A stretch of 46,581 nt of DNA from Thioalkalivibrio sp. (GCF_007692535.1 NZ_REBW01000111.1:1-46581), one strand, 5' to 3'; counted from the stretch's first letter, positions 1 to 46,581 are shown. Notes: a model not told the origin generated them from the letters alone. Made by a program: numbers and translations.

Positions 1-4
1 GGCC

Positions 5-1777
5 TTAGTTGGCGCTTGCCTCACGAGGGGCCGTAAACAGGCAGCGGGACACATACTCGTCGCTCTTGTTGGCTGTGCCGGACGTCCCACCGACGATTTC
101 GACAAATAGCCCGCCGTCCTTGTGCGCATCGCTCGTCCAGAATCGGTCTGTCTCCAGAGGCAGAGCCCAGTCCTCTTGATGAACCTCGTCCGGCCGATCA
201 CGGAAGGCCTCGAGATTCAAATGCAGATAGTTTTGCACCTCACGAGCACCGCCAAGGAACCAGCCCTGACCCTCACACCTAGTCGCAGAGGAACTCCAAG
301 TCTGCCTCGGCTCATCTTCCCGGCTCGTGAAGTAGTAGAAGTCCCCCGCGGCACCAGCGTAGACCATGCCATGGTAACCCTCCCCGGTGGCATCGCACAC
401 CGCGCCGACCATACTGCAACCGTCCGGCCCGGCGACACCGAACTCCCGATCCGGGCACAGTCCCGCGTCGTCACTGAAGCAGAAGAACTCGGGCGGGTTG
501 TCGTTGAAGGGGTCGGAGTTGGAACCGGCGCGTGGCGCTCCCGCCATGTACTTCGCGCAGTCTGCCGCCGAGGGATTGGGCCCGATACGCGCGACAAGGA
601 AGTTGTGATCCTCGATCTGTCGGATATCACCTTCACCAGTGATACCCACCGGAAACAGCAGCGGCCTGCCTTCGTCGTCCACGGCCGTGCCGCAATTTTG
701 CACGTCGTCTTCACACACCGCGTCACGGGTCTCGTATCCCCGGTACTGGCGGACCGAAGCCGGAATGGCGGTTTCGGGCGTCAGGGACCCCACACACACA
801 CCGTCCTGATTGCTGGCGGCGGGATGCAGGATCCCGATGTTCCCGTACCACCCAAACGTGTCACGGTCCTTGTCCTTGTCCGAAGCGGCGAGATAACAGC
901 GGTATGGGTAGTACTCAAAGTCGCCTTCAGATTTCGCTTTGTCATAACCGCAAAGCGAGATCGGGGTCGCCCGTACAAAGACGTCTTGGGTGAGATCGTC
1001 GGATTCGAGGTTCACCCCCCCCTGCGGGGCTGTCCGCACATAGACCGTCCCGGCAATGAATGCAGCCCGATGCGGAGACAGGATCTCAATGGCCTCACCG
1101 GTATCCATATTGATGAATTCGATATTCCCGGGTTTACCATCGGTAGTGGGGTGTTGCAGCTTGTCTATGTTTCCGAACACGTTATCTCCTCCAGACGGGA
1201 GGTCGTCCGGATCATATTGCTTCATCCTGGCCCCACCCCCAGGCCCGGCGACGGAGCCCCCGGAAAACTCGACCCCGGAGCCGGGATTCACACTCCCCGC
1301 GTAGGCGTTCGCTGCGACGTAACTCACCAGTTCCACCCACTGCTCTTCACCGCGACTGCTTTCCCATTCCACAAGTACGGTGGCGGCCCGCATCAACGGC
1401 GCATCTTGATCCTCTGCTGCTAGAGCTTGACTCTCCTCTGCTAGAGCCTGATTCTTCGGTTCTAGTTTCAAAGAGAGCGTGTACTCGGCCACTCTCCCGT
1501 CGATCCCCTCGATTTTGATTTCGAATGCACCTGAGCCGTTGGCCAACTCGACGAGGTCCCGCGCGCGCAACCACTCCATACGCTGCTGCGCTAGCTGCAT
1601 GGCCTCGGCTCTTGCCTTGGCGTCGATGCTGCTAGAGGTCATTGTGGCCTGGAAGTTCGCCATTACGATGAGGCCCGTAGCCAGCACCAGAAGCGCGACG
1701 AGCGCTTCGATGAGCGTGAAACCAGCGCCACGGTTTCTGCGCTGATGCCTGGAAGCGTTCTGTCTATTGAACCACAT
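5..1777 (-). CDS. PilV-like minor pseudopilin with very large C-terminal domain
   Basis: Predicted minor component of a type IV pilus, inserted in the inner membrane and processed by prepilin peptidase. The sequence shows a short basic leader, then G|FTLIEALVALLVLATGL, which is the class III cleavage site and hydrophobic helix. I start at the ATG at 1777 because GGGAGAG lies just upstream; the track's longer ORF adds 25 unlikely residues. The product is 590 aa, against roughly 150-200 aa for ordinary PilV. The C-terminal part is rich in Cys, Gly and aromatic residues and ends with a WTSD...GGLFVEIV...CLF stretch that loosely recalls DUF1566 or C-type-lectin-like folds. It is the last gene visible in the operon fimT-pilW-pilX-this gene; the operon may continue to the left of the window, for example with pilY1. 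The pseudopilin call is firm; the C-terminal role is unknown. Confidence 0.8.
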   Translation of the reverse strand: MWFNRQNASRHQRRNRGAGFTLIEALVALLVLATGLIVMANFQATMTSSSIDAKARAEAMQLAQQRMEWLRARDLVELANGSGAFEIKIEGIDGRVAEYTLSLKLEPKNQALAEESQALAAEDQDAPLMRAATVLVEWESSRGEEQWVELVSYVAANAYAGSVNPGSGVEFSGGSVAGPGGGARMKQYDPDDLPSGGDNVFGNIDKLQHPTTDGKPGNIEFINMDTGEAIEILSPHRAAFIAGTVYVRTAPQGGVNLESDDLTQDVFVRATPISLCGYDKAKSEGDFEYYPYRCYLAASDKDKDRDTFGWYGNIGILHPAASNQDGVCVGSLTPETAIPASVRQYRGYETRDAVCEDDVQNCGTAVDDEGRPLLFPVGITGEGDIRQIEDHNFLVARIGPNPSAADCAKYMAGAPRAGSNSDPFNDNPPEFFCFSDDAGLCPDREFGVAGPDGCSMVGAVCDATGEGYHGMVYAGAAGDFYYFTSREDEPRQTWSSSATRCEGQGWFLGGAREVQNYLHLNLEAFRDRPDEVHQEDWALPLETDRFWTSDAHKDGGLFVEIVGGTSGTANKSDEYVSRCLFTAPREASAN

Positions 1778-1848
1778 GATTTCTCTCCCGCAGGGTTCTT
1801 CGCGCAACGCCAGTGCGCGTCCGCGCGGCACGGGCTGGCGATCCCGGT

Positions 1849-3114
1849 TCACGCATCCCAGTCACGCCAGGTCCAGTCACGCCAGGTGCCGGGAACGACC
1901 GTCGGCAGATCGACCCTCACCGGTTCGATCTCGGCCAGCGTGCTGGAGCTGAAAAACACGTCTACGTTGCCATTCCCCCCGACGTCGTCTTCCATGATGA
2001 TCGAGCCGTAGACCCGCATGGTTCCGTTGACCTTGAGGTTCCCCCGGACATAGATCACGCCATAGGCCACGAAATTGCCCTGGACGCTGAAATCACCGTT
2101 GACGATCACCAGGGAGGGCTTCTCCTGACCAGGGTGGGTACCACGGCCACATTCCTGGTTCGAGCCAACTGCCTCCGAACAGCCAATGGTCCCGCCCTGG
2201 ATGTTCAGGGGCCCGTCCACCCAGTAGCGCCCGCCTTCCATCACGTCGGTGATGGCCTTTTCCGCCTCTGCGGGCGAAACCCTCTGGGCAAGGCCGTGAC
2301 TGCTGAAATCCACCGGCGGCCGTCCCATGAAATTCCTGAAAAACTCATCGGGGGTCTTTCTCAACTCCTGCAGGTTCATGTCACTCGCAATCACGCTCAG
2401 GCTGTTATCCCGGATCAGGCCCTGCCGGTTTCCGGTGGGTCTGCATTCCTGGAGGCGGATCGCCTGATTGTTGTAGTCGCATGGATTGGCCGGATCCGAG
2501 ATCAGCGTGTGGCTGTTGGCCGGATCGTGCGGTGCGCCGCTCCAGATGGTGAAGTTGTTCTCCGGGTTCGCCACGTTGTGTGCCGAGCCGCCGCCGATGA
2601 CACTCCCGCCAGCGACCACGGGCACCCGTTCCATCTCGTGCTCTTCACTTACACCGCGCACCACGCGTTGACTGATGACGCGACGGGCCAGGCAGTCGGC
2701 ACTGAAACCCGAGGCGGTGATGTCATAGAAGCCAGGCATGTCAGGCACTCTGACCGAATCCAGCGCGAACTGGGCCACATCGCCCTCCTGGCAGGCCCCG
2801 TTCACGTGGACCACCTTCGAATATTCAATGAACCGGAAGGGATCATTGGAGTCGCTGGACCACTGGCCCGTTTCGGGGTCGATCTCCTCGAGACCCAGTA
2901 GAAGCATGAAATAGTCGAGACCTGCTTGGGCCGCATTGAATGCCTGCATCTCGCGCTGCTGGTTTCCGGTCACCTGGTTTTCGACCACCACGGTCTGGGC
3001 GGTGATGACGCTCAAGATCGTGATCAGAAACAGCAGGACCACGGCGACGATCAGCGTTGCGGCGCCTCTCTGGCGGCAGGGTGCCCCGTAAGAGCGATGG
3101 ATTGGAACGTTCAT
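1849..3114 (-). CDS. pilX: Type IV pilus assembly protein PilX-like
   Basis: Minor pilus protein of the PilX family. A basic N-terminus is followed by a hydrophobic helix (about residues 19-41) and then the PilX_N signature (ENQVTGNQQREMQAFNAAQAG, cut here before its final residue, residues 45-65). The usual FTLxE cleavage motif is replaced by RGAATLIVAV, as is common in PilX and GspK proteins. The length, 421 aa, exceeds classical PilX (about 170-200 aa). The C-terminal third (about 335-405) has short alternating hydrophobic repeats with glycines (VIVNGDFSVQGNF, YVRGNLKVNG) that look like a small beta-helix. The start is preceded by GGAG. It lies 25 bp downstream of pilW and 71 bp upstream of the pilV-like gene, so it is very likely co-transcribed with both. 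Confidence 0.82.
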   Translation of the reverse strand: MNVPIHRSYGAPCRQRGAATLIVAVVLLFLITILSVITAQTVVVENQVTGNQQREMQAFNAAQAGLDYFMLLLGLEEIDPETGQWSSDSNDPFRFIEYSKVVHVNGACQEGDVAQFALDSVRVPDMPGFYDITASGFSADCLARRVISQRVVRGVSEEHEMERVPVVAGGSVIGGGSAHNVANPENNFTIWSGAPHDPANSHTLISDPANPCDYNNQAIRLQECRPTGNRQGLIRDNSLSVIASDMNLQELRKTPDEFFRNFMGRPPVDFSSHGLAQRVSPAEAEKAITDVMEGGRYWVDGPLNIQGGTIGCSEAVGSNQECGRGTHPGQEKPSLVIVNGDFSVQGNFVAYGVIYVRGNLKVNGTMRVYGSIIMEDDVGGNGNVDVFFSSSTLAEIEPVRVDLPTVVPGTWRDWTWRDWDA

Positions 3115-3139
3115 ATCTGCAACTCCAAAGCGCTCGCGT

Positions 3140-3979
3140 TCAATCAGGTGAGATGGTCGCGAGCAGGCGACGATTGTTGGGAATGCGGATCTCCGTCGTG
3201 ATCGTGGTCTCCAGCGGCTGATCCCTACCGGCCTGGCCGGCAGGAGTGTTCGCCTGGCCCGTGACCGTCAGGAACAATTGCCGGTGTTCGACCAGCAGGT
3301 CGCCGCCCAGGGTCTTTTCCACACTGGCCTCCGGAAGGACGGCAAGGTCAGCGCGGTCACAGGGGAGCGTCGTAGCGTCGTCCGACAACCAGGACCACTC
3401 GTCCAGGGCCTGCTCCTGGTCACCATATTGGCGCAACGCGAGGTTGAAGCACCTCGACCCTTCCTGCGCTTCTGAATCGACGCTGGGGTCCGAGGTCGAC
3501 AACCGGAAGTCAGTAATATTCACCCGGCGTTCGTCGGTAAGCGCGGCGGAATTGCTGGAGCCCCAGTTGTCGCAGGTGGTGTCGTCGGCGGCCACCTTCA
3601 TCTCGACCACACCGATGCCGTTTGTGCCTTCCACCCATCGGAAGCCGAAGCTCTTCAGTGCCGCGACCGACCGGTTGTAACCGAAGCGCACGCAGTCGCC
3701 CGTGCTGGAGATCTCGATCCGATCGTAGTCATTCTGGAGGTCCGCCAGTGTCCGGGTGCTGGTGACGTTATCGAACCCGGCGCGGCGAATGTCGTTCGCA
3801 ACGACCTCGGCAACGGAGCGCACCTCGTGGTTCAGCTGCGCCATGGTCAGCACGGCGGTGTTCGAGCGTATCGACGCAATGTAGACGCTGGTCACCGCTG
3901 TCATGAGGATCATTCCGATCAGGATTCCGATCATCAGCTCAACGAGCGTCAGGCCACTGGCTAGTCTGCGTGATCCCAT
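3140..3979 (-). CDS. pilW: Type IV pilus minor pseudopilin PilW-like
   Basis: Minor pseudopilin that helps prime pilus assembly at the inner membrane. From the chosen start the protein begins MGSRRLASG|LTLVELMIGILIGM, a prepilin peptidase site with leucine in place of the usual phenylalanine at +1 and the conserved glutamate at +5. I prefer the ATG at 3979 because AAGGGGAGG lies at good spacing upstream; the track ORF starts further up and would overlap fimT. The length is 279 aa. After the helix comes the typical PilW region (NHEVRSVAEVVANDIRRAGF), which resembles GspJ/PilW. Gene order fimT-pilW-pilX-pilV-like differs from the Pseudomonas order fimU-pilV-pilW-pilX. Confidence 0.85.
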   Translation of the reverse strand: MGSRRLASGLTLVELMIGILIGMILMTAVTSVYIASIRSNTAVLTMAQLNHEVRSVAEVVANDIRRAGFDNVTSTRTLADLQNDYDRIEISSTGDCVRFGYNRSVAALKSFGFRWVEGTNGIGVVEMKVAADDTTCDNWGSSNSAALTDERRVNITDFRLSTSDPSVDSEAQEGSRCFNLALRQYGDQEQALDEWSWLSDDATTLPCDRADLAVLPEASVEKTLGGDLLVEHRQLFLTVTGQANTPAGQAGRDQPLETTITTEIRIPNNRRLLATISPD

Positions 3980-4034
3980 GCCTGCCTCCCCTTGTCGCTG
4001 AAACATCACTTGTGTCTGCATGGCTCGACCCCCA

Positions 4035-4568
4035 TCAACAGGCCCCGTACCCGAGGCTGCCGGCACCCTGCTCGCCGCTCGGGGCGCAGATGCGCGCCCG
4101 GCCCATCAGGTTGAGTTCAACGTCGAGCCGGCTCCCGCGCGACGACGTCAGCTGGACAGTGCCCAGTGCCGCGTTGCCATCGAGAAAGTTCTGCACCGTG
4201 CCCCGGACCGGGTCGAAGACCGCTTCGCCGAAGTTGGTCGCTGTCGTGACCCCCGGAAACCTCGAGGATCGGACCTGCATCAGGCATTTGTCCGTGCCGT
4301 CTACGCAGGCGTTGGAGTCACAGGCTTCAACCACGACCCACTGGCTGTCCGCCTCTCCGTCGATCCTGAGGCAGGTCTCGACACTGCGCTGGAAGGCCTG
4401 GCTCCTACCCACATGCATCCCGTTCTTCACCGCCTCTGCGGCCCCGGAGAGGCGGCGGTTGTCGATGGACTGCAGGAAGGAAGGCGCAGCGATTCCGGCC
4501 AGAATCGCCATCACCACGATCGTGATGATCAGCTCGACGAGGGTGAAGCCGGAGGACTGTCGACGCAT
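4035..4568 (-). CDS. fimT: FimT/FimU (GspH-type) minor pseudopilin
   Basis: Minor pseudopilin of the GspH/FimT family, first gene of the minor-pilin operon. The N-terminus MRRQSSG|FTLVELIITIVVMAIL is a textbook class III signal with a seven-residue leader. The body shows the family pattern: a helix with NRRLSGAAEAVKNGMHVGRSQAF, then beta-rich sequence containing three cysteines around CDSNACVDGTDKC that may form disulfides. It is 177 aa, normal for the family. It stops 56 bp before the chosen pilW start. Its promoter should lie in the AT-rich gap shared with the divergent pilE gene. Confidence 0.87.
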   Translation of the reverse strand: MRRQSSGFTLVELIITIVVMAILAGIAAPSFLQSIDNRRLSGAAEAVKNGMHVGRSQAFQRSVETCLRIDGEADSQWVVVEACDSNACVDGTDKCLMQVRSSRFPGVTTATNFGEAVFDPVRGTVQNFLDGNAALGTVQLTSSRGSRLDVELNLMGRARICAPSGEQGAGSLGYGAC

Positions 4569-4802
4569 GAAGGCAACTCCCTGGGCCTGCGGCCATGATA
4601 GATCGTAAAGTATATTTTTGGATATATCTGGTTATATGAATTATAGCCTCTCTTTTCCCCGCTGGCCGCCCAACCGTGACCGTTCGCCGGCGAAAGATGA
4701 CCGTTTAACCAAATTAAGCCAAAAAAATACACCCATAGGTCAGATAAAGAATAGGGCCTTTGTTATATTCCTACGTAGGCGGACCAAACGGGAGCAGAAA
4801 CC
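4569..4802. promoter_or_regulatory. AT-rich divergent promoter region between fimT and pilE
   Basis: This 234-bp gap is far richer in A+T than its surroundings and separates two divergent pilus units. On the minus strand a perfect TATAAT lies at 4645-4640, about 70 bp ahead of fimT, but I see no good -35 box at 16-18 bp. On the plus strand a TATATT at about 4763-4768 precedes pilE with a poor -35. I found no convincing sigma-54 -24/-12 pair, the type known for pilin genes in Pseudomonas. The regulatory role is inferred from position and composition. Confidence 0.5.
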
Positions 4803-5222
4803 ATGAGACAGCCCCTCCACCGGCATGGCGGGTTCACGCTGATCGAACTGATGATCGTTGTGGTCATCATCGGCATCCTGGCCTCGATCGCGATCCCCGC
4901 GTACCAGAACCACGTGATCAAGGCCCAGCGATCCGATGGCACAACGGCGTTGATGGACCTTCGCATGGCCCAGGAGCGCTGGCGGGCGAACAACACGAGC
5001 TACACGAATAACATCGTGGACCTGGTCGGCGTCGGCGCAGAAAGCCCCGAGGGTCGCTACGACCTTGAGATTGTCGCGGATTCCGCGGATGCAACCAGTT
5101 TCGAGTTGACCGCCACGAAACGGTCCGACGGAGGTCTCGCGGACGCAAAGTGCCCGTCCCTCACGCTGACATACGAGCGCGGCGAGGTCACCACCGGTCC
5201 GGACGGCTGCTGGAGCAACTAA
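4803..5222 (+). CDS. pilE: Type IV pilin PilE-like
   Basis: Type IVa pilin or pilin-like protein. The N-terminus has a ten-residue leader and the strong prepilin motif [26 protein letters not shown], followed by the usual amphipathic helix. The 139-aa product ends with a cysteine pair ([26 protein letters not shown]) that would form the C-terminal disulfide loop typical of PilE/PilA. GGGAG lies a few bases ahead of the ATG. It is divergent from fimT and stands alone, with the next gene convergent. In clusters where pilE follows pilY1 it acts as a minor pilin; here the separate promoter leaves open whether it is major or minor. Confidence 0.88.
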
Positions 5223-5386
5223 GCGGCCGGGCGGCAGATCCGGTCGGCCACCACCGTGTTCGGATCAGCAAGCAGCGACGGACGCGCTGCCGGTGCCGAA
5301 TGGGCGCGTGAACGAGGCCATGCGAGAACCGCACGGCGCGTCGGATACGCGGCCCGCGCAAGAAGCCGCTCTCGCAACCTGGAACT

Positions 5387-7204
5387 TTACATAGCCGCGG
5401 GCTGCTCCGACATGGACGCGCCGTCGTGCAAGCTGAATTCCGCCTGGCTGAAGACAGGGCTCTTTGGATGCACCTCCTTGAACATCACGTTGTACCGCGC
5501 GCGCCCTGCGTTAAAGCTCACACGCACGCCAGAGGGTAGGGCGCCTGCGGCGAACAGCAGGCAGCCGGTGCCAGCCTCACCGCGTTTGTGAAAGAACAAC
5601 CCCGGGTGGACTCCCTCAGCAACCCCGTCGACGGGTGCGAAACTGCGGATGTCGACGGGCACGCAGGCCTGGGTGAGGTACTGGACCCCGACCGTGGCAG
5701 TGTCGGGATCGTCGTAGCGCAGCCAGCGGATGACCCCGAGCTGCCAGTTGATGCGCTCTTCCTCGGCAATCCGCATGGCGATCAGGTTGCCGCTGTAGAT
5801 TGTGTCGACGGGCGACTGGAGCAGCAGACAGCAGCCGCCCGCGCCCACGTTCTTCATCCAGGCCACCGTGGCGCTCGGCAGAACCTCGCTCCCGTCCTCG
5901 GCGTACTCCGGCACACGATCGTCGATCCCGCGCACGGCCGAATTCCACACGGCTTGCACGCGCTCAAGCTTCCTCGGCGAAAGGCGCCGGATCTCGCGCG
6001 GCTCCAGGTAACCTGCTTTGAAATCCGGGCGAGCTTCATGGCCGTCGCCCGGCATGCCAAGGCTGAAGATGGCGGGAATACCCGACGGATCATCACTCTG
6101 CTCGGCGAAAAACGCGCCCGGCATCAGGTCGGAGCCGACATCTGTCACCAGGCGCGGGGCGCGGTAGTCGGCACGAATGATGGTATGGATTTCCCTTAGT
6201 CCGGTCGCGGTGACCAGGGGACCACGATCCGCTGGCTCACGCTTGAACTGGCGCATCGGAGGTACCACCCAGCGGCGGCGCAAGCGCTGGTGGAGACTGT
6301 CAACGGCCTTCTGCGTGGCTGCCGCGTCAACCGGTGCTGGCGGGGTGAAACGCAGTGCCGCAATGACCGGGCCCAGATCGACGTACCGGACGCTCGGTGC
6401 CGTGGCACCCTGCCCCATCAACAACGAAGGAGGCCGATCAACGCTCAGCATCATGCGGAGCATCGGCCGGTCCTGATCGCCGGGACTCACCGCCCTGTCC
6501 ACGCAGCGCAGGGGTATCGCCTTGAGCCACTGCGCAAGTACGCTCGCTTCCCCACGGTACAAGGCGCAGACGTCACTCGATGCGAGCACGGCGATGCGCG
6601 CGACGGTCGCCTCGACACTCGCAGGCTCGTACCCGGAACTTCGTTCCCGGTCGGTGGGTGACTCGGCGGCCACACCAAGATCCTCCGCGAGGGCAAGGGC
6701 ACGATGGAGCTGAAGCCAGAATCCACGGGGCTCAGTCTGATAGAGGCGCCAGAGGTGCAGGGAGAGCATCTGGCTCAGGTACGTGGCTCTGCGCAGGTGC
6801 CAACCGGCGTGGGCCGGCAACTGTTCCCGCTGCACCTGCACCAGTCGCAGGTGCACGGCGGACAGATCCTTGAGCAGCGTCGCGAAGTTCGTGACCAGCA
6901 CCTGGTGCGGTCGTGCCACCGGTCCCTGCAACCGTTCGATCTGTGAAGAAAAAACCGACAGCATCGGGAAAACGCGACGGTTACAGACAAGGCTCAACCC
7001 GGGCAGATCGATCTCATCGACCCGCAGTTCGTTCAGGGCCCGCACCATCTCTAGCGAGACCTCGAACTGGGCTACCAGGCCCTCCTGCCAGCGGGCCTCC
7101 AGCCATGCCTCGAGGGCCTGAGGAGTTCGATAGCGGGAGGCATCGGCAACCGTTTGGGACCCTCCCGGATCATCGAAGCCTGACGGTTTCGGGGTTTCGC
7201 CCAT
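5387..7204 (-). CDS. Unknown protein with C-terminal PilZ-like domain
   Basis: A 605-aa cytoplasmic protein with no signal peptide or membrane helix. I do not recognise the N-terminal 430 residues; they are mostly helical, with several Trp/Leu-rich stretches. Residues about 440-560 resemble a PilZ domain: NVGAGGCCLLL corresponds to the DxSxxG strand, and the pattern GVIRWLRYDD...VGVQYL matches the closing strands of PilZ folds. The RxxxR loop that binds c-di-GMP is not clear, so binding is uncertain. The start ATG has GAGGGGG upstream, and a good sigma-70 promoter sits at 7239-7267. It is convergent with pilE and downstream of an HDOD gene, so a role in c-di-GMP or pilus-linked signalling is plausible. 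Confidence 0.6.
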   Translation of the reverse strand: MGETPKPSGFDDPGGSQTVADASRYRTPQALEAWLEARWQEGLVAQFEVSLEMVRALNELRVDEIDLPGLSLVCNRRVFPMLSVFSSQIERLQGPVARPHQVLVTNFATLLKDLSAVHLRLVQVQREQLPAHAGWHLRRATYLSQMLSLHLWRLYQTEPRGFWLQLHRALALAEDLGVAAESPTDRERSSGYEPASVEATVARIAVLASSDVCALYRGEASVLAQWLKAIPLRCVDRAVSPGDQDRPMLRMMLSVDRPPSLLMGQGATAPSVRYVDLGPVIAALRFTPPAPVDAAATQKAVDSLHQRLRRRWVVPPMRQFKREPADRGPLVTATGLREIHTIIRADYRAPRLVTDVGSDLMPGAFFAEQSDDPSGIPAIFSLGMPGDGHEARPDFKAGYLEPREIRRLSPRKLERVQAVWNSAVRGIDDRVPEYAEDGSEVLPSATVAWMKNVGAGGCCLLLQSPVDTIYSGNLIAMRIAEEERINWQLGVIRWLRYDDPDTATVGVQYLTQACVPVDIRSFAPVDGVAEGVHPGLFFHKRGEAGTGCLLFAAGALPSGVRVSFNAGRARYNVMFKEVHPKSPVFSQAEFSLHDGASMSEQPAAM

Positions 7205-7238
7205 AACGCCCCCTCATTTAGCCCTTCACTCTCCGAAT

Positions 7239-7267
7239 AGTATAGATCGTATTGTCTGTTTTTTCTA
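7239..7267 (-). promoter_or_regulatory. Sigma-70-type promoter of the PilZ-like gene
   Basis: On the minus strand TAGAAA (7267-7262) and TATACT (7244-7239) are separated by exactly 17 bp. They match the -35 consensus at 4 of 6 and the -10 consensus at 5 of 6 positions. The pair lies in a locally AT-rich patch, and transcription would begin about 30 bp before the ATG at 7204. This suggests the 605-aa gene can be transcribed separately from the HDOD gene upstream. Confidence 0.55.
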
Positions 7268-7408
7268 TCCCTAAAGACCGGGCCCCATGCCAGCCGACCA
7301 ATACGGCGGCGGGCCTTGAATTTCGGCACATCCACTTTGCTTGCGCTTTGCTCAGACCTTCAGGACACCCGCCTCGTTGGCTCCCCCCGTGCAACGCGGA
7401 GGCGGATG

Positions 7409-8647
7409 CTATACGCCGCCTCTGATGACGGCCATCATCTCGCGCATCTCGTCCTGGGCGTCTTCGATGATAGCGAGCTTCCCGTATTCGTTCGGGGGGA
7501 CCAGGCCCAGCTTGGCGAAGGCCGGCACCTCGTGATATGCGGGAACCTCGGCAGCGGACCCGGTCTGGTTCAGATGATAGAGCCGGGCCACGAGCACGAT
7601 GTCGCAGTAATCGGTCTTCCGATGCTGATCCCGGTGCCAGTCGCCGGACTCTCGGACCACCATGCTGATGTCCGGACCCAGGTTCCAGGAGCCGACCACC
7701 AGTTCGCCGACGACCCCGCGCAGTTTCTCGAGGATGGCGTCGATTTCGCCGTCGCTGATCTCCGGGTGATTCCGACCCAGGTAGTCGAGCACGGGGACCG
7801 AACCGACATCGTGCAGGAGGCCCGCGAGCAGCGCGTGCTCGGGATCGAAGCCCGTGCAGTGCCGGGCCATCACGAAACTGAGCACCGAAACCTGCGCGCT
7901 GCGGTCCCCCAGTTCCTGCATCCGCCGGCGCAATGCGGGTGACTTCGACTGAAACACCTGTTGCATGGCGATCGTGATCGCGAGCCGGCGCGCGGCGGTT
8001 AGACCGAGGCGAACGATGGCATCGCGCACGCTCTTGACCGGATTGCCACTGCCGTACGCCGCACTGCTGGCGGCCCGGATCAACCCGCCGGTCACGGCCA
8101 GGTCCATTCCAACGATGCGCGCAAGGCGCGCGATGTCGACGTCCGGATCCTTCATCGCCGCCTGGATCTTGATGGCGATCTCGGGCAGCGCGGGCAGGTC
8201 GACCTTGCCGCTCGCGCAGGCCTCGTACACCTCGGCGAAAAGCGCGCCCTCGGTATCGTCCAGCTCGACGTCCTCGACCTCGTAGCCCGACTGGCTCTGC
8301 TGCTGCTGCAGGATTTCGAAAACTCGGCGATCCACCCGAAGAAGACGAACCCCGGTCAGGGCCTCGGCCTGTTCCTTGAAACGGCCCTCGGAGAACAGCG
8401 GCTGACGCGCGCGGGTGCTGCCGGCGGCAACGGTCCGCGTCTCGCCCTCGCCCTCGCCCACCAAACTGATGCTCCCTTCCAGCAGGTAGATCAGCCAGCG
8501 ATGTTCCTGCGAGGCGTCCAGCCGCTGCCCCCGACGCAGGTCCACGAACTGGGATCGCTGCGCGAGCCCCGCGCGCTTTTCCCGGTCCAGTTCCTTCACC
8601 GGATGAAGCTCGTCAAGGACCTTGAGATCAGGAACCGCCTCAGCCAT
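7409..8647 (-). CDS. HDOD domain protein with N-terminal cNMP-binding-like domain
   Basis: A predicted cytoplasmic signalling protein of 412 aa. Residues about 30-125 have the layout of a cyclic-nucleotide-binding beta-barrel (YLLEGSISLVGEGEGETRTVAAG), although the phosphate-binding cassette is not well conserved. Residues about 145-345 form an HDOD domain: LPALPEIAIKIQAAMKDPDVD, the helix GMDLAVTGGLIRAASSAAYG, and LLHDVGSVPVLDYLG. HDOD domains resemble HD-GYP domains but lack the full metal site, and they act in regulation rather than catalysis. The ATG has GGGGGAGG upstream. The gene is followed 204 bp later by the PilZ-like gene on the same strand. Confidence 0.82.
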   Translation of the reverse strand: MAEAVPDLKVLDELHPVKELDREKRAGLAQRSQFVDLRRGQRLDASQEHRWLIYLLEGSISLVGEGEGETRTVAAGSTRARQPLFSEGRFKEQAEALTGVRLLRVDRRVFEILQQQQSQSGYEVEDVELDDTEGALFAEVYEACASGKVDLPALPEIAIKIQAAMKDPDVDIARLARIVGMDLAVTGGLIRAASSAAYGSGNPVKSVRDAIVRLGLTAARRLAITIAMQQVFQSKSPALRRRMQELGDRSAQVSVLSFVMARHCTGFDPEHALLAGLLHDVGSVPVLDYLGRNHPEISDGEIDAILEKLRGVVGELVVGSWNLGPDISMVVRESGDWHRDQHRKTDYCDIVLVARLYHLNQTGSAAEVPAYHEVPAFAKLGLVPPNEYGKLAIIEDAQDEMREMMAVIRGGV

Positions 8648-8956
8648 GGTTGCGAGCCTCCCCCAGTTCGATCATCCCCTACCTCGCGGATCGATTGCGT
8701 CGTTGATTCTGCCGACCGGGCCGGAACAGGCCCGGATCGACACCTGGCTTCCGCGCAGGATACCGGGCGAATCGGATGGTGGCCAACGAAGGCCCGGAAT
8801 CGGCGCGATGGTCGAAGTCTAGCCTGATTGGGACGAAGGCACCGCAGCGGCGCCCCTTCCATACGATTTCCCCTGCCGGCAGAGGATTCCTCCGCATCCG
8901 GAAGTCCACTGCACCCACGGCACAAATTCCGCCGGGTACCTGCCTCCAGCCGGACA
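8648..8956. other. Non-coding stretch upstream of the HDOD gene
   Basis: About 310 bp without a supportable gene. The short ORFs in the track have no ribosome binding site, no recognisable motif and clash with one another. The only nearby structure is the MITE-like element that begins at 8965. The promoter of the HDOD gene must lie here, but I see no clear -35/-10 pair. Confidence 0.5.
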
Positions 8957-9167
8957 AAGCAGGGCCTGATTATCACGCAAGCTCCGCAGGCTGTCCTGTC
9001 GTGGACAACGCACTCTCCGCATGAGCCTTCCCCGTAGGAGGCGAGCCCTCTCGCCGATCTGGCGCCGGTCAACCCATCGGCCAGGGGCTGGCCTCCTACA
9101 TCCGGGACCCTTGCAACAACACCAATCTGACCACCGGCGGACCTTTCGTGATCATCAGGAAGCAGGG
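8957..9167. mobile_element. MITE-like element, copy 1, with 8-bp target duplication
   Basis: The element spans 8965-9159 (195 bp), flanked on both sides by the same 8 bp, AAGCAGGG (8957-8964 and 9160-9167). Its ends are inverted repeats: CCTGATTATCACGCAAGC on the left and the complement of CCTGATGATCACGAAAGG on the right. The inside holds a 66-bp core (9034-9099) bounded by GTAGGAGGC and GCCTCCTAC, with two inner palindromes, GGCGAGCCCTCTCGCC and GGCCAGGGGCTGGCC. It has no coding capacity. The copy at 26982-27144 matches it end to end in the opposite orientation. The size, inverted ends and 8-bp duplication fit a non-autonomous element moved in trans by a transposase not present here. Confidence 0.8.
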
Positions 9168-9210
9168 TGGCCGACCCGGTTCACCCGTTGGCGCGGGGCA
9201 GCGACCGCTG

Positions 9211-10395
9211 TCAAAGGCCGAGCCGTTCGGACCAGCCGAAGAGCCGTCCCGAAGCCGTGGTGCGGGGAGCTCCGGCGATACCTTCCCACACGGCCCGCGC
9301 TTCGGGTGACAGCAGGCTCCAGACCAACGCCATCGCCTCCGCGCTGCGTTCGAGGGCCAATTCGCCGCCCAGCGCGAGTCCGGTGCCATCCGGGGATGCC
9401 ACCCAGGTCCCGCTTCCCGCAGCCTCGATCGCGTGCAGCATCACCGCACCCCTGACGCTGCCCGAACCCGCGCCGACCTCCAGTGCACCCCCCAGGACCA
9501 GGATCATCCCGGTGAAGTCCGGGGCCTGCTCGAAGTGAAGACTGCCGGTGACGATCAGGATTCCGGCGCCGCTCACGGGTCCCGAGACATGCAAATCGGC
9601 CCGCCCGCCGTCCGAGCCGCGAATGATATTGACCGTGGGCGCCTCGACCGTGCCGAGATCCCAGGGCACGGGGCCGTCCTGCGTGTCGACCGATTCGGCG
9701 ATCGCCTCGACCAGCGCCTGCAGCAAGACCGGAGTCGGGAAATCACCCTCTGCGCCCACGGGCTCGACACCGCCGGCCAGCAGACTCAGTTCGTCGCGTG
9801 ACAGTGCCGCCCGAACCTGCTCGGCATCGGCTTCGCTGGCGGTCAGGATGGCAGGCCCCGGTGCGTCGCCGTCACCTGCGGGAACCCGCAGCACGGCGTC
9901 CTCCCGGAGAACGAAATCGGCCACGGGCCCGCCCAGGACGATCGGCGCCAGCCCATCCGGCGCCAGCGGCATTGCTCGCCGATAGCGGGCGCTGACCTCG
10001 CGCACCGTGCCGCTGCCCTCGACCTGCCCGCGGCTCACGATCAGGACCTCGTCGCCCTCGAAGTGCAATTCCTGAATCGACCAGGTGACGCCCGGCCGCA
10101 GGACACGGTCCTGCGCATGCAGGGCGGCGATGGCGCCCTCGGGATCGTTCCAGTGGAGTTGATCATGGCGTTCTCCACCACTGGAGTCGTCCCACCAGGC
10201 CGCTGCACGCAGCAGCCCTGCCTCCGCCGCCGTGAACGCCTCGGTCACCTGGCGCTGGTTTCCGGCGATGCGCTCATCGACGATGGCCTGGGCCATGCCG
10301 GCGACGGCCAGGATGCTCGCCACCAGCAGCAGGACGAGCACCACGATCAGCGCCACCCCGCGTCGTCGAATAACCTTCCCCCGAATCCCATGCAT
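9211..10395 (-). CDS. PilX-like pilus assembly protein (second cluster)
   Basis: PilX-family protein of the second minor-pilin operon. It begins with a basic leader and RRRGVALIVVLVLLLVASIL, then the PilX_N signature DERIAGNQRQVTEAFTAAEAG. That signature separates it from GspK of type II secretion. I place the start at 10395 because GAGGTGCAGGGA precedes that ATG; an ATG at 10419 would overlap the upstream stop codon but has no ribosome site. The 394-aa product is long for PilX. Its C-terminal part has glycine-punctuated hydrophobic repeats (LIVTGSLHF, LVLGGALEVGAGSGSVRGAVML) like those in the first cluster's PilX. It is the last gene of the operon. Confidence 0.78.
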   Translation of the reverse strand: MHGIRGKVIRRRGVALIVVLVLLLVASILAVAGMAQAIVDERIAGNQRQVTEAFTAAEAGLLRAAAWWDDSSGGERHDQLHWNDPEGAIAALHAQDRVLRPGVTWSIQELHFEGDEVLIVSRGQVEGSGTVREVSARYRRAMPLAPDGLAPIVLGGPVADFVLREDAVLRVPAGDGDAPGPAILTASEADAEQVRAALSRDELSLLAGGVEPVGAEGDFPTPVLLQALVEAIAESVDTQDGPVPWDLGTVEAPTVNIIRGSDGGRADLHVSGPVSGAGILIVTGSLHFEQAPDFTGMILVLGGALEVGAGSGSVRGAVMLHAIEAAGSGTWVASPDGTGLALGGELALERSAEAMALVWSLLSPEARAVWEGIAGAPRTTASGRLFGWSERLGL

Positions 10396-10418
10396 TCCCT
10401 GCACCTCGCTTCCCGCCA

Positions 10419-11045
10419 TCAGAGAGACTGATACTGCGTCAGCACCGCATTGCGCAGACTCACGACGAACTCGACGGCATGGGTGAGGACCTGCGCCCCG
10501 GCACGGCTCTCCAGCACCAGCTCGATGCGCAGTGCCACCGGCCGTTCCCAATCCGGCTGTCCCGAGGCATTCATCGCGACCGCGGTCATGGAACGCACGT
10601 CGCTCACCAGGGGTTGGTTCTGCATGGGAACGTCATCGTTGCCGCAGCGCAGCTGGTTGTCCTGCACGCTGTAGACGCTGGCCACCCAGGGCCCGGTCTC
10701 GCCCAGGCAGTTCATCCCGGCCTTGCGCACGGTGAAGCGATGCTGTTCGAGGGAGCCAAGGTCGCCGGGCTCCAGTCCCTCCGGAAGCCCCAGTTCGCCA
10801 TTCTCCCGCAGGCCCGCACTGCGAATGTCCCGGGTCATGAAATCCGCTGCGAAACGCAGATTTTCCTTCATCAGTGCGACGCGCTCCTGCTCGAGGTGAA
10901 GTTGGCGCACGCTGAGGAACAGGCTGACCGCAGCTCCCGTCAGCAACAGCCCGAGGGTCATCGCCACCATCAGTTCCACCAGGGAAAAGCCCCGCCGGTG
11001 CCGCTGCCGATGGGCCGGGGCGGCCCGCATACGCGTCCGCCTCAT
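10419..11045 (-). CDS. PilW-like minor pseudopilin (second cluster)
   Basis: Minor pseudopilin of 208 aa. From the ATG at 11045 the protein has a basic 18-residue leader ending RRG|FSLVELMVAMTLGLLLTGA, a good prepilin peptidase site. The following region (KENLRFAADFMTRDIRSAGL) is the usual PilW/GspJ helix. The ATG overlaps the stop of the upstream pilV-like gene as ATGA, and its own stop lies close to the next start, so translation of the operon looks coupled. The track ORF extends 49 residues further upstream into pilV, which I reject. Confidence 0.82.
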   Translation of the reverse strand: MRRTRMRAAPAHRQRHRRGFSLVELMVAMTLGLLLTGAAVSLFLSVRQLHLEQERVALMKENLRFAADFMTRDIRSAGLRENGELGLPEGLEPGDLGSLEQHRFTVRKAGMNCLGETGPWVASVYSVQDNQLRCGNDDVPMQNQPLVSDVRSMTAVAMNASGQPDWERPVALRIELVLESRAGAQVLTHAVEFVVSLRNAVLTQYQSL

Positions 11046-11554
11046 GGCAGACGCTCGGGCAGCAGTTCGATGACGTACCCCAACTGGGAGCGGCCATCGA
11101 CTGCGTCCTCGAAACGCGTTTCCGCCCAGGAGACCGTGATCACCCGGCTGAGCGCGGACCCTTCGATCGTTACGTCGAGTTCCGGCAGGCAAACGTGGCC
11201 TTCACCCGTTTCGCAGCTGCGCCGCTGCCGCCAGTCGGACAGCCAGGCGGTATCGATCTGCCCGTCTCCCAGTCCCTGCCAGAGCCGCTCGCCTGCGTCG
11301 GCGGCGATCAGGCTGGCAAGGCTGCGCTGGTAGGCCGAATGGGTCGCCTGCAGGGCGTTCAGCTGCAAGGCGACGCAGCCGAGGGTACCGACGGAGAGCA
11401 CGAGCAAGGCGATCAGGACTTCCAGCAGGGTGAAGCCGCTGGCGCCCGCAGGCTGCACGGCAGCGCGCGTCGAGCCGATCGCCGGAGCCCGGGGACGATC
11501 GGCTCGAGTGGCGCCTTGGACGCGCGCAGCTGTCACGGAATGACGCAGACTCAT
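11042..11554 (-). CDS. PilV-like minor pseudopilin (second cluster)
   Basis: Minor pseudopilin of 170 aa with the motif ASG|FTLLEVLIALLVLSVGTLGC followed by the PilV-type helix (LQLNALQATHSAYQRSLASLIAADAGERL). The ATG at 11554 overlaps the fimT stop as ATGA, supporting this start. That gives an unusually long leader of about 40 basic and Ala-rich residues before the cleavage site. A GTG nearer the motif would give a normal leader but has no visible ribosome site. Cysteines in RRSCETGEGHVCLPE could pair in the periplasm. Confidence 0.8.
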   Translation of the reverse strand: MSLRHSVTAARVQGATRADRPRAPAIGSTRAAVQPAGASGFTLLEVLIALLVLSVGTLGCVALQLNALQATHSAYQRSLASLIAADAGERLWQGLGDGQIDTAWLSDWRQRRSCETGEGHVCLPELDVTIEGSALSRVITVSWAETRFEDAVDGRSQLGYVIELLPERLP

Positions 11555-12075
11555 GCCTCGCAACCTCCCTGTTGCACCCGGACGCGCCCGGTTCGGCTGA
11601 TCACGACCTGGCGTCCGGCATCGCCCGCGCAGAGGGTGATGGTGCCCATCTGCAGGCTGCCGTTGGCACGCCTCGTGGAACCCAGCCCCACGTAGGAGAC
11701 ATAGCGCTGCACCGGGGTGTTGCCGGAGATGATCATGCCGTCCGCGGTTGCCTCGCCCACCGCCAGCAGGGGGTCGTCCTCGGCCCGCTGACCGGTTCCC
11801 CCGGTGTCCACGAAGACGATCCAGCCCTGCTCCCAACCGCCCGCGGCGGCGCAGAAGAGACCGTCTGCGCTGTTGCAAAGGGTTACGCGGCCGTTGCGCC
11901 GGACGGCCTCGGAGCGGGTGAGGTGGAGCGCGGCGACCAGGCGGTTGGTCGCCGTCGTGAGCCGGCTGTCCTGGGCCAGGCTGCCAAATGCCGGCACCCC
12001 GATACCCAGCAGCACGCCGAGCACGGCAATCGTGACGAGGAGTTCAACCAGGGTGAGCCCCGCTTCCCTGCGCAT
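11551..12075 (-). CDS. FimT/GspH-type minor pseudopilin (second cluster)
   Basis: First gene of the second minor-pilin operon, 174 aa. The N-terminus MRREAG|LTLVELLVTIAVLGVLLG is a prepilin signal with leucine at +1. The body follows the FimT/GspH plan: RLTTATNRLVAALHLTRSEAVRRNGRVTLC, then beta-rich sequence ending GRVRVQQGGC. A strong ribosome site, GAAGGAGG, lies ahead of the ATG. Three following genes are joined to it by overlaps or very short gaps, giving fimT-pilV-pilW-pilX, which matches the order of a classical minor-pilin operon but lacks pilY1 and pilE. Confidence 0.85.
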   Translation of the reverse strand: MRREAGLTLVELLVTIAVLGVLLGIGVPAFGSLAQDSRLTTATNRLVAALHLTRSEAVRRNGRVTLCNSADGLFCAAAGGWEQGWIVFVDTGGTGQRAEDDPLLAVGEATADGMIISGNTPVQRYVSYVGLGSTRRANGSLQMGTITLCAGDAGRQVVISRTGRVRVQQGGCEA

Positions 12076-12220
12076 CGCTGGCCTCCTTCCCTGAGGCTTG
12101 CTGTGGTCGAGTCAAAGAATAACGCGTGATCCCGCCCGATTGCACCCGAGCGGTCGATCTATATCACCTGCCAGCAGGATCTATGGACACGCCCGGCCGG
12201 TCCGCGACCGGCGCGCGGGC

Positions 12221-14038
<1,818 letters not shown>

Positions 14039-14070
14039 TCGGGACGGGCTCGGCGGAGAAAGGGTCGCGG

Positions 14071-14076
14071 ATTATA
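14071..14076 (-). promoter_or_regulatory. -10 element of the typA promoter
   Basis: On the minus strand a perfect TATAAT lies 33-38 bp upstream of the typA ATG, at the distance expected for a short leader. The -35 region 16-18 bp further up does not match TTGACA well, so an activator or other contacts may be involved. The region just upstream (about 14090-14170) contains a direct repeat of CCGCCGCTAT and otherwise no gene. Confidence 0.45.
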
Positions 14077-14241
14077 CCCTTTTGCAGTATGCCCTGCTGG
14101 TGGGCTCCTCTTTACGGCTGGCAGTCCGCCGCTATTCCGCCGCTATAGGGCGGTGCAGCGGACGCCCTGGCAACCGATAGCGCCTGAGGGCCTGCGGCCT
14201 GCGGCCTCCTGCCGCCCGACGCCACGACGCAGGCGTGCGTC

Positions 14242-16125
14242 TCAATCCTCGAGATAGGTGTAGCCGGTGAGTCCGTGTTCCAACTCGGCCAGGAGCGCAC
14301 CCGCGTCGGCACCGCGCAGGCCGATGGCGTAGATCTTGTCGCGGTAGGCGCGGCGTAGCGTGTCCGGCTCGAAGTGCACGTAGCGCAGCAGTTCGTCGAC
14401 GGTGTCGCCGCGCTCGGGTTCGACCAGCCGGTAGCCGCCGTCCTCGGTCAGTTCCACGTTGATGGAATCGGTGTCGCCGAACAGGTTGTGCAGGTCACCG
14501 AGGATCTCCTGGTAGGCGCCGACCAGGAAGATGCCCAGGAAGTAGTCCTCGCCTTGGCGCCGTGGGTGCAGCGCCAGGGTGCTGCTGGTGCTCTCGTCCT
14601 CGACGTAGCGGTCGACACGACCGTCGGAGTCACAGGTCAGGTCCTGCAGCACGGCGCGTCGGGCAGGCGGTTCATCCAGCCGGTGCAGCGGCAGGACCGG
14701 AAAGATCTGGTCGATGGCCCAGGCGTCCGGGATCGACTGGAATACCGAGAAATTGCAGAAGTACTTGTCCGCGAGCTTCTCCACCAGTTCCGCGCGGATC
14801 TCCATCGGCAGAGTGCTGCCGGATCGCGCAAGCAGACGCTGGCAGATCACGAAGTAGAGTTCCTCGGCGCGGGCCCGGTCAGCCAGCGACAGCAGCCCGC
14901 GGGCGAATCGCGCCTGGGATTCGGTGAAGCCGTAGAGCGCGTCGTGGTAGATCTCCGAGGCCGGGCGCTGGTCGCCGTCGAGCAGCGCGCGCATGCCCGC
15001 GAGCACGGTCGGTTCGCCGGGTTCTGCCGGCGGGGGTTCCGCAGTGCCGGGCGCCGCCTCGCTGTCGATCACGTTGGTGATCAGCACCGCGTGGTGCGCC
15101 GTCATCGCCCGGCCGGATTCGGTGAAGATTTCCGGCATCAGGCGGTGCTGGTCGCGGCAGATCTGTGCCAGCGGGCGCAGGATGTTCAGCGCGTACTCCT
15201 CGACGGAGTAATTCATCGAACAGTCGTTGCGCGAGCGCGAGCCCTCGTAGTCCACGCCGAGTCCGCCGCCGACATCGACCACCTGCAGGTTCGCGCCGGC
15301 GTCGTTCAGCGCCGCGAAGTACTGCGCGGCCTCGCCCATGCCGGTCTGGATGTCGCGGATGTTGGCGATCTGCGAGCCCATGTGGAAGTGCAGCAGCTGC
15401 AGGTGCTCGAGCCAGTCGACGCTGCGCAGCCGTTCCAGCAGGTGCAGCACGTCGGCTGCCGAGAGGCCGAACTTGGCCTTTTCGCCACCGGTGTTCTGCC
15501 ACTTGCCCTTGCCGATCGACGCCAGCCGCACGCGCAGCCCGAGCAGCGGGAGCACGTCCATGTCGCGCGACTGGCGGATCACCTCCTCCAGTTCGGAGGG
15601 CTTTTCCACCACGATGTAGACCCGGTGCCCGAGACGCCGTCCGATCAGCGCGAGACGCACGTACTCGCGGTCCTTGTAGCCGTTGCAGATGATCACCGAG
15701 CCCGCCGGCGCCAGCGCCAGCACCGCCATCAGTTCGGGCTTGGAACCCGCTTCGAGGCCGACGCGCGCGCCGGGCTCGCCGAGGATGCGCTGGATCACCG
15801 AGCGCTGCTGGTTGACCTTGATCGGGTAGATCGCGGTGTAGCTGCCCGTGTAGTCGAGTTCCGCCGCCGCGTCGGCAAAGGCCCGGGTCAGGCGCTGCAC
15901 GCGCGAGCCGAGGACGTCCTGGAAACGCACCAGCACCGGTGGCCCGATGTGCTCCTGACGGAGCCGCTGCGCGAGTTCGAACAGGTCCACCCCGGGATGC
16001 TCGGGCCAGTCCGGCCGGCGCATCACCACGTGCCCCGCTTCGCTGATGTGGAAGAAGCCGCCGTTCCAGTGCTCGACGCTGTAGGCTCGGCGCGCGTCCT
16101 CCAGACTCCATTCGACTGTGCTCAT
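14242..16125 (-). CDS. speA: Biosynthetic arginine decarboxylase SpeA
   Basis: PLP-dependent enzyme converting arginine to agmatine, the first step of the arginine route to putrescine. I start at the ATG at 16125 (MSTVEWSLEDARRAY), giving 627 aa, close to the family norm of about 630-660; the track ORF runs on into the divergent speE region. Visible motifs are the PLP lysine segment YPIKVNQQRSVI, the HFHMGSQI strand, the GGGLGVDYEGSRS phosphate-binding loop, and the late LTCDSDGRVDRY segment with the catalytic cysteine. A Pro/Glu-rich insert (TAEPPPAEPGEPTV) is present in the middle. No speB or agu gene is visible for the next step. speE is divergent 109 bp away. Confidence 0.96.
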   Translation of the reverse strand: MSTVEWSLEDARRAYSVEHWNGGFFHISEAGHVVMRRPDWPEHPGVDLFELAQRLRQEHIGPPVLVRFQDVLGSRVQRLTRAFADAAAELDYTGSYTAIYPIKVNQQRSVIQRILGEPGARVGLEAGSKPELMAVLALAPAGSVIICNGYKDREYVRLALIGRRLGHRVYIVVEKPSELEEVIRQSRDMDVLPLLGLRVRLASIGKGKWQNTGGEKAKFGLSAADVLHLLERLRSVDWLEHLQLLHFHMGSQIANIRDIQTGMGEAAQYFAALNDAGANLQVVDVGGGLGVDYEGSRSRNDCSMNYSVEEYALNILRPLAQICRDQHRLMPEIFTESGRAMTAHHAVLITNVIDSEAAPGTAEPPPAEPGEPTVLAGMRALLDGDQRPASEIYHDALYGFTESQARFARGLLSLADRARAEELYFVICQRLLARSGSTLPMEIRAELVEKLADKYFCNFSVFQSIPDAWAIDQIFPVLPLHRLDEPPARRAVLQDLTCDSDGRVDRYVEDESTSSTLALHPRRQGEDYFLGIFLVGAYQEILGDLHNLFGDTDSINVELTEDGGYRLVEPERGDTVDELLRYVHFEPDTLRRAYRDKIYAIGLRGADAGALLAELEHGLTGYTYLED

Positions 16126-16234
16126 CCCATCACCGCTCTCGGTCCGGACGGCAAACCGGGGGTTTGCCTGTGATCGGTGCGGCTGCACCTGATGATCGCT
16201 ATCATACCGCCCACCGCCCACGGCTTGGAGCCCA

Positions 16235-17092
16235 ATGATCATGACGCTCGACGAGAACTGGTTCAGCGAACCCCACATGGACATGGCCTTTTCCCTGCGC
16301 ATCAAGGGTAAGCTGCACGAGGAGCAGACGCCGTTCCAGAAGATCGAGATCTACGACACCGTGGGTTTCGGCAAGCTGATGGTGATCGACGGCTGCGTGA
16401 TGCTCACCGATCGCGACAACTTCATCTACCACGAGATGATGTCGCACCCGGTGCTGTTCGCACACCCGAACCCGCGCAACGTGCTGATCATCGGCGGCGG
16501 CGACTGCGGCACGTTGCGCGAGGTGCTGAAGCACGACTGCGTGCAGCACGCCACTCAGGTGGACATCGACGAGCGGGTGACCCGGCTGTCCGAGCAATAT
16601 TTCCCGCGGTTGTGCGAATCGAACGGCGACCCGCGCGCGCGTCTGCTGTTCGACGACGGCATTGCCCATGTGAAGAACGCGGAAGCCGGTTCGATCGACG
16701 TGATCATCATCGACTCGACGGACCCGGTGGGTCCGGCCGAGGGCCTTTTCTCCACCGCCTTCTACCGCGACTGCCTGCGCGCGCTGGGCAGCGACGGCCT
16801 GCTCGTGCAGCAGAGCGAGTCGCCGCTGCTGCACACCGACAGCATCATCCGGCCGATGCATGACAGCCTGCGCCAGGCGGGCTTCCTCGATGTGCTGACC
16901 CTGCACTTTCCGCAGGCGAGTTACCCGTCCGGGTGGTGGACCGCCAGCATTGCCGCCAAGGACGCGACAGTGAATTTCCATCGCGAAGAAGCCGCAGAGG
17001 AGCTTCCCTTCGATACCGACTATTACAACGCGGCAATCCAGCGTGCGGCAGCGGCGACACCCGAGTTCTTCCGGCGCAAGCTGTTCGCCTGA
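16235..17092 (+). CDS. speE: Polyamine aminopropyltransferase (spermidine synthase) SpeE
   Basis: Transfers an aminopropyl group from decarboxylated SAM to putrescine to make spermidine. The 285-aa protein has the expected fold: an N-terminal beta domain (WFSEPHMDMAFSLRIKGKL), the cofactor loop IIGGGDCGTLREVL, the DID segment (QVDIDERV), and the catalytic DSTDPVGPAEGLFS loop. A second ATG two codons in (MTLDENW) is possible; GGAG sits closer to the first. It is divergent from speA, so two polyamine genes probably share a control region. speD, needed for the substrate, is not in this window. Confidence 0.96.
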   Translation: MIMTLDENWFSEPHMDMAFSLRIKGKLHEEQTPFQKIEIYDTVGFGKLMVIDGCVMLTDRDNFIYHEMMSHPVLFAHPNPRNVLIIGGGDCGTLREVLKHDCVQHATQVDIDERVTRLSEQYFPRLCESNGDPRARLLFDDGIAHVKNAEAGSIDVIIIDSTDPVGPAEGLFSTAFYRDCLRALGSDGLLVQQSESPLLHTDSIIRPMHDSLRQAGFLDVLTLHFPQASYPSGWWTASIAAKDATVNFHREEAAEELPFDTDYYNAAIQRAAAATPEFFRRKLFA

Positions 17093-17112
17093 ACAGCGCC
17101 AGGCGGCACGAC

Positions 17113-20366
<3,254 letters not shown>

Positions 20367-20389
20367 AGAAAAAAACCTCTCGCGTTCCG

Positions 20390-23300
20390 TCAGGCGTCCG
20401 CCAGTTCCACCGCGGCATCGATGTCCACGCTGACCAGGCGCGACACGCCGGGTTCGTGCATGGTAACGCCGATCAACTGCTCCGCCATGGCCATGGTCGT
20501 CTTGTTGTGTGTGATGAAGATGAACTGGATGCGTTCCGACATTTCCTGCAACAGCGCACAGAAGCGGCCGACGTTGGCCTCGTCCAGCGGCGCATCGACC
20601 TCGTCGAGCATACAGAAGGGCGCGGGATTCAGTTCGAAGATCGCGAACACCAGCGCCGCCGCCGTCAGCGCCTTTTCGCCACCGGACATCAGGTGGATGG
20701 TCGAGAGGCGTTTCCCGGGGGGGCGTGCCATGATGGCAACGCCGGTGTCCAGCAGATCGTCGCCGGTCAGTTCCAGGCGCGCCTCGCCGCCGCCGAACAG
20801 GCGCCGGAACTTCTGTCCGAGGCCCTCGTTGACCTTATCGTAGGTCGCCCGGAACATGGCGCGGGTCTCCCGATCGATCTTGTGCATGGCCTGTTCCAGC
20901 GTCTCCAGCGCCGTGATCAGGTCATCGTGCTGTTCCCGCAGGTACTGGCTGCGCTCGACCAGGCTGCGCGCCTCTTCGATCGCGGCCAGGTTGATCGGGC
21001 CCAGACGCTCGATCTTCCGATCCAGCGTCGCGATCGCCTCTTCCCAGGACGGAAGATCAGCCGTTTCCGGCAGTTCCGCCGCGAGGGCCTCCGGGTCCAG
21101 GCCACTCTCGTGCAGCTGCGCGGCAATCTGTTCTTCCTGGACCCGGAGTTCGCGCAGACCCAGGCGGCGTTCCTCGCAGGCGCCGCGGCCCGCCTCGATC
21201 TGTTCGCCCAGCGTGCGCAGCTGCCCGGCCAGTTCCCGGAGCAGCGTGTCGCAATCCTCCAGTGCCGACCGTGCCGCCGTCAACCCGATCTCGGACGCCT
21301 GCCGCTGTTCGAGTTTCTCCTGCAACTCCTGGCGCCAGCCGTCCAGCGGCGCGAGGCGTCCGGTGCGCGCCTCCTCGAGCCGTGACAGACGCTCCCGATC
21401 CTGCGCCGTCTGCTGCTCGAGTCGTTCGCGGTGTCCCTGCTCCAGGGCCACCCGGTGCCGGGCCTCCTGCAGCGCGAGACGGGCGGCCGAGGCCCTTTCG
21501 CGCGCCTGCTGTACCACTGCGCGTGCGGCCTGCTGACGCTCCTGCGCCAGCTGGTTGCCCTGGTCCAGATCGGCCTTGTCGCGGTCCAGCCCCTCCAGGT
21601 GCGCCAGGGCCTCGTTCCGCTCCGCCAGCGCGGCATCCCTTTGCTCGGAGGCGCGTGCGATCTCCTCTTCCAGCTCCCCGATCTCCCGGGACAGGAGCCG
21701 GCGCCGCTCATCCGCCTGCTGGGCACGATCGCGCAGCCGCTGGAGTTGCGCCTCGCGACCGGCCACCTCGCGCTGGCTCTCGCGCAGCCCCGCCTCGACC
21801 TGCTCGAGCTCGCCCTCGACCCGGTGGATGGCCTCGCGGCGCGCATCCAGCCCGGACGCAGACTCCTGGCCGCGGGTCCCTAGCTCGACGGCCTCCTGCT
21901 CCAGCGCCCGTTCCAGGCGCAGGCGCTCGATCACGCCCTGGACCTGTCGGTCCAGCGTGCGATGGCACAGCCAGCCCGGCCCCACCCAGGTCCCGTCGCG
22001 GGTGACCACGCTCTCGCCAGGTGCACAGGAGCGCAGACGCTCGTGCGCCTGGGCCGCCGTGTCCACGCAGTGCACCGTGGCGAGATGCGCCCGCAGCGCA
22101 TCCGGGCCCCGGACCCGCGCGGCCAGCGAGTCCCCGGCAAAGACGCTGCCATCGGGGACCGGGTCCAGCGCGCGGAATGCCGCCCCGGGCAGGCTCGCCG
22201 GCATCTCGGACAGGGACATCAGGACCGCCTCGAACCACTGCCCCAGCACCACCTCGACCGCTGCCTCCCAGCCCGGATCGACATCGATCTGTGCGGCGAC
22301 GCGCTGGCTGGGGTCGATCCCCTGCTCCCTGGCCCATTGCTCGAAACGGCCGCGGTCCTCGTCCTGGTCCATGCCGGGAAGGATCTTCAGCGACGACAGC
22401 TGTCCGGCGATCTCGCGGGCCTTGCGCTCGAGGGCATGGGCGGCGTCCTGCTCGGCCTGCAGGTCCCGGCGCTGCGCGGCCAGATCGTCGCGCAAGATTT
22501 CGCGGCGCTGCTGCAGGGCATCGTGGCTTTGGCCGGCCGCGGCGAATTCCTCCTCGGCAAGCCGCAGGGCTTCCCCGCCATCTTCCTGCGGCAACCGGCC
22601 CTGTTCCTCCAGCAAGCGCTCGCGCCGCTGCCGCGCCCGCTGCAGCAGCTGATCCGCGTGGTCCATCCGGGTACGCGCGAGCTGGGCGGCCTGCTGGGGC
22701 TCGGCCATCGCCTGGTGCCAGGACGAACGGGCCTCGCGAGCCGCGTGCAGCTCCTGTTCCGCGGTCTCTGCAGCGCGCTCCGCCTGTTCGAGCGCCTCCG
22801 CAGCCGCCTCGTAGTCCAGTTCGTGGGTCGAGATCGCCGTCTCCGCGGAGTCGACCCGGTGCAGAGCGGTGGCCAGGGCCTGCTCGGAATCCCGGATCCG
22901 GGCATCCAGCTGGGTCTGTTCCCGCGCCTCGCGCTGGAGTTCGTCCTCGGCGTGGCGGATGGACTGTTCCAGCCGCGACACGGCGGCCGAGACGTCGTAG
23001 AACTGCGCCTGCGCGGTCTGCAGATCCCGTTCGAGATCGGCCCGCAGCACCCGCTGCTGCTCCGCCTCGGTCTCCCTCCTCCGGCCTTGGGTCTGCAGGC
23101 CGGCCAGCGCGGTCTCCGCCGCCACGAGTTCCTGATTCTCGCGGGCCAGCCGTTCCTCCTGGCCGCGCAGGCGCAGCAAAAGCAGTTCCGCGCGGCGCTG
23201 GCGCCGGGTCGCGGCCAGGTCCTGGTAGCGCTCGGCGACCTCGGCCTGGCGGGTGAGCTTGGCCGCCTGCCGGTCCACTTCCTCGCGGACGTCGTCCAGC

Positions 23301-23878
23301 CGCTCCAGGTTCTCGCGCGTGTGGCGGATGCGGTTCTCGGTCTCGCGCCGGCGCTCCTTGTACTTGGAGATGCCCGCCGCCTCCTCCAGGTAGACGCGCA
23401 GTTCCTCCGGCCGCGCCTCGATCAGGCGCGAGATCATGCCCTGCTCGATGATCGCGTAGCTGCGAGGTCCCAGGCCGGTGCCGAGGAAGATGTCGGTGAC
23501 GTCGCGCTTGCGCGCGCGCAGGCCGTTCAGGTAGTACTTCGACTGGCCGTCCCGGGTCAGGGCGCGGCGCACCGAGATCTCGGCATAGCTGCTGTACTCG
23601 CCGCCCAGGCGTCCCTCGCTGTTGTCGAAGAAGAGTTCGATGCTCGCCTGACCCACCGGTTTGCGTGAGGCCGAGCCGTTGAAGATCACGTCCTCGCCCG
23701 AATCGCCACGCAGGTGCTTGGCCGAGGACTCGCCCATCACCCAGCGCACCGCGTCGATGGTGTTGGACTTGCCACAGCCGTTCGGCCCGACGATACCGAC
23801 CCGGTTGCCGGGCAGCACGAGCAGGGTCGGGTCGACGAAGGACTTGAAGCCGGCCAGTTTTATACGGGCAAGTCGCAC
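20390..23878 (-). CDS. smc: Chromosome segregation protein SMC
   Basis: Large ATPase that compacts and segregates the chromosome. The start is the GTG at 23878 (VRLARIKLAGFKSFVDPT), giving 1162 aa, the usual SMC size; the track ORF adds 340 residues of out-of-frame queF and kinase DNA. The head domain has Walker A GPNGCGKSNTIDAVRW and, at the C-terminal end, the signature LMSGGEKALTAAALVFAIF and Walker B CMLDEVDAPLDEANVGRF. Two long Glu/Arg/Gln-rich coiled coils flank a hinge near residues 500-650. I see no clear ribosome site before the GTG. It heads an smc-zipA-ligA operon and is divergent from queF. Confidence 0.97.
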   Translation of the reverse strand: MRLARIKLAGFKSFVDPTLLVLPGNRVGIVGPNGCGKSNTIDAVRWVMGESSAKHLRGDSGEDVIFNGSASRKPVGQASIELFFDNSEGRLGGEYSSYAEISVRRALTRDGQSKYYLNGLRARKRDVTDIFLGTGLGPRSYAIIEQGMISRLIEARPEELRVYLEEAAGISKYKERRRETENRIRHTRENLERLDDVREEVDRQAAKLTRQAEVAERYQDLAATRRQRRAELLLLRLRGQEERLARENQELVAAETALAGLQTQGRRRETEAEQQRVLRADLERDLQTAQAQFYDVSAAVSRLEQSIRHAEDELQREAREQTQLDARIRDSEQALATALHRVDSAETAISTHELDYEAAAEALEQAERAAETAEQELHAAREARSSWHQAMAEPQQAAQLARTRMDHADQLLQRARQRRERLLEEQGRLPQEDGGEALRLAEEEFAAAGQSHDALQQRREILRDDLAAQRRDLQAEQDAAHALERKAREIAGQLSSLKILPGMDQDEDRGRFEQWAREQGIDPSQRVAAQIDVDPGWEAAVEVVLGQWFEAVLMSLSEMPASLPGAAFRALDPVPDGSVFAGDSLAARVRGPDALRAHLATVHCVDTAAQAHERLRSCAPGESVVTRDGTWVGPGWLCHRTLDRQVQGVIERLRLERALEQEAVELGTRGQESASGLDARREAIHRVEGELEQVEAGLRESQREVAGREAQLQRLRDRAQQADERRRLLSREIGELEEEIARASEQRDAALAERNEALAHLEGLDRDKADLDQGNQLAQERQQAARAVVQQARERASAARLALQEARHRVALEQGHRERLEQQTAQDRERLSRLEEARTGRLAPLDGWRQELQEKLEQRQASEIGLTAARSALEDCDTLLRELAGQLRTLGEQIEAGRGACEERRLGLRELRVQEEQIAAQLHESGLDPEALAAELPETADLPSWEEAIATLDRKIERLGPINLAAIEEARSLVERSQYLREQHDDLITALETLEQAMHKIDRETRAMFRATYDKVNEGLGQKFRRLFGGGEARLELTGDDLLDTGVAIMARPPGKRLSTIHLMSGGEKALTAAALVFAIFELNPAPFCMLDEVDAPLDEANVGRFCALLQEMSERIQFIFITHNKTTMAMAEQLIGVTMHEPGVSRLVSVDIDAAVELADA

Positions 23879-23977
23879 GGGTGTAGGGGGTCCAGTGGGG
23901 ACAACGGGTAGAATCTTACATGGTTCGGCCCGGCTTGTTGCCAGGCGCCAGAAAACTGCTGACAACAAGGATCCCCG

Positions 23978-24382
23978 ATGCCCAGCGAACCCAGCAACAC
24001 CCTGGACAGCTTTCCTAATCCCCAGCCGGAGCGGGACTTCACCATTTATATCCGCATCCCGGAGTTCACCTGCCTCTGCCCGGCCACCGGTCAGCCCGAC
24101 TTCGCGGAGCTGCACCTGCAGTACGTGCCCGCGGCGGCCTGCGTGGAACTGAAGTCGCTGAAGAACTATATCTGGTCCTACCGCGACCAGGGCGCCTATC
24201 ACGAGGCGGTGACCAACCGCATCCTGGACGATCTGGTGGCGGCCCTGCAGCCGCGCTTCATGCGCCTGACCGCCGATTTCAACGTGCGTGGGGGCGTGTA
24301 CACGCAGGTGGTGGCGGAGCACCGGGCCGAGGGATGGAGCCCGAGCGCACCGGTCAGCCTGCCCCCGCCGACGCGTTCCTGA
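23978..24382 (+). CDS. queF: NADPH-dependent 7-cyano-7-deazaguanine reductase QueF (short form)
   Basis: Reduces preQ0 to preQ1 in queuosine synthesis. At 134 aa this is the unimodular (YkvM-like) form. The active cysteine is Cys34 in [15 protein letters not shown], and the QueF family motif E(L/S)KS.K is seen as [16 protein letters not shown]. The C-terminal sequence [15 protein letters not shown] is also typical. The gene is divergent from smc with a 99-bp gap, and a sugar-kinase gene follows 33 bp downstream on the same strand. Confidence 0.95.
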
Positions 24383-24415
24383 GGCGCGCCGCCCGACTGG
24401 GCGAGCGGATCCCAC

Positions 24416-25702
24416 TTGATCCGGCATTGCATCGGGATCGACCTCGGAACCTCGGGCGTCCGCGCCGAGATCCTGGACGCCGCCGGGGCCTCCCAGGGCG
24501 CCCTTCGCCGCGCGTGGCCGGTGGGCTTCCGGAACGAAGAACCCGGCGGGCCGGATGATCCCGAGGTCTGGTGGGCGGCCGTGGCCGACCTGCTCCGGCA
24601 GGCCGCACGGCGCCTGCCCGACGCGCCCGTGGCCATCGCCGTCGACGGCACCTCGGCGACGCTGCTCGCGGTGGATGGCGCCGGCGACCCGATCGGGCCC
24701 GCGCTGCTGTACAACGACGCCCGGGCGGTGGACGAAGGCGAGCACCTGCGCGGGATTGCGCCGCCGTCCAGTGCGGCTCATGGGGCGTCGTCGTCGGCGG
24801 CCAAGCTGCTGTGGCTGCGCCGCCAGGGCTGGCTGAAGGGCGCCGCCCGGGTGCTGCACCAGGCGGAATGGATCAGCGGCCGCCTGCAGGGCCGCCACGA
24901 TCGCGGCGACGAGAACAACGCCCTGAAGCTCGGTTACGACCCGATGCAGGGCCGCTGGCCCGACTGGTGGCTACGGGAACTGGGGCCGATCGCCGATCTG
25001 CTTCCGGAGATCGTGCCGGCCGGAACGCCCCTGGGCCGGATCACCGCAGCGGTGGCGCGCGAGACTGGCCTGCACAGGGACAGCCGGGTCGTCGCCGGCA
25101 CCACCGACGGGATTGCGGGCTTTCTTGCCACCGGCGTCGATCAGCCCGGGACCGGCGTGACCAGCCTGGGCAGCACGCTGGTGCTGAAGCAGCTGTCGGA
25201 GCAGCCGCTGTTCGATCCGGCCGCGGGCGTCTACAGCCACCGCGTGCTGGGCCGCTGGCTGGCCGGCGGGGCCTCGAACAGCGGCGGCGCGGTCCTGGCG
25301 GCCCATTTCTCGCCTGCCGAGATCGAGGCGCTGGCGCGGGAAATCGACCCGGCCCGGGATACGGGGCTGGATTACTACCCGCTGCTGCGCCCCGGCGAGC
25401 GGTTCCCGGTCAGCGATCCCGCGCGGCGACCGCGCCTGACACCGCGCCCCGCGAGCGACGCACGCTTCCTGCAGGGCCTGCTCGAGGGCATCGCGCGCAT
25501 CGAGGCGGCCGGCTACCAGCGGCTGCAGGCATTGGGTGCGGCCCCCGTGACCGCGATCGTGACCGTCGGTGGCGGCGCCGCGAACGCGCAATGGACCGCG
25601 CTGCGGGAGCGCATCACCGGGGTACCGGTGCTGCGTGCCGAACACGAGGAGGCAGCGCGCGGCGCCGCCCTGCTCGCAGGGATCGGCGCGGCGGCCATCT
25701 GA
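24416..25702 (+). CDS. FGGY-family carbohydrate kinase
   Basis: Sugar kinase of the FGGY family, 428 aa, shorter than glycerol or xylulose kinases (about 490-500). The first ATP-site strand is IGIDLGTSGVRAEILDAAG. Other family elements are AVDGTSATLLAVD, GTTDGIAGFLATGV, the GVTSLGSTLVLKQLS segment, and the second nucleotide site TVGGGAANAQWTALRERITG with a late EEAARGAALLAG. The shortness and the GTS/GTTDG pattern recall the cyanobacterial and plant D-ribulose-kinase-like group, but the substrate cannot be fixed from sequence alone. The start appears to be TTG at 24416, because the conserved strand begins six residues later. It probably shares a transcript with queF. Confidence 0.82.
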   Translation: MIRHCIGIDLGTSGVRAEILDAAGASQGALRRAWPVGFRNEEPGGPDDPEVWWAAVADLLRQAARRLPDAPVAIAVDGTSATLLAVDGAGDPIGPALLYNDARAVDEGEHLRGIAPPSSAAHGASSSAAKLLWLRRQGWLKGAARVLHQAEWISGRLQGRHDRGDENNALKLGYDPMQGRWPDWWLRELGPIADLLPEIVPAGTPLGRITAAVARETGLHRDSRVVAGTTDGIAGFLATGVDQPGTGVTSLGSTLVLKQLSEQPLFDPAAGVYSHRVLGRWLAGGASNSGGAVLAAHFSPAEIEALAREIDPARDTGLDYYPLLRPGERFPVSDPARRPRLTPRPASDARFLQGLLEGIARIEAAGYQRLQALGAAPVTAIVTVGGGAANAQWTALRERITGVPVLRAEHEEAARGAALLAGIGAAAI

Positions 25703-25723
25703 CCCACATGGGGCGGCTCGTCG

Positions 25724-26050
25724 TCAGGCGTGACCCGCAGTCGGTGCGTCGTGCGTCGCCGTCTGCAGCGAACGCAGCGCCTGTTCCAGCACGTCGCGGG
25801 CCAGACCCCGGGTCAGCTCGGGATCAGCGGGAATCATTTCCGTGCGCACCGCAATGGCCATGGCGAGGGCCTGCAGCAGGTCGCCGTTGCGGGTCTCGCC
25901 CAGCAGTGCGATCTCGTGGTTCACGACCTCCAGAATGCGATCCAGCAGCTGGTGTACTCGGGTTGCGGAGCCGGTCTCGGGGTGCAGTCTGAATTCAAAG
26001 GAGATGGCATCCCCGGTCGGCGTGGTGAAACGATATGGCAGATAGTCCAT
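25724..26050 (-). CDS. Hypothetical protein, 108 aa
   Basis: I do not recognise this family. The protein is soluble, with a short beta-type start (MDYLPYRFTTPTGDAISFEFRLHPETG) followed by mostly helical sequence (RVHQLLDRILEVVNHEIALLGETRNGDLLQALAMAIAVRTEM). It has no cysteine and no signal peptide. A good ribosome site (CTGGAGAAGACC) precedes the ATG. It lies 28 bp downstream of ubiG on the same strand, so the two are probably co-transcribed, and it is convergent with the FGGY kinase gene. Confidence 0.7.
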   Translation of the reverse strand: MDYLPYRFTTPTGDAISFEFRLHPETGSATRVHQLLDRILEVVNHEIALLGETRNGDLLQALAMAIAVRTEMIPADPELTRGLARDVLEQALRSLQTATHDAPTAGHA

Positions 26051-26078
26051 GGTCTTCTCCAGGGTCGGGGAATCTTGG

Positions 26079-26840
26079 TCAGGTTCCGATGGCGGCTGGA
26101 ACGTTCGCCATCAGCATGTAGTTGACGCCTTCGTAGCGCGTCAGGCGCATCCGCCTGCTGACGGGGTTCACGGCAACCCCGGAGCGGGCAACGATGCGAC
26201 AACCGGCCGCTTCCAGCGGCCGGGTCAGTTCGCGGGGCCGGACGAACCGGCGCCACTGATGAGTGCCCCGCGGCAGCACCCGAAAGATGTACTCGGCACC
26301 GATGATGCCCGCGATGTAGGACGCCACGGTTCGGTTCAGGGTCGCCAGGACGAGGAAACCTCCGGGCCGTACCTTCGCCAGGCAGTGCTGGAGAAACGCC
26401 TGCGGGTCGACCACGTGCTCGATCACCTCCATGTTCAGGACCACGTCGAACCCGTCCTCGGCGAGGTCCTCCAGAGCCACGTGACGGTACTCCACCGCAA
26501 GGCCGCTGCCCTCGGCATGGCTGCCCGCGACGATGATGTTGCGCGGCGTCACGTCGATTCCGAGGACCTCGGCCCCGTGACGCGCCATGCTCTCCGAGAG
26601 GATGCCGCCGCCGCAGCCGACGTCGAGCATCCGGAGCCCCGCCAGCGGGCGCTGGACTTCGGGGTCCCGGCCCAGTTCGCGGGTCAGGTGCTCGACGACC
26701 CAGCTGCTGCGCAGCCGGTTCAGCACGTGCAGGGGCCAGAACGGCCCCTCCTCGTCCCACCAGGTCTCGGCCAGCCGTTGATACCGCGCCACCTCCTCGG
26801 GATCGACGCTGGCGGCCTGTATGGACTCCGTTTCCGACAT
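26079..26840 (-). CDS. ubiG: Ubiquinone biosynthesis O-methyltransferase UbiG
   Basis: SAM-dependent enzyme carrying out both O-methylations of ubiquinone synthesis. I start at the ATG at 26840 (MSETESIQAASVDPEEVARYQRLAETWWD), with GGGAG upstream; this gives 253 aa, normal for UbiG. Family marks are the AETWWDEEGPFWPLHVLNRLR start, the SAM loop MLDVGCGGGILSESMARHGA, VLNMEVIEHV, and the RGTHQWRRFVRPRELTRPLE region. The longer ORF in the track runs into a MITE-like element and is rejected. Confidence 0.95.
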   Translation of the reverse strand: MSETESIQAASVDPEEVARYQRLAETWWDEEGPFWPLHVLNRLRSSWVVEHLTRELGRDPEVQRPLAGLRMLDVGCGGGILSESMARHGAEVLGIDVTPRNIIVAGSHAEGSGLAVEYRHVALEDLAEDGFDVVLNMEVIEHVVDPQAFLQHCLAKVRPGGFLVLATLNRTVASYIAGIIGAEYIFRVLPRGTHQWRRFVRPRELTRPLEAAGCRIVARSGVAVNPVSRRMRLTRYEGVNYMLMANVPAAIGT

Positions 26841-26981
26841 GTCCGGCTCCCGGGCGAAGGCCTTGATGCATACCCCGATTTCGGCCGATTTCGCGGCAGT
26901 TAGTTCAGCCGGGGTTGGATTTGATGGTCGGGACGATACCCGGGCGGCTCTTTTACCGAGGGGCAGCCAGGCAGCACCAGG

Positions 26982-27144
26982 CCTGATTGTCACGAAAGCT
27001 CCGCCCGTGTTCAGATTCGTGCTGCTTCAAGGGGCGTGGATGTAGGAGGCCAGCCTCTGGCCGATGGGTTTTTCGGCGCCAGATCGGCGAGAGGGCTCGC
27101 CTCCTACGGGGTAAGGCTCATGCGAAGCCTCCGTGATCATCAGA
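26982..27144. mobile_element. MITE-like element, copy 2
   Basis: About 163 bp lying between ubiG and mtgA, in opposite orientation to copy 1. The left end CCTGATTGTCACGAAAGC matches the complement of the right end of copy 1, and the right end (CCGTGATCATCAG) matches the complement of its left end. The 66-bp core at 27042-27107 is bounded by GTAGGAGGC and GCCTCCTAC, the same length as in copy 1, with inner palindromes GGCCAGCCTCTGGCC and GGCGAGAGGGCTCGCC. It lacks about 30 bp found near one end of copy 1. No clear target duplication remains, which suggests an older insertion. No coding capacity. Confidence 0.75.
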
Positions 27145-27203
27145 ACGCCGGATGCCTGCGGAATGCAGCGAAGCAACCGGGCATGGTCTGGCAGAATAGG
27201 CGG

Positions 27204-27995
27204 ATGACGCGATCCCCCTCCCCAGCACGCACCCGCCGGCCACGCGCCCCGCGCAGGACGCTGCTCCGCCGGATTTTGCGCGCCGCAGCCCTCACCTTGG
27301 CGTTGCTGCTGGGACTAGCTCTGCTGCTGGTCCTGCTGCTGCGCTGGGTGAACCCGCCGTACTCGATGTACATGTTCAGCGAGGCCGCCGGCCCGATCGC
27401 GCCATCCCTGCGCCGGCACTGGCAGCCGGTGCACGAACTCCCGGTGCATGTGCCGCTGGCGGTGATCGCGGCCGAGGACCAGCGCTTTCCCCTGCACGGC
27501 GGATTCGACTGGCAATCCATGCAGGAGGCCGTGAACGAGTACCGGCAGGGCCGACGCCTCCGTGGCGCCAGCACCATCAGCCAGCAGACGGCGAAGAATC
27601 TGTTCCTATGGCACGGCCGGAGTCTTGCACGCAAGAGCCTGGAGGCCGGCTTCACCGTAGCCATCGAGGCGCTGTGGCCGAAAGCCAGGATTCTGGAGGT
27701 CTACCTGAATCTCGCCGAATGGGGTCCGGGCGTCTTCGGCATCGATTCCGCGGCACGCTACCACTTCGGCATCACGGCCCGGGAACTGAGCCGCGAGCAG
27801 GCGGCCCTGCTGGCCGCGGTGCTGCCGAACCCGAAGGTCTATTCCCCCACCCGTCCCAGCGAGACCGTGCGCAACCGGGCGCGCTGGATCGAGCGGCAGA
27901 TGTCCCAGCTGGGACCCGGCTGGCTGGAGCCTCTGGACCTCGCCCGGGAAGGACACCCTGGCTCTGGCTGGCCACCTCCGGCAGCGAGCCGGTAG
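27204..27995 (+). CDS. mtgA: Monofunctional peptidoglycan glycosyltransferase MtgA
   Basis: Polymerises lipid II into glycan strands at the inner membrane (GT51 family). I start at the ATG at 27204 (MTRSPSPARTRRPR), giving 263 aa; the track ORF starts inside the MITE. A basic cytoplasmic tail is followed by one membrane helix (AALTLALLLGLALLLVLLLRWV). The GT51 motifs follow: VIAAEDQRFPLHGGFDWQSM with the catalytic Glu, RGASTISQQTAKNLFLW, RKSLEAGFTVAIE, and ILEVYLNLAEWGPGVFGI. Only a weak AGG ribosome site is visible. It stops 55 bp before the MscS-type gene. Confidence 0.94.
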   Translation: MTRSPSPARTRRPRAPRRTLLRRILRAAALTLALLLGLALLLVLLLRWVNPPYSMYMFSEAAGPIAPSLRRHWQPVHELPVHVPLAVIAAEDQRFPLHGGFDWQSMQEAVNEYRQGRRLRGASTISQQTAKNLFLWHGRSLARKSLEAGFTVAIEALWPKARILEVYLNLAEWGPGVFGIDSAARYHFGITARELSREQAALLAAVLPNPKVYSPTRPSETVRNRARWIERQMSQLGPGWLEPLDLAREGHPGSGWPPPAASR

Positions 27996-28050
27996 ACTTC
28001 CCGACACCAAGCCCGGAAGCCAAGACAGACCGCAAACCTGGAGCAGCGCC

Positions 28051-30363
28051 GTGTCGAGACGATCCCGCCGGGGACTGAACAACGTCCTTCGCCCACTCCT
28101 CGCATGGCTGCTGCTCCTTGCGATCATCCCGGTCGCGGTGGGCGCCGCCAGTGCCAGCGAGGCCGACACCGTCGACGCCCTGATCTCGGTCCTGGAAGAC
28201 CCCGACGCGCGGGAACGCTTGCTGGAGCGGCTGCGGGGCCTGCCCGCGGCCGGGCCCGACGATCCCGTGGCAGCGCCGGAAACGGAACCGGAGGCCGTCT
28301 CATTGCCGCGCCAGATCGCGCAGCTGACGCAGCAGGCGGCGGAAGGCGGCGTCGCCGAGATCCGCCGCCAGGTCGAGATGGCGCGCGAGGTGTTCGACAC
28401 CCTCAGGGACGCAGACTGGGTGGCATTCGGACTGGCCGTGCTCGACCTCGCCATCCTGATCGCCGTGACTGTCGGCGTTTTCCTGGTCCTGCGCCGGCTC
28501 GCCCGGCCGCTGTTCGCTGCGATGGACCGCTGGGTTCTCGCGTCCAACCAAACGATGCTGCTGCTGCGCACCGTTCCTGCGGTCCTGCTCGCGGCCGCCA
28601 TCGACCTGCTGGTGGTGGTCCTGGCCTGGGTCACCGGTTACGGGCTGGCCCTGCTCGTGCTGGGCGACGCAGGCTTGATGGAGATCCGGCATTCCCTCTT
28701 CCTGAACGCCTTTCTGCTGATCGAGGTCGCCAAGGCCGCGCTACGGCTGCTCTTCGCGAGCCGCTACCAGGGTCTGCGCGTCCTTCCGATGGCCGGCGAA
28801 GAGGCTGCCTACTGGAACGCCTGGCTCAGCCGGATGGTCGGCTTCATCGGTTACGGTCTGCTGCTGATCGTTCCGATCGTGAACTACAACGTATCGACCG
28901 CGGCCGGCCGCTCGGTGGGCCTGTTGGTGATGCTCGTCGCCTTCAGCTACGCCGTCGCCATCATCCTGCAGAACCGGGTCCGGGTCCGGCAGAAGCTGCT
29001 GGAGGCGGGCGAGCGCAGCGGGCTGATGTTCTCCCGCTTCGCATTGACCACGCTCGGGCGCATCTGGCACTGGGTGGCGCTGCTCTACTTCGCTGCACTG
29101 GCCGCCGTCAGCATCACTCGCCCGGAGGATGCGCTGCCGTTCATGGCAATGGCCACCGGCCAGACCCTGCTCGCGATCATCGCGGGTTTCTTCGTGGGCG
29201 CGCTGCTGACGCAGGTCATCAGCCGCCGGATTCACCTTCCGGACGAGACCCGGCGGAACTTCCCGATGCTCGAGGAGCGCCTGAACGCCTACATCCCGAC
29301 CTCGCTGAAGGTCATGCGCATCGCGATCCTGCTGGTCGTGCTGGCGGTGATCGCCGACGCGTGGGCCGTGTTCAACCTCGGCGCGTGGCTGGCATCCGAC
29401 GTCGGTGCCGGACTGCTCGGGAAGGTGCTCTCGGTGGCGATCATCCTCGGGATCGCGGCGCTGTTCTGGCTGGTCGTGGCGAGTTGGATCGAGCACAAGC
29501 TGAGCCCGGATACCGGCCGCGGGATGCCCAGCGCACGACAGAAGACCCTGCTGACCATCTTCCGCAACGCAATCGCGATCGCGCTGGTGGTGCTGGTGAC
29601 GATGGTCGTGCTGGCCGAGATCGGCATCAACATCGGCCCGCTTCTCGCCGGTGCCGGTGTCCTCGGATTGGCGATCGGCTTCGGTGCGCAGACCCTGGTC
29701 CAGGACATCATCACCGGCGTCTTCATCCAGCTGGAGAACGCGATCAATACCGGCGACGTCGTACAGGTGGCCGGCACCACCGGCACGGTGGAGAAAATGA
29801 CCATCCGCTCGCTCGGCCTGCGCGACCTGTCCGGAACCTTTCACGTGATTCCCTTCTCGTCCGTGGGCACGGTGTCGAATTTCACCCGCGACTTCGGCTA
29901 TCACCTCGGCGAATACGGCGTCGCTTACCGGGAGGACACCGACGAGGTGATCGTGCGCCTGCGCCAGGCCTTCGAGGAACTGCGTGCCCACCCGGAACAT
30001 GGCCTGAAGATCGTCGGCGAACTCGAGGTCCACGGCGTCACCGCCCTGGCCGACAGCTCGGTCAACGTCCGCGTCCGGATCAAGACGTTGCCGGGCGAGC
30101 AGTGGGGCATCGGCCGCGAGTACAACCGCCTGGTGAAGCGCCATTTCGACGCCGCCGGCATCGAGATCCCGTTCCCGCACATGACCCTCTATTTCGGCGA
30201 GGACAAGAAGGGCTCGGCACCCGCGGCGCATCTGCAGGTGGTGCACCGGCCGGCCGAGGGTCGGGAGGAGGCAGCGGAGAAGCCGGAATCCTTCGCGCGG
30301 GATCCCCGTGCGCGCGCCAATCCGAAACACAAGGGCGACTTCGACGAGGGCGACGATTCCTGA
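28051..30363 (+). CDS. MscS-family mechanosensitive channel (YbiO-like)
   Basis: Large inner-membrane channel that opens under membrane tension. The 770-aa product starts at a GTG with GGAG upstream and has a signal-like N-terminus (LLAWLLLLAIIPVAVGAASA). A periplasmic helical region follows, then several membrane helices. The pore helix is GAGVLGLAIGFGAQTLVQDIITGVFI, quoted only to show the Gly/Ala pattern GLAIGFGAQTL, and the MscS beta domain is FIQLENAINTGDVVQV...TVEKMTIRSLGLRDLSG. The C-terminus is a charged, disordered tail ending DEGDDS. Size and layout recall E. coli YbiO rather than small MscS. Confidence 0.9.
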   Translation: MSRRSRRGLNNVLRPLLAWLLLLAIIPVAVGAASASEADTVDALISVLEDPDARERLLERLRGLPAAGPDDPVAAPETEPEAVSLPRQIAQLTQQAAEGGVAEIRRQVEMAREVFDTLRDADWVAFGLAVLDLAILIAVTVGVFLVLRRLARPLFAAMDRWVLASNQTMLLLRTVPAVLLAAAIDLLVVVLAWVTGYGLALLVLGDAGLMEIRHSLFLNAFLLIEVAKAALRLLFASRYQGLRVLPMAGEEAAYWNAWLSRMVGFIGYGLLLIVPIVNYNVSTAAGRSVGLLVMLVAFSYAVAIILQNRVRVRQKLLEAGERSGLMFSRFALTTLGRIWHWVALLYFAALAAVSITRPEDALPFMAMATGQTLLAIIAGFFVGALLTQVISRRIHLPDETRRNFPMLEERLNAYIPTSLKVMRIAILLVVLAVIADAWAVFNLGAWLASDVGAGLLGKVLSVAIILGIAALFWLVVASWIEHKLSPDTGRGMPSARQKTLLTIFRNAIAIALVVLVTMVVLAEIGINIGPLLAGAGVLGLAIGFGAQTLVQDIITGVFIQLENAINTGDVVQVAGTTGTVEKMTIRSLGLRDLSGTFHVIPFSSVGTVSNFTRDFGYHLGEYGVAYREDTDEVIVRLRQAFEELRAHPEHGLKIVGELEVHGVTALADSSVNVRVRIKTLPGEQWGIGREYNRLVKRHFDAAGIEIPFPHMTLYFGEDKKGSAPAAHLQVVHRPAEGREEAAEKPESFARDPRARANPKHKGDFDEGDDS

Positions 30364-30432
30364 ACCGGTTCCATCACGCGGCAACGGGACGGGAAACGGA
30401 AACTCTGACGCGGATGGATTAGATTAACGGCC

Positions 30433-31122
30433 ATGGCACGGCTGCTGATCATCCTGATTCCGCTCCTCATACTGGCCACCTACGGGCCGGGATGGTGGGT
30501 GCGCAGGACCATGGAAAAGTACAGCCAACCGGCCGACCGCTACCAGGGCACCGGCGGCGAGCTGGCGCGGCACCTGCTGAACGAGCGCGGCATGCACGAC
30601 GTGGCGGTGGAGGTCACCGAACAGGGCGATCACTACGACCCGGAGGCCCGGGCGGTGCGCCTGTCCGAGGGCAATTACCACAGCCGTTCGCTGACCGCGG
30701 TGACCGTGGCCGCGCACGAAGTCGGACACGCGATCCAGCATGCGGAGGGTTATACGCCGCTCAAGCTGCGCGGCGAACTGGTGCGCTGGGCTTCGGGCGG
30801 ACAACGTCTCGGTGCCTTCATGATGCTGGCCATCCCGGTGATCACGATCATCACCCGTCATCCGGCACCCGGGCTTCTGTTCCTGCTGGCCGGGTTGCTG
30901 TCGATGGGACTGGCCGCGATCGTCCACCTGGTGACGCTGCCCACCGAACTGGACGCCAGTTTCGGCAGGGCCATGCCCATCCTGCGCGACGGCGGCTACC
31001 TGCACGACACCGATTACCGGCACGCGCACCGCATCCTGAAGGCGGCCGCCTACACCTACGTCGCGCAGTCGCTGATGAGCCTGCTCAACATCTGGGCGTG
31101 GCTGCGTTTCCTGCGCCGGTAG
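30433..31122 (+). CDS. Membrane zinc metallopeptidase (YugP-like, Zn_peptidase_2)
   Basis: Predicted integral membrane protease of 229 aa. It begins with a membrane helix (LLIILIPLLILATYGPGWWV) and a soluble segment with GGELARHLLNERGM and DHYDPEARAVRLSEGNYHSRS. The zinc-binding HEVGH motif follows in VAAHEVGHAIQHAEGY, and two or three further membrane helices. The third ligand is probably the glutamate in LPTELDASFGRA. This arrangement matches the YugP family, whose substrates are mostly unknown. It is 69 bp downstream of the MscS gene and may be co-transcribed; it is convergent with minE. Confidence 0.88.
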   Translation: MARLLIILIPLLILATYGPGWWVRRTMEKYSQPADRYQGTGGELARHLLNERGMHDVAVEVTEQGDHYDPEARAVRLSEGNYHSRSLTAVTVAAHEVGHAIQHAEGYTPLKLRGELVRWASGGQRLGAFMMLAIPVITIITRHPAPGLLFLLAGLLSMGLAAIVHLVTLPTELDASFGRAMPILRDGGYLHDTDYRHAHRILKAAAYTYVAQSLMSLLNIWAWLRFLRR

Positions 31123-31131
31123 ACGACAGAA

Positions 31132-31146
31132 GGCGCTGTCGGCGCC
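31132..31146. terminator. Possible hairpin between convergent genes
   Basis: GGCGC-TGTCG-GCGCC forms a short GC-only stem of five pairs in the 40-bp gap between the convergent metallopeptidase and minE genes. There is no U-run on either side, so it is not a canonical intrinsic terminator. It could still pause transcription or protect mRNA ends. Confidence 0.25.
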
Positions 31147-31162
31147 CCGGAAGGTCGGCGGG

Positions 31163-31417
31163 TCAGTCCTTTTCCGGCAGGGTGATGTTCAACTCCAGGA
31201 CCTCGCAGTCGCCCTCGCGTTCGAGGTTCATCTGCACGGCCTCGTCGTCGACGTGCACGTATTTGCGGATCACTGCCAGGATTTCGCGGTGCAGCGCCGG
31301 GAGATAGTCGGGTCCCGAGCGGTGCGCGCGTTCGCGGGCGACGATGATCTGCAGCCTTTCCTTGGCCTGCGACGCCGACCTGGTCTTCGGGGAGCGGAAG
31401 TAGTCGAAGATACCCAT
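31163..31417 (-). CDS. minE: Cell division topological specificity factor MinE
   Basis: Stimulates MinD ATPase and drives the pole-to-pole oscillation that keeps division at mid-cell. The 84-aa length is normal. The N-terminus [10 protein letters not shown] is the membrane-targeting segment, then comes the MinD-contact region ([21 protein letters not shown]), followed by the dimer domain ([31 protein letters not shown]). It begins 5 bp after minD and ends the min operon. Confidence 0.96.
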
Positions 31418-31422
31418 GCCGG

Positions 31423-32232
31423 TCAGCCCCCGAACAGGCGTCCGAAGAAGCCTTTTTTCTCTAGCGTGGTGAAGCGGTAAGGACGCTCCTCACCCAGGAA
31501 CCGTGCCACGGCGTCCAGGTAGGCCTGGCCCGCATCCGAATCCTCGTCCAGCACCACCGGGACGCCGGAGTTCGAGGCATTCAGCACCGCCTGGGATTCC
31601 GGGATCACTCCAAGCAGGTCGATCGACAGGATGTCCTGCACATCCTCGATGCTCAGCATCTCGCCCTTGTCGACCCTGGCCGGCGAATACCGGGTCAGCA
31701 GCAGCGTCGCGGGAATGGCCCCTCCACCCTGCTCCGCCTTCTTCGTCTTGCTGGCGAGAATGCCCAGCATGCGGTCGGAGTCCCGAACACTCGAGACCTC
31801 CGGGTTGGTCACGACGATCGCCTCGTCCGCAAAGTACGACGCCATCAGCGCACCGCGCTCGATCCCGGCCGGGCTGTCGCAGATCACGAACTCGAACTCC
31901 TTCGCAAGCTCGCCCAGCACGCGTTCGACACCTTCGGTGGTCAGCGCCTCCTTGTCGCGCGTCTGGGACGCGGGGAGGATGAAGAGATTGTCGGTGCGCT
32001 TGTCCTTGATCAGTGCCTGACGGAGATTGGCATCGCCATTGATCACGTTGACGAAGTCGTACACCACCCGGCGCTCGCAGCCCATGATCAGGTCGAGGTT
32101 GCGCAGACCCACGTCGAAATCCACGACCGCCGTCTTGCGCCCCTGCAGGGCGAGACCGGTTGCGATCGCGGCTGACGTGGTGGTCTTGCCAACCCCGCCC
32201 TTGCCCGAGGTAATTACTACAATGCGTGCCAT
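31423..32232 (-). CDS. minD: Septum site-determining ATPase MinD
   Basis: Membrane-cycling ATPase that recruits MinC and interacts with MinE. The 269-aa sequence opens with the deviant Walker A motif [38 protein letters not shown] and [31 protein letters not shown] (only DSPAGIE need be noted) are typical. The C-terminal amphipathic membrane helix is visible as [16 protein letters not shown]. It is the middle gene of minC-minD-minE. Confidence 0.97.
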
Positions 32233-32271
32233 AGAGCCTGCATCTCCTTGAGTACGGCGTCTTGCGATCGC

Positions 32272-33024
32272 CTAGATTTCCGTAATGTGAATGGTTTCAC
32301 CGGACAGGGTGACCAGGCGATTCTCCCCGCGCTCGCCGTCGACAATGTCTTCGGCGATCCGGTAGTGTCCGCCGATGGACACCAGTTCCGCATCCAGGCG
32401 CCGGCAAAAGATGTGGGCGGAAACCAGGCCGCGCACCCCCGCGAGGGCCCTGCCGCGAAGCGTGCCATAAACGTGGATGTGGCCGTCCGCAAGAACCTCG
32501 GCCCCGGCCGACACCGCACCGGTCACGATCAGGTCGCCGCCCCGCGCGTAGATCTGCTGTCCCGAACGCACCGGCTGGTTCACCACCCGGGTCGGGGTGT
32601 GCACCGCGGGAACCGGCGCCGCCGCCTCGGGCGGGGCGGCTTCGGCCGGCTTCGCACGCGGCGCGGGGGCCTCCGACGCGGACTTGCCGCCCAGCACCAG
32701 CAGCGGCAGGCCGCTGGCCTCGGCCAGGGGTTCGGTGGCGGTGGCGCCCTGATGGATGCCGATCAGCTTGAAGCCATGCCGACGCACGTGCTCGAGCGCG
32801 ACCAGCAGATCAGGAACCGGCACCGGACCGAGCCCCTCCAGGTCCGCCACGACCGGCATATCGCGCATCAACTCGGGCGCCTCTGCCATGCGGGCGCCCA
32901 GTGCGGCGTCGAGCTCCGCGGCGTCAACGGTGTGCAGGCGGAGGATCGAGACCAGCATCATCCGGCCCTTGAGTTCGATGGCGCGCAGGGTCGTTCCCCT
33001 CGCGCTGGCAGCGTCAGGTGGCAT
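32272..33024 (-). CDS. minC: Septum site-determining protein MinC
   Basis: Inhibitor of FtsZ polymerisation brought to the membrane by MinD. The 250-aa protein has an N-terminal FtsZ-inhibitory domain (IELKGRMMLVSILRLHTVDAAEL, partial quote), an Ala/Pro-rich linker (AEAAPPEAAAPVPAVHTPT), and a C-terminal beta-helix that binds MinD (RSGQQIYARGGDLIVTGAVS and GHIHVYGTLRGRALAGVRG). It is 39 bp ahead of minD. A TACAAT -10-like box lies at 33082-33077 on the minus strand, with a poor -35. Confidence 0.95.
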   Translation of the reverse strand: MPPDAASARGTTLRAIELKGRMMLVSILRLHTVDAAELDAALGARMAEAPELMRDMPVVADLEGLGPVPVPDLLVALEHVRRHGFKLIGIHQGATATEPLAEASGLPLLVLGGKSASEAPAPRAKPAEAAPPEAAAPVPAVHTPTRVVNQPVRSGQQIYARGGDLIVTGAVSAGAEVLADGHIHVYGTLRGRALAGVRGLVSAHIFCRRLDAELVSIGGHYRIAEDIVDGERGENRLVTLSGETIHITEI

Positions 33025-33173
33025 GGGGCACCAAAAAGAACGGGTTCAGGGGCATCGACAGATCCGGCATCGGCGCATTGTATCGTTTCGCGGCCCTGAA
33101 GACAGGGGCCGGACAGTGCGATCCTGCCCGGGTGGGCCGCCAACGGCAAGCCCCACGCGTCCGGGCGACGGCA

Positions 33174-33938
33174 TCAGGCCCTGGGCGGCCCCGGGATCAA
33201 AGCGTTGGTGCGCTGCGCGTATTCGCGATAACCGGGCCGGCTCCCGCTCAGATGCTGGTCCAGCAGCGTCACGCCGGAAACCCGCAGGATCAGGAAGATC
33301 ATCAACGCGACGCTGGGCAGGGCCCACCAGCCGCCGAACGCCAGCGCGATCAGGCCGTAGCCGAGCCAGAGGACGATCTCGCCGAAGTAGTTCGGGTGCC
33401 GGCTGAAATGCCAGAGACCCCGATCCATCACCTTGCCCCGGTTTGCGGGATCGGCCTTGAAACGGGCAAGCTGCCAGTCGGCGACCGACTCGTACACGAA
33501 GCCGAACAGCCAGACCGCCCAGCCCAGCCACACGAGAGTCCAGAGCGGGCTGCCACCCTGCACGCTGGCCAGCATCGGCAGCCCGATCACCGCCACCAGG
33601 GCGCCCTGCAACCAGAAGATCGTGAACAGGCTGCGCACGGCGAAGGCGTAGTCGGAGCGGTCCTCGCGCATCGCCGAGTACCGGGCGTCCTCGCCATGAC
33701 CCCAGTTGCGCCAGCTGATGTGCGCCGACAGGCGCAGGCCCCAGAGCGTCACCGGCACGAGCATGACCCAGGCCGTCGCCGGTGTGCCCGCGAGCAGCCA
33801 CCATACGAATGCGACGACGATGAAGCCCAGCCCCCAAACGCGGTCCACCAGGCTCGCGTCACGGAGCGGTACGCTGAAGATCCAGACCAGACTCATCAGC
33901 GCAATCGCCGCGAGCAGTCCCATGATGAAAAGCGTCAT
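33174..33938 (-). CDS. DUF1295 membrane protein (steroid 5-alpha-reductase-like)
   Basis: Polytopic membrane protein with the DUF1295 / 3-oxo-5-alpha-steroid 4-dehydrogenase C-terminal fold. The C-terminal marks are DRGLWHFSRHPNYFGEIVLWLGYGL (short form: SRHPNYFGE) and LLDQHLSGSRPGYREYAQRT. These proteins are thought to be NAD(P)H-dependent reductases of lipid double bonds; the substrate here is unknown. I place the start at 33938 (MTLFIMGLL), because GGAAGG lies nine bases before it but directly abuts the ATG at 33947. It follows a CFA-synthase-like gene 89 bp upstream, so the two may act on the same methylated fatty acyl chain. Confidence 0.82.
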   Translation of the reverse strand: MTLFIMGLLAAIALMSLVWIFSVPLRDASLVDRVWGLGFIVVAFVWWLLAGTPATAWVMLVPVTLWGLRLSAHISWRNWGHGEDARYSAMREDRSDYAFAVRSLFTIFWLQGALVAVIGLPMLASVQGGSPLWTLVWLGWAVWLFGFVYESVADWQLARFKADPANRGKVMDRGLWHFSRHPNYFGEIVLWLGYGLIALAFGGWWALPSVALMIFLILRVSGVTLLDQHLSGSRPGYREYAQRTNALIPGPPRA

Positions 33939-33947
33939 CGAATCCAT

Positions 33948-33992
33948 CCTTCCGTTTTCAGGCCTTCCGTTTTCAGGGCACCGTTTTCAGGA
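33948..33992. repeat. Short tandem repeat with ribosome-site-like units
   Basis: Three tandem units, CCTTCCGTTTTCAGG twice and a partial GCACCGTTTTCAGG, lie between the methyltransferase and DUF1295 genes. Read on the minus strand each full unit is CCTGAAAACGGAAGG and carries a Shine-Dalgarno-like GGAAGG. Copy-number change here could alter the spacing or strength of translation signals ahead of DUF1295. Confidence 0.7.
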
Positions 33993-34036
33993 ACTTCCCG
34001 CCGGCACGCCCGCGCGTACGCACGCTGGCCAAACGA

Positions 34037-35083
34037 TCACCCGGGTCCGGCCTCTTCGGGGCGTTGGAACAGCACGTGGGAGACGAACCACTCGTTGCCG
34101 TCACGGTAGCCGAACAGCTCGGCGCAGGCCATGTAAAACATGCGCCAGCGCTGGAACCACCGCCCCGCGTCGGCGCCGTAGGTCTGCTCGAACAGCGGCA
34201 TGATCGCATCCCGCGCCGCGTCCTGCCGGCGCAGCCACTCGTTGCAGGTCCGCTCGTAGTGCCGCCCGTTGACGCGCCACTGCCGGATCACCTGCAGATC
34301 GGCCTGGAAGTGCCGTGCCAGGTCGTCGGAGGGCATCAGGCCGTCACGGAAGAAGTAACGACCCATCCAGTTCCCCGCACCCTCGCTCTCGAAGAAGTAG
34401 GCTTGCTCGCGGTGGCTGAATACGTGCACGAAGAGCCTGCCGCCGGGCCGCAGCCAGGTCGATGCTCGCCGCAGCAGCTCCTCCCAGTTGCGCATGTGCT
34501 CGAACATTTCGATGGACACGACGCGGTCGAACCCCGGTTGATCCGGGGCAAACTCGTTCATGTCACGGGTGACCACGCGCAGGTTGCCCAGGCCGCGCTC
34601 GTCGCGGCACGCCTCGATGAAGGCGCGCTGTGAATGCGAGTTGGAAACCGCAGTGACTTCGCTGCCGGGATAGTGCGCGGCCATCCACAGCGACAGCGAA
34701 CCCCAGCCGCAGCCCAGTTCGAGAATGCGTTGCCCGTCCGCGAGACCGGCGCGCTCGCAGGTGACACGGAGCATCCGCGCCTCGGCGGCGTCGAGGTCGC
34801 CGACGTCTTCATCCCAGCGACAGCAGGAATATTTCAGGTGCTCGCCGAGGCAAAGACGGAAATAGTCGGCCGGGACCTCGTAGTGCTGTTCGTTGGCCAC
34901 TTCGGTCGACAGCGCCACCGGGGCGGCCCGCATCGCCTCGAGCAGCGCCTGCCGCTGCTCCATCGCGGCCTCGACCTCCCGCCCCGCGTCGCGCAGCCGC
35001 TGCCGCAGCAGCTGCCGTATGCCGAAGCGAACCGCGGCGTCCGGCAGCCAGCGCCGCTCCGCCCAATCGATCAATGTCTGCAT
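34037..35083 (-). CDS. Cyclopropane-fatty-acid-synthase-like methyltransferase
   Basis: SAM-dependent methyltransferase of the CFA synthase group, acting on double bonds of membrane fatty acyl chains in known members. The 348-aa protein has HYEVPADYFRLCLGEHLKYS, the SAM site RILELGCGWGSLSLWMA, VSIEMFEHMRNWEELLRR, and the late FERTCNEWLRR-like ERTCNEWLRR and RWRMFYMACAELFGY segments. It is shorter than E. coli Cfa (382 aa), mostly at the N-terminus. The product could be a cyclopropane, a methylene or a methyl branch; a DUF1295 reductase-like gene follows on the same strand, which favours a reduced methyl branch. Confidence 0.85.
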   Translation of the reverse strand: MQTLIDWAERRWLPDAAVRFGIRQLLRQRLRDAGREVEAAMEQRQALLEAMRAAPVALSTEVANEQHYEVPADYFRLCLGEHLKYSCCRWDEDVGDLDAAEARMLRVTCERAGLADGQRILELGCGWGSLSLWMAAHYPGSEVTAVSNSHSQRAFIEACRDERGLGNLRVVTRDMNEFAPDQPGFDRVVSIEMFEHMRNWEELLRRASTWLRPGGRLFVHVFSHREQAYFFESEGAGNWMGRYFFRDGLMPSDDLARHFQADLQVIRQWRVNGRHYERTCNEWLRRQDAARDAIMPLFEQTYGADAGRWFQRWRMFYMACAELFGYRDGNEWFVSHVLFQRPEEAGPG

Positions 35084-35241
35084 ACCGCCCCCTGGTCACT
35101 TCCTTCTCATCGACTGGGCGAATGGCGATCGGTTCCACTGCGCGGCCCGCGTAAGGGGCCGTGAGCGACGCGAATTCCAGCGCCCGGCGTTTTCGGTGCG
35201 GGGTCCGGACCGGGCGCGGTTTGGCTGCGCCTCACGGCACC

Positions 35242-38844
<3,603 letters not shown>

Positions 38845-38943
38845 ATGCGATCTCCCGAATCCTGCCACGCGCGAGGCTCCCGGGAGGGTAGCGACTTCCC
38901 GGCGAAGGTCCTCCCGCGGCACGCTTGCACGTATCATCGCCCC

Positions 38944-39723
38944 ATGACGACGCACTGGCGCGCAGCCCTGGTGGCCCTGGTCCTGACGGCAATGGCGGCG
39001 TTCACCGCCTGGCTGCCACCCCTGCCCCAGCCCGAGGCCTACCACGCCTTCGCCGAAACGCGGACCCTGCTGGGCATCCCACACTTCGGTGACGTGCTGT
39101 CGAATCTCGCCTTCGTGCTGGTGGGATTCCTGGGCCTGGCCTGGTTCCTCCGCAACCGGCGGCGGCTGCACCGGCATTTCGTGCACCCCGTCGAAGCCTG
39201 GCCCTACCTGTGTGCGTTCGGCGGAATCGTGCTGGTCGGCGTCGGCTCGGCCTACTACCACTGGGATCCGACCCACCAGCGTCTGTACTGGGACCGGCTG
39301 GCGATGAGCATCACCTTCATGGCCGTCTTCGCGGCGATCGTCGGCGAGCGCACGCAGCATCGTGCGGGACTGATCGCGCTGCCGATCCTGATTCTGCTGG
39401 GCATGGCCGGAACCACGCACTGGCTGCTCACCGAACTCCACGGCGCCGGCGACCTGCGCCTGTACCTGTTGACGCAGGCGCTGCCGCTGATCGTCGGCAC
39501 GCTGCTGATCCTGCTGTACCGCAGCCCCTACACCCGTGGCGGGGATTTCATCATTGCCGCGGGCTGGTACCTGCTCGCGCTCGCGGCGCAGAATCAGGAC
39601 CACGCCATCCACTCGCTGACCGCGGGCTGGATCAGCGGCCATACCCTGAAGCACCTGCTCGCAGCCACCGCGATCTACTGGATTCTCAGGATGCTGCAAC
39701 TCCGGCGCATCCGCGGCGGCTGA
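38944..39723 (+). CDS. Alkaline-ceramidase-like membrane protein (CREST superfamily)
   Basis: Polytopic membrane protein of 259 aa. About seven hydrophobic segments are visible, with the conserved polar motifs of the CREST hydrolase superfamily: [35 protein letters not shown] (short form SAYYH...WDRLAM) and a C-terminal [16 protein letters not shown]. In known members these Ser, Asp and His residues form a zinc amidase site. The substrate in this bacterium is unknown, since ceramides are not expected in most gammaproteobacteria. The ATG at 38944 has no clear ribosome site and may be near a leaderless start; the divergent oxoprolinase gene is 99 bp away. Confidence 0.78.
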
Positions 39724-39782
39724 CAGTCGGGAGTTAGCCGCGACGGCGAATGACGGCCTACGGCCTCTTCCGCCCCGCTTGT

Positions 39783-39861
39783 GGAGTGCGGGAGCTTGCT
39801 CCCGCTATTTGGTGCGGGGAATCGCCCAGCTCCCGACAGCGGCGGCAAGCCGCCGCACTCC
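39783..39861. repeat. REP/BIME-type palindromic repeat
   Basis: An outer inverted pair GGAGTGC (39783-39789) and GCACTCC (39855-39861) encloses two perfect hairpins: GCGGGAG-CTTG-CTCCCGC (39788-39805) and GCGGCGG-CAAG-CCGCCGC (39839-39856). It lies between two convergent genes, the usual location of such elements. The layout (outer pair and two inner hairpins) is the same as the MITE core, but the sequence is a different family. No gene is visible between 39724 and 39907. Confidence 0.75.
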
Positions 39862-39907
39862 ATAGGCGCTCCGCTTTCATCCTTCGGGGTGGCGCAGGGC
39901 CGTGGGC

Positions 39908-40141
39908 TCAACGTTCCTCCGCCTCCAGCTGACGCCGCCGCTGCTCGCCCGTGTCCTGCATGAACTGCTGCATCTGTTCCTCGAACACGGGCAGGTCCTG
40001 CGGCCGCTGCGGCACGCGCGGCACCTCAGGCCCGGACCCGGCTGCAGGAACGTCGATCGAGCGATCCGGGATCCCGCCGATCTGCCGGTACAGCAGCAGA
40101 CCGACGATCAGCAGGGCCGCGAGCAGCAGGATCAGGCGCAT
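39908..40141 (-). CDS. Small membrane-anchored protein, 77 aa
   Basis: I do not recognise the family. The first 17 residues (MRLILLLAALLIVGLLL) form one membrane helix or an uncleaved signal, followed by a Pro-rich segment (GPEVPRVPQRPQDLPVFEEQ) and a charged C-terminal helix (QQFMQDTGEQRRRQLEAEER). It starts 6 bp after the dksA-family stop, so the two are surely co-transcribed. No ribosome site stands out, which suggests translational coupling with dksA. Confidence 0.62.
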   Translation of the reverse strand: MRLILLLAALLIVGLLLYRQIGGIPDRSIDVPAAGSGPEVPRVPQRPQDLPVFEEQMQQFMQDTGEQRRRQLEAEER

Positions 40142-40147
40142 GGCCGG

Positions 40148-40558
40148 TCAATCGGCCCGGCGATGTTCGTCCCGCTCGTGGGCCTCCTGGGCCTCGACGC
40201 TCAGGGTGGCGATGGGGCGTGCCTCCAGGCGGGCCAGCCCGATGGGTTCACCGGTCTCCTCGCAATAGCCGTATTCGCCGCGCTCGATCCTGCGGATCGC
40301 GGCGTCGATCTTGCCGATCAGCTTGCGGTAGCGGTCCCGCGTACGCAGCTCGAGGCTGGCCTCGGACTCGTGGGTGGCCCGATCATTCGGATCGGGCTCC
40401 TGCCAGTTCTCGGTGCGCAGGTGTTCCAGTGTCTGCTCGGATTCGTCGATCAACTCGTCCCGCCAGACCTCCAGCTTGCGCCGGAAATAGTCGAGCTGGC
40501 GCGGGTTCATGTACGGCTCGTCGGCCGAGGGTCGGTATTCCTGTGATGCTGTGTCCAT
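40148..40558 (-). CDS. DksA/TraR-family protein with degenerate zinc finger
   Basis: RNA polymerase secondary-channel regulator of the DksA type, 136 aa. The coiled-coil tip motif DxxDxA is intact as DPNDRAT (Asp56, Asp59, Ala61), so ppGpp-linked function is plausible. The zinc finger keeps only one of four cysteines: YGYCEETGEPIGLARLEARP has Cys99 but Thr replaces the second, and TLSVEAQ has Ser and Ala in place of the last two. The chain therefore should not bind zinc in the usual way, as with zinc-independent DksA2-type paralogues. AAAGGA precedes the ATG at good spacing. It is followed by a small membrane protein gene. Confidence 0.88.
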   Translation of the reverse strand: MDTASQEYRPSADEPYMNPRQLDYFRRKLEVWRDELIDESEQTLEHLRTENWQEPDPNDRATHESEASLELRTRDRYRKLIGKIDAAIRRIERGEYGYCEETGEPIGLARLEARPIATLSVEAQEAHERDEHRRAD

Positions 40559-40637
40559 GCCAACGTCCTTTCACTCGACGCGTCCCGACCGGATCGCCGG
40601 GGCGGGAAACGGTAGTCATTGTTCCTGCAATTCGACC

Positions 40638-40645
40638 AGTATAGT
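40638..40645. promoter_or_regulatory. Symmetric -10 box between dksA-family gene and cpdA
   Basis: The octamer AGTATAGT reads TATAGT on the plus strand and TATACT on the minus strand, so a single site could serve as the -10 element for both divergent genes. It lies 80 bp before the dksA-family ATG and 68 bp before the cpdA GTG. The -35 regions are weak on both strands (TTGTTC on plus, 15-bp spacing). Confidence 0.35.
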
Positions 40646-40712
40646 CCAAGGCGTTACCTTACTGCGCGCGGACGAACGGGCCGCACCATGAGAAGCAAGA
40701 TCGGGGGACCAC

Positions 40713-41507
40713 GTGGCGACGAAGCAGAGTGACATCACCGTCATCCAGATCACGGACATGCACCTGGGCCGGACGCCCGGTCCGATCCGTTCCGGTTACC
40801 CTGACAGCGATGCGCAGCTGGCTGCGGTTCTCGAAGACCTCACACGACAGCACGATGCGCCGGACCTGGTGCTGGTCACCGGCGATCTGGCCGAGGACCC
40901 GGAGACGCCGGTATACGAACGTCTCCTCGGGCATCTGTCCGCCATACCGGCCCCGATCGTTGCGCTGGCCGGCAACCACGACGATCACGCGATCGCCCGC
41001 CGCAGCTTCATCGACGCCGGGCATGGCTTCGACGGCGAGCGGGTCCTGGGCAACTGGCTGATCATCGGTCTCGATTCCTCCTGGTCCGGGCATGCCGGGG
41101 GGCTGGCCTCCGCCACGGAGTTGCAGCGCATCGAAGACGCGATCAGCCGGCATCCCGAGCACTGGGTGCTGGTGGCCGTACATCACCCGGTGGTGTCGGT
41201 GGGCAGTCTGTGGCTGGACCGCATCGGCCTGAGCAACGGCGGCGAACTGCTGGCCCTGCTGGAGCAGCATCGGCAGGTACGCGCCTGCGTCTTCGGCCAC
41301 ATCCACCAGGCCTTCGACCGGATGCACGGCTCGATCCGTCTGCTCGGCTGCCCGTCCACCCTGGTGCAGTTCCAGCCGGGATCGCTGCTGTTCGCGCTGG
41401 ACCCGGCCGAAGCCGGCTACCGGATCCTGCGGCTGTACCCGGACGGCGGGCTGGACACCACGGTCCGGCGTGTGCCCGGAACCCGACCGGCGGCGCTGGC
41501 CGAATGA
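40713..41507 (+). CDS. cpdA: 3',5'-cyclic-AMP phosphodiesterase CpdA-like
   Basis: Class III metallophosphodiesterase that hydrolyses cAMP in known members. The 264-aa protein carries the full metal-binding set in order: ITDMHLG, VTGDLAEDPE, LAGNHDDH, VHHPVV, and FGHIHQAFD. The start is GTG at 40713, with GGGGG five bases upstream. The stop overlaps the next gene as ATGA, so it forms one operon with amgK and murU. cAMP turnover would link to Vfr/CRP control, which regulates type IV pili in Pseudomonas, but no such link is shown here. Other phosphoester substrates remain possible. Confidence 0.9.
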   Translation: MATKQSDITVIQITDMHLGRTPGPIRSGYPDSDAQLAAVLEDLTRQHDAPDLVLVTGDLAEDPETPVYERLLGHLSAIPAPIVALAGNHDDHAIARRSFIDAGHGFDGERVLGNWLIIGLDSSWSGHAGGLASATELQRIEDAISRHPEHWVLVAVHHPVVSVGSLWLDRIGLSNGGELLALLEQHRQVRACVFGHIHQAFDRMHGSIRLLGCPSTLVQFQPGSLLFALDPAEAGYRILRLYPDGGLDTTVRRVPGTRPAALAE

Positions 41508-42541
41508 GCGACTCTGCAATGCCGGTCGACGCGGACCCTCGTGCCCTGGCGCTGAACCGATGGCTGCGAAACATCGACCCGGAGTTCACCCCGGCGCAGC
41601 CGATGGGCAGCGATGCCAGCTTCCGGCGCTACTTTCGCAGTCAGCGGGGCGGGATCCGCCACGTGATCATGGATGCCCCGCCGGAACGCGAAGACACTGC
41701 GCCGTTCCTGCAGGTGGCGGGACTCCTGCACGCGATCGGTCTGCGGGCACCCGGAATCCTGGCCAGCGACCCGGATCAGGGCTTCATCCTGCTCGAGGAC
41801 CTCGGCGACCGGACCTTCACCCGCGCCCTCGCGAACGGCGTGCCCGAACCGGAACTGTACCGGCTCGCCACCTCGACCCTGCTCGCACTGCAGGCGCGCT
41901 GGCTCGAGCGCGGCGCGGCAGGACTTCCCGAGGCGGACGCCCTGCCCCGCTACGACACGGACCTCCTGCTGCAAGAGGTCCGCCTGTTCATCGAATGGTA
42001 CTGGCCCGAGGTCCGGGGCGCCGCCGTGCCTCGGGTGGTCGAGGACGCCTTCGAGCAGGCCTGGCGCGGGGTGCTCGACGCGCTGCCCGCCCTGCCCGGG
42101 ACCCTGGTACTGCGCGACTTTCACGTCGACAACCTGATGCTGCTGCCGGCAGGCCGGGGGACCGACGCCTGCGGCCTGCTCGATTTTCAGGATGCCGTGC
42201 TCGGCAGCCCCGCCTATGACCTGGTCTCCCTGCTGGAGGATGCGCGGCGCGATGTCTCGCCCGACGTTGTCGCGGAAAACCTGGAAACGACGCTTGCCGA
42301 AGGCCGCTGGCCGTCCGCAGCGTTTCTGCATCATTACCGGGTCCTGGGTGCGCAGCGCACGGTCAAGATCATCGGCATCTTCACCCGGCTGGCCCGGCGC
42401 GATCACAAGCCCGGCTACCAGGTCCACCAGCCACGGCTTTGGCGCCTGCTGGAGCGTAGTCTGGAGCAGCCGGAACTGGAGCCGGTCGCGAGCTGGTTCC
42501 GTCGGCATTTCCGCAGAGACGGGCGACCGTGCGTGCGATGA
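41504..42541 (+). CDS. amgK: Anomeric MurNAc/GlcNAc kinase AmgK
   Basis: Kinase of the aminoglycoside phosphotransferase fold that phosphorylates MurNAc at C1 in the cell-wall recycling bypass. It is 345 aa from the ATG at 41504, which overlaps the cpdA stop. Visible features are GSDASFRRYFRSQ, HVIMDAPPEREDTAPFLQV, ILLEDLGDRTFTRAL, the catalytic loop VLRDFHVDNLMLLP, and the metal-binding LLDFQDAVLGSPAYDLVSLLEDARRD (short form LLDFQDAV). The following murU gene overlaps its 3' end, and this pairing strongly supports AmgK rather than a resistance enzyme. Confidence 0.92.
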   Translation: MSDSAMPVDADPRALALNRWLRNIDPEFTPAQPMGSDASFRRYFRSQRGGIRHVIMDAPPEREDTAPFLQVAGLLHAIGLRAPGILASDPDQGFILLEDLGDRTFTRALANGVPEPELYRLATSTLLALQARWLERGAAGLPEADALPRYDTDLLLQEVRLFIEWYWPEVRGAAVPRVVEDAFEQAWRGVLDALPALPGTLVLRDFHVDNLMLLPAGRGTDACGLLDFQDAVLGSPAYDLVSLLEDARRDVSPDVVAENLETTLAEGRWPSAAFLHHYRVLGAQRTVKIIGIFTRLARRDHKPGYQVHQPRLWRLLERSLEQPELEPVASWFRRHFRRDGRPCVR

Positions 42542-43227
42542 TCCTCGCCGCCGGGCGCGGCGAAAGGATGCGCCCGCTCACCGACCACACACCGAAGCCG
42601 CTGCTGACCGTCGGCGGCATCCCCCTGATCGAGCACACCATCCGGCGCCTGCACGAGGCCGGTTACCGGGATCTGGTGATCAACCTGGGGCACCTGGGGG
42701 AACAGATCGAGTCGCGCCTCGGTGACGGCGGCGGGCTCGGCGTCAGGATCCGCTACTCGCGGGAGCCGCCGGGCGCGCTGGAGACCGCCGGAGGCATCCG
42801 CGAAGCGCTGGATCTGCTTGGATCCGGCCCCTTCCTGGTCATTAACGCCGACCTCTGGTGCGATCACCCGTTGCGTCCGCCGGCCCTCGCCATCGACGCG
42901 CTGGCGCACCTGGTGCTGGTGGCAAACCCAGAGCATCATCCACAGGGCGATTTCACGCTGCGGGAGGGCCGGGTGGGCCTCTCCGGAGGCCCCCGCCATA
43001 CCTTCGCCGGCATCGGCTGGTACCGCCCCGGCCTGTTCGCCGGCCTACCCCGCGGCCGCCGGGCGCTGGCGCCGCTGCTGCGTGACGCCATCACCGCCGG
43101 GCAGGTCACCGGCGAGATCCACCGGGGCGAGTGGATCGACATCGGCACCCCCGAGCGCCTGCGCCTCCTGGAGCAAAAAAAAACCCGGCAGGACCGGGTT
43201 GAAGGCTCCGAAGAGCACCCTCGCTAG
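42529..43227 (+). CDS. murU: N-acetylmuramate alpha-1-phosphate uridylyltransferase MurU
   Basis: Converts MurNAc-1-phosphate to UDP-MurNAc, bypassing de novo synthesis and fosfomycin-sensitive MurA. The nucleotidyltransferase motif is AMILAAGRGERMRPLTDHTP, and PKPLL, GALETAGGIREAL and VINADLWCDHP are typical. I keep the GTG at 42529, since homologues begin MKAMILAAGKG; the ATG at 42538 would give an ATGA overlap with amgK and is the alternative. The final residues (EQKKTRQDRVEGSEEHPR) are encoded by a terminator of the opposite strand and look like a non-conserved tail. Confidence 0.92.
   Translation: MRAMILAAGRGERMRPLTDHTPKPLLTVGGIPLIEHTIRRLHEAGYRDLVINLGHLGEQIESRLGDGGGLGVRIRYSREPPGALETAGGIREALDLLGSGPFLVINADLWCDHPLRPPALAIDALAHLVLVANPEHHPQGDFTLREGRVGLSGGPRHTFAGIGWYRPGLFAGLPRGRRALAPLLRDAITAGQVTGEIHRGEWIDIGTPERLRLLEQKKTRQDRVEGSEEHPR
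43175..43200 (-). terminator. Intrinsic terminator of the sigma/anti-sigma/DsrE operon
   Basis: On the minus strand AACCCGG-TCCTG-CCGGGTT forms a seven-pair stem followed by a run of T (nine T counting the stem end). It begins 49 bp after the dsrE stop codon and is the clearest intrinsic terminator in the window. It lies inside the 3' coding end of the convergent murU gene. Confidence 0.85.
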
Positions 43228-43248
43228 GAGGGTCGGGGGAGAAGCGGG

Positions 43249-43689
43249 TCACGGCTTGATGTAGGTGTAGCCCTCGCGCTGCAGGATGGACAGTTGCGCC
43301 ACACCGCTGAAGACGATGTCCGCCTCGGTCGTGTCGTACAGCGCTTCCATCGGCAGCTGGCGGGAGGTGAGCGTGTTGCGGCAAACCTGGAAGTCCACGC
43401 CCTGCAGCTTCAGGCTGTCGACCGCGGACTGGATATCGGGGTTCTCGTTGGCGCCCAGCAGCAGGTTGATGCCGCCCCCGTGCATCACCAGCTTGATGTC
43501 CATCTTATCGGCGCCAACGGCATTGATGTGATTCTGCACGTTGCGCAGCGCCGCGATGTGCAGGCCCGGATCAGCCTGGTTCACGTGGTAGACCACCCGC
43601 GTCTTGTCGTCGGGCGTGGCGGCAACTGCCATGCCGGAGACGACCAGCACCAGCACCAGCAGGAGCGAATAAAGGGCCTTCTTCTGCAT
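43249..43689 (-). CDS. Secreted DsrE-family protein
   Basis: Predicted periplasmic protein of 146 aa with the DsrE/DsrF-like fold. The start at 43689 has GGAG upstream and gives a clear signal peptide (MQKKALYSLLLVLVLVVSGMAVA). The mature part shows RVVYHVNQADPGLHIAALRN, the loop LVMHGGGINLLL, and GVDFQVCRNTL with the single family-type cysteine at Cys103. It ends REGYTYIKP, very like the end of the anti-sigma protein upstream (EGWTYIRV). DsrE-type proteins in sulfur bacteria carry sulfur on this cysteine, though cytoplasmic DsrE differs from this exported form. It is the third gene of the ECF unit and is followed by a strong terminator. Confidence 0.85.
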   Translation of the reverse strand: MQKKALYSLLLVLVLVVSGMAVAATPDDKTRVVYHVNQADPGLHIAALRNVQNHINAVGADKMDIKLVMHGGGINLLLGANENPDIQSAVDSLKLQGVDFQVCRNTLTSRQLPMEALYDTTEADIVFSGVAQLSILQREGYTYIKP

Positions 43690-43782
43690 TGCTTCTCGCT
43701 CCATCTCGATGAACGGCGGTTTTCGCCTGGTGATCACCGACGCGCACCGCGCCTGTGTACTGCCCCAATGGACAATGCCCGA

Positions 43783-44535
43783 TCACACCCGGATATAGGT
43801 CCAGCCCTCCTGCTGTTTCTGTGCGGCCTCGCGCACGCCCGACTCGACCTCCTCGACCCAGGGAAGCAACTGGACGGGGCGTCCCTCCTCGCGCTCGTGC
43901 CGTGCGCGGGATTGCCCACAGGCGGTGACGCGCAGCCCGTCGTAGGTGTGCACCAGATCCCGGATGCGGTTCGGGAAGGGCGCCAGGTCGGCCCGCACCA
44001 GATCCATCCCGGTTCCGTGCAGCACCATCTGCACCTGGAGCTGCTCGTCGTTGAGCCAGGCCGTCTCGAACATGTGCTCGATGTCATCGAAGAGGGCCTC
44101 GGCGTCGCGCAGATCGACGTCGGTCACGTGAAACAGCACCCGTCGAACGTCCGTGACCGGCGCGATTTCCCCGCCCGCTGCCGAATCCCGCTCCTGGGAC
44201 ACCAGCGCAACCTGCTGCAGATCCACCGATTGCTCGCGGCTCACCTCGAGCACGGCGACCGTGCCCAGCGCCAGCGCGACCACGCTGGCGGCAATGGCGA
44301 TCAACCCGCCGCCCAGCCGCCCCCGCTTACGCAGGGGGCGCCGCTTGGGATCGGGAATCGAGCCCTGGCTGTAGGCCATGTTCACCAGCTCCTTGAGCTG
44401 GTACATGTCACAGACCTCGCGGCTGAGATTCTCGCTGGCCGCGATGGATTTGAGCGTCAACAGGCGGTCCTCGGACGAGAACTCCCCGTCCACGAACGCA
44501 TTCAGGATCTCGTCGCTCGGCCGCGTATCACTCAC
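43783..44535 (-). CDS. Anti-sigma factor fused to a periplasmic DsrE-like domain
   Basis: A 250-aa membrane protein with an unusual order of parts. Residues 1-60 form a helical anti-sigma domain (DEILNAFVDGEFSSEDRLLTLKSIAAS) without the HxxxCxxC zinc motif. A basic stretch (PKRRPLRKRGR) precedes one membrane helix at about 76-96. Residues about 130-250 resemble the secreted DsrE protein encoded next door: RRVLFHVTDVDLRDAEALF, MVLHGTGMDLVRAD, LRVTACGQS with Cys206, and the end EGWTYIRV. It starts with GTG and overlaps the sigma-factor gene by 8 bp. The sensor would thus face the periplasm. The anti-sigma role is inferred from gene order, the N-terminal helices and topology. Confidence 0.78.
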   Translation of the reverse strand: MSDTRPSDEILNAFVDGEFSSEDRLLTLKSIAASENLSREVCDMYQLKELVNMAYSQGSIPDPKRRPLRKRGRLGGGLIAIAASVVALALGTVAVLEVSREQSVDLQQVALVSQERDSAAGGEIAPVTDVRRVLFHVTDVDLRDAEALFDDIEHMFETAWLNDEQLQVQMVLHGTGMDLVRADLAPFPNRIRDLVHTYDGLRVTACGQSRARHEREEGRPVQLLPWVEEVESGVREAAQKQQEGWTYIRV

Positions 44536-45073
44536 CGTGCGTCCTCACCAGCCGCAGCGTCGGCGACTCCGGGGCGGCCTGCTCCAGCAGCAGCTTGCGC
44601 AACTGCGCACGCGCCCGGCTCAGGCGACTCATCACGGTACCGATCGGAACCTCCAGCACCTCGGAGACCTCCGCGTAGGCAAAGCCCTCGAGATCCACCA
44701 GCGCCACCACCTGTCGATGGTCGTCGCTCAACCGGGCCATCGCCCGGCGGACGTCCTGCACGACACGACCGCGCTCCGTCTGCTTCTCGGGGCAGTCATC
44801 ACAGGGGAGATCGATGCTATCCACGTCCACAGTGTCCTTCTGCCGCCGACCCCAGTCGCGATAGCAGTTGGTCATGATCCGGAAGACCCAGGCCTTCAGC
44901 GCGGCCTCATCCTGCAGGGTCTTCAGACGTGTCAGTGCCTTCATCATTGCTTCCTGGACCAGATCGTCGGCCAGAGCGGCGTCGTGACACCAGGCGAATG
45001 CGGTCCGGTAGAGCTGTGGACGCATGTCGCATACCTGCTGTCGCAAACGTCGCTGTGCGAGCCACGTTGCCAT
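44528..45073 (-). CDS. ECF-type RNA polymerase sigma factor
   Basis: Alternative sigma factor of 181 aa. Region 2 is ALADDLVQEAMMKALTRL and LKAWVFRIMTNCYRDWGRR; region 4 is RLSDDHRQVVALVDLEGFAY and EVLEVPIGTVMSRLSRARAQL. The start at 45073 has GAGGAGAG at good spacing; the track's upstream start is a GTG without a ribosome site. The linker between regions 2 and 4 holds a CDDC motif (Cys91, Cys94), unusual for ECF factors. A candidate ECF promoter lies 50-80 bp upstream, pointing to autoregulation. It heads a three-gene unit with an anti-sigma/DsrE fusion and a secreted DsrE protein. Confidence 0.9.
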   Translation of the reverse strand: MATWLAQRRLRQQVCDMRPQLYRTAFAWCHDAALADDLVQEAMMKALTRLKTLQDEAALKAWVFRIMTNCYRDWGRRQKDTVDVDSIDLPCDDCPEKQTERGRVVQDVRRAMARLSDDHRQVVALVDLEGFAYAEVSEVLEVPIGTVMSRLSRARAQLRKLLLEQAAPESPTLRLVRTHGE

Positions 45074-45126
45074 CAGTTCTCTCCTCACCCGACCGTCATA
45101 GCGGCCTTGCTTGTTCTTGTTCGGTG

Positions 45127-45155
45127 TTAGACGCTAGCCATGAAGGCCGTATTCC
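45127..45155 (-). promoter_or_regulatory. Candidate ECF-type promoter of the sigma-factor operon
   Basis: On the minus strand GGAATAC (45155-45149) and TCTAA (45131-45127) are 17 bp apart, close to the RpoE-type pattern GGAACTT - about 16 bp - TCTGA. Transcription would start about 45 bp before the sigma-factor ATG. The site overlaps the upstream half of the track ORF beginning at 45140, one reason to move that gene's start to 45188. Confidence 0.5.
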
Positions 45156-45187
45156 AGCACATTTTTCCTTCAACCCGTGGAAGCGCC

Positions 45188-45631
45188 ATGTCCTTTGACC
45201 CGAAACAGCTCGAAAAATCTTTCGCCTTCGATCCGGAGACCGTGGCAGGCCTGCGCGAGAGCTGGTCGGAACTGATCGTCGCGGTCGTCTGGGACGACCT
45301 GAAAAGCGGGACCATCGGCGCCCTGCCGCGACTGCGCAAGCGGGTGCTCGAGGTGGGGGAGAACCTGCGCTCGCTGCTCTCGGACCGACGCTGGATCCCG
45401 CATGAGCGCGAGCGGGTCAAGGGCGCGATGGCGGCAAGCCTGAACCTGCGCGACAGCCTGCTGCAGGCGGACCGGGCCGCCAAGCTCGTCGCGGAGGGAA
45501 GCGATTTCCCGCGCTTCGAGGCCCGCTACCTGGCGTTCCGGCAGCAACTCCTGGCCTTCATCGAGACCCATGAGCAGATCTGGGCAGATCTGCTGGAGAG
45601 CCTCTACAGCGACGACGCAGACGAGGACTGA
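45188..45631 (+). CDS. Hypothetical all-helical protein, 147 aa
   Basis: I do not recognise this protein. From the ATG at 45188 (MSFDPKQLEKSFAFDPETVAG), with GGAAG upstream, it is soluble, without cysteine, and mostly helical with several charged amphipathic stretches (LPRLRKRVLEVGENLRSLLSD, short form; ASLNLRDSLLQADRAAKLV). It ends with an acidic tail (SDDADED). The longer start at 45140 would run through the sigma-factor promoter. It is divergent from the sigma-factor gene and ends 4 bp before the glutamate-cysteine-ligase-like gene, so it is probably co-transcribed with it. Confidence 0.72.
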   Translation: MSFDPKQLEKSFAFDPETVAGLRESWSELIVAVVWDDLKSGTIGALPRLRKRVLEVGENLRSLLSDRRWIPHERERVKGAMAASLNLRDSLLQADRAAKLVAEGSDFPRFEARYLAFRQQLLAFIETHEQIWADLLESLYSDDADED

Positions 45632-45635
45632 GGCC

Positions 45636-46581
45636 ATGGGCGAAGACATCAGCGAGGAACGCTTCACCCCGGAAGACTTCCTTCGCTTCGCCGGCAACCT
45701 GGGTCGGGAAACCGAGCGCCTGGGACACTGGCTCCGCAGCCGGGAGGATCCGGGGGCTCAGCAGCCGCGGCTCGGATTCGAGATCGAAGCCTGGCTGATC
45801 GACGCCGACTGCGCCCCTCTCGCCGAGAACGAGGCCTTCCTGGAGCTCTTCGACAGCCCAATGGCCACCCTGGAACTGGCCCAGTTCAACATCGAGATCA
45901 ACTCCAGCGTCTTCCGTACCGGTCCGGACTGTTTCTGCATGATCCTGTCCGAGATGTCGGAGACCCTGCGCAGGGCGCAGCGCGTGGCACGGCAGCTGGG
46001 CGGCGACATCCTGATGGCGGGTTCGCTGCCGACGCTGATGCCGCAGCACCTCGGGCTGCACCACATGTCCCGGCGCACACGCTATCGGGCGCTGAACACA
46101 GCGGTGCTCGAACGCCGCGCCCAGCGCCCGCTGCGTCTGGAGATCGAGGGCCAGGAACACCTGAGCCACGTGCACAGCGACGTGATGCTGGAGGCCGCGG
46201 CGACCTCCTTTCAGATCCATCTCGAAACGCAGCCGACAGTCGCCCACCGCGTATACAACGCCGCTCTGGCAGCCTCCGGGCCGGTGCTGGCGGCCTGTGG
46301 GAACACGCCGTTCCTGTTCGGCCGGCTGCTGTGGGAGGAATCTCGCATCCCCCTGTTCGAACAGGCGGTCGAGGTGGGCGGATTCGGCGAATCGGCGCGT
46401 GGTCCGGTGCGGCGCGTGACCTTCGGCAGCGGCTACCTGCGCGAGAGCATCGCCGAGGCCTTCATCGAGAACAGGGAACACTTTCCGATCCTGTTGCCCA
46501 GTCGACTCCCGGAGAACGACCCCAGCCTGCCGCACCTGCGCCTGCACAACGGCACCATCTGGCGCTGGAACCGGCCGATCC
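45636..46581 (+). CDS. Glutamate-cysteine-ligase-like protein (partial, 3' end outside window)
   Basis: The reading frame is open from the ATG at 45636 to the window edge (315 codons), so it is not listed in the ORF track. I translated it by eye. It begins MGEDISEERFTPEDFLRFAG; then RLGFEIEAWLID, LELAQFNIEINSSVF and ILMAGSLPTLMPQHLGL are the ATP-grasp-like carboxylate-amine ligase pattern of the GCS2/YbdK group. Such enzymes join an amino acid to glutamate, but the true substrate cannot be set from this part. GAGG lies just before the ATG. It follows the 147-aa unknown gene by 4 bp. Confidence 0.7.
   Translation, partial: MGEDISEERFTPEDFLRFAGNLGRETERLGHWLRSREDPGAQQPRLGFEIEAWLIDADCAPLAENEAFLELFDSPMATLELAQFNIEINSSVFRTGPDCFCMILSEMSETLRRAQRVARQLGGDILMAGSLPTLMPQHLGLHHMSRRTRYRALNTAVLERRAQRPLRLEIEGQEHLSHVHSDVMLEAAATSFQIHLETQPTVAHRVYNAALAASGPVLAACGNTPFLFGRLLWEESRIPLFEQAVEVGGFGESARGPVRRVTFGSGYLRESIAEAFIENREHFPILLPSRLPENDPSLPHLRLHNGTIWRWNRPI

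Follow-up and report, generated by a model that had tools for sequence, protein, structure and literature searches.

The window, which is the whole stretch of Thioalkalivibrio sp. DNA that was analyzed (46,581 nucleotides; NZ_REBW01000111.1), carries three adjoining genes on the minus strand. A sequence-only reading had described them as a unit made of an ECF sigma factor, an anti-sigma factor with a built-in DsrE domain and a separate secreted DsrE-like protein, delimited by an ECF promoter and a terminator. All three genes were found, together with an ECF-type motif upstream at 45130..45155 and a terminator after the last gene at 43182..43200. The features, in the order of transcription, are as follows.

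45130..45155, minus strand: ECF-type promoter motif GGAATA-N16-CGTC, preceding the sigma gene
44528..45073, minus strand: ECF sigma factor, approximately 181 aa when counted from the conserved start ATG 45073 (Pfam, alignment of relatives)
44326..44535, minus strand: putative cytoplasmic anti-sigma domain, residues 1-70 (predicted helices, Cys42)
44242..44310, minus strand: single transmembrane helix of the anti-sigma factor, approximately residues 76-98 (hydropathy)
43786..44151, minus strand: predicted periplasmic DsrE-fold sensor domain of the anti-sigma factor, residues 129-250 (AlphaFold, Foldseek, profile match)
43918..43920, minus strand: Cys206 codon of the sensor domain, aligned with the Cys of MTH1491
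43249..43689, minus strand: secreted DsrE-family protein, 146 aa, ATG at 43689 (Pfam, fold, N-terminus)
43381..43383, minus strand: Cys103 codon of the soluble DsrE (alignment column 104)
43182..43200, minus strand: intrinsic terminator stem-loop with a run of seven T behind it, immediately after the last gene (soluble dsrE)

The first gene product matched the Pfam models Sigma70_r2 (E 1.8e-13) and Sigma70_r4_2 (E 1.5e-14) and was 61-91% identical among the aligned relatives. The open reading frame extends to a GTG codon (44528..45088), and translation probably starts at ATG 45073 (MATWLAQRR...), which is conserved in the relatives. The presence of regions 2 and 4 only, the length of 181-186 aa, the overlapping anti-sigma gene, and the conserved autogenous motif place the protein among the ECF (group IV) sigma factors. 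The GGAATA-N16-CGTC motif is exact and unique within the window, where 0.02 matches are expected by chance. Upstream of the sigma genes, it was present in 67 of 71 loci, with a spacing of 16 in 63 of them and of 15 in the other 4, compared to 0.04 matches in shuffled sequences, and this conservation indicates a self-controlled operon. At the other end of the unit, the terminator-like pattern alone is not rarer than in shuffled sequences (mean 1.0).

The anti-sigma gene (43783..44535, minus strand) has a GTG start, encodes 250 aa, and overlaps the sigma gene by 8 nt, an overlap that suggests cotranscription of the two genes. Three helices (residues 8-16, 21-32, and 35-55) were predicted by AlphaFold with moderate confidence in the N-terminal domain, in which Cys42 is kept in 68 of 72 distinct fusions. 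No Pfam or NCBIfam anti-sigma model matched this domain at the curated threshold. The N-terminal domain lacks HxxxCxxC and has only Cys42 conserved, and its identity as a zinc-binding anti-sigma factor (ZAS) was therefore rejected. One strongly hydrophobic stretch was found in the protein, with a 19-residue Kyte-Doolittle maximum of 2.6 at residues 78-96, and the Arg/Lys-rich stretch that precedes the transmembrane helix indicates an N-in/C-out orientation. The helical N-terminal domain, the one transmembrane helix, the outer domain, and the adjoining sigma gene make up the layout of a membrane-bound anti-sigma factor, the N-terminal domain of which would bind and inhibit the sigma factor.

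The outer part of the anti-sigma factor had been claimed to be a DsrE domain, and the comparison of residues 130-250 with DsrE folds had been proposed as a check. The claim was borne out by the structural model, by Foldseek, and by the profile match. Residues 129-250 were modeled with pLDDT above 90 and matched MTH1491 (1l1s) with a Foldseek E value of 1e-8 and a TM-score of 0.89 on the target, and DsrEFH (2hy5) was matched less closely. In a plain Pfam search, the DsrE match of the anti-sigma factor was sub-threshold (19.6 bits versus a cut-off of 22.7), and a profile built from the anti-sigma family found 1l1s at E 2e-13 with the cysteine aligned. Cys206 is invariant in 72/72 diverse fusion homologues and lies at a strand end before a helix, as in 1l1s. 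Both the fold and a cysteine at the matching position thus assign the C-terminal domain to the DsrE/DsrF fold. A comparison by eye showed the cysteine of a DsrE paralogue encoded in this genome at the same place.

The soluble protein was assigned to the DsrE/DsrF family by a Pfam match above the cut-off (DsrE, PF02635, E 7e-11; 42.8 bits versus 22.7), by its fold, the model of which matched 1l1s with a TM-score of 0.88, and by a conserved cysteine. Its N-terminus is hydrophobic and resembles a signal peptide. Cys103 was present in 42 of 45 homologues and, within the family, in 23/23. Both cysteines had been expected at matching places, and they were found there, Cys206 in alignment with the Cys of 1l1s and Cys103 at the position previously given. 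By analogy, the soluble DsrE and the sensor domain may both carry sulfur on these cysteines. Of 84 module loci, 60 contain a homologue of the soluble DsrE; in the remaining 24, it was not detected nearby, and 5 of these have little downstream sequence. In six loci with dsrE outside the sigma operon, the gene is preceded by its own motif.

The order of the sigma, anti-sigma-DsrE, and soluble DsrE genes recurs in dozens of genomes, more often than by chance; a check of gene-order conservation had been proposed with the sequence-only reading. A chance neighborhood was ruled out, the gene order being kept across orders of bacteria. Homologues were found by protein search in 40 of 58 related genomes. 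In loci from Thioalkalivibrio and its family, named isolates included, the sigma gene and the fusion occur together, most of them with the soluble DsrE, and the module is conserved throughout Thioalkalivibrio. In a class-wide draw, the full-length fusion was present in approximately 64 of 369 sampled gammaproteobacterial genomes, as counted from the match table. The sigma gene lies beside the fusion in 70 of 72 distinct fusions. Named matches elsewhere came from Sedimenticola, Acidiferrobacterales, Candidatus Muproteobacteria, and one genome of Hydrogenophilaceae (betaproteobacterial). Of the 64 fusion-positive genomes, 62 encode SoxX, compared to 99 of 305 others (Fisher test; the relatedness of the genomes inflates the significance).

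Candidate targets of the sigma factor were looked for with the promoter motif. In the genome of the window itself, the pattern had 11 matches at a spacing of 15 or 16, and the reversed control had 0. Three sites are intergenic and have a spacing of 16: one is upstream of the sigma gene, one 98 nt upstream of soxY (L149), and one 182 nt upstream of soxA (L150). Most of the spacing-15 matches in this genome fall inside coding sequence and were discarded. In relatives from Thioalkalivibrio, the motif was found again before soxY and soxA, and also before ccoN and a gene for a hydrolase with a metallo-beta-lactamase fold, and in its spacing-15 form before two further periplasmic DsrE genes. Among distant gammaproteobacteria, 11 fusion-positive genomes have the motif upstream of soxX, and it was also found before soxB, soxY, and genes for YeeE-type transporters, SoxH-related hydrolases, thioredoxin-like proteins, and unlinked DsrE proteins. 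Some motif matches precede genes without an obvious role in sulfur metabolism.

For a control of the spacing, sox loci were fetched regardless of the motif. In fusion-positive genomes, a spacing of 16 gave 14 matches, compared to 3 for 20 other spacings together, and in fusion-negative genomes, a spacing of 16 gave 1 match. The exact motif was found upstream of soxX in 11 of 47 fusion-positive and 1 of 21 fusion-negative genomes, a difference that is not significant alone (P = 0.09). In one genome in which no fusion was detected (G100), the motif nonetheless precedes soxX. The exact motif occurs at only about a quarter of the soxX promoters of fusion-positive genomes; therefore, either the sox promoter that is targeted is not always the same or other regulators take part. 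Within 900 nt of soxY, the motif was present in 11/51 versus 1/37, and this signal is modest because soxX usually starts the operon. The module and the sox genes are also physically linked, which is evidence of an independent kind. In one locus (L102), divergent motifs face the sigma gene and soxY, which is followed by soxA and soxB, and in two others (L318 and L252), soxX and soxY come directly after the sigma and fusion genes. As the soxX-anchored counts are not significant alone, the case for the regulon rests on the spacing control, the physical linkage, and the recurrence across genomes, and the assignment of the sox and dsrE genes to the predicted regulon of the sigma factor is well supported at the sequence level. 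A link to sulfur, claimed before from the domains, gains further support from the predicted targets, namely, the Sox thiosulfate-oxidation system and the DsrE gene itself.

Taken together, the three genes probably form an autoregulated ECF module that switches on Sox thiosulfate oxidation upon the appearance of reduced sulfur in the periplasm. The N-terminal domain of the anti-sigma factor would hold the sigma factor at the membrane. The periplasmic DsrE domain would be loaded on Cys206 with a sulfur group (sulfane or thiosulfonate), which may arrive directly, or via Cys103 of the soluble DsrE, or via SoxYZ. Loading of the domain with sulfur would free the sigma factor for transcription from GGAATA-N16-CGTC promoters, among which are those of its own operon, soxX, soxY, soxA, and soxB, and those of the YeeE/SoxT-like transporter, the SoxH-related hydrolase, and further DsrE genes. 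The soluble DsrE may deliver, store, or remove the sulfur of the sensor. The architecture, its conservation, the shared motif, and the predicted sox and dsrE targets can be read from the sequences, and from them we infer the binding of the sigma factor by the anti-sigma factor, the chemical signal, activation by sulfur, release, and the function of the soluble DsrE. The earlier interpretation was that periplasmic sulfane sulfur, thiol, or redox state is sensed and releases the sigma factor, with the soluble DsrE feeding or damping the signal; its architecture, matching cysteines, and sulfur link stand, and the exact signal, the sigma release, and the part played by the soluble DsrE keep the inferred status that they had.

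The module could also be an envelope thiol-redox stress switch, in which Cys206 senses oxidants through a sulfenic acid or a disulfide and the sox genes are induced in an oxidative or sulfite-stress response. One invariant cysteine per DsrE domain would suit redox sensing too, the predicted targets include thioredoxin-like genes, and for the ECF26 sigma factors of alphaproteobacteria sulfite acts as a stress signal (PMC3511301, PMC6527743). However, the recurrent predicted targets are enzymes of thiosulfate oxidation and not oxidant-defence genes, and both the sensor and the accessory protein have a sulfur-transferase fold, so that a switch of this kind is unlikely. With thiosulfate-oxidation genes and DsrE as targets, sulfur sensing is likelier than general redox stress.

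The soluble DsrE could be the true sensor, a co-inhibitor that sits on the anti-sigma DsrE domain, then a docking platform only, and leaves when loaded with sulfur, comparably to RseB on RseA. This arrangement would agree with the homo- and hetero-oligomers formed by DsrE-fold proteins of solved structure, as known for DsrEFH and TusBCD, and with the location of the soluble dsrE, which is kept in the module or, where it has moved elsewhere, behind the same motif. We nevertheless consider it distinctly unlikely, because Cys206 (72/72) is more strictly kept than Cys103 (42/45) and several loci have no soluble DsrE nearby. It is also conceivable that a different ECF sigma factor with a similar specificity uses the motif next to the sox genes and that the module controls only itself and DsrE. 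ECF promoters resemble each other, such genomes encode further ECF sigma factors, and G100 has the motif before soxX in a fusion-negative background. The motif, however, precedes the sigma gene of this very module in 67/71 loci and is nearly absent from the sox loci of fusion-negative genomes, and L102, L252, and L318 have the module and the sox genes in physical linkage, all of which make control of the sox genes by a different sigma factor very improbable.

The sequence-only reading knew of no well-described system with this layout, and the same holds for the open-access full texts that were searched, in which no description of a DsrE-bearing anti-sigma factor or of the DsrE-ECF layout was found; work on ECF classification may list the group already. 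The idea that ECF sigma factors control sulfur oxidation has precedents. In Sinorhizobium meliloti and Starkeya novella, sulfite dehydrogenase (SorT/SorAB) is under the control of the ECF26 sigma factors RpoE1/RpoE4, for which sulfite is the signal (PMC3511301, PMC6527743). They share with the module as proposed here an ECF sigma/anti-sigma pair set over sulfur-oxidation enzymes and responsive to a sulfur compound, and a self-controlled operon adjoining the target genes. In contrast, their anti-sigma factor is of the COG5662 type, with no DsrE domain or gene reported in the accessible text, and their target is sulfite dehydrogenase, whereas the sox genes are the predicted targets of the Thioalkalivibrio module. 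In Arcobacter butzleri, mutants in the ECF factors sigma2 and sigma7 alter sox expression, but the two act oppositely and possibly indirectly, and no DsrE component is reported in the available part of the source (PMC3445524). The sulfane-sulfur-responsive control of sox in Hyphomicrobium denitrificans by SoxR/sHdrR likewise has a YeeE-type SoxT in its circuit; these regulators are cytoplasmic repressors that need sulfur import, whereas here a periplasmic sensor on the anti-sigma factor is predicted (PMC10451225, PMC11582611). RsrS-RsrR and TspS-TspR of Acidithiobacillus also govern tetrathionate/thiosulfate or sox genes, but are two-component systems and not an ECF pair (PMC5093147, PMC12194929).

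The fold and the cysteine position are common to DsrEFH (2hy5), TusBCD (2d1p), DsrE3A, and MTH1491 (1l1s), the position having been compared with 1l1s only. These proteins are soluble, whereas the DsrE domain here makes up the half of an anti-sigma factor that lies outside the cytoplasm. Sigma E is controlled by RseA/RseB, and its signal is envelope-protein stress. The RseA/RseB system is similar in its single-pass anti-sigma factor and periplasmic accessory protein encoded in one operon, but the domains are unrelated, and envelope-protein stress stands in place of a sulfur signal. A chemical precedent for the proposed loading of the sensor comes from Metallosphaera, in which DsrE3A reacts with tetrathionate to a Cys-S-thiosulfonate (PMC4175335).

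The chances are about even that the module represents an undescribed, widespread ECF class, in which a DsrE domain fused to the anti-sigma factor reads the sulfur loading of the periplasmic Sox system, possibly from SoxYZ or the soluble DsrE, and directly controls the expression of sox genes in sulfur oxidizers among the gammaproteobacteria. The sensing of external reduced sulfur by sulfur oxidizers is called poorly understood in recent literature (PMC11582611). If the proposal is true, a sulfur-carrier fold would serve as a signal receiver, and GGAATA-N16-CGTC would offer synthetic circuits a promoter that takes sulfur as its input. It would also provide a sensor, a regulator, a promoter motif, and a target list for a gammaproteobacterial group that includes Thioalkalivibrio, a genus used in gas desulfurization.

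Four cysteines of the sigma factor, Cys34, Cys75, Cys96 and Cys99 (alignment numbering), were kept in 27 to 29 of 29 relatives, with Cys34 and Cys75 present in 29/29, and these conserved residues might provide an additional cytoplasmic thiol input. At loci L126 and L128 the module is preceded, on the same strand, by an additional homologue of the fusion, the anti-sigma factor carrying the DsrE-fold domain; this arrangement suggests a tandem duplication. Partial anti-sigma matches, restricted to residues 4-67 with 41-53% identity, were observed in short open frames at G012:C1:3632756, G010:C1:3834610 and similar sites in the genus; these frames are possible second anti-sigma factors lacking the DsrE domain.

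Outside the sox genes, the ECF-type motif GGAATA-N16-CGTC was found upstream of a CutA-like gene at loci L391 and L340 (genomes G157 and G367, one family). The CutA-like label was read from the sequence alone, and the gene may be regarded as an unexplained candidate motif target common to both genomes. Upstream of soxX, the motif was also present at locus L276 of genome G100, in which the fusion was not detected and which contains three family-like ECF sigma genes.

Beside the sigma promoter, one divergent gene was called:

45140..45631, + strand, ORF divergent from the sigma gene (mechanical call, start ATG 45140)

The mechanical start falls within the sigma promoter, and the real start is probably ATG 45190. 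The product of 147-163 aa, of unknown function, showed no significant match in Pfam.

Two strong PF02635 matches in tandem, representing DsrE/DsrF-type proteins, were found elsewhere in the window's own genome (G000:C136:48003-48880), together with further DsrE-family matches. These matches are consistent with a sulfur oxidiser having a reverse Dsr pathway.
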